From Halorhabdus salina (lineage in GTDB: Archaea > Halobacteriota > Halobacteria > Halobacteriales > Haloarculaceae): a stretch of 64,000 nucleotides of DNA. The DNA is taken from positions 171,862 through 235,861 of the forward strand of contig NZ_JACDNP010000003.1 of NCBI RefSeq assembly GCF_013839425.1. Reading direction: 5' to 3'. Numbering within the stretch: the first letter of the stretch is position 1; each line of letters begins with the position of its first letter. The position numbers were made by a program, and so were the translations under genes. The notes under the pieces are model-generated. The model searched no databases. It was not told where the DNA came from and saw only the letters and a list, made by a program, of their open reading frames with translations. Positions 1 to 64,000 of this stretch are shown piece after piece.

Positions 1-1056
1 ACAGGGTTCGGAGAGACGACCGACGCGGACGGCTCGATCACGTCCGAACGGTCCTCCAGCGTTCCCGATCCATCAGTCACGACCCCAGGGAGTACGCGGA
101 CGACGACAGTAGCGGCCGAGTACGAACGGCCGTCCTACGCCGACCCCGACGCCTACACCGCGGAAACGATTTCGATCGAGGCGACCGAGAACTGTACGTT
201 GGGGGCGACACTAACGGTTCCCGACGGCGAGACCCCCGTTCCCGGCGTCGTCATCGTCCATGGGTCAGGCCCGAGCGACCGGAACGGCACCGTCGGCTCG
301 ATGCAGGTGTACCGCGACCTCGCCGTCGGACTGGCGAGTCAAGGGATCGCCGTCCTTCGGTACGACAAGCGGACGCACGCCTGTCCGCTGGCCGTTGAGG
401 CCACCGAGATCACCATCGACGACGAGGTGACGACAGACGCACTGGCGGCGGTCGATCGCCTTCGCGAGCACGAGCGCGTCGCCGCCGAGGACGTGGTCGT
501 CGCGGGCCACAGCCTCGGCGGGATGGTGGCACCGAGAATCGCACATCGCGATCCGGCGTTGGCTGGTATCGTGATGCTCGCCCCGCCGGCCCGCTCGTTG
601 CCGTCCCTCATTGCTTCTCAGCGACGCTATGCCTTCGAGCGAGACGGCACCCTCTCGGACGCCGAACGCGAACGCCTCGAACGCATCGAGTCGATTGCCG
701 ACCGTGTCGCGGCCGGGAACGTCAGCGCGAACGAAACCGTCTGGGGCGGCGGGCGGCCCTACTGGCGGAGTCTGGCCGACTACGACCAGGTCGCCGCTGC
801 CGAACACCTCGACGTACCGATTCTCATCCAGCAGGGGAGCAACGACGTGCAGGTGCCCCCCGAGACGGAACTCTCCCGCTGGCGGGACGCGCTGGGCGAT
901 CGTTCGTCGGTGACAATCCAGACCTACGAGGGCGTGAACCATCTCTTGACCACGGGCCGGGGACCGCTGGCGACCGGAACGCTCCCGGAGTCGGGACACG
1001 TCACTGACGCGGTCGTAGCTGATCTGGCCACGTGGACCAAGACGATCACTCGATGA
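1..1056 (+). CDS. alpha/beta hydrolase, 5' end outside the window
   Basis: The reading frame is open from the first base of the window, so the gene starts to the left; 351 residues are visible. The visible N-terminus (codons 1-45) is rich in Ser, Thr, Asp and Gly, like the spacer behind a lipoprotein or secretion signal, but the signal itself is not in the window. The catalytic fold begins near codon 66. The oxyanion-type HGSGPSDRNG, the nucleophile elbow GHSLGG (Ser at about codon 171), a GSNDVQVPP acid loop and a terminal GVNHLL histidine together give a Ser-Asp-His triad. This is the dienelactone-hydrolase/prolyl-oligopeptidase-like branch; the substrate is unknown. A TTG at 199 could start a shorter frame but would cut off the conserved lead strand, so it is not preferred. 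An extracellular location is inferred from the spacer only. Confidence 0.8.
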   Translation, partial: TGFGETTDADGSITSERSSSVPDPSVTTPGSTRTTTVAAEYERPSYADPDAYTAETISIEATENCTLGATLTVPDGETPVPGVVIVHGSGPSDRNGTVGSMQVYRDLAVGLASQGIAVLRYDKRTHACPLAVEATEITIDDEVTTDALAAVDRLREHERVAAEDVVVAGHSLGGMVAPRIAHRDPALAGIVMLAPPARSLPSLIASQRRYAFERDGTLSDAERERLERIESIADRVAAGNVSANETVWGGGRPYWRSLADYDQVAAAEHLDVPILIQQGSNDVQVPPETELSRWRDALGDRSSVTIQTYEGVNHLLTTGRGPLATGTLPESGHVTDAVVADLATWTKTITR

Positions 1057-1146
1057 TTGATCGCCGGTTGGGTCGTGGTCGATCGTCAGTCCCACAGCCT
1101 CGCCGACGGTCGGCAGGCATATTCGTCCCCTGGCCCGAGAGTGTGT

Positions 1147-2049
1147 ATGACCGGCCAGGATCGACGAGAGGTACACCTCGTCGACGCGTTCACGACCGAA
1201 CCGTTTTCGGGCAACCCAGCGGGTGTCGTCCCCGACGGCGACGACCTCGAAGCCGACCAGATGCGGGCGATCGCTGCTGAACTCGGTGCCAGTGAGACGG
1301 TCTTCGTCCGGGAGGACGGGCAGGCCGATCGTCGGCTGCGCTACTTCACGCCCGAACAGGAGGTCGACCTCTGTGGCCACGCGACGATTGCCGCCTACGC
1401 TCGCCTGTTCGACCGGGCCGCGGTCGACGCTGGCACTGAGACGGTCGCGACCGGTGCCGGCCAGGTAACGGTCGAGGTCGAGTCCGACGGCACGGTCTGG
1501 CTTGACGGCGCCGATCCGTCGGTCAGCACTGTCGAGATCAACTACGACGAACTCGCGGCCGCGCTTGGACTCACTGAGACTGCCTTTGCCGGCGTCGGTG
1601 AGGATCTGCCGGTCGCCCGCGCTTCGACCGGTATGGCGTTTCTGATCGTTCCGGTCAACTACTTCGAGCAACTCGGGGACGTCTCGCCCGATCTGGCTAC
1701 GATCGAAGCGCTCGCCGAGGCCCACGACGCGGCCGGGATCTACGCGTTCACGTTCGACACGCTCGATCGTGAATCGACGGTCCACGGTCGGTTGTTCGCT
1801 CCGTCGGTCGGCGTCGACGAGGATCCGGTGACAGGCACTGCAAGTGGTGCCGTCGGGGCCTACCTCCGGCGCTTTAGCGGCGTCGAGGGGACGGAGTTCC
1901 GGTGTGAACAGGGCGACTTTCTCGATCGCCCGGGGCGCGTGTCAGTTCGGACTGCCGACGGCGTCAAAGTCGGTGGCCGTGCGGTGACAACGCTGTCGGG
2001 CCAGATTGCTGTCCCGGATACAGAAGACAGCGAGATCATCGAAGCCTGA
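1147..2049 (+). CDS. PhzF family isomerase/epimerase-like protein
   Basis: A 300-residue protein, the normal length for PhzF/diaminopimelate-epimerase-fold proteins. Visible motifs are the N-terminal [17 protein letters not shown] containing the glutamate that is catalytic in Phz[11 protein letters not shown], and the C-terminal [16 protein letters not shown] that pairs with it to form the second pseudo-symmetric half. The ATG at 1147 is chosen because homology begins a few residues later; the frame is open 30 codons further upstream, but that stretch has no family similarity. Members outside phenazine clusters have no agreed substrate, and no phenazine genes are present here, so the function is left as family only. 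It follows the hydrolase and precedes mfnA on the same strand, with gaps of 70-90 bases. Confidence 0.85.
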
Positions 2050-2120
2050 CGGTTATCGCTTGCACCAATCGGATCCAGCGAGCGGAACGGATAAACGGGA
2101 CTAGCCCGTATCCTACGAGT

Positions 2121-3170
2121 ATGCAGCGGGCCGCGCCGCAGGACTTCGACCGCGTGCTCTCCTCGATGTGTACCGAGCCCCATCCAGCGGCTCGCGAGGC
2201 AGCCGAACGGTTCCTCGCGACCAACCCCGGCGATCCGGGGACCTACCAGACAGTCGCGAGGCTCGAGGAGCGAGCAGTCGAACTCCTGGGCGAGATAACG
2301 GCACTGGACGATCCTGCCGGGTACATCACTAGCGGCGGCACGGAGGCGAACATCCAGGCTGTCCGGATCGCCCGCAACTACGTCGACGCCGACGAGCCAA
2401 ACGTCGTTGTCCCCGAGAGTGCCCACTTCAGCTTCACGAAAGCCGCCGAGATGCTCGACGTCGAACTCCGGGAAGTGCCGACGACTGACTACCGGGCGGA
2501 CGTCGCGGCGATGGCCGATGTCGTCGACGCGAACACGGTTGGAATCGTCGCCGTCGCGGGCACGACCGAGTACGGCCACGTCGATCCCATCCCCGCACTG
2601 GCTGATCTGGCCGAGGACGCCGGCGCGCTCTTGCACGTCGACGCGGCCTTCGGTGGGTTCTTCCTCCCCTTTACCGATATCGAGTGGAACTTCGCCCACG
2701 CCGGCGTCGACACGATGACGATCGACCCGCACAAGGCCGGCCAGGCGGCCGTCCCGGCTGGTGGCTTCTTGGCGCGCTCGACGGACTACTTAGACGAACT
2801 GACGATCGATACGCCCTATCTCGAATCGGAGTCCCAATTCACGCTGACGGGCACTCGGAGCGGGGCAGGGGTTGCCAGCGCTGTCGCGGCAATGGAGACG
2901 CTGTGGCCTGACGGGTATCGTGACCAGTATCAGGCCTCGATGGACAATGCCCACTGGCTGGCCGATCGCTTCGAAGAGCGCGGCTACGATGTTGTTGGCC
3001 CGGAACTACCGCTCCTTGCTGCGGATGTCTCCCTTGAACTCGTCGAACAGCTTCGAGATCGTGGCTGGCGAGTCACCAAAACGGGCTCCGGTGAGATGCG
3101 CGTCGTCTGTATGCCCCATGTCACGCGCTCGATGTTGCGGACGTTCGTCGCGGACCTGGACTGGTTCTGA
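2121..3170 (+). CDS. mfnA: L-tyrosine/L-aspartate decarboxylase (MfnA type)
   Basis: A 349-residue group II PLP-dependent decarboxylase. It shows the [10 protein letters not shown] phosphate-binding loop, the HFSFTKAA segment with the cofactor-stacking histidine, HVDAAFGGF with the aspartate that pairs with the pyridine nitrogen, and IDPHKAG with the Schiff-base lysine. Length and motifs match archaeal MfnA. In methanogens MfnA makes tyramine for methanofuran; in archaea without methanofuran the same family decarboxylates aspartate to beta-alanine for coenzyme A. The second role is more likely here because haloarchaea do not make methanofuran; this is inference. The ATG at 2121 is the first in frame and lies directly before the conserved region. 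Confidence 0.9.
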
Positions 3171-3230
3171 CCGGCCACAGCACCGACAGAAACAGGAAGG
3201 TTTACGCCTTACGAGCTAAACCGGAGATCC

Positions 3231-3851
3231 GTGACTGTCGTCCTCCCTGTCGCACTCGTCGGTGACCTTGCAATCGGCCTGTTGGGCCCGCTCCAGGACT
3301 TCCTGGCAGCCGGTGGTGACTTTCTGGGGTGGTTTTACGGCGCGCTCGAGGAATCGGTGCAATCAGCGACGGGGCCACTCGGCCTGGCCCTTATCGGCAT
3401 CTATTCGTTTCTCATCGCGTTCGTGCTGCCGCTTCCCAGTGAAATCGTCCTCGCTCCGGCCGGCCACATGCTTGACGGACTTCCGTACTCGCTGACGCTC
3501 GCTGTCATCGTTTTCGTCAGTGGGGTCGGAAAGGCAGCTGGGAGCGTTTTTGCCTTCCACATCGGCCAGGAAGCCAAAGAGTACGGACCACTGGTCAGGC
3601 GGATCAAACGATCCCGGTTTGACGTCATCGAGTGGTCAGAACGGAAAACAGTACAGATCGCCAGGCGCTTCGGGTACGTCGGGCTCGCGCTTGCCCTATC
3701 CGTTCCCGGATTTCCGGACACGATTTCGATTTACGCCTTCACGATCCTCGAAGAGGACTACCTCAAGTTCGCGCTGGCGACGTTTGCAGGCAGCGTCGGC
3801 CGCCTGCTCGTGACGATCGGTCTTGCCGGCAGTGCGATCGCCATCCTGTGA
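3231..3851 (+). CDS. VTT-domain (DedA/SNARE-associated) membrane protein
   Basis: A 206-residue integral membrane protein starting with GTG. Hydrophobic segments lie at about residues 1-20, 45-75, 80-105, 145-165 and 180-206. The FVLPLPSEIVLAPAGHM stretch and the later YVGLALALSVPGFPD segment are the paired re-entrant motifs of the VTT/DedA fold (YqaA/YdjX-like). Members are linked to lipid flipping and membrane homeostasis, but the substrate for this branch is not known. It lies 60 bases after mfnA and is probably separately transcribed. Confidence 0.75.
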   Translation: MTVVLPVALVGDLAIGLLGPLQDFLAAGGDFLGWFYGALEESVQSATGPLGLALIGIYSFLIAFVLPLPSEIVLAPAGHMLDGLPYSLTLAVIVFVSGVGKAAGSVFAFHIGQEAKEYGPLVRRIKRSRFDVIEWSERKTVQIARRFGYVGLALALSVPGFPDTISIYAFTILEEDYLKFALATFAGSVGRLLVTIGLAGSAIAIL

Positions 3852-3916
3852 GTGAGTCGACGTCGACGGCGGCTGAAGGGGAACGTCCATGGTGAGTGGC
3901 TGTCAATTACTGGGGT

Positions 3917-4474
3917 ATGCCGTCCGAGAAGGAGAAGATGCTCGCTGGCGAACTGTACGATGCGACCGATCCCGAACTGGTTGCCGATCGGGAACGCGCT
4001 CGCGAACTGACCATGGAATTCAACCAGCTGCCGCCCGGTGCCTACGAGGAGAAACAGGCACTGCTCGGAGAATTGTTCGGTGAGGGTGGCGAGGACGCAT
4101 TCGTCGAGCCCACGCTCCGGGTCGATTACGGGTACAACATCAGCGTCGGCGAGGGTTTCGAGGCCAATTTCGGGTGTGTCTTCCTGGACGTCACCGAGAT
4201 TTCGTTCGGCGAGCAGTGCCTGCTCGGGCCGAACGTCCACGCCTACACGGCGACCCACCCGATCGATCCCGAAGCCCGCGCCGAAGGTCTCGAGAGCGGC
4301 GAACCGATCACCGTCGGCGACAACGTCTGGATCGGCGGCCAGACTGTCCTCTCGCCCGGCGTGACCGTCGGCGACGACGCCGTGATCGCCGCCGGGGCGG
4401 TGGTCGTCGAGGACGTCCCCGACCGGACCGTCGTCGCCGGCAATCCAGCGAACGTCGTTCGCGAACTCGACTGA
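3917..4474 (+). CDS. sugar O-acetyltransferase (maltose/galactoside acetyltransferase family)
   Basis: 185 residues, normal for the LacA/Maa family. The N-terminal maltose-acetyltransferase domain is seen as SEKEKMLAGELYDATDPEL (about residues 3-21), followed by left-handed beta-helix hexapeptide repeats from residue about 75. These include NFGCVFLDV, HAYTATHPID with the catalytic histidine, GDNVWIGGQ and AGAVVVEDV. The enzyme transfers an acetyl group from acetyl-CoA to a sugar hydroxyl; the natural acceptor is unknown. ATG 3917 is preferred over GTG 3896 because the family normally begins with this MxxEKEKML segment. Confidence 0.85.
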   Translation: MPSEKEKMLAGELYDATDPELVADRERARELTMEFNQLPPGAYEEKQALLGELFGEGGEDAFVEPTLRVDYGYNISVGEGFEANFGCVFLDVTEISFGEQCLLGPNVHAYTATHPIDPEARAEGLESGEPITVGDNVWIGGQTVLSPGVTVGDDAVIAAGAVVVEDVPDRTVVAGNPANVVRELD

Positions 4475-4516
4475 TCGGGATATATCTTTATGCCGTCTCC
4501 GGGTGAGTCGGGTGGT

Positions 4517-5194
4517 ATGAGCCGTCGACCCCTCACCAGTCAGGTCGTCTTCGGGGCGATTCTGGTCGTCGTCGGGATCGCACTGCTAGCCGAGACGACC
4601 GACGCCTACGACGCGTCGATCCTGCTGCAGTACGTCCCGTCGCTGTTCGTCCTGCTTGGCCTGTACGCCCTTCTCGTCAGCGACTTCCGCAACGTCTTCG
4701 GTCCGGTCGTCGTGATCATTGTCGCCGCCGCCTGGCAGTTGATCGCCCTCGAGTACGTCACGGCCGAAGAAATCACGCAGTTCTGGCCACTGGTCGTCGT
4801 CGCCTTCGGGCTCTCGCTCATCCTCCGGCAGGTCCGCTCGCGGCCCCAGGCCGTCCAGGATACGTTCCTCAGCTCGATCGGTGTCTTTGGCGGGGGTCAA
4901 CAACGATCGACGACGCCGGACTTCGAAGGGGCTGACTTGACGGCGCTGTTCGGTGGTGTCGATCTCGACCTCCGAGAGGCCGGGATCGAAGACCGACCAG
5001 CGACGGTCAACGCGACAGCGATCTTTGGCGGCTGTGAGATATCTGTTCCGCCCGAATGGAACGTCCAACTCGACGTCCTGCCGATATTTGGTGGGGCCGA
5101 GGACGAACGCAAGCGCCGGGAGCGCGACCATGACGAGGTCGATCTGGTCGTGACCGGCTTTGCCGCCTTTGGTGGCGTCAGCGTCACTGATTGA
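4517..5194 (+). CDS. membrane protein with LiaF-like C-terminal domain
   Basis: 225 residues. Four hydrophobic segments occupy roughly residues 8-105, and the second half is soluble beta-rich sequence with the repeated phrases ALFGGVDLDL, AIFGGCEISVP, PIFGGAED and AFGGVSV. This phrase repeat is characteristic of the LiaF/cell-wall-active-antibiotic-response domain, a beta-helix thought to interact with envelope-stress regulators in bacteria. Archaeal copies have no assigned partner. ATG 4517 is chosen over 4490: a TATA-like tatatcttta at 4481-4490 sits the right distance upstream for a near-leaderless start there. Confidence 0.7.
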   Translation: MSRRPLTSQVVFGAILVVVGIALLAETTDAYDASILLQYVPSLFVLLGLYALLVSDFRNVFGPVVVIIVAAAWQLIALEYVTAEEITQFWPLVVVAFGLSLILRQVRSRPQAVQDTFLSSIGVFGGGQQRSTTPDFEGADLTALFGGVDLDLREAGIEDRPATVNATAIFGGCEISVPPEWNVQLDVLPIFGGAEDERKRRERDHDEVDLVVTGFAAFGGVSVTD

Positions 5195-5268
5195 CGGATA
5201 GACTGTCCGACTGCCGTTGCCGTCCGGAAACCGGCGGGTTTTAGGCCGGAATGGCGATACTTTCGGGT

Positions 5269-7353
5269 ATGAGCCACGACGAGTTTCCGACCGACGATCC
5301 CGCCGTGGTGACCTGCGGGTTGCCGTATGCCAACGGCGACCTGCACATCGGTCACCTCCGGACGTACGTCGGCGGCGACGTGTTGACCCGTGCCCTGGAG
5401 AAACTCGGCCAGGAGACGGCCTTCGTCTCCGGGTCGGATATGCACGGGACGCCGATCGCCGTCCAGGCGATCGAAGACGACATCGATCCCGAAGCGTTCG
5501 CCCTCGAATACCACGAACAGTACGAGGAGACGTTCCCTCGTTTCGATGTTGCCTTCGACAACTACGGCCACACCCACCAGGAGACCAACCGCGAGTTGAC
5601 CCACGAGATCGTCGAAGCCCTGGAGCGAGAGGGTTACGTCGAGGAGCAGGAGATCAAAGTCGCCTGGGACCCCGCCGACGACCAGCCACTCCCCGATCGG
5701 TACGTCGTCGGGACGTGTCCGTACTGTGGCGAGACGGCTCGGGGCGACGAGTGTGACGAAGGCTGTGGCCGCCACCTCGAACCCGGTGAGATCGAGGATC
5801 CCGTCTCGAAGATCTCGGGCAACCCCGCCGAGTATCGCGAACGCACCCACAAGTTCTTCACCGTCTCGAAACTTGCCGAGTATCTCTCCGAATTCCTCGA
5901 CCGCCTGGAGGGGACGCCAAACGCCCAGAACCAACCCCGACAGTGGATCAAGGAGGGGCTGCAAGACTGGTGTATCACGCGGGATCTGGACTGGGGCTTC
6001 GAATACCCCGAGGTTGCGGACGCGGCCGAGGACGACACTGCCGAGGATCTCGTCCTGTACGTCTGGGTCGACGCGCCGATCGAGTACATCGCCTCGACGA
6101 AGCAATACACCGAGCGGGTCGGTCCCGACACCTACGACTGGGAGGAAACCTGGAAAGAGAGCGGCGAGATCGTCCACGTCATCGGGCGGGACATCATCCA
6201 GCACCACACGATTTTCTGGCCCGCCATGCTCCACGTCGCCGACTACAACGAACCCCGGGCCGTCGTCGCCAGTGGGTTCATGAGTCTGGACGGGGACGCC
6301 TTCTCGACGAGTCGCAACCGCGCGATCTGGGCCCAGGAGTACCTCGATGAGGGGTTCCATCCGGACCTCCTCCGGTACTACCTGACGACCGTCGGGGGCT
6401 TTCAGGACGACATCGACTTCTCGTGGGATCGGTTCCGCGAGCGCGTCAACGGCGAACTCGTCGGCACGGTCGGGAACTTCGCCTACCGATCGTTGCTCTT
6501 TGCCTACCGCAACTACGAGGGAACGCCCGACGTGGACCTCTCCTCGGAGGTCGAAGATCGCATCGTCGAGGCGATCGACGAGTTCGAGGCTGGCGTCAAC
6601 GACTATTCGATCCGGAAAGCCACGCAGGCTGCAGTCGACCTGGCGAGCTTTGGCAACGAGTACATCCAGCGTCACGAGCCCTGGAATCTCGACGACGAGG
6701 CAGCCGCGCCGGTCATCCGCGATTGCGTCCAGATCGCCAAGGCCGTCGCCGTCCTCATGCAACCGGTCACGCCAGAGACGGCACGCCGGCTCTGGGACCA
6801 GCTCGAAGCGGACGGGTCGGTCGCTGACGCCACACTCGAGGCGGCCCTCGAAGCGCCCCCTGAGTCGTTCGGCGAGCCGACCGAACTCTTCGAGAAGATC
6901 CCCGCCGAACGCGTCGCGGAACTCAACGAGAAACTCGACGAGCGGGTCGCGGACGCGACCGACAGCGAGGAAACCGAAAGCGACGACACTACCGAGAGTG
7001 AGGGGGGCGATATGGACCTCGAACCACTCGCTGACGAGCGTATCGACTTCGACGACTTCCAGGGACTCGACATCCGTGTCGGCGAGATCGTGGCGGCCGA
7101 ACCCATCGAGGACAGCGACGACCTCGTTCGACTGGAAGTCGACATCGGACTGGAGACGCGGCAGGTCGTCGCCGGGATCAAGCAACTCCACGACGTTGAG
7201 ACCCTTCCGGACACCCGCGTCGTGCTGTTGGCGAACATGGAGAAAGCCGAACTGTTCGGCTACGAGTCAAACGGCATGGTGCTGGCCGCCGGCGAGGAAG
7301 CCGACCTGCTGACGACCCACGAGGACGCACCGCTCGGGTCGAAGATCCGCTGA
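5269..7353 (+). CDS. metG: methionyl-tRNA synthetase with C-terminal tRNA-binding domain
   Basis: 694 residues. The class I catalytic domain carries the HIGH signature in GDLHIGHL near residue 27 and a zinc knuckle CPYC...C...C near residues 152-170. A DFSW motif follows the catalytic core, then an anticodon-binding helical domain. An acidic, low-complexity linker (about residues 560-585) leads to a C-terminal EMAP/Trbp111-type OB fold beginning IDFDDFQGLDIRVGEI. That is the fused tRNA-binding domain seen in many MetRS. The second class I signature appears as AFSTSR rather than the usual KMSKS. ATG 5269 is chosen over ATG 5251 since the intervening six codons are not family-like. Confidence 0.95.
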   Translation: MSHDEFPTDDPAVVTCGLPYANGDLHIGHLRTYVGGDVLTRALEKLGQETAFVSGSDMHGTPIAVQAIEDDIDPEAFALEYHEQYEETFPRFDVAFDNYGHTHQETNRELTHEIVEALEREGYVEEQEIKVAWDPADDQPLPDRYVVGTCPYCGETARGDECDEGCGRHLEPGEIEDPVSKISGNPAEYRERTHKFFTVSKLAEYLSEFLDRLEGTPNAQNQPRQWIKEGLQDWCITRDLDWGFEYPEVADAAEDDTAEDLVLYVWVDAPIEYIASTKQYTERVGPDTYDWEETWKESGEIVHVIGRDIIQHHTIFWPAMLHVADYNEPRAVVASGFMSLDGDAFSTSRNRAIWAQEYLDEGFHPDLLRYYLTTVGGFQDDIDFSWDRFRERVNGELVGTVGNFAYRSLLFAYRNYEGTPDVDLSSEVEDRIVEAIDEFEAGVNDYSIRKATQAAVDLASFGNEYIQRHEPWNLDDEAAAPVIRDCVQIAKAVAVLMQPVTPETARRLWDQLEADGSVADATLEAALEAPPESFGEPTELFEKIPAERVAELNEKLDERVADATDSEETESDDTTESEGGDMDLEPLADERIDFDDFQGLDIRVGEIVAAEPIEDSDDLVRLEVDIGLETRQVVAGIKQLHDVETLPDTRVVLLANMEKAELFGYESNGMVLAAGEEADLLTTHEDAPLGSKIR

Positions 7354-7395
7354 GTTGGGCACAGCATTTTAGCCGACCGATCGACTAACTCGGAT

Positions 7396-7686
7396 ATGAC
7401 TGACGACGAGTGGGAGTACGACACGGGGGACTTCGAGCCGTCAGCTGACGATCCGCCTTCGGGTGAGAAATCGTCGGACGACGGCAGCGAGGAGTCAGCC
7501 ACCGGAGGCTGGCGGTTCTCCGTGGACGAGGTCGAAGACGGGGGCACGGTGGATGAGGAGGACGACGACGACTGGTTGAACTTACACGAGGAGATCGAGG
7601 CCGGGTCCCCGACCCTGGAGAACGCACTGTTCGTCGTCATCGGCGTGACGCTTGGTTTGGTACTCACGTGGCAACTGTTCCTGTGA
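7396..7686 (+). CDS. small acidic membrane-anchored protein, unknown function
   Basis: 96 residues. Residues 1-70 are extremely acidic (runs of Asp and Glu, for example VDEEDDDDWL) and probably disordered. Residues 76-95 are one hydrophobic segment ending the protein, giving a C-terminal tail anchor. I recognise the pattern as a conserved haloarchaeal hypothetical often found near metG, but know no function. It sits 42 bases after metG and 41 bases before the NfeD-like gene on the same strand. Confidence 0.65.
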   Translation: MTDDEWEYDTGDFEPSADDPPSGEKSSDDGSEESATGGWRFSVDEVEDGGTVDEEDDDDWLNLHEEIEAGSPTLENALFVVIGVTLGLVLTWQLFL

Positions 7687-7727
7687 CGCGCCCGAACTGT
7701 TAACCCATCCCGGGCCGAAACGCGGGT

Positions 7728-8315
7728 ATGGCGATGGTCTTCGGGACGGACCTCTCACTGTTACTGTTGCTGGCAGGAGCGTTGTTGATCATCGGCGAGG
7801 CCTTTGCTCCGGGGGCGCACTTCATCGTCCTGGGGATCGCGCTGCTGGTCGCCGGGTTGGTCGGGCTTGCCCTCCCCGCGTCCCTTGGTGTCCTCTCGCT
7901 GGTGATTATGGCCGGCGTGGTGGTTGCCGTCGGGGGCATCTCGCTGTACATCTACCGGCAGTTCGACTTTTACGGCGGGAAGGGTGCCGGCCGGACGAGT
8001 GATTCCGACTCGCTGAAGGGAAAGACTGGTCGGGTGACCGAACGCGTCACCGACACGGACGGAGAAGTGAAACTCGACAGTGGTGGCTTCAATCCGCTCT
8101 ACCGGGCCCGCGCGTTCGACGAGGAGATCCCCGTCGGCGAGGAGGTGATTGTCGTCGACCCCGGCGGTGGTAACGTCATCACTGTCGAATCGATGGCGGC
8201 GCTGGGGACGGACGACATCGACGACGAACTCGAAGCCGACCGCCAGGCAACAGAAGCGGACGGCGACGCTACTACGGCTACGGCTGACCGGGACACAGAA
8301 TCAGAGACGGCTTGA
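7728..8315 (+). CDS. NfeD-like membrane protein
   Basis: 195 residues. Three hydrophobic segments lie within residues 8-85. They are followed by a GxxGxVxExxxxxGEV-type OB-fold domain (GKTGRVTERV, about residue 100) that includes ARAFDEEIPVGEEVIVV, the hallmark of NfeD C-terminal domains. The tail after residue 155 is acidic and disordered. NfeD proteins usually work with an SPFH/stomatin partner in membrane microdomains; no stomatin gene is adjacent here. A second ATG at 7734 is an equally plausible start. Confidence 0.8.
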   Translation: MAMVFGTDLSLLLLLAGALLIIGEAFAPGAHFIVLGIALLVAGLVGLALPASLGVLSLVIMAGVVVAVGGISLYIYRQFDFYGGKGAGRTSDSDSLKGKTGRVTERVTDTDGEVKLDSGGFNPLYRARAFDEEIPVGEEVIVVDPGGGNVITVESMAALGTDDIDDELEADRQATEADGDATTATADRDTESETA

Positions 8316-8413
8316 GGAGGTCTACCGCCGGCAGGTTAGTCCGCGAAGAGGGAGGGGTTGAAACGATACCTAGGAACAGCAGCTATTTCAGTCGTCGTGA
8401 AATCCGTACAGAC

Positions 8414-9100
8414 ATGGACGAATCCACACGCAAGGCGGCGAAGCGACGTGCCAGCAAACGTGCTGTCGAGACCGTCACGGACGGCGATATGGTTGGTCTT
8501 GGCAGCGGTAGTACGGCCGAACATGCGATTCGCCTGCTCGGTCAGAAGGTTGCGGACGGCTTGGATATTATCGGTGTGCCAACTTCTTTCCAGGCCCGCG
8601 AAGTCGCCACCGAAGTTGGGATCGAATTGACAACGCTCGAAGAGACAGAGGGCCGTCTCGACGTGGCAATCGACGGTGCTGATCAGTTCGCCGGCAGTGA
8701 TTTGATAAAAGGGGGTGGTGCGGCCCATGCTCGCGAGAAGATTGTGGACGGTGCGGCCGAGGAGTTGGTGATTGTCGTCGACCCGACGAAACGAGCGGAT
8801 GTCCTCGACGCCGCAATCCCGGTCGAAATTCTCCCTGATGCCCGTCGGACCGCTGCCGACGCAATCCACGATCTTGATGGCGAACCAATACTTCGCCGGG
8901 CCGAACGCAAGAGTGGCCCCGTCGTCACTGATAATGGGAACCTAATTTTTGACTGTGACTTTGGCGAGATCACAGATCCAGCGGCGCTTGCTTCAGCCCT
9001 CTCGGTGCTCCCCGGCGTCGTCGAAAACGGACTGTGCCTCGACTTCGCTGACGTCGTCTACCTCGGGACCGAAACGGGTGTCGAGCGGATCGAGCCGTAG
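8414..9100 (+). CDS. rpiA: ribose-5-phosphate isomerase A
   Basis: 228 residues, normal for RpiA. Motifs are GLGSGSTAEHAI (phosphate loop, about residue 31), AIDGADQ with catalytic aspartates (about residue 82), KGGGAAHAREKI (catalytic Lys-Gly-Gly-Gly) and VVTDNGNLIFDC near the C-terminus. It interconverts ribose-5-P and ribulose-5-P in the cytosol, relevant to the nucleoside-derived pentoses handled by genes at 24.5-38.3 kb. ATG 8414 is chosen; the frame is open 34 codons further upstream and overlaps the end of the NfeD-like gene, but that stretch has no RpiA similarity. Confidence 0.95.
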   Translation: MDESTRKAAKRRASKRAVETVTDGDMVGLGSGSTAEHAIRLLGQKVADGLDIIGVPTSFQAREVATEVGIELTTLEETEGRLDVAIDGADQFAGSDLIKGGGAAHAREKIVDGAAEELVIVVDPTKRADVLDAAIPVEILPDARRTAADAIHDLDGEPILRRAERKSGPVVTDNGNLIFDCDFGEITDPAALASALSVLPGVVENGLCLDFADVVYLGTETGVERIEP

Positions 9101-9218
9101 CGAGTCTGGTACTTCACTCCCTGTCGTTAACGATTGGTTACTTATCTCTTCAGAACTGGGATAGAGTGATACAGACCGGCCTTCTCGGTTGTTTGGAACC
9201 CTTCCCCGATCCGGAGCC

Positions 9219-9232
9219 AAAATACTTAATAC
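9219..9232 (+). promoter_or_regulatory. TATA box of the dpp-type operon
   Basis: The A/T-rich aaaatacttaatac stands out in GC-rich surroundings. Its centre is about 35 bases before the ATG at 9261, consistent with an archaeal promoter giving a leader of roughly 10 bases. Confidence 0.5.
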
Positions 9233-9260
9233 TGTCCGGCAGGCGAGTTCCACGTGGACT

Positions 9261-11135
9261 ATGGTGGAGAACCAACAGTCAGACGACTATAGTACGATCA
9301 GTCGCCGTCGGTTCGCTCAGATCGCTGGAGCGACCGGGGCGGCAGCCCTCGCGGGTTGTGGTGGTGGCGACACGACCACTGAAGGGAGTGGTGACGAAGA
9401 CACGCCGATGGATGGCGGCGAGACGGACGACAGTACGCCTGACTCCTCGACACAGGTCTTCGACGCTGAATACAACAATCTCAACCAGACGGCGGCGACC
9501 GCCGATCTGCAGTACAACCACCTCAACAGCTCTTCGTACGCGGGCTGGATCGCGTGGACTCTGACCGATCGACTCATCGCGTACAACTTCAGCGAGCGGG
9601 AGTATTACCCGTACGCGCTTGAAGACTACACTATCGAGCCCCAGCGGGCTGAACTCAATATTCGGAGCGATTACGCGTGGGCCGACGGGACAGACTACAC
9701 GTCCATACATCTCAAACAGGAGATCGCTGCCAGCTACATCGTCGGTGGCGGGGTCTGGGACTATATCGATACGCTCGATAACATCAAGACGCCCGACGAC
9801 AAGACGCTGGTTCTCGAACTTCCTGAGCCCGCAAACCCAACAGCCCTAGAACACGAGATCGGTGCCATCCAGACGAACATTCGTGCAAAGGAGGGGACGC
9901 CGTTTGCCACTCTCTGGAAGGAGATGCAAGAGAATGGGGTTGACGGGGTGAGTGACTCCACCAACCAAGAAGTGTCGAACTTTTCACCATCGAGCCCGCC
10001 GATGACGGCTGCGCCGTGGACATTTGATAGCGGTGACGCCAATGGGGTTCGGCTGTCGCGCAACGACGAGCATCCGGACGTTGACAACATTAACTTCTCG
10101 AACTACTACTGGGGTGCTTCGCCGAGCAACCAGCACAAGCAGTCCCAGCTGGTCTCGGGCAAAGTCAACAGCGTGATGAGCCTGTATGCCCCGCCACGGA
10201 TCGCGGCAAACGTGCCGGACAAGTTCGAAGAGGCACGTCCACCGGCGTACTGGGGCTATGGGCTCATGCCGAACCACGAGCGTCCGCACGTCGAACACCG
10301 CGAGGTCCGCCAGGCTATCCAGCACGCGATCGATCGCAGCGTTGTCAAGCAAAACGCTGGCCCGCGGACCAAGGAGATGGCGGCGACGCCTGGTGCCCTC
10401 TGTCCGGGCCAACCGGAGGAAGAGTGGCTCGGTGACACCATGGACAGCTACCTCCGCTTCGAAGATGTTGAACGCGGCAAGGAACTACTCGAAGAAGCGG
10501 GCTATACGCAAGACGGCGGCACCTGGAAAGACTCCAACGGCAAGGCTGCATCACTCGAAGTCAGTGTCTTTGCCGGCTGGTCTGACTGGGTGACGGCGTC
10601 CCAGACGATTGTCAGCCAGCTTAACGACTTTGGTTTCGATGCCTCGCTGAACACCGTCCCCGGCGGCTCTGCCTGGGGCGACATCTTGCCCAACAGCAAG
10701 TTCCAGATCCACACGTACTCCTGGATGTCTGGTGGGCCGCGTGGTGCCTTCCCCTACTACTCGGCTCGACGCCAGGTCGGATACGTCTGGAGTGCTGGAA
10801 ATATCCACAATTACCCCGGCTGGAACGATGGCGACGGGCAGGAGATCACCGTGCCAGACGGTAACGGTGGCGAACTGTCTGCCAACCCGGTCGAACTGGT
10901 CGACAGTATTCCCCGACTCACCGATGAGGAGGAACTCACACAGACGGTGCGTGACCTTCACCGTGTGCTCAACGCCGATCAGGCGTTCATGCCACTCTCG
11001 ACGAAGCTCGAGCAGTCGTGGTACGAGCAGAGTGACGCGTGGGCCGCCCCCGACGAAGACTCGACGGCAGCAGGCGTCAAGTGGCCCTCGTGCTGGCTGC
11101 CCAAGCAGGGCGACATCTCCTACAAAGGAGACTAG
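9261..11135 (+). CDS. Dpp/Opp-type ABC transporter substrate-binding lipoprotein
   Basis: 624 residues. The N-terminus has a Tat signal SRRRFAQIAGATGAAALAGC whose lipobox LAGC makes it a lipoprotein. A Thr/Gly/Asp-rich spacer follows, and then the SBP_bac_5 fold (RQAIQHAIDRSVV and GKELLEEAGYT are typical). It should capture a peptide or oligosaccharide outside the cell and deliver it to the permeases encoded next. The ATG at 9261 places the twin arginine about 15 residues in, as expected; the frame is open to 9189 but that extension has no signal character. The ligand cannot be told from sequence. Confidence 0.9.
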   Translation: MVENQQSDDYSTISRRRFAQIAGATGAAALAGCGGGDTTTEGSGDEDTPMDGGETDDSTPDSSTQVFDAEYNNLNQTAATADLQYNHLNSSSYAGWIAWTLTDRLIAYNFSEREYYPYALEDYTIEPQRAELNIRSDYAWADGTDYTSIHLKQEIAASYIVGGGVWDYIDTLDNIKTPDDKTLVLELPEPANPTALEHEIGAIQTNIRAKEGTPFATLWKEMQENGVDGVSDSTNQEVSNFSPSSPPMTAAPWTFDSGDANGVRLSRNDEHPDVDNINFSNYYWGASPSNQHKQSQLVSGKVNSVMSLYAPPRIAANVPDKFEEARPPAYWGYGLMPNHERPHVEHREVRQAIQHAIDRSVVKQNAGPRTKEMAATPGALCPGQPEEEWLGDTMDSYLRFEDVERGKELLEEAGYTQDGGTWKDSNGKAASLEVSVFAGWSDWVTASQTIVSQLNDFGFDASLNTVPGGSAWGDILPNSKFQIHTYSWMSGGPRGAFPYYSARRQVGYVWSAGNIHNYPGWNDGDGQEITVPDGNGGELSANPVELVDSIPRLTDEEELTQTVRDLHRVLNADQAFMPLSTKLEQSWYEQSDAWAAPDEDSTAAGVKWPSCWLPKQGDISYKGD

Positions 11136-11209
11136 AACTGAACAGAGCGCACTGATCGCGTTCTGAGCCAATTCATAATCGCCAAATACCACAAACTGAC
11201 TAGCTACAC

Positions 11210-12223
11210 ATGGTAAATTACTACATAAAACGGACTGGACAAATGGTAGTGACGCTCTATGCCGTCGTTACCATTGCATTCGGGCTGGTGCGTTTCCTGC
11301 CAGGGGGCCCTGCAACGGCGTTACGGGCTCAATTGATGCAAGATGATGTTCCCTCGGAAGTCATCGCCCAGCGTATCGAACTGTATCTCAGTGTCAACCC
11401 CGACGCCCCGTTGTTGGATCAGTACATAAGCTATATGAGTAACATCTTCCTGAACGGGAGTCTGGGGAAATCTGTCTTCATCCAGCGCCAGACGCCAGTC
11501 ACCGAGATTCTGGCAGAGGCACTCCCGTGGACTCTGTTTATCGTCATCTCGTCGATTATTCTCTTCCACATCATGGCTGTCGTAATCGGTGCGTTGATGG
11601 CCTACTGGGAAGGCAGTCTGTTCGATACAGTAAATTCAGCCATCGCGATCGTGTTCACGTCGATCCCGTTCTACGTGCTCGCGATCGTGCTCGTCTGGAT
11701 CCTCGGGTACGAAATGAGCTTGTTCCCGGTCGGGAACCGGTACGGAGACGCCATCGATCCAGGGCTCTCAGTGACGTACATCCTCGACGTAATCTATCAC
11801 GGGGCATTGCCGATCGCGTCGATGGTAATAACCCAGTACGGCGTTCGGGCGCTGTCGTTCCGTGGGAACAGCATCCAGATCCTCGGCGAGGACTTCGTTC
11901 GGGTCGCCCGACTGCGTGGGTTATCCGATTCCCGGATCGCGCTCTGGTACGTCGGACGGAACGCAATCCTGCCGCTGTATACGGGCTTTCTACTCTCGCT
12001 CGGTTGGTTGCTCGGCGGTACCGTAATTCTCGAAGAGATCTTCAACTATCCCGGTATCGGACTCAAGTTTATCGAAGCGCTCGAAGTCCGCGACTATCCG
12101 GTGATCATGGGCGTGTTCATCATGATCACCGTCGCACTAGTCGTCGGTATCTATATTGCCGACCTGACCTACGGGAAGATCGATCCGCGTATCGAAACGG
12201 GTGATCAAAGTGAAGCATTCTGA
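11210..12223 (+). CDS. Dpp/Opp-type ABC transporter permease (DppB-like)
   Basis: 337 residues with about six membrane segments. The N-terminus (YYIKRTGQMVVTLYAVVTIAFGLVRFLPGGP) is the typical DppB first helix and following loop. The EAA loop is seen as DFVRVARLRGLSDSRI, and the C-terminal VRDYPVIMGVFIM is diagnostic of DppB-like subunits. It pairs with the DppC-like product encoded by the overlapping next gene to form the membrane channel. Confidence 0.92.
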   Translation: MVNYYIKRTGQMVVTLYAVVTIAFGLVRFLPGGPATALRAQLMQDDVPSEVIAQRIELYLSVNPDAPLLDQYISYMSNIFLNGSLGKSVFIQRQTPVTEILAEALPWTLFIVISSIILFHIMAVVIGALMAYWEGSLFDTVNSAIAIVFTSIPFYVLAIVLVWILGYEMSLFPVGNRYGDAIDPGLSVTYILDVIYHGALPIASMVITQYGVRALSFRGNSIQILGEDFVRVARLRGLSDSRIALWYVGRNAILPLYTGFLLSLGWLLGGTVILEEIFNYPGIGLKFIEALEVRDYPVIMGVFIMITVALVVGIYIADLTYGKIDPRIETGDQSEAF

Positions 12224-13238
12224 AACTGATTCCCAAGACGGGCTCGAATGGACCTACGACGCCTCCCAGGAAGTCGGGATGACGCGTCGTGAGAAGCTAC
12301 GCGAGTATTACGAGGAGTATCTCTACAAGCCGGGCCTCGTCGCGTGGTCGGACTGGCGAACGCGGATCGGCTACGCAATCGTCGGATTGTATCTCCTCTT
12401 CGCTGTGATCGCACAGTTCAATCTCTACCGGCCCCCAGAGGCGAGCCAGGAGATGCCGATGCTACAGGCCTTCCAAGAAGGGTCCGCGATCCTCGGTTCG
12501 AACACCATCGGCCAGGATATCCTCTCGTTGATGATTCACGCAACGCCGGAGATGCTCATCATGATCGTCTCCGGGGCAGTCTTCGCGATCGTCATCGCCG
12601 TGCTCGTCGGCACCTTCGCTGGGTTCAAAGGCGGGCGAGTCGACAGCGCGTTGATGTTCGCCGCTGACGTCGGGATGTCGATCCCGGGACTCCCGCTCGT
12701 CCTGGTGTTGACCTCAACATTGCGGCCGACGAATCCCGCTATTATCGGTATCATCATTACGATCAACTACTGGGCAGGCCTCTCGCGAGCGATTCGGGCA
12801 CAGACCCTCTCGATCCGTGAGAACAGCTACGTGGAGGCGTCCCGAGTAATGGGCGTCAGCACGCCGCGCATCATGTTCAAGGATATCATCCCGAACCTGA
12901 TGCCGTACATCACGGTCAACTTCGTCAACGCATGCCGGGCCGTGATCTTCTTCTCGGTCGGGTTGTACTACCTTGGATTCCTTCCCTATACGAACGCGAA
13001 CTGGGGTGTTGTCCTCAACAACGCCTACACTCAGGGTGCAATTCTCGGCGGTTCGTACGTCTGGCTTATGGCGCCGATCGTGATGATCATGCTCCTGTCG
13101 CTTGGGCTGATTCTCATCGCTCAGGGGATGGACCGCGTGTTCAACCCGCGTGTCCGGACCCGGCTGGCCGGCGAATCAGAATCTGTCGAAGGTGACGCTG
13201 AGGAAGGCGAAGTCGACACCTTCGGAGGTGCTATGTAA
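12201..13238 (+). CDS. Dpp/Opp-type ABC transporter permease (DppC-like)
   Basis: 345 residues. A soluble N-terminus is followed by a first membrane helix near residue 55, and the DppC-type core has GQDILSLMIHATPEML and the EAA loop SYVEASRVMGVSTPRIMFKDIIPN. The GTG start at 12201 overlaps the preceding permease by 23 bases, so translation is probably coupled; GTG 12210 is an alternative. The C-terminal 25 residues are an acidic tail. Confidence 0.9.
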   Translation: MIKVKHSETDSQDGLEWTYDASQEVGMTRREKLREYYEEYLYKPGLVAWSDWRTRIGYAIVGLYLLFAVIAQFNLYRPPEASQEMPMLQAFQEGSAILGSNTIGQDILSLMIHATPEMLIMIVSGAVFAIVIAVLVGTFAGFKGGRVDSALMFAADVGMSIPGLPLVLVLTSTLRPTNPAIIGIIITINYWAGLSRAIRAQTLSIRENSYVEASRVMGVSTPRIMFKDIIPNLMPYITVNFVNACRAVIFFSVGLYYLGFLPYTNANWGVVLNNAYTQGAILGGSYVWLMAPIVMIMLLSLGLILIAQGMDRVFNPRVRTRLAGESESVEGDAEEGEVDTFGGAM

Positions 13239-13240
13239 CG

Positions 13241-14374
13241 ATGAGTACAGATTACGACGATACGTCGACGGATGACGATGTGGAAATGACTGTAACGAGT
13301 CTGGACGCCCACGATCCAATCATGCAGATCCACGATGCGCGGGTCACCTACGACATGGATCGTGGTGAATCGCGTGTCTTGGACGACGTCCATCTCGAAC
13401 TCGAACGGGAGGAGATTATCGGTGTCGTCGGGGAATCGGGTTCAGGCAAGTCGATGCTGGCCTCGGCGATGCTTGACTCCGTGCCGGACCCCGGACAATT
13501 GGCCGGCCAGATCCGCTACAATCCCGAGGATCGCGATCAGATAGATCTGCTGTCCCTTTCGAAAGAAGAGCTCCGGCAGGTCCGCTGGGAAGACATCTCG
13601 ATGGTCTTTCAGGGGGCGATGAGTTCGTTCAACCCGGTATTATCGGTCAAAGCTCATTTCAAAGAGACTCTGGAGACGCACGATCACAACGTCAAAGAGG
13701 GGATGGAGCGAGCGCGTGAACTCCTTTCTGACCTGTATCTCCAGCCCGATCGGGTCCTCAATTCCTATCCGCACGAACTGTCCGGTGGTATGCGCCAGCG
13801 GGCGTTGCTGGCGCTGTCGGTCGTACTGGAACCGGACGTGCTGGTGATGGACGAGCCGACGGCGGCCCTGGACCTCCTGATGCAGCGATCGATCCTCATG
13901 CTTATGGAGGAGCTTCAGGAGTCCTACGACCTGACGATGCTGTTCATCACCCACGACTTGCCACTGGTGGCCTCGCTGGCCGATCGGATGGCAATCATGT
14001 ACGCCTTCCAGCTCGTCGAGATCGGTCCGACCCGGGCTTTGCTCGATAAGGCCGCACATCCGTACACACGTGCGCTTCTCAATTCAACACCGAACCTAGA
14101 CGCACCGCTTGACGAGATGCAGTCTATCGAAGGGGCGAGCCCAGATCCGGTGAACGTCCCCGATGGGTGCTCGTACCATCCCCGGTGTCCGTTCGCCGAA
14201 GAGAAGTGTATCGAATCCGAACCCGAGTACTTCCTGCCGGAGACCGACCACGGCGTCGCGTGTTTCAACTGGCGGGAAGCCAAAGAGCGGATGTCACTTA
14301 ATCATCTACAGGCGCGCGATGACAGCGGTGAGCAGGTGCGTGACACCGACGACGAACGTGGAGGTGAGAACTGA
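13241..14374 (+). CDS. Dpp/Opp-type ABC transporter ATP-binding protein (DppD-like)
   Basis: 377 residues. Walker A GESGSGKS lies at about residues 64-71, the signature is LSGGMRQR, Walker B is VLVMDEPTAALD, and the switch is FITHDL. The C-terminal oligopeptide-transporter extension contains the Cys-rich CSYHPRCPFAEEKC stretch that in this family can bind an iron-sulfur cluster. It begins 2 bases after the permease stop and should form a heterodimer with the next gene product. Confidence 0.93.
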   Translation: MSTDYDDTSTDDDVEMTVTSLDAHDPIMQIHDARVTYDMDRGESRVLDDVHLELEREEIIGVVGESGSGKSMLASAMLDSVPDPGQLAGQIRYNPEDRDQIDLLSLSKEELRQVRWEDISMVFQGAMSSFNPVLSVKAHFKETLETHDHNVKEGMERARELLSDLYLQPDRVLNSYPHELSGGMRQRALLALSVVLEPDVLVMDEPTAALDLLMQRSILMLMEELQESYDLTMLFITHDLPLVASLADRMAIMYAFQLVEIGPTRALLDKAAHPYTRALLNSTPNLDAPLDEMQSIEGASPDPVNVPDGCSYHPRCPFAEEKCIESEPEYFLPETDHGVACFNWREAKERMSLNHLQARDDSGEQVRDTDDERGGEN

Positions 14375-15438
14375 TGCGTTCCGAAGAACCGCTACTCTCC
14401 TTAGAGAACGTCGAAGTCCACTTCGAGAACCAGGGCGGCTTCCTGGATCTCTTTGACGACGCGGAGATCGTCCGGGCGGTCGACGGCGTCAGCCTCGATA
14501 TTTACGAGGAAGATGTTGTGGCGCTGGTCGGCGAATCCGGCTGTGGGAAAACCACGCTGGGCAAGACCGCAATCGGCCTACAGGAACCGACTGGTGGCAG
14601 TGTGAAGTTCCGCGGTACAGATGTCTGGGAAGCACGGCGTGGCAATGCCGATATCCCCTTCTCGGAAATCCGCAATTCGCTGCAGATCATTCATCAGGAT
14701 CCCGGGTCGTCGCTGAACCCCAACCGACGGGTGAAGTCGATCCTGCAAGTCCCGCTGGAACAGACCCACCCGGAGATGAGCACCAACCAAATGTTGGAGC
14801 GCATTTATTCCCTGCTGGAGCACGTCGGGATGACGCCGGCCACGGACTACGCCGAGCGCTATCCCCACCAGCTTTCCGGTGGCGAGAAACAGCGCGTTGC
14901 GCTTAGCCGGGCGCTGTTGATGAACCCTGACATGATCCTGGCTGACGAGGCCATTTCGGCGCTTGACGTCTCCCTGCGCGTTGAGATGATGGACCTCATG
15001 CTGGACCTCCAAGAACAGTTCAGCACGTCGTTCCTCTTCATCAGCCACGACCTCTCGAACGCGCGGTACTTCACCGAACACGGCGACGGCCGCATCGGTG
15101 GGATGTACCTGGGCGAACTCGTTGAGGTCGGACCGCCCGAACAGGTCACCCAGAACCCGCGTCATCCGTACACGGAAGTGCTGCGGTGGGCGACGCCGAA
15201 CCTGAACCTCGACGAGCAATCGAAGGATATGCCGATGCGCAAGATCGACATTCCGGACCCGGTCGATCCGCCCTCGGGTTGTCGGTTCCACACGCGGTGT
15301 CCGGAAGCTCGTGAAGCGTGCAAGCAGGAGACACCCCAGCCCCAGACGATTGAGAACGTCGACATCGATCACTGGGCGTCGTGTTTCCGTGAGTACGACA
15401 ACCACGAGTACTGGCAGAGCCAGCCCCTGCAGGACTAA
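14374..15438 (+). CDS. Dpp/Opp-type ABC transporter ATP-binding protein (DppF-like)
   Basis: 354 residues. Walker A GESGCGKT is at about residues 53-60, the signature is LSGGEKQR, Walker B is MILADEAISALD, and the C-terminal extension has CRFHTRCPEAREAC. In Walker B the family-typical DEP is DEA, which keeps the catalytic glutamate. Start and stop overlap by one base (TGATG) with the DppD-like gene. It is the last gene of the operon 9261-15438. Confidence 0.93.
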   Translation: MRSEEPLLSLENVEVHFENQGGFLDLFDDAEIVRAVDGVSLDIYEEDVVALVGESGCGKTTLGKTAIGLQEPTGGSVKFRGTDVWEARRGNADIPFSEIRNSLQIIHQDPGSSLNPNRRVKSILQVPLEQTHPEMSTNQMLERIYSLLEHVGMTPATDYAERYPHQLSGGEKQRVALSRALLMNPDMILADEAISALDVSLRVEMMDLMLDLQEQFSTSFLFISHDLSNARYFTEHGDGRIGGMYLGELVEVGPPEQVTQNPRHPYTEVLRWATPNLNLDEQSKDMPMRKIDIPDPVDPPSGCRFHTRCPEAREACKQETPQPQTIENVDIDHWASCFREYDNHEYWQSQPLQD

Positions 15439-15569
15439 GTAACCGGCTGGGCTCTCCGTCTACGCAGCAACGTTGTCGGCCCTGTCCCCCGACGAATCGG
15501 ATACCCCTCGCTGTTGTATTTCACGCCAGTACCGGCAGAATCAGCTCCGATAATTCGCCGTGACTTGCA

Positions 15570-15803
15570 TCACCCAACGGTTACGTCTTCTCGCTGTAGA
15601 CATTTCCGGTAGATGAGGGTGGTAATCCCGAAGGCAACCACGACAAGTACGAGGTCGAAAATTGCGATCGTGTACGACATTGTGCCTGGTTCACCAAAGA
15701 AAAGTGCAAAGAACGTGAGCAACAGCGCCATGAACAACGCGATGATGAGTGTGTAGAGATACTGCGTCTGGCTGCAGACGTACGACCACTTGTCTTCGGC
15801 CAT
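15570..15803 (-). CDS. small two-helix membrane protein, unknown function
   Basis: 77 residues with two clear hydrophobic segments (about residues 16-36 and 43-64) and a short polar N-terminus MAEDKWSYVCSQTQY. No family recognised. It lies between the dpp-type operon and a divergent stress-protein gene; the 153-base divergent gap (15804-15956) would hold both promoters. Confidence 0.6.
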   Translation of the reverse strand: MAEDKWSYVCSQTQYLYTLIIALFMALLLTFFALFFGEPGTMSYTIAIFDLVLVVVAFGITTLIYRKCLQREDVTVG

Positions 15804-15956
15804 GGTGGCGCTTGGCAGTACCGTCTCATAAACGTCAGGAATCTCGATTCGAATCGACGTGTGTATCCGTGAAAGCGGGGCTAGACGGGGCCCTTTTGAT
15901 TTGCAGCCATCGGAGAAACCACTACATTCAAATGAGTTTCATTGGAATGTGGTCAC

Positions 15957-16418
15957 ATGGAACGTGGATTAGCCGTTTTGTTGTCCGAAAGCAACGCGGA
16001 GAAAGAACTATTACAGAAAGCCGCCAACTTCAGCGACTGCTCGAACGCCCCACTTGCCGTCCTGGCGGTCGTTTCGCCGTCGGAATACGACTCTGTCGCA
16101 GAGACGATGGACCTCATCGGCGAGATCGAGCACACGAGCTACGACGACGACGCGATCTTCGAGGGGTTGCACAAGAATACACGTGACATCGTCGAGGACG
16201 CAATCGGTGACATGGCTGTCCCCCACGAGATCATCGTCCAGGTCGAAGAAGCGGGTGATCGGGCTGATGTCGTGCTCGAGACTGCCCGTGAACACGATTG
16301 CGATCACGTGTTCCTCGTCGGCCAGCGGCGATCGCCGACCGGGAAGGCACTGTTTGGTGACCTCACTCAGAAGATCATTCTCAACTTCGAGGGCGACATC
16401 ACGCTCTCGATGGAGTAA
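15957..16418 (+). CDS. universal stress protein family (UspA-like), divergent
   Basis: 153 residues with the Usp fold order: a first strand GLAVLLSES, a central acidic helix region and a C-terminal DHVFLVGQRRSPTGKALFGD. This corresponds to the G-2x-G-9x-G nucleotide loop, but with QRR and no clear final glycine-serine, so ATP binding is uncertain. ATG 15957 is chosen over ATG 15942 because the family starts directly at the first strand. No operon partner. Confidence 0.7.
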   Translation: MERGLAVLLSESNAEKELLQKAANFSDCSNAPLAVLAVVSPSEYDSVAETMDLIGEIEHTSYDDDAIFEGLHKNTRDIVEDAIGDMAVPHEIIVQVEEAGDRADVVLETAREHDCDHVFLVGQRRSPTGKALFGDLTQKIILNFEGDITLSME

Positions 16419-16639
16419 ACCACACTCACGCCGAGTGTCGTCGGTCTGTTGCGGTGACTACTCGTTATGCGGGAAATTGTGGCTGTGTCGTTCGGCGGTT
16501 CTGGGGGCGACCGGATCACGGATTGCTTTCCCGAGCGGTATCGAAATCCGACAGTAGCACGCTTTTGACCACAGTCTATCGCAACCAGGTTAGCGACTGA
16601 ACCGTCACGTATTTCCAAACTGCCCGGGTAGCCAGTCAT

Positions 16640-17557
16640 ATGAGACACGACGACATGGATGTCGTTGTGGATCTCCTCGAAACGGCCCGAGAAGATCCCA
16701 GCCGCGTCGACTGGACGGATATTGAGTCGTATCTGGCCCACGAGAACAACGACGTTAGGGCGAGAGGGGCCGAAATAGCGGCTGAACTTGTCGATGCAGA
16801 GTCGGAAGTAGCCCTCGCGAACCAATCACAGTTGCTCGACCTTGCCGCGGACGATTACATCGCTGTCCGCCAACAGGCCCTCGCGGCGTTAGCTGTCGTC
16901 GTCCCTGAGTACACCGACGAATTCACCGACGATATCGAGACGTTTATCGATGCGCTCACGTCGGAAGTTGGCACGATTCGCGTTCTCGCTGCCCAATCGT
17001 ACTCGGCCATTGCCAGCGAGCACCCTGGGGAACTGACAGCCCATACCGATGAGATGGTGACTGTCGTTTCCGAGACGCACAATGCGGATATTTTCGAAGC
17101 GGCCGGAGACGTTTTTGATATGTCCGAGCGGGAGACGCTTCGGACCCACAACAGGGAAGAACAACAGAAGTACAGCGTCACGAAAGAAGTTGCTATCAAC
17201 GGACTTGTTGAAATTGCACGCCGGCAGCCCGAAGCCGTGACAGCACACGCGGACGTGATTCTCGAGGCGACAACTGCGTCCAATCCGCTCGTCGCTGGCG
17301 CGGCGATTGATATCATCAGTGAACTGTCAAAACACGGCTATGCAGTTCCCGAAACCGCACCTGCGGTCATCGAGGGCCAATTAGAGACTGACTCCGTCTT
17401 TGTTCAGGCCCGGGCGGTCCGCGCCTTGGGCAATCTCGAAGCGATCGACGCGGCCGATTCGATCGCCGACCTCGCCACAGGGGCGACCGACGAGGATCTG
17501 CAGGTACTGGCCGAAGAGACCACCGAGTGGCTTCGAGACCACGCTGACTCCGCGTAA
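16640..17557 (+). CDS. HEAT-repeat protein
   Basis: 305 residues, almost entirely alpha-helical. Repeats of about 35-40 residues carry the ARxxAAxxLA-like pattern (for example VRARGAEIAAELV, VRQQALAALAVV, VFVQARAVRALGNL). No catalytic motif, membrane segment or signal is visible; HEAT solenoids serve as protein-binding scaffolds. It precedes the receptor-like gene at 17767 by 209 bases on the same strand, which could reflect a working relationship but is not evidence of one. Confidence 0.7.
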   Translation: MRHDDMDVVVDLLETAREDPSRVDWTDIESYLAHENNDVRARGAEIAAELVDAESEVALANQSQLLDLAADDYIAVRQQALAALAVVVPEYTDEFTDDIETFIDALTSEVGTIRVLAAQSYSAIASEHPGELTAHTDEMVTVVSETHNADIFEAAGDVFDMSERETLRTHNREEQQKYSVTKEVAINGLVEIARRQPEAVTAHADVILEATTASNPLVAGAAIDIISELSKHGYAVPETAPAVIEGQLETDSVFVQARAVRALGNLEAIDAADSIADLATGATDEDLQVLAEETTEWLRDHADSA

Positions 17558-17766
17558 GACGGTCAGTGGTCCAGGCGGGCTGTCAGTAAACACTTATGTG
17601 GGATCCCGGGGCATTTCACCTACATGGGTGAGCGAAGTGCGGGACTTGAGCGGGTGTGCTTTGAACGGGTACCGATTGTTCTTGACGCTGGGTACGGCTA
17701 CTCACGATCACACGACAGACGTGATCGTTTGGTCTCGACACTGCTGTGCACTCTGGGTGATGTGCG

Positions 17767-19644
17767 ATGAGTGAGGACGAGGGGCCACCTACTGACTCCG
17801 TCTTCGTTCGCATATTTCGAGTAGTGATTCCAAATGTGCTTCGGCGGCGGTTTGCGCTGAAGTTCGGTGTTGTCCTCCTCGTAATGGCTGCCTCAGTCGG
17901 CGTTATCGGCATCGTTGCGACTCAGGGGATGACGAATCAGGTTGAGGACAACGTCGAAAATGAATATGAAAATCTCGCTGTACAGGAGGCCGATCTGATC
18001 GCAAACGAGCTGGATCGACACAAGTTGACGGCCCAGCTCCTCTCTACGAACCCGGAATGGGGAGCTAACAGTACCGAAGACTTGCGTCGGAACCTCCGGA
18101 TCGAACGGTCTGATCTCGATGCCGTCTCTGACATCTTGGTTATCGATCGCCGGACCACGACGGCTGCTCGATACGTGGCCGCCGGTGCCGGTACAGAGGC
18201 GGATCAGGATGTCACACAAGCGGGCAGAGAGTGGGTGAGCGACCTCTCGTTTGCACAAGCAGACGAGACGAAACTATCAGATGTATATCGGGTTGGTGGT
18301 GAGTACGTTGTCGGCATCGTGAGCCCGGTCGGCGTCTCACAGCAACGACTGTTACTGGTCGAAGTGTCCGTCGCTGATATTTCAGCGACACTCCGTGGCG
18401 CGGAGCGCGCTGAGGGTGGCTTCACCGAGATTGTTAACCATACTGGGATCGTACAGATGTCGGAGCGGTCCTCGGGGCTGTTAGAACCGTATGCGACAAA
18501 CGACCGAACACTGGCCCCACTCGAAAACGCAAAGCAGGTCCGTCAGGATAGCACTCAACGCGCCGGCGTGATTTCAAACATGGGCGCCTCGACAGCGATC
18601 ATTGATGAATCCTATACAGTTGGGTACGCACCTGTAGACGGAACTGACTGGTACGTCCTGGTTCACGCTCCCAGAAGTAGCGTCTTTGGCTTCGTCCAGA
18701 CGGTCTCGAATTGGGGGACGATTGCCACCGTCGCTGGCGTGTTGCTCATCGGTCTTGTCGGGGCGACCCTCGGAGTGAGTACGTCCCGGTCGATCAATCG
18801 TCTGCGGGACCGTGCTGATGCGATGGAGTCCGGAGACCTCGATGTCGCGATACATTCCAACCGGATCGACGATATCGGTCGCCTCTACGACAGCTTCGGG
18901 AACATGCGTGATGCGCTTAAACGCCAGATACAGGAGGCTGAACAGGCCCGGAAGGAAGCGGAAGTGTCCCGGGCTGAGGCCATGGAACTGAGCACTTATC
19001 TTCAGGACAAAGCTGAGGAGTACTCGGCCATCATGCAACAGTGTTCGAAAGGTGATCTCACCCAACGGATGGAACCGGACGGCGAGAACGAGGCGATGGA
19101 TCGCATCGCCGAGGATTTCAACGAGATGATCGACGAGTTAGAGAAGACGACCGGCCAGCTCAAACGCTTCGCCGAAGAGGTCAACGACGCGGGTGATGTG
19201 GTCCAAAAATCCGCCGAAAGCGTCCGTGACGCCTCCGAGCAGGTCGCAGATTCGATCCAGAAGATTTCTGACGATGCCCACGAGGAGATGGATCGTCTCG
19301 ACACGCTGTCGAAGACGATGGACAAGACGATTCAACAACTCGAAACGGTCGCCGACGACAACGACATCGACGTTACCGCCCAGCTTGCTGATCTCCGGGA
19401 TGTCGCCGAGACCGTCAACGACATCGCTGAGCTCACTGAGCAGACGATGGCCGAGGCCGAGAACGTCGCCGGTGCGGCTGAAGAACAGGCTGCGGAACTC
19501 AGTGAAGTCACACAGCAGGCCGAGGATCTCACTCGCTACGCTCGGCCACTGGGTGACGTACTCGGGAGCTTCGAAACGGAAGCTGAACACGAGTTTTACT
19601 TCCCGACAGGACCTGGATCGTCGCCAACGGACGACGGAGCGTAA
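17767..19644 (+). CDS. Htr-like membrane receptor lacking the chemotaxis signalling tip
   Basis: 625 residues. TM1 is at about 30-52, an extracellular sensor region at 53-310 (dCache-like, with YVVGIVSPV and VGYAPVDGTDWYVLV), and TM2 at about 316-340. A HAMP domain follows (340-392; RSINRLRDRADAMESGDLDV), then a second HAMP (about 410-460; CSKGDLTQRM) and a coiled coil (460-600). The coiled coil keeps the first and last parts of an Htr cytoplasmic hairpin (FAEEVNDAGDVVQKSAESV and AEEQAAELSEV). The conserved hairpin tip that binds CheA/CheW, intact in the other transducer of this window as [20 protein letters not shown], is absent. The protein may therefore sense without feeding the flagellar pathway. 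A binding-protein gene follows at 19822. Confidence 0.8.
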   Translation: MSEDEGPPTDSVFVRIFRVVIPNVLRRRFALKFGVVLLVMAASVGVIGIVATQGMTNQVEDNVENEYENLAVQEADLIANELDRHKLTAQLLSTNPEWGANSTEDLRRNLRIERSDLDAVSDILVIDRRTTTAARYVAAGAGTEADQDVTQAGREWVSDLSFAQADETKLSDVYRVGGEYVVGIVSPVGVSQQRLLLVEVSVADISATLRGAERAEGGFTEIVNHTGIVQMSERSSGLLEPYATNDRTLAPLENAKQVRQDSTQRAGVISNMGASTAIIDESYTVGYAPVDGTDWYVLVHAPRSSVFGFVQTVSNWGTIATVAGVLLIGLVGATLGVSTSRSINRLRDRADAMESGDLDVAIHSNRIDDIGRLYDSFGNMRDALKRQIQEAEQARKEAEVSRAEAMELSTYLQDKAEEYSAIMQQCSKGDLTQRMEPDGENEAMDRIAEDFNEMIDELEKTTGQLKRFAEEVNDAGDVVQKSAESVRDASEQVADSIQKISDDAHEEMDRLDTLSKTMDKTIQQLETVADDNDIDVTAQLADLRDVAETVNDIAELTEQTMAEAENVAGAAEEQAAELSEVTQQAEDLTRYARPLGDVLGSFETEAEHEFYFPTGPGSSPTDDGA

Positions 19645-19821
19645 CTGCTAAATTTCGATCCCGTTTGACGCGTCTGTCTGTTCGGTTTTGTGGTTGTACG
19701 GTGTGTTTGCCTCGGCAGCCCCATCGTATCAGATTGGCTACTAGACAGACTGGATTGAGGGCGAACGCGGACGCTGTGACGACTCCAAACATTGATGTAA
19801 TGGGCCTCAGGATACCTGGGC

Positions 19822-21171
19822 ATGGGGAGAGAAAACTATTCGAAGGTTACCGAGCCGTCGCGGCGAACGTTCCTTCGGGCGGCAACGGGTATTGGAGCAA
19901 TCGCCACGGCGGGGTGTCTTGGCTCGGGTTCGGAGACGACGACACAGCCGGGACCGGCGGCTGGCGATACAGTTACGATTGGGGTTAATGTGGCGAGCTC
20001 GGGCGATTATGCCGTCCAGGGCAAAGAAGAGCGTCGGGGCGCGGAACTCGCCGTCAAACACATCAATGAGGGTGGTGGCTGGGTTGGGGAGGATTTCTTT
20101 GATGGGCTTTCTGGTGATGGTTTGCTCGGGAAAACCGTCGACATTGCCGTCCGCAACACTGAAAGCGACACTGAGACGGCCCGCAGTGCGGCTCAGGACG
20201 CGTTCGATACTGATCGGGCAGTCATGCTTTGTGGAGGAACCGCGGGGCAGCCAGCGCTCGCTCAGGCCGACGTGGCCGCGAACAGAGAGCGGATTCATAT
20301 GATCACGGGGGCCCAGCTTGATGCGCTCACGAGCGGGGACTGCTCGCAGTATTCGTTCCGCGAGATGTTTAACTCCTATTCGATGGCCAAGGTGTTGCGG
20401 GCAGAGTTAGCAGAACGTCTCGGGAGCGACGGCATCTGGTTCCATCAGATTCACGCCAACAACGATTGGGGTAGAGAGGTACAATCGCACATCCAGACCG
20501 AGTTTGCGAATTTGGGATGGAACACGGTCGGGACAGAGGAAGTGATGCTTGGCACCCAAGATTTTGGCCCAATACTGGAGACAGTCAACCAGCGAAGTCC
20601 TGACGTGTTGTTCCTCAATCTCCCGGGGTTCGATGCGGCGGTCGCTATTCCACAGGCAAAGGACATACTGGACGACGATGTTACAATTGTCGTCCCGCGG
20701 TTGACTCGACGAATTGCCGAAACTGCTGGCTCGAAAATCGCTGGCGTCCTGGGGACGATTCCGTGGGATCCCGTCATGGTTCGGTTCGATCCAACGCCGT
20801 TGTCCCGCACGTTGGTTAATGCGTACGGTCAGGAATACACCGGTGCCGACGCCCAATACGATGAAGTCCCGACGGGGCCGACACACCTAGCCTATTCACA
20901 GGTCATGCAGTACGCTGGGGCAGTCGAACGTGCCGGGACCTTCGACGCCGACGCCGTTATCAGTGAACTCACTGACCAGTCCTACAATGTCGGCATGTCC
21001 GTCGAGGAGACGCTGCGTTCGTGTGATCACCAGTCGACGCGGCCAGCACCGGTTGTCGAGGGCCGTATCCTTGGTCGACAGCGATTTGGCCATTATTTCG
21101 CGCTGGATACGATCAGCACTGAGACTGTCTACGAGTGTGATACTGGTCCGGCAACTGACTGTTCGCTATAG
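19822..21171 (+). CDS. branched-chain amino-acid-type solute-binding lipoprotein
   Basis: 449 residues. A Tat signal SRRTFLRAATGIGAIATAGC with lipobox TAGC is followed by a Gly/Ser/Thr spacer. The type 1 periplasmic-binding fold (Peripla_BP_6) begins VTIGVNVASSGDYAVQGKEER, then RGAELAVKHINEGGG, both typical of Leu/Ile/Val- or amide-binding proteins. No permease or ATPase for this class is nearby; its only neighbour is the membrane receptor-like gene 178 bases upstream. That arrangement resembles the BasB-BasT and CosB-CosT pairs of Halobacterium, in which the lipoprotein presents ligand to a transducer. Ligand unknown. Confidence 0.85.
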   Translation: MGRENYSKVTEPSRRTFLRAATGIGAIATAGCLGSGSETTTQPGPAAGDTVTIGVNVASSGDYAVQGKEERRGAELAVKHINEGGGWVGEDFFDGLSGDGLLGKTVDIAVRNTESDTETARSAAQDAFDTDRAVMLCGGTAGQPALAQADVAANRERIHMITGAQLDALTSGDCSQYSFREMFNSYSMAKVLRAELAERLGSDGIWFHQIHANNDWGREVQSHIQTEFANLGWNTVGTEEVMLGTQDFGPILETVNQRSPDVLFLNLPGFDAAVAIPQAKDILDDDVTIVVPRLTRRIAETAGSKIAGVLGTIPWDPVMVRFDPTPLSRTLVNAYGQEYTGADAQYDEVPTGPTHLAYSQVMQYAGAVERAGTFDADAVISELTDQSYNVGMSVEETLRSCDHQSTRPAPVVEGRILGRQRFGHYFALDTISTETVYECDTGPATDCSL

Positions 21172-21251
21172 CCCGTCCGTTCGTCGGTGTCGGTTATCCT
21201 CCCCCGTTGTTTCGCCGTCACGGCTAAGAGCATACAGCCGTCATATCTTGT

Positions 21252-21458
21252 ATGGTCGAAGACGCCACGCTGAACGAATTTCACTCCGTCGAGGACGATC
21301 CGCCAATTGACGACACGGCGGAGCCAGAGGTCCGACCGGCGACACCCACTTACGTGTATTTGCCACGTGGTGTGGCGTGTGACGCCTGTGGCACAGTCAC
21401 CCAGCGTCGATGGACCGTGGACGGCGATCTACTGTGTCCGTCCTGTGTGGAGTGGTGA
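21252..21458 (+). CDS. small zinc-ribbon-like protein
   Basis: 68 residues. The N-terminal 30 are acidic. The C-terminal half has paired cysteines, CDACG near residue 43 and CPSC near residue 62, spaced like a small rubredoxin-type zinc knuckle. Many haloarchaeal micro-proteins have this layout; function unknown. It ends 3 bases before the next gene, so the two probably share a transcript. Confidence 0.7.
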   Translation: MVEDATLNEFHSVEDDPPIDDTAEPEVRPATPTYVYLPRGVACDACGTVTQRRWTVDGDLLCPSCVEW

Positions 21459-21461
21459 CCA

Positions 21462-21686
21462 GTGGACCAACGTGTTTTCCAGCCGGCTGGGTCAAAGCGA
21501 CACGGACGGCTAGCCTTCGTCGCGGTCGCGCTTGCAGGGATCATTGGCTTCGGACTCGCTGATTATGCACTCACGAGTGCCGGTTACTCGACGGCTGGCA
21601 TGGCCGTCTGGGGTGGTGGATACGTCGGCACAATCTTGATACTGTGGTACGGCTGGTTGCGCCCGCTGGATCTGGACGGGAACTGA
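21462..21686 (+). CDS. small two-helix membrane protein
   Basis: 74 residues from a GTG start, with hydrophobic helices at about 16-36 and 42-64 and a short charged tail. No family recognised with confidence. Spacing of 3 bases from the zinc-ribbon gene suggests translational coupling and a joint role. Confidence 0.6.
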   Translation: MDQRVFQPAGSKRHGRLAFVAVALAGIIGFGLADYALTSAGYSTAGMAVWGGGYVGTILILWYGWLRPLDLDGN

Positions 21687-21774
21687 CGCGTAGCGTACGT
21701 ATCCCGCCGCGTGGCGGCGATTCCGGTGGGTAGCGGAAGTTTAAAGGCCGCGTCAGAGCCAATCACGGACAGGA

Positions 21775-22065
21775 ATGAACGGGCTCCTACCGTTGCAGCT
21801 AATCGACAGCGTCCTTCTGCAGTATAACGTAGGGGACGTGTTGCTGTTGTTGCTCGGACTCTCCGTGTTGGGCGCGCTCGTAATGCGATCCCGGAAAGTG
21901 TTCTCGATGCAGGCGCTTGGTGTCGGTCTCCTGCTCGTCCTCACGCCAGGGGGTGCACTCGAACCGGGTGGCGGCAGTTTGCTTGGCTCTGTCATCCAGT
22001 ACAAGTTCTTCGGACTCGTCTTGTTACTTGCCGCGCCGATACTGTACGTGACGGCACGGCGATAA
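21775..22065 (+). CDS. small membrane protein, unknown function
   Basis: 96 residues with three hydrophobic segments (about 20-36, 48-62 and 72-92) separated by short loops, one Gly/Pro-rich (LTPGGALEPGGGSLLG). A TATA-like agtttaaag at 21738-21746 lies about 33 bases before the ATG, which supports an own promoter and a near-leaderless start. No function can be named. Confidence 0.6.
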   Translation: MNGLLPLQLIDSVLLQYNVGDVLLLLLGLSVLGALVMRSRKVFSMQALGVGLLLVLTPGGALEPGGGSLLGSVIQYKFFGLVLLLAAPILYVTARR

Positions 22066-22134
22066 TCACATCGGCCCCTTTCGATCTCGCTCATCGACTG
22101 CTCGTGGGTAGCTTCTGTGATGAGCAGGCCCAAA

Positions 22135-22157
22135 CCCTCGCGCTTTAGCGCGGAGGA
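22135..22157. repeat. hairpin resembling an IS200/IS605-family end
   Basis: The perfect 6-bp stem cgcgct/agcgcg with a 2-base loop is flanked by cct and agg that extend the stem imperfectly, followed by atctcaac. From general knowledge, GCGCTAAAGCGC-type hairpins of this look occur at the 3' ends of haloarchaeal IS1341/TnpB elements. No transposase remains, so this would be a solo remnant; it could also just be a terminator between 22065 and the nadK end. Confidence 0.35.
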
Positions 22158-22223
22158 TCTCAACCTGTTCGCCTCACTGGCTCTGGATCGGTAACTTCGG
22201 CCGCTTGCCCACAGAAGCGTCGG

Positions 22224-23093
22224 CTATTCGAGTTTACCGAGCGCAGTGAAGAATTCGAGAGCCGGCCCGGCAACGTGGACCGGTTGCTCGGCTTGCTCGA
22301 GCGTGATCTGTGTCGGTGGGTCGACCTCCTGGGTGGTTCGGCCGTCACTGACGACAGAGGCACTCGTTGCGTCCTCGATCCGGATCGTAATCGTCGTGTC
22401 GTCTTCGACGACGAGTGGCGGCATCGGACGTTCAGCGGCCATCTCGGTGACGACCCAGACGGGAACGTTGGGGTGGACGAGTGGCCCGCCTTCGCTGAGA
22501 TTGTACGCCGTACTCCCGGTTGGCGTAGCGATGAGGACGCCGTCGGCGTGACCGCTGGTATACAGGGCATCGTCTGCCCGGATCGTGACGCCGATGCCGT
22601 TGCCGTGGCCGCGCTGGGGGCCTTGGACCACGATTTCGTTGAGTGCGGCCGGTAACGTCCAGTCCTCTCCACTGGCTTCCAACCGGGGGAGCTTCCGGGT
22701 CGGCGTCTCGCCATCGTCTCGGAGGTCGGCGACGACGTTTTGGATTGTCTCGATGGCATCGTTCGGTGAAACGGCGTTCAGGAAGCCAACTTCACCCAGG
22801 TTGACACCCATGATCGGTGTCCCGGCTGCCCCGCGAGCGGCGTGCAGAAAGGTACCGTCGCCGCCGATCGAGACGACGATGTCACAGCCAGCCATATCAG
22901 CGACGGGAATACGTTCGGGGGCGTCCAGTTCCGGCGTGGCGACGCCGCCATAGGTTTCCTGGCGGTCGTCGGCGAGTGCCTCGGCAGTCACGTCGTCGAC
23001 GACGATATCGATGTCGTCCAGTTCCATTCGAACAGCTTCGACAAGCGAGCGGGCCCGCGGATTGTCTTTCTGGCCAACGAGTCCGAGTTTCAT
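22224..23093 (-). CDS. nadK: NAD(+) kinase
   Basis: 289 residues. The NAD-kinase signature SIGGDGTFLHAARG occurs at about residues 94-107, then GVNLGEVGFL, the LNEIVV segment (the NE/D motif, about residue 151) and the GHADGVLIATPTGSTAY motif (about 185). The enzyme phosphorylates NAD to NADP using ATP or polyphosphate in the cytosol. The start ATG at 23093 lies directly before the first strand KLGLVGQ. Its promoter region is shared with the divergent KaiC-like gene (119-base gap). Confidence 0.93.
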   Translation of the reverse strand: MKLGLVGQKDNPRARSLVEAVRMELDDIDIVVDDVTAEALADDRQETYGGVATPELDAPERIPVADMAGCDIVVSIGGDGTFLHAARGAAGTPIMGVNLGEVGFLNAVSPNDAIETIQNVVADLRDDGETPTRKLPRLEASGEDWTLPAALNEIVVQGPQRGHGNGIGVTIRADDALYTSGHADGVLIATPTGSTAYNLSEGGPLVHPNVPVWVVTEMAAERPMPPLVVEDDTTITIRIEDATSASVVSDGRTTQEVDPPTQITLEQAEQPVHVAGPALEFFTALGKLE

Positions 23094-23212
23094 GCCATCG
23101 ACTTGCCGGTCCCGACAGATAAATACGCCTCATCTGCCTCCGGTGGCACGGATAGAGTTATTGAGCCCTGGGTCCAACGATGGCCCATGGCTGCGGGCCG
23201 GAGGATTGGCCG

Positions 23213-24235
23213 ATGAGCGAGGACGACGAGGACTGGTTCGAACAGGCCCTCTCCGAGAGCGATGGGGACGGCCCAGTCGACGCCCAAGGCGAGAGCCCGA
23301 CGAACGCAGACGCCACTGACAGCGCGACAGACGCCGGCCCTGACGAGGACTGGTTCGAAGACGAGGGGACGAGTGAGTCAGATCCCGCCGAGGAAGATGG
23401 CGACTCGACGGTCGAGGAAGATGACGACTCACTGTTCGACGAAGACTTCGCGAGCGCCCTGGAGTCGACGGGCGGCCCGGGCGGAGACGGTGGTGAGGGA
23501 GCCGACGGCGAGGGATTCGACGAGGAGGACTTCGAGTCTGCAATCCCGCGAATCGACCTGGGTATCGAGGGACTCGACGAGATGATCCAGGGCGGTGTCC
23601 CCCAGCGCCATCTGATGGTCGTCATCGGCTCGCCGGGGACTGGTAAGACCACGTTTGGCCTACAGTTCCTTCATCATGGACTCGAAAACGGCGAGAACGC
23701 GGTCTTCATCACGCTCGAGCAGAGTCGCGAGAGTATCCTCGATACGGCCGACGAGCGTGGCTGGGCCTTCAAGCAATACGAACGGGACGACAAGCTAGCG
23801 ATTGTCGATCTCGATCCGGTCGAGATGGCAAATAGCCTCAAGAACATCCGGGCGGAGTTCCCCGAACTTGTCAGGGAATTTGATGCTGACCGGCTGGTCC
23901 TTGACTCCGTGTCGCTACTGGAGATGATGTACGACGACCAGGCCCAACGCCGGACGGAAGTGTTTGACTTCACCCGCTCGTTGAAAAATGCCGGCGTGAC
24001 CACGATGCTGACCAGTGAGGCCAACGAGGATAACCCCTACGCCTCTCGGCACGGCATCATCGAGTACCTGACTGACGCCGTGTTCGTCCTCCAGTACGTC
24101 CGCGGTGATACCCAGGAAACCCGTCTGGCTGTCGAGATTCAGAAAATCCGAAACGCCAACCACTCACGACAGACCAAGCCTTACGCGATTACTCTCGACG
24201 GCATCGACGTCTATCAACAGGCAAGTATCTTCTGA
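23213..24235 (+). CDS. KaiC-like RecA-fold ATPase with long acidic N-terminus
   Basis: 340 residues. Residues 1-110 are an acidic disordered leader with repeated DEDWFE phrases (DDEDWFEQAL, DEDWFEDEG). One KaiC domain follows: RIDLGIEGLDEMIQGGVP, Walker A GSPGTGKTTFG (about 139-149), FITLEQSRES, Walker B DRLVLDSVS and HGIIEYLTDAVFVL. In KaiC proteins the LE-E pair after Walker A is catalytic; here the second position is Gln. Single-domain archaeal KaiC proteins are regarded as signalling ATPases, sometimes acting with archaellum or transducer proteins. ATG 23213 is chosen over 23180 because acidic sequence starts there. Confidence 0.82.
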   Translation: MSEDDEDWFEQALSESDGDGPVDAQGESPTNADATDSATDAGPDEDWFEDEGTSESDPAEEDGDSTVEEDDDSLFDEDFASALESTGGPGGDGGEGADGEGFDEEDFESAIPRIDLGIEGLDEMIQGGVPQRHLMVVIGSPGTGKTTFGLQFLHHGLENGENAVFITLEQSRESILDTADERGWAFKQYERDDKLAIVDLDPVEMANSLKNIRAEFPELVREFDADRLVLDSVSLLEMMYDDQAQRRTEVFDFTRSLKNAGVTTMLTSEANEDNPYASRHGIIEYLTDAVFVLQYVRGDTQETRLAVEIQKIRNANHSRQTKPYAITLDGIDVYQQASIF

Positions 24236-24547
24236 GACTACGGTTCGCTCCTCGGGTTCGGTCGCTCCATTTGTCGCGATCGAAACCCAGTCGTGATTGC
24301 GAGGCGGTGATCCGCTCCGACCGGCGACGGTATCCGCCGTCTCTCGGCACGTTATCCGGTTTCGGGCCGTCGGCCCACTCGCTCGTGGCAAAAACGTGGT
24401 CCACGCGAACGTAGTGTGGGCTCGGGAGCCCTCGCTTTCCCGGTGGGAAAACGAACCTGCGCACTCGCGGTGCTCTTGGACAGCGACCGTTCCGCTACGC
24501 TCGACGATGAAATCCACATTCACCCACAAATAGACTGGTTGAGCGGG
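24236..24547. other. intergenic stretch with four short perfect palindromes
   Basis: 312 bases between convergent genes with no convincing gene. Short perfect inverted repeats cluster within 90 bases: gggccg-t-cggccc (24364-24376), gggctc-gg-gagccc (24418-24431), tttccc-ggt-gggaaa (24436-24450) and cgtgg-tccacg near 24395. They could work as a two-way terminator for the KaiC-like gene and deoC. The minus-strand open frame across this stretch is not protein-like. Confidence 0.5.
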
Positions 24548-25189
24548 TTACGCTTCTTGCTGGTCTAGGTATTCCTGTGCGATCGCGTCGCCGCTGGAGG
24601 CACCGATCCGCTCGGCTCCCGCCTCGAACATCGCCTCGGCGTCCGCCCAGGAGCCGACGCCGCCGCTGGCCTTGACTGGCAGATACTCGCTCATGAGTTC
24701 GACGTCGGGGACGGTCGCACCGCCGCCACCGAACCCGGTCGCCGTCTTGACGAAGTCCGCGCCGGCATCAGCCACGAGCTGACTGGCGCGGTGTTTCTCT
24801 TCGTCGGTCAACAACGGCGTCTCGATGATCACTTTCACTGGCTGTGTGGTCGCCGCCACGACAGCTTCGATGTCTTCCCGGACTGCGTCGTCGTCCCCCG
24901 CCTTGAGCCGCCCGACGTTCAACACCATGTCGAGCTCGTCGGCACCGGCCTCGACGGCGTCGACCGCTTCCTGGGCCTTGACTTCGGAGGTAGTGTTTCC
25001 GTGGGGGAAGGCGATCACGGTCGCAAGTTCCACGTCGGGGGCGTACTCACTGGCCATCTCCAGATAGCACGGTGGAATACACGCGCGCAATCCGTATTCA
25101 CTCGCTTCGTCCAGCAGTGTCCGTACGTCGTCGGATGTCGTTTCCGGGCCGAGTACAGTGTGCTCGATCCGGGAGCGTACGTCGTCCAT
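24548..25189 (-). CDS. deoC: deoxyribose-phosphate aldolase
   Basis: 213 residues, normal for DeoC. It shows [11 protein letters not shown] at the start, ELDMVLNVG (catalytic aspartate region), [10 protein letters not shown] (the second family lysine) and DFVKTATGF, the Schiff-base lysine motif, then VKASGGVGS. It cleaves 2-deoxyribose-5-P to glyceraldehyde-3-P and acetaldehyde, so it is the last step for deoxynucleosides handled by the phosphorylases and mutase downstream. ATG 25189 is preferred because the TATA box at 25213-25223 then gives a leaderless start; ATG 25195 is the alternative. Confidence 0.92.
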
Positions 25190-25212
25190 ACGCATCTATT
25201 AAGTGGCGCTTT

Positions 25213-25223
25213 GCATATAAAAC
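25213..25223 (-). promoter_or_regulatory. TATA box of deoC
   Basis: On the minus strand gttttatatgc lies about 28 bases before the preferred deoC start, the distance expected for a leaderless archaeal transcript. Confidence 0.5.
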
Positions 25224-25252
25224 GCGTGTTCGATCGTCTCGGCTGGGGCTGA

Positions 25253-26197
25253 TCAGCTCTCGAGCCAGGGGTCTCTGGTCGAGCCGCCGTAGAGTTCCCT
25301 CATCAGCGTCACGACACTTTCGGGAGGATACTGCCCGCGTTCCGTGACGATCGCGTCGACGTACCGCGGCGGGGTTACGTCGAACGCGGGGTTTTCGACG
25401 TGTATCTCTCCGATCTGTTCTCGGGTCGGTTCGTCGAGAACCTCCCGGTCTTCGCGCATCTGGATATCGACACTGTGGCCAGTCAGCGAGTCCGGGTGCA
25501 GCCGGAGGGTCTGGGCGGCGACAGTGACCGGGACCCCGCGTTCGCGGGCGACGACAGCCAGATCACTCGTTCCGATCTGGTTGATGACTGATCCGTCCGC
25601 GGCGATACTGTCCGCACCCACGATGACGTGATCGGCGTCGTCGAGATATCGCCGAGCCGCATTGTCGACGATCAGCGTAACGGTTACGCCCCATTCTTGG
25701 AGTTGCTGGGCGGCGATATGGCCCTGTTTCCGGGGGCGCGTCTCCTTGACGATTGCCTCGATTTCCTTGTCGTCTGTCAGTGCATGCTCCACCGTCGCGA
25801 GTGCGTCAGCGGAGTGAGAGTGGATCATGATCGTGTCGCCGTCCCGAAGCCGTCGCGATCCGATCTGTCCAAGTTTCTCGCGTGCGTTTTCGATATTTTC
25901 CTGGAAGGTCCGAGCCGCGGTCGTCGTCGACTCCCGCAATTCTCTGACGGTCTCGCCCTCGATTCGCTGAAAGACGTAGCGCAGCGCGTTCGAGAGACTA
26001 TCGTCGGCGGGGCGTGCGTCGTGAAGGATCCTGGCAGTTTCCCGCATCGTCGCCCGGAAGGCCTCGGGGCTGTCCGCCTCTGCATCCGCTGCTTGGGCCT
26101 GTAGCGCCTGGGTCGTTTCGCGAGCGATCGTTGCGGCCCCACGGATGTCCCGGTTTTCGATCTGCGTCGACACCGAGCGGACTCGCTGGTGGGTCAT
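25253..26197 (-). CDS. ribose-1,5-bisphosphate isomerase (eIF2B-alpha-like family)
   Basis: 314 residues. The aIF-2B/R15P-isomerase pattern is clear: a helical N-terminal domain, then DTIMIHSHSADAL, VKETRPRKQGHIAAQQL (Arg-Pro substrate loop), HVIVGADSIAADGSVINQIGT with the catalytic aspartate, and NPAFDVTPPRYVDAIVTERG near the end. The DVTPP and GADS motifs favour ribose-1,5-bisphosphate isomerase over methylthioribose-1-P isomerase or regulatory eIF2B. In halophiles lacking Rubisco this enzyme belongs to a non-carboxylating pentose bisphosphate route fed by nucleosides. The neighbouring phosphorylases and deoC support that use. It is followed by deoC 63 bases on. Confidence 0.85.
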   Translation of the reverse strand: MTHQRVRSVSTQIENRDIRGAATIARETTQALQAQAADAEADSPEAFRATMRETARILHDARPADDSLSNALRYVFQRIEGETVRELRESTTTAARTFQENIENAREKLGQIGSRRLRDGDTIMIHSHSADALATVEHALTDDKEIEAIVKETRPRKQGHIAAQQLQEWGVTVTLIVDNAARRYLDDADHVIVGADSIAADGSVINQIGTSDLAVVARERGVPVTVAAQTLRLHPDSLTGHSVDIQMREDREVLDEPTREQIGEIHVENPAFDVTPPRYVDAIVTERGQYPPESVVTLMRELYGGSTRDPWLES

Positions 26198-26281
26198 TAC
26201 GCGATCCCACTCTCGCTATCACTAAGAATCCGCCGCCTTCGTCTCGAGAGTTCTCCCGCGAGTGGCGCTCGCCAGCAACGG

Positions 26282-26291
26282 CTATATAATT
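26282..26291 (+). promoter_or_regulatory. TATA box of the MTAP-type phosphorylase gene
   Basis: The sequence ctatataatt lies about 25 bases before ATG 26311, so that ATG would be leaderless; this decides the start. Confidence 0.6.
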
Positions 26292-26310
26292 GGCGACGGT
26301 ATCTAACGAC

Positions 26311-27174
26311 ATGCCGATCGGATTTATCGGCGGGAGCGGCATCTACGATGCACTCCCCCTCGAGGAGACACGTACAGTCGACGTTGAGACGCCGTTTGGC
26401 GAGCCGAGCGCGCCGATCACAATCGGGACGCTCGACGGGACGGGCCGAGAACTCGCGTTCGTCCCGCGCCACGGCCGGAACCACGAGTACTCGCCGACGG
26501 AAGTTCCCTATCGGGCGAATATTTACGCTCTCAAAGACCTCGGGGTTAGCCACGTTATCGCGACAAACGCGGTCGGGAGCCTTTCGACGGATATCCCGCC
26601 CCGGAGCATCGTCGTCCCGGACCAGTTGTTCGATCGTACGCGCCACCGAGAGTATTCTTTCTTCGGGGACGGGATCGTCGTCCATCAGGGGTTCGCCGAT
26701 CCGTTCTGCTCGGACCTGGCGAGCCATCTCGCAGACGCTGTCGACGAGGCAACGAACGAAACTGCGCGGCGCGGCGGCACGTACGTCTGTATCGAAGGTC
26801 CTCAGTATTCGACGCGTGCCGAGAGTGAGTTCTATCGGGCACAAGGTTGGGATATCATCGGTATGACGGCACTCCCAGAGGCCAAACTCGCCCGTGAGGC
26901 CGAGCTCAGTTACGCGACGATCACCGGGGTGACCGACTGGGACGTCTGGAAGGCTGATGCGGAAGTCACTCTTGAAGAGGTACTGGAAAACGCGGCCAAA
27001 AACGAATCCGTCCTCAAAGAGGCCGTCCAGCATGCCGTTGAGTCCTTCCCAGACGGACACTCGTGTGACTGTCACAGCGCCCTTGCCGGGACCGTCAACA
27101 CGGAGCCCGAGGTGATCCCTGAAGAAACGTATCAGCGCGTCGAACCACTTGTCGGGGAGTACGTCGACCGCTAA
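26311..27174 (+). CDS. MTAP/PNP-type purine nucleoside phosphorylase
   Basis: 287 residues, trimeric MTAP/PNP family. Visible are IGFIGGSGIYDAL at the N-terminus (phosphate loop), FVPRHGRNHEYSP (RHG phosphate/nucleoside contact), ATNAVGSLSTDI, YVCIEGPQYSTRAES, and IIGMTALPEAKLARE with the Met that contacts ribose. MTAP cleaves 5'-methylthioadenosine; haloarchaeal relatives may also take purine nucleosides such as guanosine or adenosine. Close association with the nucleoside genes favours a role in nucleoside breakdown, but substrate is not decided by sequence. Confidence 0.88.
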   Translation: MPIGFIGGSGIYDALPLEETRTVDVETPFGEPSAPITIGTLDGTGRELAFVPRHGRNHEYSPTEVPYRANIYALKDLGVSHVIATNAVGSLSTDIPPRSIVVPDQLFDRTRHREYSFFGDGIVVHQGFADPFCSDLASHLADAVDEATNETARRGGTYVCIEGPQYSTRAESEFYRAQGWDIIGMTALPEAKLAREAELSYATITGVTDWDVWKADAEVTLEEVLENAAKNESVLKEAVQHAVESFPDGHSCDCHSALAGTVNTEPEVIPEETYQRVEPLVGEYVDR

Positions 27175-27296
27175 CCGATACGGGACTCCAGTGAGATCGA
27201 TGCAGGACTGTGCTCGCCGTCAACTTTCCTAGACGAGATGCGGCAACCCCCACGATCGGACATAGTCTTTTGTCCATCCATCGAGAATGGGGGGAT

Positions 27297-28022
27297 ATGT
27301 TGAAACAGTCCCACCTGCAGATCGAGATGGATCAGCTATCCGACCTCGTTCTGACGCCGGGTGACCCGGATCGGGTTGACCGGATCGCTTCCTATTGCCG
27401 GAACGTCGAAACGGTCGCGACAAACAGAGAGTACAAAATCGTCAACGCGACATACGAGGGTCGAAACCTTACGATCGCTTCGACAGGTATCGGTTCGCCG
27501 TCGGCTGCCATCGCGATCGAGGAGTTGGCCAACGTTGGCGTCGAGACGCTCATTCGAGTCGGGACGACCGGTGGCCTCCAGCGGGGGATCGAAATCGGCG
27601 ACATGGTCGTCGCGACCGCCGCGGCGAAAAACGAGGGGACGAGCGACCGCTACGAGCCGACCGAGTTCCCGGCTGCCGCGGACTATGACGTCCTCTCCAC
27701 GTTAGTCGACACTGCCGAGGCAAACGACGAGGCGGTCCACGTCGGTCCGATCGCCACGGACGACGCCTTTTACAACGAGACCGAAGAGATCATCGCGACC
27801 TGGGAGACGGCGGGCATCCTTTCGGTCGAAATGGAAGCCTCGGCCTTGTTCACGCTCGCACGTCGTCGAGGTATCCGGGCGGGCGCGATCTGTACCGTTG
27901 ATGGCAATCTCGTCGAAGGGACTCAGAAGGGTGCGACCGACGAACGCGAACTCCCCGATAAGGCCAAGAACAACGTTGGACGAGCGATTGAGATCGCACT
28001 TGACGCGGCGACACAGCTCTGA
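27297..28022 (+). CDS. uridine phosphorylase-type nucleoside phosphorylase (first copy)
   Basis: 241 residues, hexameric NP-I family. It shows LTPGDPDRVDRIA (phosphate-binding GDP), STGIGSPSAAIAIEEL, IRVGTTGGLQ, and the SVEMEASALFTLA nucleoside loop. It should split a nucleoside and phosphate into base and ribose-1-P or deoxyribose-1-P. ATG 27297 is preferred over the upstream ATG at 27210 because similarity starts there. It is the gene after the MTAP-type phosphorylase on the same strand. Confidence 0.88.
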   Translation: MLKQSHLQIEMDQLSDLVLTPGDPDRVDRIASYCRNVETVATNREYKIVNATYEGRNLTIASTGIGSPSAAIAIEELANVGVETLIRVGTTGGLQRGIEIGDMVVATAAAKNEGTSDRYEPTEFPAAADYDVLSTLVDTAEANDEAVHVGPIATDDAFYNETEEIIATWETAGILSVEMEASALFTLARRRGIRAGAICTVDGNLVEGTQKGATDERELPDKAKNNVGRAIEIALDAATQL

Positions 28023-28272
28023 GTTGTCCTGTGCCCCTTAAACGATATACTACTTATAATAGATCGCAGTCTTTATCAGTGAAATTCCGCTAAACGGCCA
28101 TGTACATGACCAAAATCGCACAGACTCCCCGATCGACTTCTCGGATTGTGTCAGCGTTGCCGATTCATAGCGCCCGTCGTGACGATACGGCTGGCGGGTC
28201 TGAGCGTCGGCGGTCGGCCCAGAACGAGTATAGTCAGACTACAGTCGGAGCGAATACGAGGAGTGAGCACGC
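28023..28272. other. 250-base gap with promoter and possible 58-codon frame
   Basis: An A/T-rich tatactacttataatag (28046-28062) looks like a promoter. An open frame ATG 28100 to TGA 28276 (58 residues, arginine-rich) ends in an ATGA overlap with the XapX start. Its basic composition is unlike the organism's acidic proteins, so I do not call it a gene, but it could be a leader. Confidence 0.4.
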
Positions 28273-28467
28273 ATGAATCCGACACTTGTCGGCCTTGCGA
28301 CGCTAACCGGACTCGTTACCGGGCTCGTATTCGGGTTTTTGGAGGTTCCCATTCCGGCCCCGCCGAGTCTCGCTGGCGTCATGGGCATTGTCGGGATCTT
28401 CCTGGGGTACCGTATCATGGGCTACTTCGATTACGGTATCAACTTGCTTGATGTCCTTGGTATCTAA
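28273..28467 (+). CDS. XapX domain small membrane protein
   Basis: 64 residues with two hydrophobic helices and the XapX-type pattern TGLVTGLVFGFLEVPIPAPP followed by GVMGIVGIFLGYR. XapX proteins are small membrane proteins named from a xanthosine phosphorylase neighbourhood; the biochemical role is unknown. Its place beside nucleoside phosphorylase genes fits that association. Confidence 0.85.
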   Translation: MNPTLVGLATLTGLVTGLVFGFLEVPIPAPPSLAGVMGIVGIFLGYRIMGYFDYGINLLDVLGI

Positions 28468-28503
28468 CTGACGACTGCGTAGAACAGTCCACTACCGTTC
28501 CCT

Positions 28504-29961
28504 CTATTCGCTGTCCAGTTCTTCGACGAGCTCGGCGAGCCGTTCGATCGACTGCCGTTGTTGTTCAGTCTGCTCGCTGATCGAGCGGCTCGCGGCTCTT
28601 GCTTGCTGGGCCCGGTCGCGAACCGTCTCTAACATCGTTGTTACTTCCTCGATCGCCGCTGCTTGATCGTCATTCGCCGCAGCGATTTCGTTGATGCCAG
28701 TCGAGACGTCCTCGATTTCGCGCTCGATCTCGGTAAATGCGTCCCGGGCTGTTTCGACCTGTTCGATCGTCGCCTCGATTCCGTCGGTCGCCCGCTCGAT
28801 TTCCTCGACCGTCCGGTCGGTCTGTGTCTCGACGTCATCGATCTGTGTGGCAATCTCTTCGGCGTTTCTGGTCGTCTGTTCGGCGAGGTCTTTGACCTCG
28901 TCGGCGACGACTTCGAAGCCTTCGCCCGCCTCACCGGCGCGGGCAGCCTCGATGGAGGCGTTCAGCGCGAGCATGTTCGTCTGGTCGGCAACGTCTTGGA
29001 TAATTTCGACAATCGTGCCGATCTCCGACATCCGCTCTTCTAAGGTGGCAACTGTCTGGGCGAGTGTTTCACCAGTTTCGGCTAGCTCGTTGGCGCTGAC
29101 ACGGGCCTTCTTTCCGGATTCGAGCCCTCGGTTTGCCGTTTCACGGCTTGTTTCGGCGGCTGTGGCGACCTCGTCGGCGTTGGCCGCGACTTCTTCCATC
29201 CGGGCACTGAAGTTCTCCATTTCGGTGACTGCCTCGTCGAGATCCTCGGCTTGGTTTCCGACGAGCTCGGTGATTCGACTGGCTTCCGAAGCGCTTTCTC
29301 CCGCCGATTCGGTCAGTGCTTCGGCCTGGTTGTCAACCTGTTCGACGAGTGTTTCCAGTTGGCTCGCGGTTTCGTTTACCTGATGGAGGACATCCAGTAG
29401 GTGCCCTTCGACGTGGTCGGTTTCCCTGAAGGACGCACGGGCCCCCAGCGATCCCTCACTCAGCGCGGCCATCGTGTCGATCACCTCTTCGACGAGTGCT
29501 TCTGTGTGTTCCTGTCGGCGTTGGCGGTCGGTCTCGTCCCGACAGAGCTGGATGACCGCCGAGAGCTCTCCGTCCTCGAAGATTGGCATCGCGTTGAACC
29601 GGATGTATCGCTCTTCCCCCGCGTCATTTTCCAACCAGTGGACAGACTCGTACACCGGAGCGTCAGTATATTCCGAATCAACCCGCTCAGTTCGCTCTTG
29701 CTTTTCGGCTTCAAAGGGGTCCTCGATGACACGATTTGCGAGGACTTTGATCTGGTTTCCGTCTTCGTCCCGACCGAAGTACTCGTTGGTCCCCAACATC
29801 TCCTCCCGGGACAAGCCCAGTAGCAGCTCCAGTCCGTCGCTCCAGTGAATCACCGTGTGGTCGCTGTCGAGTATGTACGCCGGAATCGGCATAGCGTTTA
29901 GCACTGTTCGCACAGCCAAATCGCCAGACGCCCCGTTGTTCTCAATGGGTGTTGGTGGCAT
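28504..29961 (-). CDS. cytosolic PAS-domain chemotaxis transducer (Htr-like)
   Basis: 485 residues without membrane segment. A PAS domain covers about residues 15-150 ([20 protein letters not shown] to [20 protein letters not shown]), followed by a helical linker and a methyl-accepting signalling domain whose hairpin tip [19 protein letters not shown] (around residue 330) is intact. It should bind CheA/CheW in the cytosol and report an internal signal such as redox or metabolite state. Its position inside the nucleoside island, divergent from cytidine deaminase, hints that it may report on energy or nucleoside state; this is inference. Confidence 0.9.
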
Positions 29962-29983
29962 TGGCTAATTTATATGCTTGAGG

Positions 29984-30019
29984 GATAAAAATGTATTATA
30001 TACTTGAATTCTTATAAAC
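29984..30019. promoter_or_regulatory. divergent promoter region of transducer and cytidine deaminase
   Basis: An A/T-rich island with ataaaaatg/tattatata toward the minus-strand transducer (about 30 bases from ATG 29961) and cttataaac at 30011-30019 toward cytidine deaminase (about 40 bases from ATG 30057). Two TATA boxes back to back in a 95-base gap. Confidence 0.5.
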
Positions 30020-30056
30020 CACCGCCTTATTTGTGGATCCACATCGTAGGTCGGAT

Positions 30057-30455
30057 ATGGACGACGACCAGCTTATCGAGATTGCTCACGAGGCACGAAC
30101 CGATGCGTACGTTCCCTATTCGGAATATCCGGTCGGGGCCGCGCTCGAGACCGCCGAAGGCGAGGTGTATCGCGGTTTCAACGTCGAGATTGTCAATTAC
30201 TCGAACAGTTTTCACGCCGAAGAACTCGCTGTGACGGGTGCGATCCGTGACGGCGTCACCGACTTCGAGCGGGTCGCGGTCGTCTCGGCGGAACACGACG
30301 GGGTCACGCCCTGTGGGATGTGTCGTCAGACCTTCGCCGAGTTCTGTGACGATTCATTCGAGATCATCACTGAGGACGACGGCGAAATCCAACACTATAC
30401 GCTCGGCGAACTGCTCCCCGACGCGATGAAGCCCGGTAACCTGCAAGACCGGTAA
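30057..30455 (+). CDS. cdd: cytidine deaminase
   Basis: 132 residues. The zinc motif is complete: HAEE (about residue 48; His ligand and catalytic Glu) and PCGMCRQ (two Cys ligands, about residues 82-88), with the N-terminal YVPYSEYPVGAAL typical of CDD. It deaminates cytidine and deoxycytidine to the uridines that the uridine-phosphorylase-type enzymes can cleave. ATG 30057 is preferred over 30033, giving the normal short N-terminus. Confidence 0.93.
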   Translation: MDDDQLIEIAHEARTDAYVPYSEYPVGAALETAEGEVYRGFNVEIVNYSNSFHAEELAVTGAIRDGVTDFERVAVVSAEHDGVTPCGMCRQTFAEFCDDSFEIITEDDGEIQHYTLGELLPDAMKPGNLQDR

Positions 30456-30609
30456 TCCTGCCGTCGAGTCGGTCGAGAACGATCGAGCGGACACCCGTCT
30501 TTTGAGGAGACTGTCTGCTGACTGGCGTCACGATAGCGGTGATCTCGGCCCGAACCAGCGGACAGTCGTGAAATTCGAACTCCGAAAAAATAGAACGGTG
30601 ACGTCGAGA

Positions 30610-31719
30610 CTACTCCTCGCCGGACTCGTAATGTTCGCCGACTTCGCTCGGGATACGAGTATACCCGACGAACGCGAGCACGATGATGACTGAGACGTAC
30701 GGGACCAGTCGGATCAACTCGCTCGGAGCCGGGATGAACGCGATCTGCTGGAGGCGGATCTGCAAGGCGTCCAACCCCGCAAAGAGGATCCCGGCCGCGG
30801 CCGTTCCGAGTGGGTTGTAGTTGCCAAAGAGATAGGTCGTGATCGCAATGAACCCATCCCCGGCGATCATCGTCTGGCCGCTCCCGATAAAGCGACCGGC
30901 ACGGCCGACGACCAGCCCGGCGCCGCCGAACCCGGAGAGCACCCCCGAGAGAACGACGCCGACGTACCGGACACGGTGGACGTTCACACCGGCGGTGTCG
31001 AGCGAGGAGGGATTCTCCCCGCTGGCCTCGATCCACCGGCCGAAGCTCGTGTGGTTGAGGACGAACCACGAGACGACGATCGTCACCAGCATCAGGATGA
31101 CGATCGGGCTAGCGTCGAAGATGATCGGTCCGAGGACCGGGATCTGAGACAGTCCAGGGACCGTCACCGTATTGAGCGTCGAGATGCTCGCGCTGTTGAC
31201 TGACCCCCAGATCACGATGCTGAGGAACGGCCCGAGCCCGAGTCCGACCAGCCAGATGGCGAGCCCGGCGATGATCTGGTCCGCCCGGAACTCGATGACG
31301 AGCACGGCAAAGACCAGCGCGAGGAACGTACTCGCGAGGACGCCGGCGAACAGCCCGATCCAGACCGCCGACTGAGCGTCACCGCCGAGCAGGTGGGTGA
31401 CCGCGACGGCGGTGAACGCCGAGATGATCAACAGGCCTTCGAGACCGATGTTGATGACGCCGCTTTTCTCGGCGAAGATACCGCCCAGCCCAGCGAAGAC
31501 GATCGGCACCGAGATCCGCAGTGTCGATTCGACGAAGCTGACATTGAAGATGCCGGCGACGGTCGCCGGACGCGTCCCCGGCATCAGGACGTTGATCATC
31601 GCGCCGACGAACATGGAGGCGAGCAACGCGCCGATGACGAGGCGCGGGATCCGCCCGATGTTTGCGATCCAGTTGCGAACGCTTCCGAGTGCACTCCTGT
31701 CGGCGGGTGCGTTACTCAT
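30610..31719 (-). CDS. nucleoside-type ABC transporter permease (second)
   Basis: 369 residues with about eight to ten membrane segments, BPD_transp_2 family, NupQ/YufQ-like. FAEKSGVINIGLEGLLIISAF is the diagnostic phrase for BMP-system permeases. ATG 31719 is chosen over GTG 31728; it overlaps the end of the upstream permease gene by 8 bases, so translation is probably coupled. It is the last gene of the operon 35684-30610. Confidence 0.9.
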   Translation of the reverse strand: MSNAPADRSALGSVRNWIANIGRIPRLVIGALLASMFVGAMINVLMPGTRPATVAGIFNVSFVESTLRISVPIVFAGLGGIFAEKSGVINIGLEGLLIISAFTAVAVTHLLGGDAQSAVWIGLFAGVLASTFLALVFAVLVIEFRADQIIAGLAIWLVGLGLGPFLSIVIWGSVNSASISTLNTVTVPGLSQIPVLGPIIFDASPIVILMLVTIVVSWFVLNHTSFGRWIEASGENPSSLDTAGVNVHRVRYVGVVLSGVLSGFGGAGLVVGRAGRFIGSGQTMIAGDGFIAITTYLFGNYNPLGTAAAGILFAGLDALQIRLQQIAFIPAPSELIRLVPYVSVIIVLAFVGYTRIPSEVGEHYESGEE

Positions 31720-32929
31720 CGCCACCACCTCCCGTTACGGCAGCCTGACTCGGTTTGATGCCCAGCCGGTTGCCAAGCATCCGGAAGGCTTCCGGCATCG
31801 CGATGAACAGGATGATCATTCCTCGGAGGACGGCCACCAGCTCCGGTGGGACGCCGAGCTGGAAGTTGATGGCGTTGGACCCTCCCTTCAGGACCCCAAA
31901 GAGCAGCGACGCTGGAATGACGCCGATCGGGTTGTTCCCGGCGAGCACCGAAACGGTGATGCCGTCGAACCCGATCGAGGGGACACCCTGTCGCCACGCG
32001 CCGATGACCATCATCGACCACATCGCGCCGGCAATACCGCCGAGGGCACCCGATAGCGACATCGTCGAGACGACCATCCGCTCGGCGTTGGCACCGCCGT
32101 ACAGCGCTGCTTTCGCCTGTTTTCCGGAGACGCGTAGGTCGTACCCGAAGCTCGTGTACCGCAGGACGTAGTAGACGCCGACCGTCGCGAGGAGTGCGAG
32201 GACGAGCGCCACCAGTGAGAACTGACCGCCCTGGGGGAAGATGATCCCGTTGAGTCGGGCGACATCCGGGATCGCCTTTGTCTTGACGCTCTGGAGCGTC
32301 GGATCGGCGAAGTACGCCGAGACGAGGAAAAACGCCGTCCCAGTCGCAATGGTGTTCAACATGATCGTCGTGATCACCTCGTTGGCGTCAGCGTAGGCCT
32401 TCAGTGCCCCTGGTATCGCCCCGTATAAACCGCCGACAATCGCGCCGACGAGGAGGCCAAACGGGATCAACAGGAGCGAGCCGACCAGTCCGCCTGGCAC
32501 GAACGGTGCGACCCAGACGAGTGCAAGTGCGGCTGCGAGCCCGCCAAGGACGAGTTGTCCCTGGACACCGATGTTGAACAGGTCGCCCCGGAACGCAACG
32601 GCGACGGCGAGCCCGGCAAAGATCAACAGTGTTGTCTCCTTCAGGGTCGTTCCCATCGAGAAGTTGACTGGCGACCAGCCTTCGGTGAACAGCCGCGCTG
32701 AGTCGAGGTCGAATGGCGAGCCGAAAGCCCCGTTGACCAGCACGGCGAAAATCTCGAGAGGATTGTACGCTTCTCCGGAGAGATACCCGGCTGCGAGGAC
32801 GATGAGGCTGCTGACGATGACGGCCGTGATCAGTGCGGCAATGCTGATCAGGATCCGCTCGACGACCGAATTGCCGACGAAAAACCGGAAGAATCGCTGT
32901 ACCGGTGCGGGGTACTGGCGATCGCTCAT
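31712..32929 (-). CDS. nucleoside-type ABC transporter permease (first)
   Basis: 405 residues, many membrane segments, BPD_transp_2 family, NupP/YufP-like. The core has FRGDLFNIGVQGQLVLGGL and an NEVITTIMLNTIATG segment typical of this subunit. Start and the preceding stop overlap in ATGA (32926-32929). Confidence 0.9.
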   Translation of the reverse strand: MSDRQYPAPVQRFFRFFVGNSVVERILISIAALITAVIVSSLIVLAAGYLSGEAYNPLEIFAVLVNGAFGSPFDLDSARLFTEGWSPVNFSMGTTLKETTLLIFAGLAVAVAFRGDLFNIGVQGQLVLGGLAAALALVWVAPFVPGGLVGSLLLIPFGLLVGAIVGGLYGAIPGALKAYADANEVITTIMLNTIATGTAFFLVSAYFADPTLQSVKTKAIPDVARLNGIIFPQGGQFSLVALVLALLATVGVYYVLRYTSFGYDLRVSGKQAKAALYGGANAERMVVSTMSLSGALGGIAGAMWSMMVIGAWRQGVPSIGFDGITVSVLAGNNPIGVIPASLLFGVLKGGSNAINFQLGVPPELVAVLRGMIILFIAMPEAFRMLGNRLGIKPSQAAVTGGGGDE

Positions 32930-34515
32930 TCGTTGCCACCCCCATACTCGTCTGGGACCTCACCGGCCATCAGCAGGCCAACATCCCGATCAGTCACTTC
33001 CTCAGGATCAACGATATCCATAATTTCGCCCTCATAGATGACGGCGAGACGGTCTGAGAGCTGCTGGACCTCATCCAGCTTCGAGGAGACTAGCAGGACG
33101 CCCTTGCCCTCGTCGCGAAGCTCGACCAGCTGGTCGTGGATAAACTCGATACTCCCGACGTCGACCCCACGGGTCGGGTGGGACGCGACGATCACGTCGG
33201 GATCTCGGAGGATCTCCCGGCCAACGATGACCTTCTGTTGGTTCCCTCCGGAAAGGGACTCCGAGGCGGTATCGGCGCCTGGTGTCCGCACGTCGTACCG
33301 GTCGATAATCGTCTCGGCGTGGTCGCGAGTCGCTTCCCAATCTACGCGAGGGCCGCTTGTGAAGTCGGGATCGTACTGGTTACCAAGCAGCGCGTTCTCG
33401 ACGAGATCGAAATCCATAACGAGTCCGCGCGCCTGGCGATCCTCGGGGACGAACGACATGCCTCGTTCGATATGTTCGCGCCTGGAGATATCGGTCACGT
33501 CCTCCCCGTAGAGGTCGACAGTACCTTCGTCGGGCACTTCGAGGCCAACGACCGAGTCGACAAGCTGTGACTGGCCGTTGCCGTCGACACCAGCAATTCC
33601 GAGTACCTCGCCTTCACGGACTGTCAGGTCGATGTCGTTGACCTGCCGAACTCCGTTGTCGTTCTCGACAACGAGATCGGAGATCGACAAGGCAGTCTCT
33701 CCTGGCTGACTGTCCTCTTTTTCGACTTCGAGCATCACTTCCCGGCCGACCATCAGCTCGGCGAGACTCTCACGTGTCGCCGTTTCTGGGTCGACCGTCC
33801 CGACGTTTTCGCCGTCTCGGAGGACGGTGATGTCGTCGGAGATCTCCATCGCCTCGCCGAGCTTGTGCGTGATGAAGATCAGCGTCTTGCCTTGTTCGGT
33901 CAACTCGTCGACGATCCGGAACAGTTCGTCGACCTCCTGGGGGGTGAGCACTGCTGTCGGCTCGTCGAAGATCAGCACGTCGGCTCCGCGGTAGAGCGTC
34001 TTGAGGATCTCGACGCGCTGTTTCTCACCCACGCTGATATCCTCGATCTTCGCGGTCGGATCGAGATCGAAATTGTACCTGTCACTTAATTCTCGGACTG
34101 CCTCGCGGGCGCTCTTTGCATCGTACGCGAGCCCGTTCCACTTGCGTGGTTCGTTGCCGAGCGTGACGTTCTCGGCGACAGTCATCGTATCGACCAGCAT
34201 GAAGTGCTGGTGGATCATGCCGATCCCGGCGTCGATCGCATCCTGGGGTGTCTGGAAATTCCGCTCCTGGCCGTTCAGGTAGACCGTTCCCCCCTCCTGC
34301 TGGTAGAGCCCGTAAAGGACGTTCATCAGCGTGGACTTGCCCGCGCCGTTCTCGCCCAGCAGCGTGTGGACCGAACCACGCTCCACCTCGAGGGTTACTT
34401 GGTCGTTCGCGACGACGCCCGGGAACCGTTTGGTGATGTTCTCCATCTTGACTGCCGGGCCCGGGTCTGTGCCTCCGCCGGTATCATCTTCCGGTGGTTG
34501 TGTCGTTTGTGCCAT
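32926..34515 (-). CDS. nucleoside-type ABC transporter ATPase (two fused domains)
   Basis: 529 residues, RbsA/NupO-like with two ATP-binding halves. The N-half has Walker A GENGAGKST (about residue 54), ISVGEKQRVEIL and LIFDEPTAVLT. The C-half has a degenerate P-loop GVDGNGQSQ, as is usual in this family, plus LSGGNQQKVIVGREIL. One working and one degenerate site is normal for these importers. It should power uptake with the two permeases, bound to the inner face of the membrane. Confidence 0.93.
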   Translation of the reverse strand: MAQTTQPPEDDTGGGTDPGPAVKMENITKRFPGVVANDQVTLEVERGSVHTLLGENGAGKSTLMNVLYGLYQQEGGTVYLNGQERNFQTPQDAIDAGIGMIHQHFMLVDTMTVAENVTLGNEPRKWNGLAYDAKSAREAVRELSDRYNFDLDPTAKIEDISVGEKQRVEILKTLYRGADVLIFDEPTAVLTPQEVDELFRIVDELTEQGKTLIFITHKLGEAMEISDDITVLRDGENVGTVDPETATRESLAELMVGREVMLEVEKEDSQPGETALSISDLVVENDNGVRQVNDIDLTVREGEVLGIAGVDGNGQSQLVDSVVGLEVPDEGTVDLYGEDVTDISRREHIERGMSFVPEDRQARGLVMDFDLVENALLGNQYDPDFTSGPRVDWEATRDHAETIIDRYDVRTPGADTASESLSGGNQQKVIVGREILRDPDVIVASHPTRGVDVGSIEFIHDQLVELRDEGKGVLLVSSKLDEVQQLSDRLAVIYEGEIMDIVDPEEVTDRDVGLLMAGEVPDEYGGGNE

Positions 34516-34556
34516 CGTATCAAATAATTTTCAACAGTCGGCGCGACCAGGACAAA

Positions 34557-35684
34557 TCAGAGGTCGTCGGGGTGGGACGGCACCGTCACGTCGCCGTCGG
34601 TGACCGTCTGACTCTGGGCCTCGATCTCGTCTTTGATCTCCTGGGGGATCTGATCGCCGATCTCGGTGCCGTACAGCAGCGCGACGCCGTCGTCTTCGAG
34701 ACCAAGCGTGACTACCTCGCCGCCGCGGAATTCGCCGTTGATCGCGTTATTGACTGAGGTAACGACTGCCTCGTCGACCTGTTTGACCATGCTACCGAGA
34801 ATCGCCCCGTTGTATTCGGTGAGCGTTTTGGACTGCCGGGCGTCGACACCGATACCGAACACGCCCCGCTCGGCGGCGGCCTGGAGGACGCCGACACCGG
34901 TCCCTCCTGCGGCGTGGTAGAGGACGTCCGCGCCGTCGTCGATCATCGAGTTCGCGATCGATTGTCCCGTACTCGGCTCACTCCAGGAACCGGCGTACGC
35001 AATGTTGATGTCGACGTCTTCGTTGACTCGCTTTGCGCCGAATCGGTAGCCTGCTTCGAACTTCTTGATCAGGCCCGTCTCTTTCCCGCCGACAAACCCG
35101 ATGGTGTTCGAGTCAGTGTTCGTTTGACTCGGACCGGCGGAGAACTCCTGACTCGTCAACATCCCCGCGAGGATGCCTGCCTGGAAGGACCCCTCGTGTT
35201 CGTTGAAGACGTAGTTCGCGACGTTGTCCAGGTCTGTCGTCGCATCGATGAACGTGAACTTCATGTCCGGGAAGTCCGGCGCGACTTCCTGGAGCGCGCT
35301 CTTCTGGGAGAACCCGATCGCGAAGATCTGGTCGTATTCCGGATTCGATGAGGTCGCAAACTGCCGCTGGAACGTACTGAACTCGCTCGGGGACTCCGGC
35401 TCGGCGTTCTGGAACTCGATGTTGTACTGCTCTACGGCTGACTTGATGCCCCTGTTGGCCATGTCGTTGAACGAGTTGTCACCAAGGCCACCCGTCGAGT
35501 ACACCATACCGACATTGTGGGGTTCACCACTGGTTGACTCGGTCGTATCACTGTCTCCTTCTGCTGGCGTATCGTCGTTGTTCGCTTCCGTGGTCTCGTT
35601 GCCACCACAGCCTGCGAGCGCGACCCCGACTCCGCTCGCAGCGATACCTTTAATGAACGCCCGCCGATCGTAACTACGTGACAT
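34557..35684 (-). CDS. BMP-family nucleoside-binding lipoprotein
   Basis: 375 residues. A twin-arginine-type signal (YDRRAFIKGIAASGVGVALAGC, positions 5-26) with lipobox LAGC is followed by a Thr/Glu/Asp-rich spacer. The BMP/Med fold then shows VGMVYSTGGLGDNSFNDMA, which binds ribose of nucleosides in PnrA-type proteins. It is the first gene of the importer operon with the ATPase and two permeases. The surrounding catabolic genes make nucleosides the likely ligands. Confidence 0.9.
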   Translation of the reverse strand: MSRSYDRRAFIKGIAASGVGVALAGCGGNETTEANNDDTPAEGDSDTTESTSGEPHNVGMVYSTGGLGDNSFNDMANRGIKSAVEQYNIEFQNAEPESPSEFSTFQRQFATSSNPEYDQIFAIGFSQKSALQEVAPDFPDMKFTFIDATTDLDNVANYVFNEHEGSFQAGILAGMLTSQEFSAGPSQTNTDSNTIGFVGGKETGLIKKFEAGYRFGAKRVNEDVDINIAYAGSWSEPSTGQSIANSMIDDGADVLYHAAGGTGVGVLQAAAERGVFGIGVDARQSKTLTEYNGAILGSMVKQVDEAVVTSVNNAINGEFRGGEVVTLGLEDDGVALLYGTEIGDQIPQEIKDEIEAQSQTVTDGDVTVPSHPDDL

Positions 35685-36062
35685 TACAATCTGTATGGGG
35701 ACTTGAATGGTGATAATAGTTTTGCTGCTTCCTTCCTTTTAATAGGGGAGGTGCACTTAAACTAGTCACCCGATAATCGCTCCCTGGATTCGGAGAGCTG
35801 GCTGGTCATTACCGCCATTTATGTAATATCCAGATTCTTCGCTCTGAATATAACTGTCCATTGTCGTTGGGAGACTTGCCTATTGGGCGCGAACCACGAA
35901 CGCTGGATCGAACGGAACTGGATTCCCTCCCGATCGACAAAGGGGACAATTTTCGGCTACTACACCGTTAGTCCGGGGGAAAACGACGTGACACGCCACA
36001 CCAATCGGGAACAATCCAAGGGCGAATATTATATAAAAATCCAGCTTAAAAGGGATACCAGG
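35685..36062. promoter_or_regulatory. divergent control region of importer operon and phosphorylase
   Basis: 378 bases without a convincing gene. Minus-strand TATA cctattaaaagg lies at 35735-35746 (about 57 bases from the lipoprotein ATG). Plus-strand TATA atattatataaaa lies at 36026-36038 (about 31 bases from ATG 36063). The centre 35747-36025 is of mixed composition; no clear operator symmetry seen. A minus-strand hydrophobic frame over 35880-36107 was rejected. Confidence 0.55.
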
Positions 36063-36887
36063 ATGCCCGGAGACAGTGAAGATCCCAACGACGACGAACA
36101 GTATCACCTCGCTGTGAGCTCCGAAGATGTCGCAGATACGGTTCTGCTACCGGGGAATCCGGAGCGCATCGAGAAGATCGTGCGGTTCTGGGACGACTAC
36201 GAGGAGAAAGGCCACCATCGCGAGTACCGAACCGTCACAGGAACGTACGACGACGCCCCGATTTCGGTGACTTCGACGGGAATCGGGTCGCCGGGGGCGG
36301 CGATTGCACTCGAAGAACTCGCACGCGTGGGGGCAGACACGTTTATCCGTGTGGGTTCGTGTGGCTCGATCCGCGAGGAGGTTTCGGTCGGCGATCTCGT
36401 CATCACGACGGGTGCCGTCAGACAGGAAGGGACCAGCAAGGAGTACGTCCGGGAGGACTACCCGGCAACTGCTGATCACGAAGTCGTCAGCGCGCTGATG
36501 GCCGCGGCCGAGCGCCTCGACTACAATTACCACCTCGGGACGACCATGAGCGCGGATAGCTTCTACACGGGACAGGGCCGCCCCGGGTTCGAGGGCTATG
36601 ACGCGCCCGTCACCGACGGGTTGGTCGAGGATCTCCAGGAGGCCAACGTCACCAATATCGAGATGGAGGCCAGTGCTATCTTGACGATCGCCAACGTCTA
36701 TGGCCTGCGGGCAGGCGCAGTCTGTGCCGTCTACGCGAACCGCGTGACCGGCGAGTTCCGCACCGAGAGCGACCAGCGTGCTTCGGAGGTCGCCTCGCTT
36801 GCGACGAAACTCCTCGCAAAGATGGATCGAGCCAAGGCCGAAGCTGGCGTCGAACACTGGCACCCTGGCCTCGAATTAACGGAATAA
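36063..36887 (+). CDS. uridine phosphorylase-type nucleoside phosphorylase (second copy)
   Basis: 274 residues, NP-I family. It shows LLPGNPERIEKIV, STGIGSPGAAIALEEL, IRVGSCGSIRE, TMSADSFYTGQGRPGF and NIEMEASAILTIA. The longer insert with FYTGQGRPGFEGYDA before the nucleoside loop distinguishes it from the copy at 27297, suggesting a different base preference. ATG 36063 is supported by the TATA box 31 bases upstream, although the frame is open to 35883. It precedes the mutase by 15 bases, so they likely share a transcript. Confidence 0.9.
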   Translation: MPGDSEDPNDDEQYHLAVSSEDVADTVLLPGNPERIEKIVRFWDDYEEKGHHREYRTVTGTYDDAPISVTSTGIGSPGAAIALEELARVGADTFIRVGSCGSIREEVSVGDLVITTGAVRQEGTSKEYVREDYPATADHEVVSALMAAAERLDYNYHLGTTMSADSFYTGQGRPGFEGYDAPVTDGLVEDLQEANVTNIEMEASAILTIANVYGLRAGAVCAVYANRVTGEFRTESDQRASEVASLATKLLAKMDRAKAEAGVEHWHPGLELTE

Positions 36888-36902
36888 CACCGAGGAATAG
36901 AC

Positions 36903-38264
36903 ATGACTATGGATCTCTTCGGGACGACGGGAATTAGAGGGCCAGTCGCGACGAAAGTAACTCCCGAACTCGCGCTGTCGGTTGGGCGTGCGGCCGGCGA
37001 GTACGGCGAGGAATTTGTGATTGCTCGGGACGGCCGAGAGACCGGTGTCGCTATCGCCGCCGCACTCGAGGCGGGCTTAGAGAGCGCAGGTGCAGACGTT
37101 GTGCGTGCTGGGATGCTCCCGACCCCAGCGCTTGGCTTTGCCTCCTACGGTCGCCACGGCGTGATGATCACCGCGAGCCACAATCCATCTCCAGACAACG
37201 GGATCAAGTTCTTCGTCGATGGGGTAGAGTACACGACGGCCGACGAGGAGCGCATCGAAGAAGGAGTCGCCAACGACGTCGATCCGGCGACCTGGAAAGA
37301 GTGGGGTCGACAGACCAGCGAGGAGCCACTCGACGGCTACCTCGATGCCGTCGTCGAGTACGCGAGCGAACACGGGGACCCCCTCGAAAATATGACGATC
37401 GCTGTCGACGCCGGCAACGGCGTTTCCGCACTAGGGACGCCGGAAGTGCTTCGGCGACTCGGTGCGACAGTCCACACGCTACACGCAAACGTCACTGGCC
37501 ACTTCCCCGGCCGGCCAAGCAAGCCGACGCCGGAGAACATCGAAGACCTGATCCAGTATGTCCGTGAGCGCGAGGCCGTCGACCTCGGGATCGCCCACGA
37601 CGGCGACGCCGACCGGATTGTCGTCGTCGATGCCGATGGTTCGATCGTTCACGAGGACACCATTCTGGCCGTGCTCTCGTCGTACTTTGTCGAGCAGAGC
37701 GACGTGACAGACCCGGTCGTCATGACGACGCCGAACGTCTCGGGCCGTGTCGACGAACAGGTCCGGGCGGCCGGCGGTCGTGTCGAACGCACCGCGCTCG
37801 GACTCCTTCACGAAGGAATCGCCGAGGTCGAAGCCAAGGGAGAAGAGACGGCTGTCGCCTTCGCGGGCGAGCCCTGGAAGTGTATCCACCCCGAATTGGG
37901 AATCTGGACGGACGGCATCGCGACCGCGGCCGTCCTGACTCGGCTGATCGCTGCGGAGGGACTGGATACCTTGCTCGAACCCGTCACCGAACGACCGCTG
38001 GAGAAGAACCCGGTCGACTGCCCTGAGGAAGCGAAAGCCGACGCCATGGAGCGCCTGGCAACCACCTTGCCCGAACAGTTCTCGGACGGCGATATCTCGC
38101 TCGAATATGGCGTTCGGATCGAACGCCCCGACGCGTCGTGGTTCCTCGTCCGGCCCAGCGGGACCGAACCGTACATCCGTGTCTACGCTGAGAGCGACGA
38201 CGCCAAGGCGCTGCTCGAAGATGTGCGGGACACTGTCAAAGAAGCCGTCGAAGCCGCTACCTGA
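36903..38264 (+). CDS. phosphohexomutase-family protein, probable phosphopentomutase
   Basis: 453 residues, four-domain alpha-D-phosphohexomutase family. It shows FGTTGIRG, the active-site phosphoserine loop TASHNPSPDNG (about residue 93), the metal loop DGDADRIV (about 240), the sugar loop GEPW (in place of the usual GEESGH), and the phosphate loop RPSGTEPYIR. Archaeal members can be phosphoglucosamine mutases or phosphopentomutases. The coupled nucleoside phosphorylase gene 15 bases upstream and the island favour interconverting ribose-1-P/deoxyribose-1-P and the 5-phosphates, feeding RpiA and DeoC. That choice is inference from context. Confidence 0.82.
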   Translation: MTMDLFGTTGIRGPVATKVTPELALSVGRAAGEYGEEFVIARDGRETGVAIAAALEAGLESAGADVVRAGMLPTPALGFASYGRHGVMITASHNPSPDNGIKFFVDGVEYTTADEERIEEGVANDVDPATWKEWGRQTSEEPLDGYLDAVVEYASEHGDPLENMTIAVDAGNGVSALGTPEVLRRLGATVHTLHANVTGHFPGRPSKPTPENIEDLIQYVREREAVDLGIAHDGDADRIVVVDADGSIVHEDTILAVLSSYFVEQSDVTDPVVMTTPNVSGRVDEQVRAAGGRVERTALGLLHEGIAEVEAKGEETAVAFAGEPWKCIHPELGIWTDGIATAAVLTRLIAAEGLDTLLEPVTERPLEKNPVDCPEEAKADAMERLATTLPEQFSDGDISLEYGVRIERPDASWFLVRPSGTEPYIRVYAESDDAKALLEDVRDTVKEAVEAAT

Positions 38265-38289
38265 GATCACGTCGCCACTTCTTCTGCCG

Positions 38290-38718
38290 TTACCTGATGA
38301 CTGTGACCGGGACGGGCGAGCGCCGGACGACCGTCTCGGCGACGCTTCCGAGCAGAATGCGAGAGACGCCAGAGCGGCCGTGACTCCCCATGACGATCTG
38401 GTCGATGTCGTTGTTTTCGACGTATTCGACGATGGCGTGGGTCGGTTTCCCGACCTCGATCGCTCGTTCGACCCTGATTCCGTGTTCGCTCGCGTCGGCT
38501 TCGATTTCGTCGAAGCGATCCGCAGCCTCGGCTTTCTGCCGTTCGTACCACTCCTCGGAGAACGTCGGAATCGACGCCTGGACGCTGTAGCCCGCATCGG
38601 CGGGGTTGATCACGTGCAGCAGCGTCAACTCGGCCTCCGGGAACTCCTCGATCGCGAATTCACAGGCCTTTCGGGCCTGATCACTGCCGTCGACCGGAAC
38701 CAGAATTCGCTTGCCCAT
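38290..38718 (-). CDS. universal stress protein (UspA family)
   Basis: 142 residues, classical Usp: RILVPVDGSDQARKA at the N-terminus, LTLLHVINP, and a complete nucleotide loop MGSHGRSGVSRILLGSVAE, so ATP binding is likely. ATG 38718 is chosen since the first strand begins directly after it; longer starts to 38814 add no family sequence. Confidence 0.9.
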   Translation of the reverse strand: MGKRILVPVDGSDQARKACEFAIEEFPEAELTLLHVINPADAGYSVQASIPTFSEEWYERQKAEAADRFDEIEADASEHGIRVERAIEVGKPTHAIVEYVENNDIDQIVMGSHGRSGVSRILLGSVAETVVRRSPVPVTVIR

Positions 38719-38786
38719 ACTAAATCGTTTCTCGGCATCCGGCATCAAGGTTCGGGACGCTAACGTGGCACACCCGCGTTCGGTCC

Positions 38787-40670
38787 TCACTCCTGGCCGT
38801 GTCTGGTAACACACTCGGGGAGGCCGATCAGTTCGACGGGTTCGGAGTTATCGGGTGAGTAGACGACCATCTGGCCCTGTTCCATGTAGGGCACTTTCGC
38901 TTCGAGGTGGCTGGGGATGTTCACCGCCGAAATGGCGTCCTCGTCGCCCAGATTCAGGACGACGGTGGTGTTGATCTGCTTGAAGACGGGATCGGCGATG
39001 TCCTGTGGGTCTTGGGTGATGAGAAAGAGCCCTAGCCGTTCCTTGCGGCCCTGCTTGGCGGCGTCGGTGAACTTTCCAATGACTTTGGTGGCCTGGACGC
39101 TGTCGGCGTCGGTCAGGAAATTGTGGGCCTCGTCCATCCCCACGACCAGGGGCGTCTCCTCGATGCGCTCGTAGGTCGGATCGTTCGAGAGTTTCTCGTC
39201 GACGAGCAGCGAGGCCAGTGCGAGCACGACCGTCTCGGTCGCCCGCGAGTCGTTGATGTGGTAGGTCGGGACGACCGTGAGCCCGCCCGGGCGGACGAAC
39301 TCGTGGACGAGCTCCGTGATGGGGCGGGCGTCCTGGTCGAAGATATTCCCGAACCCGCGTGCTCGCCGGCGGACGGCGTCGTAGGTCGCCTCGTGAACGC
39401 GCCCGGTTTCGTCGAGTTCCTCCTTCAGCGCGGGGTCGTCGAGGAACGAGGTGAACTGGTCGTAGGTCCCCTCCTGGCCATATTGGTCGCGGAACAGGGG
39501 TAGCAGGACGTTCACCAGAGCCCCGTACTGGTTGTCATTGAGTCCGCTGCCGGCGATCAGCCAGGGGTTGTCGTAAACCAGCGAGAACGGAATCGTGAAC
39601 TCGACTTGCTCGGCGCGGTGACCGTCCGCCGAGTAGGTCGCGCCGCCGACTTTCGGGACGAAGGCGACCGTGTCGTCGTGGCCGCCACAGGCGATCCCTT
39701 CGCGTTCACAGCGCCTTCGAAACTCCGCCGAGAGCTCGCCGTCGTCGTGCATCTGGGCATACTCGTCCTGGGGGTCGAACTGGACGACGGCGGGCTGGAT
39801 CGTCCGGTCACTCCCCGTTTCGACCGGATAGGACCGCTCCTCGCTGAGGAACTGCCGGAGGACGTTCTTCGCGAGGTGGGTCTTGCCCGACCCGGTCCCG
39901 CCGGCCACCAGTGTGTGCCGAAAGACCAGCGGATCGCCGGCGTCGTAGGCGTCCTTGAGTCGATAGTCGATCGTCGGTGGCTGGGCGGCCGTCTCGACCT
40001 TCTGGCCGCCGACCGAGAGATGCCCAAGGAAGACCCCCTCCTCCGGGATCTTGAGGCCGGTTTTGATCGCCGAGTGTTCCTCGGCGTGGCTGACGATCGT
40101 TTCGGGTTTGGGGACCCGATCGGTCATCCGCCGCTGCAGCTCGCCGCTACCGCTGTCTCGCGGCTTCGCCGCTCGACTGTCCGAGGCGCTTCGCGCCTCG
40201 CTATACAGAATCGCAACTGGTTCCAGTTCCGCGATGAACTTGAAATCCTGCTCATCGATACCACTGGAACGCATCGCCCGGCGGGCGTGGATCTCGGTCG
40301 CGTCATCGGCCCGGAACTCACGGGCGTATTCCAGGGCGGTGATCCGACAGAACAGTCGCTCCTCGGTCGCGCTGTCGGGATAGGGGGCGAGCAGATACGT
40401 GCCGATGCGGACGTCTGCACGGTTCCCGACGGTGACGTAGGCCCGCAGACGCGTGTCCTCGCCGTCCTCGCTGATGGTCAGGCCCTGGGCTGCCGAGAGG
40501 ACGCCGATGCCACGCTCCTCGCCGGCCGGCGATACTGAGACGGCTTCGAAGTCCTCGGTCTCCTGATCGACTTCGGTCTGTCCCGCGTCGGCCTGGCCGG
40601 CAGTGTGATCGGCCCGCTCGTCGTCCTCGCGGTCGCCATCGAATTCAGTGAAATCCCCGAGATCGGACAT
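38787..40670 (-). CDS. HerA/VirB4-like ATPase (DUF87 domain)
   Basis: 627 residues. Acidic residues 1-50 precede an N-terminal HAS-barrel-like region (about 65-150). A low-complexity patch with SEARSASDSRAAKPRDSGSG follows at about 157-176. The ATPase core has Walker A GGTGSGKTHLA (about 255-265), Walker B VGMDEAHNFL (about 508-517) and the LFLITQDPQDI sensor. HerA-type hexamers translocate along DNA, usually with NurA in end resection; no nurA is adjacent, so the partner is not seen. The low-complexity patch is encoded by two perfect palindromes and looks inserted. Confidence 0.82.
   Translation of the reverse strand: MSDLGDFTEFDGDREDDERADHTAGQADAGQTEVDQETEDFEAVSVSPAGEERGIGVLSAAQGLTISEDGEDTRLRAYVTVGNRADVRIGTYLLAPYPDSATEERLFCRITALEYAREFRADDATEIHARRAMRSSGIDEQDFKFIAELEPVAILYSEARSASDSRAAKPRDSGSGELQRRMTDRVPKPETIVSHAEEHSAIKTGLKIPEEGVFLGHLSVGGQKVETAAQPPTIDYRLKDAYDAGDPLVFRHTLVAGGTGSGKTHLAKNVLRQFLSEERSYPVETGSDRTIQPAVVQFDPQDEYAQMHDDGELSAEFRRRCEREGIACGGHDDTVAFVPKVGGATYSADGHRAEQVEFTIPFSLVYDNPWLIAGSGLNDNQYGALVNVLLPLFRDQYGQEGTYDQFTSFLDDPALKEELDETGRVHEATYDAVRRRARGFGNIFDQDARPITELVHEFVRPGGLTVVPTYHINDSRATETVVLALASLLVDEKLSNDPTYERIEETPLVVGMDEAHNFLTDADSVQATKVIGKFTDAAKQGRKERLGLFLITQDPQDIADPVFKQINTTVVLNLGDEDAISAVNIPSHLEAKVPYMEQGQMVVYSPDNSEPVELIGLPECVTRHGQE
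40160..40200. repeat. two palindromes inside the HerA-like gene
   Basis: gcggc-ttc-gccgc at 40160-40172 and cgaggcgc-ttc-gcgcctcg at 40182-40200, perfect stems of 5 and 8 bp with the same ttc loop. They are translated in the minus frame into Arg/Ala/Ser-rich sequence out of keeping with the acidic protein. Confidence 0.7.
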
Positions 40671-40780
40671 AGCCCAACACTATGGGCCGAGGCCCAAACC
40701 GGTTTCCCCACGCGCTGCCCGTCGAGACGTGTTCGTCCAAGTCAAAAACGTCCTTACGCTGGCCCGAGAAACCCCGTGTA

Positions 40781-41599
40781 ATGTCTGAGTGGCTCCGGGC
40801 CATGTCCTACAACGTCCGGTACGATACGGCCGAGGACGGCAAACACGCCTGGGAACACCGGCGTGATCGCGTGGCGAGCACGATTCGCTTTCACGCGCCC
40901 GACGTGATCGGCTTGCAGGAACCGCTTGACCACCAACTCGCGGACATCGCCGAGCGCGTGCCGGAACTGGAGTGGGTCGGCGTTGGCCGTTCAGATGGCG
41001 CGAATGGCGGTGAGTTCTCGCCGATCGGCTACCGGACCGACCGCCTCGCTTGCGAGGCGACAGAGACGTTCTGGCTCTCTGAGACGCCCGAGCAACCGGG
41101 GAGCGTCGGCTGGGACGCCAGCTATCCACGGATCGTCACCTGGGCGCGCCTTCGTGACCGGCGGACAGACACGCGATTCATTCAGGCGAACACGCACTTC
41201 TCACACGACAGCCCGAAGGCACGCCGAGAGAGTGCCTGGCTGTTGCTGGACCGTCTTCCCCAAATCGCCGACGGCAATCCGATCGTGTTGACGGGCGACT
41301 TCAATGTTGTCGCGGGCGACTCGGCCCACGAGATTCTGGCCGAAGGGACGGAATCCATCTCGCCGCTGTCGAACGCCATGGACCGGTCTTCAGAACCCCA
41401 CCACGGGCCAAAGACGTCCCGGACTGACTTCGAGACGCTGCTGCCGGATCGCAAGATCGACCATGTGTTCGTCAGCGACGGCATCGCGGTCGGTCAGCAT
41501 GGTGTTTGCACCGACTTCGACGACGGTGGGGCGTTTCCATCCGATCATCTCCCGGTACTGGTCGACGTCGATCCGTCCGGTTCTCATCGCGAGATGTGA
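40781..41599 (+). CDS. endonuclease/exonuclease/phosphatase family protein
   Basis: 272 residues. EEP-fold landmarks are AMSYNVRYD (first strand Asn), HAPDVIGLQEP with the metal-binding Glu, IQANTHFSHDS, VLTGDFNVVAG (catalytic Asp and Asn), IDHVFVSDG and the final PSDHLPVLVDVD with the catalytic His. Members cleave phosphodiesters of DNA, sugar phosphates or lipids; no signal peptide is present, so the enzyme is cytosolic. The substrate cannot be told. Confidence 0.85.
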   Translation: MSEWLRAMSYNVRYDTAEDGKHAWEHRRDRVASTIRFHAPDVIGLQEPLDHQLADIAERVPELEWVGVGRSDGANGGEFSPIGYRTDRLACEATETFWLSETPEQPGSVGWDASYPRIVTWARLRDRRTDTRFIQANTHFSHDSPKARRESAWLLLDRLPQIADGNPIVLTGDFNVVAGDSAHEILAEGTESISPLSNAMDRSSEPHHGPKTSRTDFETLLPDRKIDHVFVSDGIAVGQHGVCTDFDDGGAFPSDHLPVLVDVDPSGSHREM

Positions 41600-41635
41600 C
41601 CACCGACTTTTGTTGTTGGCGGACGTAGTAGCACT

Positions 41636-42013
41636 GTGTTACTCATTCGTGGCCGGGCGGGCGGGACCGCACTGACGGGGACGCTGTACGAGCCTGGCGA
41701 GACGCCACCGAGCTACGACGGGGCCCCTGATGCGGACGCGCCGTACGTCTGGGTCTGTGACGCCTTCTACGAGGTCGCGAGTGGCGGGACTGTCCAGCAG
41801 ATCGACAATCGTGCAGTCAACGTCGCTTTCGAGACGCCCGCCCAGCGGGGGTTCGAGGATCGTGATCGAGCGATCGAAGTCGCTGAAGCACACCTTCGAA
41901 CGCAGTTTGGCCGCGTAGGGGTCGCCGAGTCGGCCGTCGAGATTGCGCAGGAACCCGTCGAAGACGAGGGTGGTGCTATTGACGAGGGGCCGAACGTAGG
42001 GCCGGTTAACTAA
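41636..42013 (+). CDS. conserved small haloarchaeal protein, unknown function
   Basis: 125 residues from a GTG start 36 bases after the EEP gene. Composition is acidic and globular with YVWVCDAFYEVASGG and NVAFETPAQRGFEDRDRAIEVAEAHLRTQ. It looks like a real haloarchaeal protein by composition and start, but I do not recognise a family with certainty. Confidence 0.6.
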   Translation: MLLIRGRAGGTALTGTLYEPGETPPSYDGAPDADAPYVWVCDAFYEVASGGTVQQIDNRAVNVAFETPAQRGFEDRDRAIEVAEAHLRTQFGRVGVAESAVEIAQEPVEDEGGAIDEGPNVGPVN

Positions 42014-42376
42014 TCTGGGAACGCGACCGTGCACAGTGCAATCACCGCGCCTCGAAGAACGCTGTACACTGCTCGCGACCGAGAACCATCCGTTCGGCAG
42101 GTCGAATTGGGCGACCAGATCGCCCGTCTCGGCCAGCCCGTCTTGCTCGGTTGGCTCCTTTGATCGACGGGCCGTTGGCCGAGAGCGCGACGAGCGTCGC
42201 CTGGTCGATGCCGGATTTCGCGCCGGTCACGAGTGCAACCGACTACTGGCCTCGATTCTGGCCAGAGTCGGGGAGTGCCGGTCTCTCGATGTTGGTGTGC
42301 CGATCGAGCGTGCCGTATCCCAGCCCGGTTCAGCCAGGTAGCAAACCTTATTGTGCACGCTCGCCCGCCGGTGCAT
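42014..42376. other. 363-base gap holding an SDR gene relic
   Basis: No intact gene. It contains the minus-strand relic listed at 42042-42230. A promoter for the Lrp gene would lie just before 42377, where cttattgtgc (42348-42357) is a weak TATA candidate. The rest shows nothing I can interpret. Confidence 0.5.
42042..42230 (-). pseudogene. short-chain dehydrogenase N-terminal relic
   Basis: A 62-codon frame beginning VTGAKSGIDQATLVALSANG matches the Rossmann TGxxxGI(G) start of short-chain dehydrogenases, with the last glycine changed to Asp. After about 20 residues the similarity ends, and the frame closes far short of the usual 250 residues. An in-frame TAG sits three codons upstream of the VALVTG start. 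This looks like a decayed gene fragment; a chance match is the alternative. Confidence 0.45.
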
Positions 42377-42865
42377 ATGGACAGTCGCGACGAACTCCTG
42401 GAGCTGTTGAGAGAGAACGCCCGCTACTCGACGGCCGAACTCGCGCGGTTGGCCGACATGGAGGAAGCACACGTCGAGGAGGTGATCGCAGATCTCGAAG
42501 CCGCTGGGGCTCTGCGAGGCTACCAGGCCATCGTCGATTGGGACGAACTTGATCGCGAGCGCGTGCGAGCGATGGTCGAGCTCAACGTGACGCTGGATCG
42601 AGAGACCAGCTACGGCGACATCGCCGATCGGATCGCGAAGTTCCCGGAGGTGACGGCCCTGCGGCTCATGAGCGGTGACTACGATTTTCTCATGGAAGTC
42701 GAAGGCGACTCGATGAGTGAGGTGTCGTGGTTTATCAGCGAGAAAGTCGCGCCGATTCCCGAAATCACCCAGACTGTGACCCACTACGTGATGGACGCCT
42801 ACAAGGAGAACGGCATCGAGTTCGGCGATGGCGAGGAGGACGATCGGCTCTCGATCTCGCCATGA
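42377..42865 (+). CDS. Lrp/AsnC family transcription regulator
   Basis: 162 residues. An N-terminal winged helix (LLELLRENARYSTAELARLADM, about 6-27) and a C-terminal RAM/ligand-binding domain (VTALRLMSGDYDFLMEVEGDS) are visible. It begins at ATG 42377. It overlaps the aminotransferase gene by 4 bases (ATGA at 42862), so the two are co-translated. The regulator probably senses an amino acid handled by that enzyme; this is inference. Confidence 0.9.
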   Translation: MDSRDELLELLRENARYSTAELARLADMEEAHVEEVIADLEAAGALRGYQAIVDWDELDRERVRAMVELNVTLDRETSYGDIADRIAKFPEVTALRLMSGDYDFLMEVEGDSMSEVSWFISEKVAPIPEITQTVTHYVMDAYKENGIEFGDGEEDDRLSISP

Positions 42866-44007
42866 CTATCGAGCCGAGCGAGCGCGTCAAGCAAGTCCCG
42901 CCGTCGGGCATCCGCCGGTTTTTCGAACTCGCCGAGCAACAGGAAGATATCATCTCGCTTGGAGTCGGTGAGCCGGACTTTTCGGCCCCCTGGAGTGCCC
43001 GCGAAGCGGCCATCGCCTCGCTGGAAGCCGGCAAGACCTCGTATACGGCAAATCGTGGCAAACTCGAACTGCGCGAGCACATCGCTGCTGACGTCGAGCA
43101 GCGATACGATCTGGACTACGATCCCGAGGAAGAGGTACTCGTCACGACCGGTGTCAGTGAGGGCGTTGATCTCGCACTCCGGGCAATCGTTGATCCGGGC
43201 GATACCGTCGCAGTCGCCCAGCCAGCGTACGTCTCGTATGAGCCAGGTGTAATCTTCTCGGGCGGCGATCCGCTGGCGGTGGCGACCAGGCGCGAAGATG
43301 AGTTCAAGCTCACGCGTGCGGTGCTGGAAGCAAGCGGCGCTGCTGGGGCCGACGCGCTGGTGATGAACTACCCGAACAATCCGACGGGCGCGACGATGAC
43401 GGAAGCCGAACTGGGTGAGGTGGCGGCCTTTGCGCGCGAGAACGATCTCGTCGTGTTGAGTGACGAGGTGTATTCGGAGCTGAGTTACGAACACGAGCAC
43501 ACCTCGATCGCGACGCTACCCGATATGCGCGAGCGAACGATCGTCTTCAACGGCTTCTCGAAAGCCTACGCCATGACTGGCCTGCGACTGGGCTACGCGA
43601 TGGGGCCGCCAGAAGTGATCAAAGCGATGAACCGCATCCACCAGTACACGATGCTGTCGGCCCCGACGACGCCACAGTACGCTGCTATCGAAGCGCTGGA
43701 ACGCTGTGCGGACGATGTCGCGGAGATGTACAACCAGTACAACCGCCGGAGGCGGTTCGTCCTCTCGCGGTTCGAAGAAATGGGCGTCGACTGTTTCCCG
43801 GCCAGCGGCGCGTTTTACGCTTTCCCTGAATCGCCCTGGGACGACAGCGAGGCATTCGCTGAGGCACTACTCGAATCTGAGGGCGTCGCCGTCGTGCCCG
43901 GGACTGCCTTTGGCGACGGTGGCAGTGGTCACCTGCGAGTCTCCTATGCGACTGGCCTTAGCGATCTGAAAGAAGCGCTGGCGCGGTTCGAATCGTTTCT
44001 CTCGTAA
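42862..44007 (+). CDS. class I/II PLP aminotransferase
   Basis: 381 residues, fold type I. It shows ISLGVGEPDFSAPW, MNYPNNPTGATM with the Asn contacting the cofactor, VLSDEVYSELSY with the Asp, NGFSKAYAMTGLRLGY with the PLP Lys in SKAYAM, and LRVSYA with the Arg that binds the carboxylate. The family transfers amino groups from aspartate, alanine or aromatic amino acids; the exact substrate is not decided. The tandem Lrp regulator in the same operon argues for amino acid control. Confidence 0.92.
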   Translation: MTIEPSERVKQVPPSGIRRFFELAEQQEDIISLGVGEPDFSAPWSAREAAIASLEAGKTSYTANRGKLELREHIAADVEQRYDLDYDPEEEVLVTTGVSEGVDLALRAIVDPGDTVAVAQPAYVSYEPGVIFSGGDPLAVATRREDEFKLTRAVLEASGAAGADALVMNYPNNPTGATMTEAELGEVAAFARENDLVVLSDEVYSELSYEHEHTSIATLPDMRERTIVFNGFSKAYAMTGLRLGYAMGPPEVIKAMNRIHQYTMLSAPTTPQYAAIEALERCADDVAEMYNQYNRRRRFVLSRFEEMGVDCFPASGAFYAFPESPWDDSEAFAEALLESEGVAVVPGTAFGDGGSGHLRVSYATGLSDLKEALARFESFLS

Positions 44008-44126
44008 TCTCGGCCCAGAACGGAGAAGTGCCCTTGGGCCGACATCGGCGGAATGACGATTGTAGCCACAAACGTTGTGATCGTCTGACGTAACCTTTTT
44101 TCGCTTGAGTGAATGATGCTACAACA

Positions 44127-46673
44127 ATGGCAATTGATGATAAAGAGGGCGACGACGAGGGTTCGCTTCGGTCGCGGGCGAGTTCTTTGTTCGATGACGG
44201 TAGTGACACAGAAGGGGGGGACGATGACGAGCCCGACGGGTACACGTGGATCGATTTCCGGCGCGAGTTCCACGACGGTGGGCCGTTCGATCGAAGCGAA
44301 TACCTCGGATTCGATCCACAGCGAACCGAGCAGTTGGTCGTCGACCACTCGAGGAACGCGAAATCGCTCGACGAACATTTTCAGGATTTCATCAATCCGG
44401 CGACGACGCCCGTCCGCAAAGGCGAGTACCGCTGGGAGCACTTTAAGCAGGAGTTTTATTACGACGACGGCAGCGCGCCGCGGGACTCGGACGGGGCGAA
44501 AATCCCGTTCGATCCAGCTAGCCACCTTGGGTTCGAACCCGAGGAGACCGAGGGCCGATTGAGTCACGGCGAGAACAAGGCCACCAAACTGGCTGCACTC
44601 GTCGATCAGCGGACAGTCGACGTCAATCCGGAGTTAGACGAAGACGAGTTCTTCTCGACGGCTGAGGGGCACACCACGATCGTCAACCGGTACGATCTGG
44701 AGAAGGCTGTCCCGATGGAGAAAAAGGGCCACTTCGAAGAGGTCGAGCGCTACTGGGTCAACAAACCTTACGCCTGTGTTATCCTCTTTCATTCGATAAA
44801 AGAAAACGAACGCAAGTACTACGTGATCGAGCCGACGCTGAACGCGATCGAGCACGAACTCAAAAGCTTTCTCGGCAGCAAACTCAAAACGGCGATCAAG
44901 TACGCCGAAGAGGGTGTGGCCGTCGGTGACGACGCCGAGGGTCGGGCGTCGGTCATCGAGCGAGAAGCCCAGGAACTACTCAAACGGTACGACATCTACG
45001 ACGAACCGAATACGGATCGTGTGGGGCAAACGACGACTGACTGGGTAAAACAGCTGCTTGGGGTGGGCGAGGCTTCACCCGACTCTGACGAGCCGACCCA
45101 GTCAACCGAACTCGACGGTATCGCGGCCCGGCCGGAGCCAGCGATTCTCGAGGAAGATGCGGATACACTTACCGAATATCAGGTCGAGAAGCTGCTGTAC
45201 CTGCTCAAGCGGGACTACATCGGCTACGGCAAGATCGACCCGATCAAACACGACATCAACGTCGAAGACATCTCCTGTGACGGGTACAACTCCCGGGTGT
45301 TCGTCTACCACACTGACTACGAACAAACGATCTCAAACGTCGAGCACGGCAAGAGCGACCTCGACGACTTCGTCGTGAAACTCGCCCAGCGCTCGGGCAA
45401 GGGGATCTCCAAACGACAACCACAGGTTGATGCGACACTCCCTGACGGGTCGCGTGCTCAGTTGACACTGGGCAAGGAAGTGTCCGATCACGGGACCAAC
45501 TACACGATTCGGCAGTTCAAAGATGTCCCGTTTACGCCGATCGACCTGATCAACTGGAACACCTTCTCACTCGACGAGATGGCGTTCCTCTGGCTGGCGA
45601 TCGAGAACAACAAGTCGATGATCTTTGCGGGCGGGACCGCTTCAGGGAAGACAACCAGCCTGAACGCGATTTCGCTGTTCATCCCCAGCAACTCCAAAAT
45701 CGTCTCCATCGAGGACACGCGCGAGGTCGAGTTGCCACAGCGCAACTGGGTGGCGAGCGTGACGCGACCGTCCTTCGGCGAGGACGAAAAAGGCGACATC
45801 GACGAGTTCGATCTGCTGGAGGCCGCACTCCGCCAGCGCCCCGACTATATCGTCATGGGTGAGGTTCGTGGGGAAGAGGGGCGTGACCTCTTCCAGGTCA
45901 TGTCGACCGGCCACACCGGCTACTCGACGTTCCACGCCGACACCGTCGGCGAGGTGATCAAGCGGTTCACGACCGACCCGATCAACGTCTCGAAGACACT
46001 CTTTACAGCCCTGGATCTCGTCTCGATCCAGACGCAGACGCGCGTCCAGGGTCGAAAGGTTCGCCGGAACAAGACGTTGACCGAGATCAACGAGTACTCC
46101 CCGGAGAACGACGAGATCAACGTCAGGGACGTCTACCAGTGGCAGGCCGAGTCCGATCAGTTCTTACAGATGGGATCCTCCTCGACCCTCGAAGAGATCA
46201 AGTTCGACCGCGGGTGGGACCAGGACACGCTGGACGAGGAACTGTTCATGCGAAAGGTCGTCTTGGCTCATCTCATCGAGCGGGGACTGAATACCTACAC
46301 CGAGGTTGCCGCGACGGTCCAGGCGTTCATCAACGATCCCGAAACGATCATGACGCTGATCGCAAACGGCCAGCTCGAACGCAGTCTCGAAGACCTCCGG
46401 GAGATGGAATCAGTCCAGATTACGGTCGATCCAGCCAAAGAGGAGATGGTGCCACGACCGGATCCGCCCGACGAATTGGTCGACGAGGCTGAGGACGTCA
46501 TCGAAAACGCCCAGCCGCTGTTCGACCGGTACAAGGACCAGGCCAGATCGGATATTGTCAACGCACTCGCGGACGTGAGTGGCAACGAAGTAGCCGAAGA
46601 GGAGGACGACGACGCGGTCGACTTCGGTCAATTTGTGCCCAAAGCAGGTGTTGAGGGATCTGAGGAAGAATGA
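44127..46673 (+). CDS. pilB: type IV pilus assembly ATPase (PilB/TadA-like)
   Basis: 848 residues, secretion-ATPase superfamily. An unusual N-terminal region has two copies of a YxWxxFrxEF...LGFxP unit (about residues 39-64 and 101-138). The ATPase has Walker A GGTASGKT near 503-510, the Asp box SIEDTREVELP, Walker B VMGEVRGEE (about 575) and the His box TGHTGYSTFHAD (about 595). A TATA-like taaccttttt at 44091-44100 lies about 30 bases before ATG 44127, favouring this start over GTG 44109. It powers pilus assembly on the inner face of the membrane and is the first gene of the seven-gene operon ending at 53048. Confidence 0.93.
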   Translation: MAIDDKEGDDEGSLRSRASSLFDDGSDTEGGDDDEPDGYTWIDFRREFHDGGPFDRSEYLGFDPQRTEQLVVDHSRNAKSLDEHFQDFINPATTPVRKGEYRWEHFKQEFYYDDGSAPRDSDGAKIPFDPASHLGFEPEETEGRLSHGENKATKLAALVDQRTVDVNPELDEDEFFSTAEGHTTIVNRYDLEKAVPMEKKGHFEEVERYWVNKPYACVILFHSIKENERKYYVIEPTLNAIEHELKSFLGSKLKTAIKYAEEGVAVGDDAEGRASVIEREAQELLKRYDIYDEPNTDRVGQTTTDWVKQLLGVGEASPDSDEPTQSTELDGIAARPEPAILEEDADTLTEYQVEKLLYLLKRDYIGYGKIDPIKHDINVEDISCDGYNSRVFVYHTDYEQTISNVEHGKSDLDDFVVKLAQRSGKGISKRQPQVDATLPDGSRAQLTLGKEVSDHGTNYTIRQFKDVPFTPIDLINWNTFSLDEMAFLWLAIENNKSMIFAGGTASGKTTSLNAISLFIPSNSKIVSIEDTREVELPQRNWVASVTRPSFGEDEKGDIDEFDLLEAALRQRPDYIVMGEVRGEEGRDLFQVMSTGHTGYSTFHADTVGEVIKRFTTDPINVSKTLFTALDLVSIQTQTRVQGRKVRRNKTLTEINEYSPENDEINVRDVYQWQAESDQFLQMGSSSTLEEIKFDRGWDQDTLDEELFMRKVVLAHLIERGLNTYTEVAATVQAFINDPETIMTLIANGQLERSLEDLREMESVQITVDPAKEEMVPRPDPPDELVDEAEDVIENAQPLFDRYKDQARSDIVNALADVSGNEVAEEEDDDAVDFGQFVPKAGVEGSEEE

Positions 46674-48706
46674 GCCTCGAACGACGCCAATCCGGCTCGC
46701 GGATCGGTGAGGCCGGTAGTCTTGGCGATACCTTTTACCCGCTGTTCCGGCGGCTGTTCGACGAGGATGGGGACTTCGTCGCCAACGTCGAGACGAAACT
46801 CGGCGAATCGCGAATGGCCGACAACGTCGAGATGTTCCTCTCACGGGCGCTTGCCGTCGGGACGATCGCCGGCACCTCACTCTGGTTGGTCGGGATGTTA
46901 CTCGGCTACCTGCTCGTGACGACGTTGTTCGCTGGCGGCGTCCCATCGTTTCTCGGACTCGGGCTTCCCGAGAGTATCCTGCCGATCGTTCAGGCACTGA
47001 AACTCCCTTTCCTCGTGTTCGTCTCCGGACTCGTGTTCGGGACGATCGGCTTTGTTGTCGGGTTTGGCTCGCTGGTGTCGATCCCGTACTTCCGGGCCAG
47101 CGCCCGTGAACGAGAGATCAACGTCATGCTGTCCGATGCCGTCTCGTTCATGTACGCGCTGTCGGTCGGCGGCCTCAACCAACTGGACATCCTCGAAGCG
47201 ATCGCCGACGCCGACGACACGTACGGCGAGGTGGCAAAGGAGTTCCAAAGTATCGTCCTCGAGACGGAATACTTCGATACGGACTACCGGACGGCAATCC
47301 GTAACCAGGCGATCCGGACGCCAAGCGACGAGTTGAGTCAGTTCTTGACGGACATGCTCTCGATCGTCGACTCCGGGGGCAACATGACAGACTTTCTCGA
47401 AGATCAGAAGGACAAGTACATGCGCACCAGCAAGCAGGAGCAAGAGCGCATGCTCGAGACCCTGGAGTTGTTCGGCGAGATGTACATGACCCTCTCGCTG
47501 TTTCCCCTCCTGCTCATCATCATCCTCGTGGTGATGTCGATGATGGGCAACGCGAGTACGCAGTTGATGTACATCACTGTGTACGGCCTGATCCCGTTGA
47601 TCAACGTCGCCTTCCTGGTACTGGTGTCGACCGTCACGTCTGACGATAGTTCGAGTGGGTACTTACAGCCGGACAATCCCGAGAAGGAGGCCCTGATCGA
47701 GGGCCAGACCAACCTCTTTGATCTCGGCCTGATCGAACGGTACAAGGGCGAACACAGTATCTTCGATCGGATCAACGACCGAGAGGGAACTCACCAGGCC
47801 TTAGAGATCATGCGTTCTCCCCACATTTTCTTCCGGGACAACCCGCTGTACGTGCTCGCATTGACGATCCCGGCCACGCTGACGGCACTGGTGATTTCCG
47901 TCCTCATGGGCTGGGCACCCACGTCCCTGGAAGGAATGATGAGCGATCCCCTCCAGGGAACGTTCTTCTGGCTGTACGTCCCCGCCTACATCAACTTCAT
48001 CCCGCTGGCGATCTTCCACGAGTGGAACGTCCGCTATCGGAGGGCAATTATCGGCAAACTGTCCGAGAACCTCCGGAAACTCTCCAGTGCCAACGAAACC
48101 GGGATGACGCTGCTGGAATCGCTGAAAGTCGTCGCCGACACCTCATCGGGCCGACTGGCCGACGAGTTCACCGTCATGAACCGGAAAGTGCAGTATGGAA
48201 CGAGTCTCAAACAGGCCCTCCGGGAGTTCAACAACAAGTATCACGTTCCGCGACTTGCCCGGACGGTCAAGCTCGTCAGCGAGGCCCAGGAAGCCTCGAA
48301 CCAGATTCAGGATGTCCTCTCGACGGCGGCCCAGGCCAGCGAGAACCAGGACGACATCGATCGTGACCGCAAGTCCCGGACGCGAATGCAGGTCGTGATC
48401 GTCATCATGACGTTCCTGACGTTGCTGGGTGTGATTGCGATGTTGAAAGTGCAGTTCTTCGAGACGATGGCTGGGCTCTCTCAGCAAGCGTCGGGTGCGG
48501 ACGGGGGCAGTTCCGTCCAAAGCATTGGCTCTGACATGCCTGGCCCCGATCTTCTCTCGATGTTGTTCCTGCACGCCGTGACACTGCAGGCTATCTCCTC
48601 GGCTATTATCGCCGGCTACATCCGGAACGTGAGTCTCGTTGCCGGACTGAAATATGCTGTGGCGTTGTTGACTGTGACGCTCAGTGTCTGGATCGTCGTG
48701 AGTTGA
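46670..48706 (+). CDS. pilC: type IV pilus platform membrane protein (PilC/TadC-like)
   Basis: 678 residues. Two T2SSF-type domains, the first around 140-290 (SVGGLNQLDILEAIADADD...DFLEDQKDKYM) and the second around 480-640 (LSSANETGMTLLESL...). Each is flanked by hydrophobic helices, at least seven in total, the last at the C-terminus. It forms the membrane base through which pilins are assembled. The start overlaps pilB by ATGA, so the two are coupled. Confidence 0.92.
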   Translation: MSLERRQSGSRIGEAGSLGDTFYPLFRRLFDEDGDFVANVETKLGESRMADNVEMFLSRALAVGTIAGTSLWLVGMLLGYLLVTTLFAGGVPSFLGLGLPESILPIVQALKLPFLVFVSGLVFGTIGFVVGFGSLVSIPYFRASAREREINVMLSDAVSFMYALSVGGLNQLDILEAIADADDTYGEVAKEFQSIVLETEYFDTDYRTAIRNQAIRTPSDELSQFLTDMLSIVDSGGNMTDFLEDQKDKYMRTSKQEQERMLETLELFGEMYMTLSLFPLLLIIILVVMSMMGNASTQLMYITVYGLIPLINVAFLVLVSTVTSDDSSSGYLQPDNPEKEALIEGQTNLFDLGLIERYKGEHSIFDRINDREGTHQALEIMRSPHIFFRDNPLYVLALTIPATLTALVISVLMGWAPTSLEGMMSDPLQGTFFWLYVPAYINFIPLAIFHEWNVRYRRAIIGKLSENLRKLSSANETGMTLLESLKVVADTSSGRLADEFTVMNRKVQYGTSLKQALREFNNKYHVPRLARTVKLVSEAQEASNQIQDVLSTAAQASENQDDIDRDRKSRTRMQVVIVIMTFLTLLGVIAMLKVQFFETMAGLSQQASGADGGSSVQSIGSDMPGPDLLSMLFLHAVTLQAISSAIIAGYIRNVSLVAGLKYAVALLTVTLSVWIVVS

Positions 48707-48710
48707 GCCA

Positions 48711-49214
48711 ATGAGACGCCGAAATTCGATACAACCGAACGACAGAGGTCGGCGGGAGAGCGACCGGCAGGACCGTGCCCAGACGATGCAAGATTACGTC
48801 CTGGGCATCAGCATTTTCCTGGTCGGGTTCATGTTCGTGTTGGCGCTGTTTCCAGGGTTGCTGATGCCGTTTGAATCGACATTGGATGGCGATACCGAGG
48901 CGGCAGCCGATCGGGTGAGCGCCGAGATCGTCTCGAACTTCTCCGAGCCCGCTGAACCGAACGTCCTGAATACAACACAACTGGACCAGACAGTGTTCAA
49001 TAGCTCGCGATCCGTCGCTGAGTTGCGATCGGACTTCGGAATAGCAAGTGATACCTCACTAAATATATCAGTAGAGCAACTGGATGGGGTGGCGCGTCTC
49101 AACGCGTCCGGCAACCCAGTCACGAGTGATCGGACTGCCGTCTCTGTGCGGATCATCAAAACGGGCACCTCTGGGTGTAATCCAGGGTGTCGACTCGTCG
49201 TACGGACGTGGTAA
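48711..49214 (+). CDS. pilin-like small protein (operon subunit 1)
   Basis: 167 residues. The N-terminus is basic and polar, then QTMQDYVLGISIFLVGFMF, a hydrophobic helix preceded by a polar stretch, resembling a type IV pilin N-terminus. The ectodomain is rich in Asn/Ser. Its position 4 bases after pilC implies a minor pilin or assembly factor. From memory, such proteins carry DUF72xx names in haloarchaeal annotations; I am not sure of the number. Confidence 0.75.
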   Translation: MRRRNSIQPNDRGRRESDRQDRAQTMQDYVLGISIFLVGFMFVLALFPGLLMPFESTLDGDTEAAADRVSAEIVSNFSEPAEPNVLNTTQLDQTVFNSSRSVAELRSDFGIASDTSLNISVEQLDGVARLNASGNPVTSDRTAVSVRIIKTGTSGCNPGCRLVVRTW

Positions 49215-49215
49215 C

Positions 49216-49881
49216 ATGAGACAGGAACGAACGCGTACATCGGGGGCAGGGGGCGACGACCGCGGACAGGCATTCACGCTCGAAGGTCTGATCGGCGCAA
49301 TTCTCATCTTGACGGCGCTGTGGTACGCAATGCAGGTCGTCATCATCACGCCGACGACCGGCGGAACCGTCGATTCGGAAGTCCGGGTTGACCTTCGCCA
49401 GCAAGCCGAGGACGTGCTGATGGTCGCATCTCAGTCGGAACGACAGCGCCTCTCGACACTCGTCCGGAACTGGTCACAGCGAAGCCGGACCTTCGCGGGC
49501 GCGATCAATCCAGACGTGGGCTATGGGACAGAGAAACTACCGGGGCCGTTCGGTGAGCTTCTGGTCGGTACCTTCGCCACCAGGGGACGGCTGTACAACG
49601 TCGAGATGACGTTCCTGGAGCCGAATCCGTCCAACGGGACGGGGACAGTCACGATCGCCTCACAGGGAACACCGTCGGAGAGTGCCGTCGTGGCGACCCA
49701 CCGGGTCGTCCTCTATGACAATATGACGTTAACGTCACCCTCGGCCGGTTCAGCGGAATTACGGGAGTACGACACCCTCCCGACGCGGAACCCGGGCAAC
49801 AAGAGTGGGTACTACCCGGTACCGAACGCCGTCGATGGGCCCGTCTACAACATCGTGGAGGTGCGACTGATCGTATGGTGA
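49216..49881 (+). CDS. pilin-like small protein (operon subunit 2)
   Basis: 221 residues. The polar basic N-terminus (RQERTRTSGAGGDDRGQAF) precedes LEGLIGAILILTALWYAMQV, a typical prepilin helix with a glutamate at the second position. The rest is an extracellular beta-rich domain. ATG 49216 lies one base after the preceding stop, whereas the longer frame overlaps that gene extensively. Confidence 0.75.
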   Translation: MRQERTRTSGAGGDDRGQAFTLEGLIGAILILTALWYAMQVVIITPTTGGTVDSEVRVDLRQQAEDVLMVASQSERQRLSTLVRNWSQRSRTFAGAINPDVGYGTEKLPGPFGELLVGTFATRGRLYNVEMTFLEPNPSNGTGTVTIASQGTPSESAVVATHRVVLYDNMTLTSPSAGSAELREYDTLPTRNPGNKSGYYPVPNAVDGPVYNIVEVRLIVW

Positions 49882-50870
49882 CCGATCGATTCAAGCCGCG
49901 AACGGAGCGCTTCGACGGGGCACAACGGGGGCAGATGCTCCTGATCGGGGCATTGCTCATCGCCGTGACGATCGTCGCCCTGGCGCTAGTCATCAACACC
50001 GTGCTGTACACCGCAAACATCGGTTCAGGACAAGAAGCCAACCAGATAAACGAGGTCAACGAGTTCACCCACGAAGTCAGCCGAAACGCTCGCTCGCTCA
50101 TGCTTCGGGCGAATCACGTCGAGCGAAACCGATCGATAGCCGACTTACAGACCGACGTGAACCACTCAATCGTGGGCTATAGCAGCGGTCTCGCCCGCTC
50201 GTTCGCGATCGAGGGAACAGTGTATACCAACGTTTCGTATCGTGGGGCAGCCGAGACCGGGACGCGGATCGTCCAGTCGCGCGACCGGAACTTCTCAGAA
50301 CCGGGAGATCCGACCGACGGTAACTGGGAGGTTGTGCCCGGCCCAACTGGCACCGCTGTCGGATGGTTCCTCCTGAACGTGAACGTCCAAGACACTTCAA
50401 CAGTGAATACGACGATCAGTGTGGACGACGGGAGCAATAGACTCACCTACACGATAAACCAGTCGGACAACACCAATGTGAGTGTCGTCGTCGAAGACCG
50501 AACAGGGGCCGTGCTGGACGAGACGACCTGTCGGTCGGTTGGCGGACGGACGCTCCTGGATCTGTACGGCGGGTCGAGTCCGACCGGTGAGTGTACGTTC
50601 ACCGGTATCGAGACGAACCTCGGGCCATCGACCGTTGAGATCGACAACGGGACCGAGATCACCGGCCAGTACGCAATCGTCACCAATCGAACGTGGAGCA
50701 CGTCTTGGAGCATGCCATGGGGGGCCTACGATGCCTGCAAAACCGATCCACTGGCCCAGACGTGCATCACGCCGGCCGTTTGGAAAGGGGTAGTCGATCT
50801 CACTTACCGAAGCGACGGCGTCCAACTCGGCCAGCAGCGGAACGTCAGCGTCTACGGGGGGAGTTCATGA
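49875..50870 (+). CDS. pilin-like protein (operon subunit 3)
   Basis: 331 residues. The N-terminus has RGQMLLIGALLIAVTIVALA, a hydrophobic helix, then a helical region (EVNEFTHEVSRNARSLMLRA) and a large extracellular domain. A pair CRSVGG...CTFTG and a later CKTD...CITP supply four cysteines that could form two disulfides. Overlaps the previous gene by 7 bases. Confidence 0.75.
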   Translation: MVTDRFKPRTERFDGAQRGQMLLIGALLIAVTIVALALVINTVLYTANIGSGQEANQINEVNEFTHEVSRNARSLMLRANHVERNRSIADLQTDVNHSIVGYSSGLARSFAIEGTVYTNVSYRGAAETGTRIVQSRDRNFSEPGDPTDGNWEVVPGPTGTAVGWFLLNVNVQDTSTVNTTISVDDGSNRLTYTINQSDNTNVSVVVEDRTGAVLDETTCRSVGGRTLLDLYGGSSPTGECTFTGIETNLGPSTVEIDNGTEITGQYAIVTNRTWSTSWSMPWGAYDACKTDPLAQTCITPAVWKGVVDLTYRSDGVQLGQQRNVSVYGGSS

Positions 50871-52162
50871 ACGAAACCCAGCCAGAAAGATCGCAATATC
50901 GGCGTTCGCTTTCGAGTCACAGCAACAGTCAAGAGACAGACAGGGCACTGTCGACACCGATCACGCACACCCTGTCTCTCGGCATTACGACGGTCCTTGT
51001 TGTGGGACTGCTTATCGCTGCGAATGGCTACCTCGAGGACCAACAGCGGTATGCCGCCGATCAAGTGATCGAGAATATCGGGACTGAGCTGGCCTCAGAG
51101 CTAGAAAACGTCGGGAGGATCGCTCGGAATAGCCAGCAGGTCTCACTACAGGTCAGCCAGCCCCGAAACGTCGTCTCGAATGCGTATTCCGCGGAGATAC
51201 AGTCCCCTGGAGAGTGTTCGCTCGGCATGGCGGCGAATGCGTGTCTGGTGGTGGAAGTCACCCGAAACGGTGAGAACACGGTTCGTGAGTTCGCGGTCCA
51301 GAACCGGTCCGACGTCGTCCTCTCGATCGATCGCGTCGATCACTCCACGTTTGGAGTGGCAGCCACCAGAACGACAGGCGTCACGACGGATGCCGCGGTT
51401 GTCCCGGTCGAGCAGGATTTGCGGGTCGGCGTGGGAGCGGACGTACGTCGGATTAACTACGGAAACACCTCTTCGCCGACGAATCGACCACCGATCGCCA
51501 AGTTCGAGGTCGAAACAGCGTATCCAGTCAGCGACGAGCCGGTGAAATTCAACGCCTCCGAGAGTCGCGATCCCGATGGATCGATCGAACACTACTACTG
51601 GTTCGTCAACGGAAGCGACACTGGCGTCGACAATGTGACCTACCAAGAGACCTTGCCAGCAGGCGATCACAACGTGACGCTGAAAGTCGTCGACGATGAC
51701 GACGACACGGCGCGGGTAACGAGGAACGTATCGGTTTCCGGGATGGAGTACAATTCCGACTACACAGTTGTCACTGGTGGTGGTGGTGGTGGCAAAACAG
51801 TCTCATTTTCCTATGAGAATACCTGGCCCGATGAAATCGTCATCAGCCACATCCTCGTAAACCCTGAGTTTTCGAAAGGCGGTGAAGTGAAAATAGATTC
51901 GAGCAGTGATCCAGAGATACATATTCAATGGGGTTCCGGAGACTACGAGAAATATCGGGAAATTAGCTTCAAAGACAAAGATAAACCAGATGGGAAGATT
52001 ATCGCGATTGAAGATCCCAACCAGGTTGCGATTCCCTCGGGAGAGACTGTTTCTGTCACATTCAACGGAATGAACGGAAATCCTAGCCCGGTGATCATTG
52101 GAATTCGGTATTGGCATAACGGCGAGTCACACCGGACAATGTTCGAGGGGTCCGACTCATGA
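50867..52162 (+). CDS. pilin-like protein with PKD domain and low-GC C-terminal module
   Basis: 431 residues. A polar N-terminus and a helix near residue 35 (THTLSLGITTVLVVGLLIAA) are followed by an extracellular part. A PKD domain lies at about 210-285 (RPPIAKFEVETAYPVSDE, NASESRDPDGSIEHYYWFV). A (GGT)5GGC repeat encodes a six-glycine linker at 51776-51793. The C-terminal module of about 120 residues (after 51794) comes from DNA of about 43% GC. ATGA overlap with the previous gene. PKD domains support adhesive or surface roles. Confidence 0.78.
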   Translation: MNETQPERSQYRRSLSSHSNSQETDRALSTPITHTLSLGITTVLVVGLLIAANGYLEDQQRYAADQVIENIGTELASELENVGRIARNSQQVSLQVSQPRNVVSNAYSAEIQSPGECSLGMAANACLVVEVTRNGENTVREFAVQNRSDVVLSIDRVDHSTFGVAATRTTGVTTDAAVVPVEQDLRVGVGADVRRINYGNTSSPTNRPPIAKFEVETAYPVSDEPVKFNASESRDPDGSIEHYYWFVNGSDTGVDNVTYQETLPAGDHNVTLKVVDDDDDTARVTRNVSVSGMEYNSDYTVVTGGGGGGKTVSFSYENTWPDEIVISHILVNPEFSKGGEVKIDSSSDPEIHIQWGSGDYEKYREISFKDKDKPDGKIIAIEDPNQVAIPSGETVSVTFNGMNGNPSPVIIGIRYWHNGESHRTMFEGSDS

Positions 52163-52182
52163 TCGAGAGGGACGAACAATGA
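52159..52182 (+). other. seven-codon bridging mini-frame
   Basis: ATG ATC GAG AGG GAC GAA CAA TGA spans the gap between two pilus genes. Its ATG overlaps the stop of the upstream gene in ATGA, and its TGA overlaps the next ATG in ATGA. It could keep ribosomes coupled across a 16-base gap; it need not make a stable peptide. Confidence 0.45.
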
Positions 52183-53048
52183 GCGGTCACAACGAAAGAG
52201 CGCCATCGGCGTCAAATACCCGCTCAGACGAACAATCAATCCCGGCCCCAAACAACGGTTCTGGAAACCAACGATACGCGCAGAGTCAGATCGGTACCAG
52301 CGAGCGTGCTGTCTCCGATCTGATTGGCTTCATCCTCACGTTCTCGGTCGTCATGGCTTCGGTCATCCTTGTCTCGACGGTCGGGTTTGCCCAACTTGAG
52401 GACTTCAAAGCCGGCCAGCAACTCGACAACGCCGAACAGACGTTCGAGATTTTTGCCACCTCCTTCGACTCGATCGAAGAAGGTGGCGCACTCACTCGTC
52501 AAGAGTCATTGGATCTGTATCAAGGAACGATTGGGATCGAACGAGGATCGACGGCTACGGTAACTCTCAATCGAAGTGGTGGGCCGAATAGAGCGATTTC
52601 AGTCCCGATGAATGCGTTGGTGTACTCGAAAGACTCGACGAATATCTCGTATGAAAGTGGTGCTACCTTTCGTGGTCGGGAGAAGGGCGGCACGATCAAA
52701 CACAAGCCTGGCCAGGTCTGTACGGACGACGTGGTTGTCTTGTCGTTCGTGACGATACAGTCTCCGGAAACGTCGACGAGCGGTGGCGGAGCCTTAGAAG
52801 TAACTGCGACGGCGAATGGGACAGACCTGCTGTATCCCGTTAACCGGTCCGGCTCAGGAAGTGTGTCTGACGTTGAGTATGTTAGCGTCTCGTTCACGTC
52901 AGCGCGAGACGATGCGTGGCTCGATCACTTCGACCGGGCAGAAAACTGGACCGTCTCGGGATCGACGGCACAATGTGGCAGTCCATCAGATCCGATCGAA
53001 CAAGCTTTCGTCCGTCGTCAAAATGTCACGATCGAATTCGGTGAGTGA
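52179..53048 (+). CDS. pilin-like protein (operon subunit 5)
   Basis: 289 residues. A long polar N-terminus (about 45 residues, many Ser/Asn) precedes AVSDLIGFILTFSVVMASVI, a prepilin-like helix with a conserved D-L-I-G-F, then a helix and a beta-rich domain. Last gene of the operon. ATG 52179 is supported by the ATGA overlap with the bridging mini-frame. Confidence 0.75.
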   Translation: MSGHNERAPSASNTRSDEQSIPAPNNGSGNQRYAQSQIGTSERAVSDLIGFILTFSVVMASVILVSTVGFAQLEDFKAGQQLDNAEQTFEIFATSFDSIEEGGALTRQESLDLYQGTIGIERGSTATVTLNRSGGPNRAISVPMNALVYSKDSTNISYESGATFRGREKGGTIKHKPGQVCTDDVVVLSFVTIQSPETSTSGGGALEVTATANGTDLLYPVNRSGSGSVSDVEYVSVSFTSARDDAWLDHFDRAENWTVSGSTAQCGSPSDPIEQAFVRRQNVTIEFGE

Positions 53049-53084
53049 CGATCGCCAATCACCAGTCCGGAATCTCGCAACGCT

Positions 53085-55457
53085 TCAACTTTCGATTCTG
53101 ACGTTGTTGAGATCGATGTCGATGACACCGCTCGGTCGAGCGTTCTCCTCACTCAGACCGATCGTATAGAGCATGAGCATGATATTGTCGGTCTCTGCCC
53201 CGGATTGCTGCGGGAAGTCATACGCGACGATGACCTGATTGCTTTCGAGGGTGAGTTGGCCAGTCGTCGTATTGTACAGATTACTCTTGTTGAGTGCGTC
53301 GGTCAGGTTCGTCTGCCACTCAGCCGTCGTCCAATTCGCCAGATCGTTTTTGAACGCGGTCGAAGCGTGGTTCGTGTAGACGCTGACGTTGTTGTCTTCA
53401 ACAGTGGTGCCGTCAGACTTGTTCATCGCCGCACAACGTGTCACGGGATACTGGCTTCCGTTAATTGTCTCAGTCATGCTCGTCGCCACCCACCGATCAC
53501 ACCCGTAAACCGTCGCGCTGAAGTTCACCATCTCGCCGTCTGAAACAGTGAATGCGTGACTGAACGTCGATGGTGCGTAGGGATCGTTGACGTTGAGGAA
53601 CGTCTCACCGCCTTGCGTGACGTTTGCGATTCTGGTGACGTCACCGGTAATCTGTGGTGGTTGGGCGGTGTTGTTGGCTGAAAGGTTCGTCGACATCGGG
53701 AGTCGACCGACCTGCTTTGTGCTGGAAACGCGTTTAGCAATCGAAGAAAATGCATCCTCAAGAGCCGACGCGTTTTTGGCATAGTAGTATTCTCCAGTGC
53801 CGGCTTTAGCGACATCAGATAGGAGTTCCTCGTCAATATTCGTTTCGATACCGAATCCGATAGTGTACGTCGTCATTCCAGAATCACTCGCTAACTGGGC
53901 GATTTTGATAGTAGCAAAGTCGGTCCCTGCTTCATCCCCCCAATACCAGTGACCATTATAATTGTACGATTGATGGGATTTGTATTCCTGGCTGCTGACC
54001 AACCAATCTTCATCGTGACTGTGCTTATTTCGTCCATCGGACAGGAGGACGATTATCTTGTTTCGTGATTCGTCACTTTTGAGATCTAATAGGGGGGCGG
54101 CTTTTTTCATCCCTCCCGTAGAGTAGGTCCACCCCTTTGCTTGTAGTCGTTCTAGAGGCCCACCTGAAGTATCATTAAATGATTCAAAATCGCCTGTTAA
54201 CATCTGATTATTAGTTCGATAAATACGGCCGTAATTCGGATGTGGATACGGAAATCTCCATGTCGAAGACGGATCATTTTCATCGTACCCATTTGGCATT
54301 TCTTGGTAGCCAACTAGTGCGATACGGTCAATGTCACTATCTAAATATGTCGTGAAATTCCGTATAGATCCTCTAACAGATTCTCGTTTTTCCTGTCCGG
54401 AAGGGCCTGGATCCTCCATCGACCCAGACTCGTCGACCACGAACACCACGTCGAGTGGCGGCCGCGTCACGTTATTGGCCTGAGAAATCCGCTCGACGGA
54501 CCCGATTTCGATGTCGTCAGCCACCGGTTCCGCGTAGACAGTATACGTATTGTTCGCGTCCTTGCTGACAGAGATTCCATCAGTCGTCACCGACACGTCG
54601 TGCATGTAGCTGGCGTTCGTCACGCCGACGACGTTGTTTTTCGCGTCGTTCGTCCGCTCGGGCAACGCACTCTGGTTCAGGTAGACTGTTGCCGTTTCCG
54701 TGCTGTCGTTGACGACGAGGTAACTGTCGTCGCCCGCTGGCGGCGACGATCGGACATCATATCCCGTCTCGCCTGCCAAGTGCTCACCCCAGGCCTCGTA
54801 CATGTCGCTCTGGATCCGTACGGTAATGTTATCGGGACGCATGCAAGAGCCCTGTAACAGTTTGTCCATCGCCGCGGTCGAATCGGTCGCCGACGAACTC
54901 GCGTTCAAGACAGCCTGGTTGCCCTCGCCGGCGACACTGCCAGTCATGTTCATCAGCGAGAGACTGAGCTGTCCGTCCTGAATCGAGACGGTCGGCGGCG
55001 TCACGATCGAGGCTGCCCCGTCCTCCGAGAGTCGCCAGACACCACCCGCTTCGTAGACGATCACCGCGCCAGCCTCGTTATCGAGACGAATCGAATCGAG
55101 TGGAACCTCAGCCGAACACGTCGCGTTGCCGTTGACAGTTATATTGATCTGTCCTTTATCCGTCACTAAATCTGGCGATCGCTGGACGGTCTGATCCGTT
55201 TCAGCAAACGAAAACTCGACCGCACGCGATTCGCTTGCGGTCGACAAGGTTGCTAACCTGGAGTCGACCTCCTGCATCATCGTCTGGGTCGCTTCCGAAT
55301 CCTGTTGTTCCTGGATCCCGCCGATCGAGGACGCCCCAAAGATCACGATCGCAACGGCTCCAGTCATGACGATCCCGACCAACAAGACGTAGCCGAGCAA
55401 CTCGGACACGCCTCGATCTGCACCCACATTCGACGATGTCGGCCCCCAGCGATTCAT
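53085..55457 (-). CDS. pilin-like surface protein with von Willebrand A domain
   Basis: 790 residues. The N-terminus GADRGVSELLGYVLLVGIVM (about 11-30) is an archaeal prepilin-like helix. Residues 60-330 are a beta-rich region similar in style to other pilin-like ectodomains. A von Willebrand A domain follows at about 335-590, with the MIDAS DESGSM at about 341-346 and the Asp of VLLSDGRN further on. A long C-terminal beta-rich part follows. The gene is convergent with the pilus operon (37-base gap) and its product could be a tip adhesin. Part of the vWA domain (54121-54420) is only about 43% GC, against about 65% just upstream. Confidence 0.85.
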   Translation of the reverse strand: MNRWGPTSSNVGADRGVSELLGYVLLVGIVMTGAVAIVIFGASSIGGIQEQQDSEATQTMMQEVDSRLATLSTASESRAVEFSFAETDQTVQRSPDLVTDKGQINITVNGNATCSAEVPLDSIRLDNEAGAVIVYEAGGVWRLSEDGAASIVTPPTVSIQDGQLSLSLMNMTGSVAGEGNQAVLNASSSATDSTAAMDKLLQGSCMRPDNITVRIQSDMYEAWGEHLAGETGYDVRSSPPAGDDSYLVVNDSTETATVYLNQSALPERTNDAKNNVVGVTNASYMHDVSVTTDGISVSKDANNTYTVYAEPVADDIEIGSVERISQANNVTRPPLDVVFVVDESGSMEDPGPSGQEKRESVRGSIRNFTTYLDSDIDRIALVGYQEMPNGYDENDPSSTWRFPYPHPNYGRIYRTNNQMLTGDFESFNDTSGGPLERLQAKGWTYSTGGMKKAAPLLDLKSDESRNKIIVLLSDGRNKHSHDEDWLVSSQEYKSHQSYNYNGHWYWGDEAGTDFATIKIAQLASDSGMTTYTIGFGIETNIDEELLSDVAKAGTGEYYYAKNASALEDAFSSIAKRVSSTKQVGRLPMSTNLSANNTAQPPQITGDVTRIANVTQGGETFLNVNDPYAPSTFSHAFTVSDGEMVNFSATVYGCDRWVATSMTETINGSQYPVTRCAAMNKSDGTTVEDNNVSVYTNHASTAFKNDLANWTTAEWQTNLTDALNKSNLYNTTTGQLTLESNQVIVAYDFPQQSGAETDNIMLMLYTIGLSEENARPSGVIDIDLNNVRIES

Positions 55458-55485
55458 TGGTTATGCGAACAAATCGCGTTGTAGA

Positions 55486-55498
55486 AGTATAAATGTAT
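55486..55498 (-). promoter_or_regulatory. TATA box of the vWA pilin-like gene
   Basis: On the minus strand atacatttatact, about 34 bases before ATG 55457; near-leaderless start expected. Confidence 0.5.
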
Positions 55499-55572
55499 TC
55501 GAGACTGGCTGACGCACATAAATCTCGTCCTTGACTCTATTCCCGCGACCCCAACGTTGTGCTATTTATTCG

Positions 55573-56340
55573 TTAGTCAGCGGCACCGGACTGCTCTGGC
55601 TGGCACTGTACTTGTGCCACATACGTTTGTGTCAATTCGACCAGGGCAGATCGAAACTCACTCTCAGTCGGATTCGTGGGCAGATCTCGAAAGCGGTCTC
55701 GAAAGTAGTTAAACCCGAGATTCGGCGCGTCTATTGCGGCCGCTTGTGCCAAATCGTAGATTCGATGATCCTGATCGACCAGTCCGTGGCGCTCAATCAA
55801 ACCAACGGCAAATGCTGCGTTGACGGCCGTAATCTCCGGATCCGCATCACCAGTCAGTCGTTCCCAGCCGACAGGTTCAGTCGGACGATCGACCAGTGCG
55901 GCCGCAAGTCCAGATTCGAAGAATTGTCCTAGTTTCGCCGTTGGGGACACGTCGATCCACACATCGTCGGCGTAGATATCCCTAGCATGATTAGCAATTT
56001 GATAACAGTGTGTGAGCGTCCGGCGCTTGATGCTCCGGCCCGAGAGGGCGAGGAAGATGACCTCATCCGTCGAAAGTGTATGCGATGGGTGGTGCTGTTC
56101 GTGCTGGTGCATGTGGGCAAACTCGTGGAGGGCGAGTTCCCGTGCCATCGCACTGGTCGCTGCCTGCTGGGAGATAATCAGGGTGTGCCCAGGCGAATTG
56201 TGACTGACGCGTGTCCGCTCGTCAGGATCCCGGCGGACCCTCACTGTCACGGACTGGCGGAGGTCGTATTCGGTTTCAAAGCGGTCCCGTGCCCCCAGAA
56301 ACGGGTCACTCGGACCGGTACCTTCGACCAGCAATTCCAT
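55573..56340 (-). CDS. putative zinc metalloprotease (HEFAH motif)
   Basis: 255 residues. ALHEFAHMHQHEQHH at about 73-87 holds an HExxH zinc-binding motif (HEFAH) in a helix, followed by YADDVWIDVSP. Family known to me only as a haloarchaeal hypothetical (I believe DUF5781). No signal peptide or membrane segment. If catalytic, it would be a cytosolic metalloprotease, but the third zinc ligand is not identified. Confidence 0.7.
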   Translation of the reverse strand: MELLVEGTGPSDPFLGARDRFETEYDLRQSVTVRVRRDPDERTRVSHNSPGHTLIISQQAATSAMARELALHEFAHMHQHEQHHPSHTLSTDEVIFLALSGRSIKRRTLTHCYQIANHARDIYADDVWIDVSPTAKLGQFFESGLAAALVDRPTEPVGWERLTGDADPEITAVNAAFAVGLIERHGLVDQDHRIYDLAQAAAIDAPNLGFNYFRDRFRDLPTNPTESEFRSALVELTQTYVAQVQCQPEQSGAAD

Positions 56341-56596
56341 GTGTTGCTTTCACATGGTTTCGTTCCGTATGACTCTTCTGGCCCCGGCAGCGGTCGGTAG
56401 CGAGTTCCGTGTCGCTCACAAACACGGTCTAGTATCCAGTGGCGCTGTTGTAACGGCCCGCACCTCCTAAGCTTCGCTGTTCGCGTGCTAATCGCACGCT
56501 TACGCCGAAACACCGTCAGTCCACTCGCTCCGCTCGTTCCCTGACGAGCTTCCGCGTTCGTGCTCCTAATTGTCGCACTCAGGCCGAAACACTACC

Positions 56597-56603
56597 CTTT
56601 TAC
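56597..56603 (+). promoter_or_regulatory. TATA box of EF-2 gene
   Basis: cttttac preceded by the BRE-like cgaaaca at 56584; centre is 30 bases before ATG 56630, giving a leaderless or nearly leaderless transcript and fixing that start. Confidence 0.5.
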
Positions 56604-56629
56604 CGTGCCTGCCGGTAGAATCGGGTATC

Positions 56630-58819
56630 ATGGGCCGACGCAAAAAAATCGTACAGGAGTGTGAGACGCTGATGGACAAACCGGAGAACATCCGGAACAT
56701 CGCCATCGCGGCTCACGTCGACCACGGGAAGACGACGCTGACTGACAATCTCCTCGCTGGTGCGGGCATGATCTCCGACGAAACCGCCGGAGAACAGCTC
56801 GCGATGGACACCGAGGAGGACGAACAGGAACGTGGAATCACCATCGACGCGGCAAACGTCTCGATGACCCACGAGTACGAGGATACCAACCATCTCATCA
56901 ACCTCATCGACACGCCGGGCCACGTCGACTTCGGCGGGGACGTTACCCGCGCGATGCGGGCCGTCGACGGCGCACTGGTGGTCGTCGACGCCGTCGAGGG
57001 CGCGATGCCTCAGACCGAGACCGTCCTCCGACAAGCACTCAGAGAGGGTGTCAAACCGACGCTGTTCATCAACAAGGTCGACCGTCTCATCTCGGAACTT
57101 CAGGAAGGTCCCGAAGAGATGCAGGAGCGACTCGTCGCAGTCATCCGCGACGTAAACGAACTCATCCGTGGGATGACCGAGGAGATGGACGACATTGAGG
57201 ACGACTGGACCGTCTCCGTCGAAGAGGGGACCGTCGGCTTCGGGTCGGCGCTGTACAAGTGGGGCGTCTCGATGCCCTCGATGCAGCGCACCGGGATGGA
57301 CTTCGGCGAGATCATGGAACTTGAGCGGGCCGACAAGCGCCAGGAACTCCACGAGCGAACGCCCCTGGCCGACGTCGTCCTGGACATGGTGTGTGAGCAC
57401 TTCCCGAATCCGATCGACGCCCAGCCGCGTCGTGTCCCGCGGATCTGGCGTGGCGACGCCGACAGCGAGGTCGCCGAGCAGATGCAGCTCGTCGACGAGG
57501 ACGGCGACGTTGTCCTGATGGTTACCGACATCGGCGTCGACCCCCACGCTGGCGAGGTCGCTGCGGGTCGTGTCTTCTCCGGGACGATCGAGGAAGGTCA
57601 GGAGCTGTACGTCTCCGGGACAGCTGGCAAGAACCGCGTCCAGAGCGTCGGCGTCTACATGGGCGGCGAGCGCGAGGAGGTCGAAGAAGTCCCGGCCGGC
57701 AACATTGCGGCCGTCACTGGTCTCAAAGACGCCATCGCGGGCTCGACCGTCTCTAGCGTCGAGATGACGCCCTTCGAGTCGATCGAACACATCTCGGAGC
57801 CGGTCATCACCAAAAGTGTCGAGGCCCAGCGGATGGACGATCTGCCCAAGCTCATCGAGACGCTCCAGCAGGTCAGTAAGGAAGATCCGACCATCGAGAT
57901 CGAGATCAACGAGGACACCGGCGAGCATCTCATCTCCGGGCAGGGCGAACTCCACCTCGAAGTCGTCACCCAGCGTATCGAGCGCAACCAGGGCATCCCG
58001 ATCACGACGGGCGAACCGATCGTCGTCTTCCGGGAAGCGCCACAGGAGCAGAGTCGCGAAGTCGAGGGGATCTCGCCGAACCGCCACAACCGCTTTTACA
58101 TTACGGTCCACCCGCTGGACAACGACATCGTCGAGACGATCCAGCACGGCGAGGCCTCCATGGACATGCCTGAACTCGAACGCCGTGAGGCGCTCCAGGA
58201 AGCCGGCATGGACAAGGACACCTCCCAGAACGTCGAGCACATCCACGGCACGAACGTCATCATCGACGACACGAAAGGGATCCAGCACTTGAACGAGACG
58301 ATGGAACTCGTCCTCGAAGGGATGGAGGACGCCCTCAACGACGGGCCGCTGGCCGCCGAGCCGGTCCAGGGCTCGCTCATCCGACTCCACGACGCCCGCC
58401 TCCACGAGGACGCCATCCACCGCGGTCCGGCCCAGGTCATCCCGGCCGTCCGTCAGGCCATCCACAATTCCCTGATCGACGCCGAGATCCGCCTGCTCGA
58501 ACCGATCCAGGATGTCCGCATCGACGTGCCCAACGAGCACATGGGCGCGGCGAGCGGCGAAGTCCAGGGTCGGCGTGGCCGCGTCGACGACATGTATCAG
58601 GAAGGCGACCTCATGGTCGTCGAGGGCATCGCGCCCGTCGAGGAGATGATCGGCTTCTCCAGTGACATCCGGAGCGCGACGGAAGGTCGTGCTTCCTGGA
58701 ACACCGAGAACGCCGGGTTCCGCGTCATGGCCGATAACCTCCAGCCCGAGACGATCAAGCAGATTCGCGAGCGCAAGGGCATGAAGACGGAACTGCCCGA
58801 AGCGATCAATTACTTCTAA
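56630..58819 (+). CDS. fusA: elongation factor 2
   Basis: 729 residues, archaeal/eukaryal EF-2. G1 [15 protein letters not shown], switch [13 protein letters not shown] and G4 NKVD are intact. Domain IV has the diphthamide-site histidine in [18 protein letters not shown] at about residue 600. It moves tRNA and mRNA through the ribosome using GTP. ATG 56630 is chosen ([12 protein letters not shown] is the usual EF-2 beginning). A T-run at 58828-58832 soon after the stop may be a terminator. Confidence 0.97.
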
Positions 58820-58837
58820 AGACCACCTTTTTACTTC

Positions 58838-58934
58838 AGAGGGTCGCCGACGGCGACCCTCTTGGCAAAAAGCTGGACCAAAAACATCCGAGCGCCTGCG
58901 GCGCTCGGGAAAACGACGGCGCACGCGCCGTCGT
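58838..58934. repeat. three consecutive perfect palindromes after EF-2
   Basis: agagggtcgccg-a-cggcgaccctct at 58838-58862, ccgagcgcc-tgc-ggcgctcgg at 58888-58908 and acgacggcgc-ac-gcgccgtcgt at 58913-58934. Stems of 12, 9 and 10 bp, all perfect and of unrelated sequence. Confidence 0.75.
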
Positions 58935-59022
58935 ATGCTGCCTGGTTTCGCTGTGTTTTTGCTACTAGTTTTACTGCTACCGGAGACCATTCTTTATTCA
59001 CCCGAATGTTGTTCACGCCAGT

Positions 59023-59032
59023 AGATATATTT
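59023..59032 (+). promoter_or_regulatory. TATA box of aldo/keto reductase gene
   Basis: agatatattt, centre about 31 bases before ATG 59059. Confidence 0.5.
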
Positions 59033-59058
59033 CATCACGGTTCGTGTGTCGAAAGGCA

Positions 59059-60030
59059 ATGGAATACACCACACTCGGATCAACGGGGATGGAAGTCTCG
59101 AAGATCGCGCTTGGCTGTATGAGTTTTGGCAGCCAGGACGACTGGATGCTGGATGCAGACGAGGGCCGGGAACTTGTCGAGCGAGCGATCGACCTCGGGA
59201 TCAACTTCTTCGACACGGCCAATACCTACTCCTCGGGGGAGAGCGAAGAGATCCTCGGTGACGTGCTCGCCGATTACGACCGTGACGAGCAGGTCGTCGC
59301 GACGAAGGTCCGCTTCTCGGGCGCCAAAGAGCACCGGAACGCGAAGGGACTCTCCCGGAAGACGATCGAGCAGGAGCTCGACCATTCACTGGATCGACTC
59401 GGAATGGACACCGTTGATCTCTATCAGATCCATCGCTGGGACTACAATACGCCGATCGAGACGACGCTGCGGGCGCTTGACGATGCAGTCCGTCGCGGGA
59501 AGGTCCGACACATCGGGGCCTCCTCGATGTGGGCCCACCAGTTCCAGCGCGCACTCCACATCTCCGATCGGGAGGGACTGGCCCGCTTCGAGACGATGCA
59601 GGACCTCTATCACCTGACCTATCGCGAGGAGGAACGCGAGATGTACCCGATCACGAACCGGGAGAACGTTGGGGTCATTCCCTGGTCGCCGCTGGCGGCT
59701 GGCTACCTCACCCGTTCGCACGATAAGTTCACCGAGACGACGCGTGGCGAGCACGAGATCGATTATGGAACGCCGTATCACGAAGGGCCGGGCAGCGAGG
59801 AGATCAACAACCGCGTCGAGGAACTCGCCGACGAGAAGGGCGTCTCGATGGCCCAGATCGCCCTGGCCTGGCACTTCCAGAACGACAACGTCGACGCGCC
59901 GATCGTCGGCGTCTCCAGCATCGAGCACCTCGAAGACGCAGTCGAGGCGCTGGAAGTCAATCTCAGCGACTCCGACGTCGAGTATCTCGAAGAACCGTAC
60001 GAGCCAGTTCCGGTGTTCGGTTTCGAGTAA
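59059..60030 (+). CDS. aldo/keto reductase
   Basis: 323 residues, AKR fold. The catalytic tetrad is visible: FFDTANTYSSG (Asp about 55, Tyr about 60), VATKV (Lys about 84) and YQIHRWD (His about 126). The NADP-binding IVGVSSIEHLEDAV segment lies near the C-terminus. It reduces aldehydes or ketones with NADPH; the substrate is unknown. Not obviously linked to its translation neighbours; own promoter. Confidence 0.93.
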   Translation: MEYTTLGSTGMEVSKIALGCMSFGSQDDWMLDADEGRELVERAIDLGINFFDTANTYSSGESEEILGDVLADYDRDEQVVATKVRFSGAKEHRNAKGLSRKTIEQELDHSLDRLGMDTVDLYQIHRWDYNTPIETTLRALDDAVRRGKVRHIGASSMWAHQFQRALHISDREGLARFETMQDLYHLTYREEEREMYPITNRENVGVIPWSPLAAGYLTRSHDKFTETTRGEHEIDYGTPYHEGPGSEEINNRVEELADEKGVSMAQIALAWHFQNDNVDAPIVGVSSIEHLEDAVEALEVNLSDSDVEYLEEPYEPVPVFGFE

Positions 60031-60159
60031 CGACCATCTGGTTCGCTCGGCCCCGCCCAGGGCGTCGTCGTTCAAGAGATACTTATACCTCCCAGCCTGT
60101 GAACCGGATACGATGTACGCGCCCAGACACGCGTCTTCGGCAGCCGAGGTGAGTGTTCG

Positions 60160-60690
60160 ATGAGCGATCCGCAGGACGAAGTCCGGGCGTACACAGTTCG
60201 GCTCGAACTCGTCGACGAACCCGGGGAACTCCTCCGGGCGCTTTCACCCATCGCCGAACACGGCGGGAACCTCCTCAGTATCTACCACGAACGCGGGAAT
60301 CTAACTCCCCGCGGGCACATCCCCGTCGAAGTGGATCTGGAAGCGACGCCCGATCGGTTCGACGGGATCGTCGAGGCGCTGAGAGACGCCGGTGTGAACG
60401 TGATCGAGGCTGGCCAGGAGCGCTATAGCGAGGAAGTGACTGTTCTGCTGGTCGGCCACCTCGTCGACACGGACCTCTCGGATACCCTCTCGCAACTCCG
60501 GGCGGAAAACGGGGCCGTTGCTGACCTCTCGCTATCTGCGCCGGAAGGCGTCGGTGAGCCCTCGAGCGCACGGTTGCGACTTCAGACAGAACAAGGTGCG
60601 GTCAATGACACCCTCGCTGCAGTACGATCCGTTGCCGAGGAGAAAGATTTGCGCGTCGTCGAGCCGCTCGCGCCGGGGGGTGACGCCTGA
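60160..60690 (+). CDS. ACT-domain amino acid-binding protein
   Basis: 176 residues with two ACT-like halves: VRLELVDEPGELLRALSPIAEHGGNL (about 12-37) is a clear ACT start, and the second half (about 85-165) has a looser ACT pattern. It ends with a one-base overlap (TGATG) with homoserine dehydrogenase. The arrangement suggests a separate regulatory subunit giving amino acid feedback to that enzyme, in place of the fused C-terminal ACT seen in many bacterial homoserine dehydrogenases. Confidence 0.82.
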   Translation: MSDPQDEVRAYTVRLELVDEPGELLRALSPIAEHGGNLLSIYHERGNLTPRGHIPVEVDLEATPDRFDGIVEALRDAGVNVIEAGQERYSEEVTVLLVGHLVDTDLSDTLSQLRAENGAVADLSLSAPEGVGEPSSARLRLQTEQGAVNDTLAAVRSVAEEKDLRVVEPLAPGGDA

Positions 60691-61643
60691 TGGACCTCGC
60701 GATCATGGGGACCGGGACGGTCGGTAGTTCTGTCGCCGAACTCGCCTCCGAGTACGGACACACGGTCACGGCGATGGCAAACGTCGAATCTGGGGCGATC
60801 GACGCCGACGGTGTCGACGTCGCCGCGGCGCTCGACCGGCAACGGACTGACGGAATGGCCCACTTGGGCGACGCCGACCCCGATGACCTGCTGGCGGCCG
60901 AGTACGACGCCCTGATCGAAGTGACGCCTGTGACGCTTGGCGACGCTCAACCCGGATTCAACCACATCGAAGCCGCTCTCCAGCAGGACAACCACGTCGT
61001 CCTGGCGAACAAGGGGCCGATGGCCGAACGCTACGCCGATGTGCGCGCCCTGGAACGGCAAAGCGAGGGCAGCGTCCGCTTCGAGGCAACCGTCGCCGGG
61101 GCGATCCCAGTCCTCTCGACGATCGAAGATTACGGGCCGGGCACGATGACGGCTGTCCGGGGTATCCTCAACGGGACGGCGAACTTCATCCTCTCGCGAA
61201 TGGCCGCCGAGGGACTGGACTACGAGCACGTGCTCGCCGAGGCCCAGGATCTCGGCGTCGCCGAAACGGATCCTTCCTTCGACGTGGAAGGCACTGACGC
61301 CGCGCTGAAGTGCGTGATCCTGGCGAACGTCCTCGCGCAGGGCGACCGGGAGTACACGCTGGCGGATGCGACCGTCGAGGGCATCAAAGACGTGCCGGGT
61401 AGCGCGCTCGAACTCGCCCGCGAGGATGGCCGGACGATCCGACTTATCGGTGAGGTAGCTGACGGCGAGGTCCGCGTCGGCCCGCGACTCGTGCCCGAAC
61501 ACAGCGAGCTCGCGGTAACGGGAACGACGAATATCGTCCAGCTCGAGACTGAGAATGCCGGCCGACTCAATCTCTCGGGCCGCGGCGCGGGCGGCCCAGA
61601 GACTGCAACAGCGATTCTCTCGGACGTTGGCCGGCTCGAGTGA
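60690..61643 (+). CDS. hom: homoserine dehydrogenase
   Basis: 317 residues, shorter than bacterial forms because it lacks a fused ACT domain. IMGTGTVGSSVAELA is the Rossmann loop, VLANKGPMAE and FEATVAGAIPVLST cover the catalytic region, and GILNGTANFILSRM is the family signature. It reduces aspartate semialdehyde to homoserine for threonine and methionine. Co-transcribed with the ACT protein. Confidence 0.94.
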   Translation: MDLAIMGTGTVGSSVAELASEYGHTVTAMANVESGAIDADGVDVAAALDRQRTDGMAHLGDADPDDLLAAEYDALIEVTPVTLGDAQPGFNHIEAALQQDNHVVLANKGPMAERYADVRALERQSEGSVRFEATVAGAIPVLSTIEDYGPGTMTAVRGILNGTANFILSRMAAEGLDYEHVLAEAQDLGVAETDPSFDVEGTDAALKCVILANVLAQGDREYTLADATVEGIKDVPGSALELAREDGRTIRLIGEVADGEVRVGPRLVPEHSELAVTGTTNIVQLETENAGRLNLSGRGAGGPETATAILSDVGRLE

Positions 61644-61797
61644 ACACGTTCTGTAGAGAGCGATCAGCGGCCATCTCAGAAACCAGCCATTGAATCCGGT
61701 GGAAGCTATCGAATCGAACAGGTCGTCGACCGATCCCCAATCCGTGGGATGTGTTCGCAAGTTCCCGGACATAATCGGGATGCGATTTGTGGCGTAT

Positions 61798-61814
61798 CGA
61801 AACCGTTTTAATTA
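61798..61814 (+). promoter_or_regulatory. BRE/TATA promoter of EF-1alpha gene
   Basis: cgaaacc followed by gttttaatta; centre of the TATA about 52 bases before ATG 61862, so a leader of about 27 bases is expected. A strong match to the archaeal promoter plan. Confidence 0.65.
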
Positions 61815-61861
61815 CTTCTGCCGAACGATTGCGATACAGCGCCTCTGCGCGTGAGATTACA

Positions 61862-63133
61862 ATGAGTGAGGACATAGCGCACCAGAACCTCGCCATCATC
61901 GGACACGTCGACCACGGGAAGTCCACTCTCGTCGGTCGCCTCCTGTTCGAGACCGGCAGCGTTCCGGAGCACGTCATCGAGCAGCATCGAGAAGAAGCAG
62001 AAGAGAAGGGCAAGGGCGGATTCGAGTTCGCCTACGTGATGGACAACCTCGCCGAGGAGCGAGAGCGCGGGGTCACCATCGACATCGCCCACCAGGAGTT
62101 CGACACTGAGAAGTACAACTTCACGATTGTCGACTGTCCCGGCCACCGGGACTTCGTGAAGAACATGATCACGGGCGCGTCCCAGGCCGACAACGCCGTG
62201 CTCGTGGTCGCCGCCGACGACGGCGTCCAGCCCCAGACCCAGGAGCACGTTTTCCTGGCTCGCACGCTGGGCATCGACGAGCTCATCGTTGCCGTCAACA
62301 AGATGGACCTTGTCGACTACGAGGAATCTCGCTACCGGGAGGCCGTCGAAGAGGTCACGCAGTTGCTCAAGCAGGTCCAGTTCAACACGGACAACGCGAG
62401 CTTCATCCCGACATCGGCCTTCGAGGGCGACAACGTCGAGTCCCTCAGCGACAACACGCCGTGGTATGACGGACCGACGATCCTCGAATCCCTCAACGAC
62501 CTGCCCGAACCCCAGCCGCCGACGGACGCGCCGCTGCGGCTGCCGATCCAGGACGTCTACACTATCTCGGGTATCGGGACTGTCCCGGTCGGTCGGATCG
62601 AGACCGGTGAGATGTTCCCCGGTGACGACGTGACTTTCCAGCCCAGCGACGTGGGCGGCGAGGTCAAGACCGTCGAGATGCACCACGAAGAGGTCGACAG
62701 CGCGGGCCCCGGCGACAACGTCGGGTTCAACGTCCGTGGCATCGGCAAGGACGACATCCGCCGCGGTGATGTCTGTGGGCCGGCTGACGATCCGCCGTCG
62801 GTCGCCGAGACCTTCCAGGCCCAGGTCGTCGTCATGCAGCACCCGAGCGTGATCACTGCCGGCTACACGCCGGTCTTCCACGCTCACACTGCACAGGTTG
62901 CCTGTACGATCGAGTCCATCGACAAGAAGATCGATCCCTCTTCCGGCGAAGTCGCCGAAGAGAATCCCGACTTCATCCAGTCGGGTGACGCGGCGGTCGT
63001 CACTGTCCGACCGCAGAAACCCCTCAGCATCGAGCCGTCGAGCGAGATTCCCGAGCTCGGCAGCTTCGCCATCCGTGACATGGGCCAGACCATCGCGGCC
63101 GGCAAAGTGCTGAGCGTCAACGAGCGCGAATAA
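61862..63133 (+). CDS. tuf: elongation factor 1-alpha
   Basis: 423 residues. G1 [28 protein letters not shown] (switch I), DCPGHRDF (switch II) and NKMD (G4) are complete. It delivers aminoacyl-tRNA to the ribosome. ATG 61862 gives the standard [15 protein letters not shown] start. One-base overlap with rpsJ downstream, a conserved archaeal arrangement. Confidence 0.97.
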
Positions 63134-63441
63134 TGCAGCAGGCACGCGTCCGTCTGGCGGGCACGAGTCCCGAAGACCTCGACGCCATCTGCGATGAAGT
63201 TGGCGAGATCGCGAACAAGACCGGGGTCGAACTCTCTGGTCCTGTCCCGCTGCCGACGAAGACGCTGGAAGTTCCCGCCCGGAAGTCCCCCGACGGCGAG
63301 GGGACAGCCACGTGGGAGCACTGGGAGATGCGCGTCCACAAGCGGCTGATCGACATTGACGCTGACGAACGCGCACTCCGTCAGCTGATGCGCATTCAGG
63401 TTCCCAACGACGTCAGCATCGAGATCGTCCTCGAAGACTGA
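63133..63441 (+). CDS. rpsJ: ribosomal protein uS10
   Basis: 102 residues, standard archaeal S10: [14 protein letters not shown] at the N-terminus, [18 protein letters not shown], and [15 protein letters not shown]. Small-subunit protein, co-transcribed with the EF-1alpha gene (ATAATG overlap). Confidence 0.95.
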
Positions 63442-63547
63442 TCGCTGGCATTGCCGGCATGGTCAGTCCATTGTGAGGACAACAGTCGCTCTCACGCGTA
63501 CGCGGGATCGTCGGATTCAACTATCCCCGTCCGTGAACTATCAGTGC

Positions 63548-63619
63548 GGGCTCGTAGATCAGTGGCAGATCGCTTCCTTCGCAAGGAAGAGGCCCCGGGT
63601 TCAAATCCCGGCGAGTCCA
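63548..63619 (+). tRNA. tRNA-Ala (anticodon CGC)
   Basis: A 72-base tRNA. The acceptor GGGCTCG pairs with CGAGTCC, with a G3-U70 wobble that is the alanine identity element, and discriminator A. The D-arm is GATC-AGTGGCA-GATC, the anticodon arm CTTCC-TTCGCAA-GGAAG with anticodon CGC, and the T-arm CCGGG-TTCAAAT-CCCGG. No intron seen, and CCA is not encoded. Confidence 0.93.
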
Positions 63620-64000
63620 TAATTCTTGCGCCGCGAGCAAATTCGCGAGCGGCGTGAATCCAAGTCGAAGCCCGGATTTGAACCCCTACCAGTCGCAGCA
63701 TCCGAGCGAAGCGAGGGTGACCGTCTGGTTTCGGTTCAAATCCCGGCGAGTCCACTCGACTCACGTCGTTCGTCTCGTTCCCTCGCCGAACATCGCAAAC
63801 GCCTCGCGTTTGCTCAATCCCGGCGTCTTCGCGAGCTAAGCGAGCGAAGGCTCGGAAGACGAACGAAGTGAGTCTTCCGGCGAGTCCACTCGACTCACGT
63901 CGTTCGTCTCGTTCCCTCGTCGAACATCGCAAACGCCTCGCGTTTGCTCAATCCCGGCGTCTTCGCGAGCCAAGCGAGCGAAGGCTCGGAAGACGAACGA
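63620..64000. repeat. tandem array carrying copies of the tRNA-Ala 3' end
   Basis: The 22-base tRNA tail at 63598-63619 recurs exactly at 63733-63754, 135 bases on, and its last 12 bases recur at 63877-63888, another 134 bases on. The stretch 63743-63876 and the following 124 bases to the window edge are the same repeat, with only two differences that I can count (in the ctcgccg/ctcgtcg and gagcta/gagcca positions). The first spacer (63620-63732) differs in sequence but has the same length. It also holds gccgcgag/gcgagcggc-type inverted repeats and an inverted T-arm-like cccggatttgaacccc at 63671-63686. No protein gene is convincing here. Confidence 0.85.

What the first reader, a model, noticed from the sequence alone, without database searches (positions are those of the whole stretch)
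63598..64000. Periodic copies of the tRNA-Ala 3' end with 134-135 base spacing
The tRNA tail (ggttcaaatcccggcgagtcca) is duplicated exactly 135 bases downstream, and its last 12 bases come again 134 bases later. The 134-base unit following the second copy is itself tandemly repeated almost perfectly (122 of 124 bases by eye). tRNA 3' ends are attachment sites for integrases, so this could be a ladder of att sites left by repeated integration, or a selfish repeat that carries the tRNA end. The constant spacing, kept even where the spacer sequence differs, is unusual.
Basis: partly seen in the sequence, partly recalled or inferred. Interest (0 to 1): 0.8.

Follow-up and report, generated by a model that had tools for sequence, protein, structure and literature searches.

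The report
tRNA-tail hairpin arrays in haloarchaea
Behind about half of the tRNA genes in this salt-loving archaeon and its relatives sit short hairpin units that each end in a copy of that same tRNA's last bases; they are likely inserted, lost and swapped by recombination at the tRNA end, and our literature searches turned up no description of them.

Summary
In this haloarchaeon 23 of 41 tRNA genes carry downstream copies of their own 3' tail; 0 of 41 carry one upstream. Between copies lies a unit, typically ~100-135 bp: hairpin A, an inverted copy of the host tRNA's T-arm, a quasi-palindromic core, then the direct tail copy. The unit pattern is in 300 of 391 sampled genomes of the class and in 0 of 241 genomes of other classes of the phylum. 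The inverted copy tracks the host tRNA. Between congeners, whole units are present or absent, exactly at tail boundaries in 6 of 19 alignable cases. Cores turn up at different tRNA genes while hairpin A mostly keeps to its tRNA or isoacceptors. Best reading: a chromosomal, tRNA-end-specific hairpin repeat that spreads and reshuffles by recombination at the tRNA tail, att-like, probably as folded DNA. Stems show no G-U preference, unlike tRNA stems, which argues against a purely RNA role. The enzyme is unknown. The window's own array runs into a 10-N assembly gap, so its copy number is unknown.

The parts
63548..63619 (+). tRNA-Ala(CGC) gene, the host tRNA
   Evidence: ARAGORN; RF00005 68.8 bits
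63598..63619 (+). original 3' tail (22 nt, T-arm to discriminator base)
   Evidence: exact search
63620..63754 (+). unit 1 (135 bp, canonical type): hairpin A, inverted T-arm copy, core, direct tail copy
   Evidence: RNA fold z-score -5.33, DNA fold z-score -3.06
63626..63657 (+). hairpin A of unit 1
   Evidence: predicted fold; related sequence at the same tRNA in G212, another family
63670..63747 (+). hairpin B of unit 1, whose outer stem pairs the inverted T-arm copy with the tail copy
   Evidence: predicted fold
63674..63682 (-). inverted copy of the tRNA T-loop/T-stem (GGATTTGAA on the + strand)
   Evidence: pattern place G000:C19:235535; host tracking tested
63683..63732 (+). quasi-palindromic core with a GA-GC-GAA-GC-GA apex
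   Evidence: sequence; fold; motif count
63733..63754 (+). second, exact copy of the 22-nt tail
63755..63888 (+). unit 2 (134 bp, second type, pyrimidine-rich start) ending in the last 12 nt of the tail (63877-63888)
   Evidence: similar stretches at tRNA-Ala(GGC) of congeners
63889..64000 (+). unit 3, copy of unit 2 (110 of 112 bases), cut by the window end and then by a 10-N assembly gap

Best explanation
The window ends in the start of a tRNA-tail hairpin array, a repeat family of haloarchaea whose units sit directly behind tRNA genes and each end in a copy of the host tRNA's own 3' tail, and these units are likely gained, lost and reshuffled by att-like recombination at that tail. Shown: the anatomy (hairpin A; inverted T-arm copy; core; direct tail copy), its tailoring to each host tRNA, its spread over the class, exact presence or absence of [unit + tail] between congeners in some comparisons, and similar cores at different tRNA genes. 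Inferred: the tail (T54 to discriminator) is the crossover region; new units enter or leave there, and arrays grow and shrink by tail-to-tail exchange; cores pass between tRNA genes through the T-arm copies that flank them, so that the outer parts stay host-specific. Also inferred: the inverted T-arm copy keeps the extra tail locked in a hairpin, so that a transcript running past the tRNA does not misfold it. The strand-specific apex (GNA triloop with GA/AG) suggests that the working form is the sense strand folded as single-stranded DNA. The recombinase is not identified and may be a host or element tyrosine recombinase, or plain homologous recombination.
For: Own-tail copies downstream: G000 24 of 43 RF00005 rows (two rows are one tRNA-Arg broken by N gaps, one of them an artefact hit, so 23 of 41), G140 21 of 43, G089 25 of 41; upstream 1 of 43 (the same artefact), 0 of 43, 0 of 41. 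G212, another family: 21 of 30 downstream, 1 of 30 upstream; G036: 11 and 0 of 30; control G398, another class: 1 of 30 downstream (a second listed tRNA gene) and 1 of 30 upstream. Unit pattern in 300 of 391 class genomes and 76 of 86 genera, reversed control 0 in every row; 40 of 53 Halobacteria against 0 of 241 others. In fetched loci 32 of 45 pattern hits have the same tail upstream at 18-22 of 22. Inverted copy: mean 9.43 of 11 for the own tail, permuted 8.22 (maximum of 300 permutations 8.52); own over generic 28, generic 3, tie 2 of 33 non-generic T-arms (one of the 28 is the N-gap row). Empty against occupied: of 40 comparisons 19 were alignable, and in 6 of these the empty flank is in register with the first base after a tail copy. 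Window array absent in G140, whose flank aligns from base 10 behind the tRNA. Core best match at the same tRNA 1 of 28 (expected 0.8), part A 9 of 28 (expected 0.8), G212 against the other family. In one genome an identical 58-bp stretch (core with its T-arm arms) lies behind tRNA-Pro and tRNA-Ser with different flanks and tails. Two tRNA-Val arrays carry the tail of another tRNA-Val. Elements recombine here: a ~28.3-kb stretch with an integrase separates tRNA-Ala(GGC) from an orphan tail and array, and in G032 a tyrosine-recombinase element is flanked by repeats made of 42 nt of tRNA-Gly plus 124 nt of the unit, with 8-9 differing bases between. Apex motif in 64 of 144 cores on the sense strand, 0 on the other strand, shuffled mean 0.085.
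Against: No recombinase is tied to the units: none of 12 PF00589 matches lies on the window's contig, and none of 61 viral-contig pattern hits has the same tail upstream. Precise loss can equally come from homologous recombination between tail repeats. 13 of 19 alignable empty/occupied comparisons are not exact, in at least 6 of them the 'empty' flank aligns inside the unit, so that a decayed unit without tail copy is there, and 21 of 40 gave no alignment. Part A keeps tRNA identity across families above chance (13 of 66, expected 2.7, after trimming), which means long vertical retention and could mean a function at the tRNA; yet this is not absolute: for G036 against the others it is 0 of 5, and one Arg/Lys pair shares part A. 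Core similarity rests on short, low-complexity sequence: 11 of 1325 same-genome pairs at different tRNA genes reach 0.8, and 3 of those are two copies of one tRNA-Asp. Within the genus the core also shows some tRNA identity, 4 of 21 (expected 1.3). The strand-specific apex is also what an RNA role would predict.
Confidence: 0.5

Rival explanations
1. The units are structured RNA in the tRNA trailer: co-transcribed hairpins that act in termination, 3' processing or tRNA dosage, with the tail copy as a decoy for processing enzymes and the inverted copy as its lock.
For: Window unit 1 folds much better than shuffles as RNA (z -5.33). The GA/GNA motif is strand-specific. Hairpin A often starts with T-rich sequence right after the tail, and part A keeps tRNA identity across families above chance.
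Against: G-U against A-C at stem positions is 146:148 in hairpin A and 178:268 in hairpin B, while acceptor and T stems of tRNAs from the same genomes give 26:2. About half of the tRNA genes lack units and the set differs between congeners. No Rfam family matched the units in the six loci scanned, which included the window's array.
Confidence: 0.2
2. Host machinery only: palindrome-prone DNA behind tRNA genes is expanded, corrected and converted by replication slippage, template switching and RadA-dependent exchange between tails, without a dedicated recombinase or selfish element.
For: Tandem duplications inside arrays (window units 2 and 3; a repeated two-unit block in G007). Tail repeats would allow exact losses. 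No linked enzyme.
Against: Does not by itself explain why the same unit anatomy sits behind tRNA genes in most of one class and was matched in none of 241 genomes of other classes, nor the recurring non-complementary positions of the core, which template switching should erase.
Confidence: 0.22
3. The copies are scars: each tail is the attR left when a large integrated element was deleted.
For: Integrative elements do use these tails. In Haloquadratum two prophage-related partial tRNA duplications are among the repeat-mediated deletions (PMC3119063, passages seen).
Against: Units share one anatomy over the class with a host-matched inverted copy; deleted elements would leave unrelated sequence.
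Confidence: 0.06
4. Assembly artefact of the draft genome.
For: The window's array ends at a 10-N gap, and another tRNA in this draft is broken by N gaps.
Against: The same kind of units is found in the single-contig genomes G140 and G089, and the pattern in 300 of 391 genomes. Only the copy number at this locus is in doubt.
Confidence: 0.02

Closest known systems
E. coli tyrT/tyrV 178-bp repeats (RttR RNA, tpr)
   Same: Tandem repeats directly behind a tRNA gene, each ending in the tRNA's 3' tail: three copies of 178 bp ending in 19 nt.
   Different: One locus (recalled) with near-identical units, against different units behind about half of all tRNA genes over much of a class. The E. coli tail copy is shorter in the T-arm (19 nt with encoded CCA), and its best inverted T-arm match is 9 of 11 (shuffled mean 6.9), so inconclusive.
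Integron attC cassette arrays
   Same: Arrays of palindromic sites with conserved ends, mismatches that make the two strands unequal, and a variable tip. attC works as a folded single strand (PMC2727003, abstract and passages seen).
   Different: No linked integron integrase found and little cargo seen; sites are tailored to tRNA genes, and the motif-bearing strand here is the tRNA sense strand.
tRNA attachment sites of archaeal tyrosine recombinases
   Same: The same 3' tRNA region, restored gene and duplicated tail. Archaeal integrases prefer the tRNA 3' end, sometimes a very short site (PMC8371274, passages seen).
   Different: Units are mostly ~100-135 bp without genes, many per genome, with a common hairpin anatomy and an inverted T-arm copy.
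REP/BIME and other bacterial palindromic repeats (recalled)
   Same: Short, chromosomal, hairpin-forming, probably non-autonomous repeats.
   Different: Tied to the exact 3' end of tRNA genes and matched to each host tRNA.

Membership tests
E. coli tyrT-type tail repeats | tandem units behind a tRNA gene, each ending in its 3' tail | tested here: met
E. coli tyrT-type tail repeats | units of one array nearly identical and of one length | tested here: not met
   unit lengths and sequences differ within arrays; window units 2 and 3 alone are near-identical
E. coli tyrT-type tail repeats | match to the RtT RNA family | tested here: not met
   only tRNA and CRISPR families matched in six loci
Integron | linked integron-type integrase gene | tested here: not met
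   no PF00589 match on the window's contig, 12 elsewhere in the genome; linkage was not tested at every array
Integron | gene cassettes between sites | tested here: inconclusive
   one NUDIX gene between tail copies at tRNA-Arg; two other far tail copies (G000 tRNA-Ser, G140 tRNA-Thr) were not examined for genes
Integron | recombination of a folded single strand | not testable with these tools
   only indirect: strand-specific apex
Integrative element att site | tail duplicated at both ends of an element that carries an integrase | tested here: not met
   met for the elements at C20 and in G032, not for the ~100-135 bp units themselves
CRISPR array | identical short repeats with unique spacers and a CRISPR repeat family | tested here: not met
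   spacer-like parts are related hairpins; the CRISPR repeats found lie outside the units
Structured RNA family | excess of G-U over A-C in stems | tested here: not met
Structured RNA family | stable transcript | not testable with these tools
   no RNA data
REP/BIME palindromic repeats | shared REP core sequence and a linked REP transposase | not tested
   recalled family; no search made

The most novel reading that the evidence does not exclude
Haloarchaeal tRNA genes serve as platforms of an integron-like system: hairpin units, and now and then a gene, are captured behind the tRNA by a tyrosine recombinase that recognises the folded sense strand, uses the tRNA tail as its core site, and lets cores move from tRNA to tRNA while an inverted T-arm copy shields the tRNA from the extra tail.
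Probability: 0.15. Interest if true: 0.95.

Novelty: categorically new. Interest (0 to 1): 0.8.

Why it matters
tRNA 3' ends are the classic landing sites of mobile DNA. Here the landing site itself has become a repeat family that is matched to each tRNA and shared by much of a class, yet nothing listed or read in our searches of an open-access library describes it. If the reading holds, it offers a natural system to ask how a repeat can live behind the most conserved genes without harming them, how integrases retarget between tRNAs, and whether folded single-strand recombination exists outside bacterial integrons. It also warns annotators: the units can give spurious ORFs and may break assemblies, as at the end of this window.

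Tried and rejected
Constant 134/135 spacing as a signal: rejected, lengths vary. Known RNA family: none at gathering thresholds in six loci, only tRNA and CRISPR repeats. Virus-borne units: 61 IMG/VR pattern hits, 0 with the same tail upstream (best 16 of 22). Five of the 61 (L284, L295, L303, L306, L322) are hairpins with T-arm-like arms but no tail copy and no tRNA gene in the stretch; in L303 the hairpin lies next to an ORF that looks like a tyrosine recombinase (read by eye); not pursued. RNA selection: G-U against A-C gives no support. Site inversion of the core by its inverted arms: 54 of 144 cores carry the directional motif, 0 carry it inverted. Random-scar origin: shared anatomy. First unit regex was wrong and gave 12 hits; replaced. 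The covariation used units preselected on the inverted copy; the unselected version is. The parts compared also come from units preselected on the inverted copy (112 units, or 144 cores with the class loci). The empty result of G036 in the pattern search was partly a matter of T-loop variants: own-tail copies are there. So the pattern undercounts, and the 0 of 241 outside the class rests on a T-loop sequence common in Halobacteria; the own-tail control outside the class is one genome only (G398, 30 of its 50 tRNA rows).

Not done: no covariance model, no protein structure prediction, no protein database search; Pfam was run on six ORFs.

Full report
1. What was reported and what is there. The 22-nt tail of tRNA-Ala(CGC) is repeated exactly 135 bases downstream, its last 12 bases come again 134 bases later, and the 134-base shift is 122 of 124 identical. 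The genome (G000, 2.86 Mb, 25 contigs) continues past the window, but the window's last base abuts a run of 10 N, so the array is cut by an assembly gap. A 365-aa piece of EF-1alpha from the window is 93% identical to that of Halorhabdus amylolytica, so the host is a haloarchaeon near that genus (inferred).

2. It is not local. The RF00005 matches of G000 were listed (43 rows), and the tRNA tails were compared with up to 1300-1500 bases on each side (a copy is at least 17 of 22 bases, or the last 10 exact, so partial copies count). 24 of 43 rows have at least one downstream copy of their own tail; two rows are one tRNA-Arg broken by N gaps (C8), one of them an artefact hit, which leaves 23 of 41. 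Upstream: 1 of 43, the same artefact. Each array copies its own tRNA: Ala, Ser, Val, Gly, Ile, Thr, Arg, Glu, Lys, Asn, Tyr, Met, His, Leu and Trp are among them (isotypes read from anticodons). Two congeners in single contigs give 21 of 43 (G140) and 25 of 41 (G089), with 0 upstream in both. G212 of another family gives 21 of 30 downstream and 1 of 30 upstream. G036, a genome without pattern matches, gives 11 and 0 of 30. A genome of another class, G398, gives 1 of 30 downstream (a second listed tRNA gene) and 1 of 30 upstream (30 of the 40, 50 and 46 tRNA rows of G036, G398 and G212 were examined).

3. Anatomy. Written from tail to tail, the canonical unit is: a Y-rich start; hairpin A, in 91 of 112 units with GA-RC-loop-GY-GA; a few bases; an inverted copy of the host T-loop and T-stem (generic form GGATTTGAA); a quasi-palindromic core (often AGTCGCAGC ... 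GACCGTCT); then GG and the direct copy TTCAAATCC + tail, ending at the discriminator base. In the window: hairpin A 63626-63657, hairpin B 63670-63747 (predicted). Units 2 and 3 of the window are of a second type with only the last 12 nt of the tail; similar stretches lie at tRNA-Ala(GGC) of congeners.

4. The inverted copy belongs to the host tRNA. In 79 segments chosen only by their tail copy and length, the best inverted match to the own tail averages 9.43 of 11; with tails permuted it is 8.22 (maximum of 300 permutations 8.52), and in shuffled bodies 6.62. Where the host T-arm is not the generic one, the inverted copy fits the own arm better in 28, the generic in 3, and ties in 2 of 33 (one of the 28 is the N-gap artefact). 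A preselected set of 76 placed the tracking at T54 to about position 64, with positions 12-17 mostly near background.

5. Spread. The pattern GGATTTGA-N34-64-GGTTCAAATCC is in 300 of 391 class genomes and 76 of 86 genera, with the reversed pattern 0 in every row. In a phylum sample it is in 40 of 53 Halobacteria and 0 of 241 others. Because other classes may have other T-loops, this contrast is weaker than it looks. In the 49 loci L068-L116, 32 of 45 pattern hits have the same tail upstream (18-22 of 22); of the 13 others 10 overlap a listed hit read on the other strand. Of 61 viral-contig hits none had the same tail upstream (best 16 of 22); five of them are hairpins with T-arm-like arms but without tail or tRNA gene. 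At the window's own locus in named relatives, own-tail copies occur behind tRNA-Ala(CGC) of, for example, Halonotius terrestris, and not in Halorhabdus amylolytica or Haloferax prahovense; 5 of 15 tRNA genes seen in 19 loci carry one.

6. Dynamics. Arrays differ between congeners at most tRNAs. In 40 occupied/empty comparisons ('empty' meaning no detected tail copy), 19 could be aligned. In 6 of these the empty flank is in register with the first base after a tail copy of the occupied one, so that a whole [unit + tail] is present or absent; one more is 3 bases off. In at least 6 of the rest the empty flank aligns inside the unit, so a decayed unit is there. G140 lacks the window's array, and its flank aligns with the G000 sequence beyond the gap. 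Of 109 units in three genomes (one an N-gap artefact) the best match lay at another tRNA for 72, at the same tRNA of another genome for 34, and in the same array for 3; 33 of 87 units with a unit at the same tRNA elsewhere matched it best. Splitting the unit explains part of this. G212 against the other family: the part before the inverted copy (A) finds the same tRNA in 9 of 28, the core (B) in 1 of 28 (expected 0.8 each). G000 against congeners: A 8 of 21, B 4 of 21 (expected 1.3). G036 against the others: 0 of 5 for both. With the last 12 nt of A trimmed and all group pairs used: A 13 of 66, B 6 of 66, expected 2.7. Same-genome pairs at different tRNA genes: core identity of at least 0.8 in 11 of 1325; three are two tRNA-Asp copies, and in the other eight part A is only 0.17-0.47 alike. 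Part A of at least 0.8: 7 of 1325, of which two are that tRNA-Asp, four are isoacceptors of one amino acid (Arg, Gly twice, Val) and one is an Arg/Lys pair. In G007 an identical 58-bp stretch stands behind tRNA-Pro and tRNA-Ser with different flanks and tails. Two tRNA-Val arrays carry the tail of another tRNA-Val. So cores move, while the outer part mostly keeps to the tRNA or its isoacceptors.

7. Link with integrative elements. An orphan tail and array at C20:50.8-51.4 kb lies beside a tyrosine integrase (PF00589), ~28.3 kb from tRNA-Ala(GGC), which itself has no tail copy: an element has pushed the array away (inferred). In G032 a tyrosine-recombinase element is flanked by direct repeats of 42 nt of tRNA-Gly plus 124 nt of the unit, with 8-9 differing bases between, so elements can carry units. 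G000 has 12 PF00589 matches (10 over the cut-off), none on the window's contig.

8. DNA or RNA. Window unit 1 folds better than shuffles as RNA (z -5.33) and as DNA of either strand (z about -3). If RNA pairing were selected, G-U should exceed A-C: it does in tRNA stems (26:2) but not in units (146:148 and 178:268). Yet one strand is marked: the apex GA-RC-GNA-GY-GA is in 64 of 144 cores on the sense strand and 0 on the other (shuffled mean 0.085), most often with GAA (34), then GGA (18), GTA and GCA (6 each). GNA loops are reported to give extraordinarily stable DNA minihairpins, with a 6-degree higher melting temperature for GAA than GTA (Yoshizawa 1997, as cited in PMC6479982; passages seen). 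I therefore favour a folded sense DNA strand. This is inference, and an RNA role stays open.

9. Known relatives. E. coli tyrT/tyrV has three 178-bp repeats ending in 19 nt of tail: the same idea at one locus. Integron attC sites are folded single strands whose strand choice depends on unpaired bases (PMC2727003, abstract and passages): similar in kind, but no linked integrase was found here and little cargo seen, with one NUDIX gene between tail copies as the exception. Archaeal integrases prefer tRNA 3' ends (PMC8371274, passages). Searches whose listings show no description of such arrays: (open-access library only; titles and starts of abstracts seen). I read passages, not whole papers, of PMC3119063, PMC8371274 and PMC9897764. 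The tyrT searches brought nothing on that locus.

10. Verdict. The array is real, widespread and host-tailored, and it changes between species. Recombination at the tRNA tail is the best-supported mechanism (0.5); enzyme and benefit are unknown. I rate it categorically new because no known kind that I tested fits all of its features, with the caveat that subscription papers were not searchable. Corrections made on checking (fuller counts, decayed units, isoacceptor pairs) did not require a change of odds.

Noticed in passing
L042 1700-2690 (G000:C21, behind tRNA-Arg): A NUDIX-domain gene (PF00293) of 144 codons sits between two copies of the tRNA-Arg tail inside an array, like a captured cassette.
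   Followed up: partly
L012 8012-9375 (G000:C10): A CRISPR array (repeat family CRISPR-DR24, 20 copies listed on the minus strand) lies about 0.5 kb beyond the tRNA-Val tail array; found.
   Followed up: no
L010 8840-9370 and G000:C20:51370-79676: A ~28.3-kb stretch, probably an integrated element, separates tRNA-Ala(GGC) from an orphan tail and array; besides the integrase at its end, two more integrase matches lie inside.
   Followed up: partly
L332 1804-5018 (G032): A small ~3-kb element with a tyrosine recombinase and a DUF7342 gene is flanked by repeats of part of tRNA-Gly plus a hairpin unit.
   Followed up: partly
L303 8498-8555, also L284, L295, L306, L322 (viral contigs): Five viral contigs carry a hairpin with T-arm-like inverted arms (GGATTTGAACC ... 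GGTTCAAATCC) but no tRNA gene in the stretch; in L303 it lies beside an ORF that looks like a tyrosine recombinase, perhaps an att hairpin.
   Followed up: partly
L009 1492-1932, minus strand: A 146-codon ORF reads antisense through the tRNA and the array (DSPGFEP motifs), a likely source of spurious gene calls in haloarchaea.
   Followed up: no
L062 about 2840-2990 (G000:C8): The tRNA-Arg(TCT) gene is broken by 10-N gaps with the same fragment on both sides of one gap, so this draft has gaps at another tRNA too.
   Followed up: no
G140:C1:2562071-2563711: A low-scoring tRNA copy with the exact tRNA-Thr(GGT) tail lies 1.5 kb downstream of that gene, perhaps a small integrated element.
   Followed up: no
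G000:C12:1552-1998: An integrase match lies about 0.8 kb behind tRNA-Gly(CCC), which lacks a tail copy in this genome but has tail copies in both congeners.
   Followed up: no
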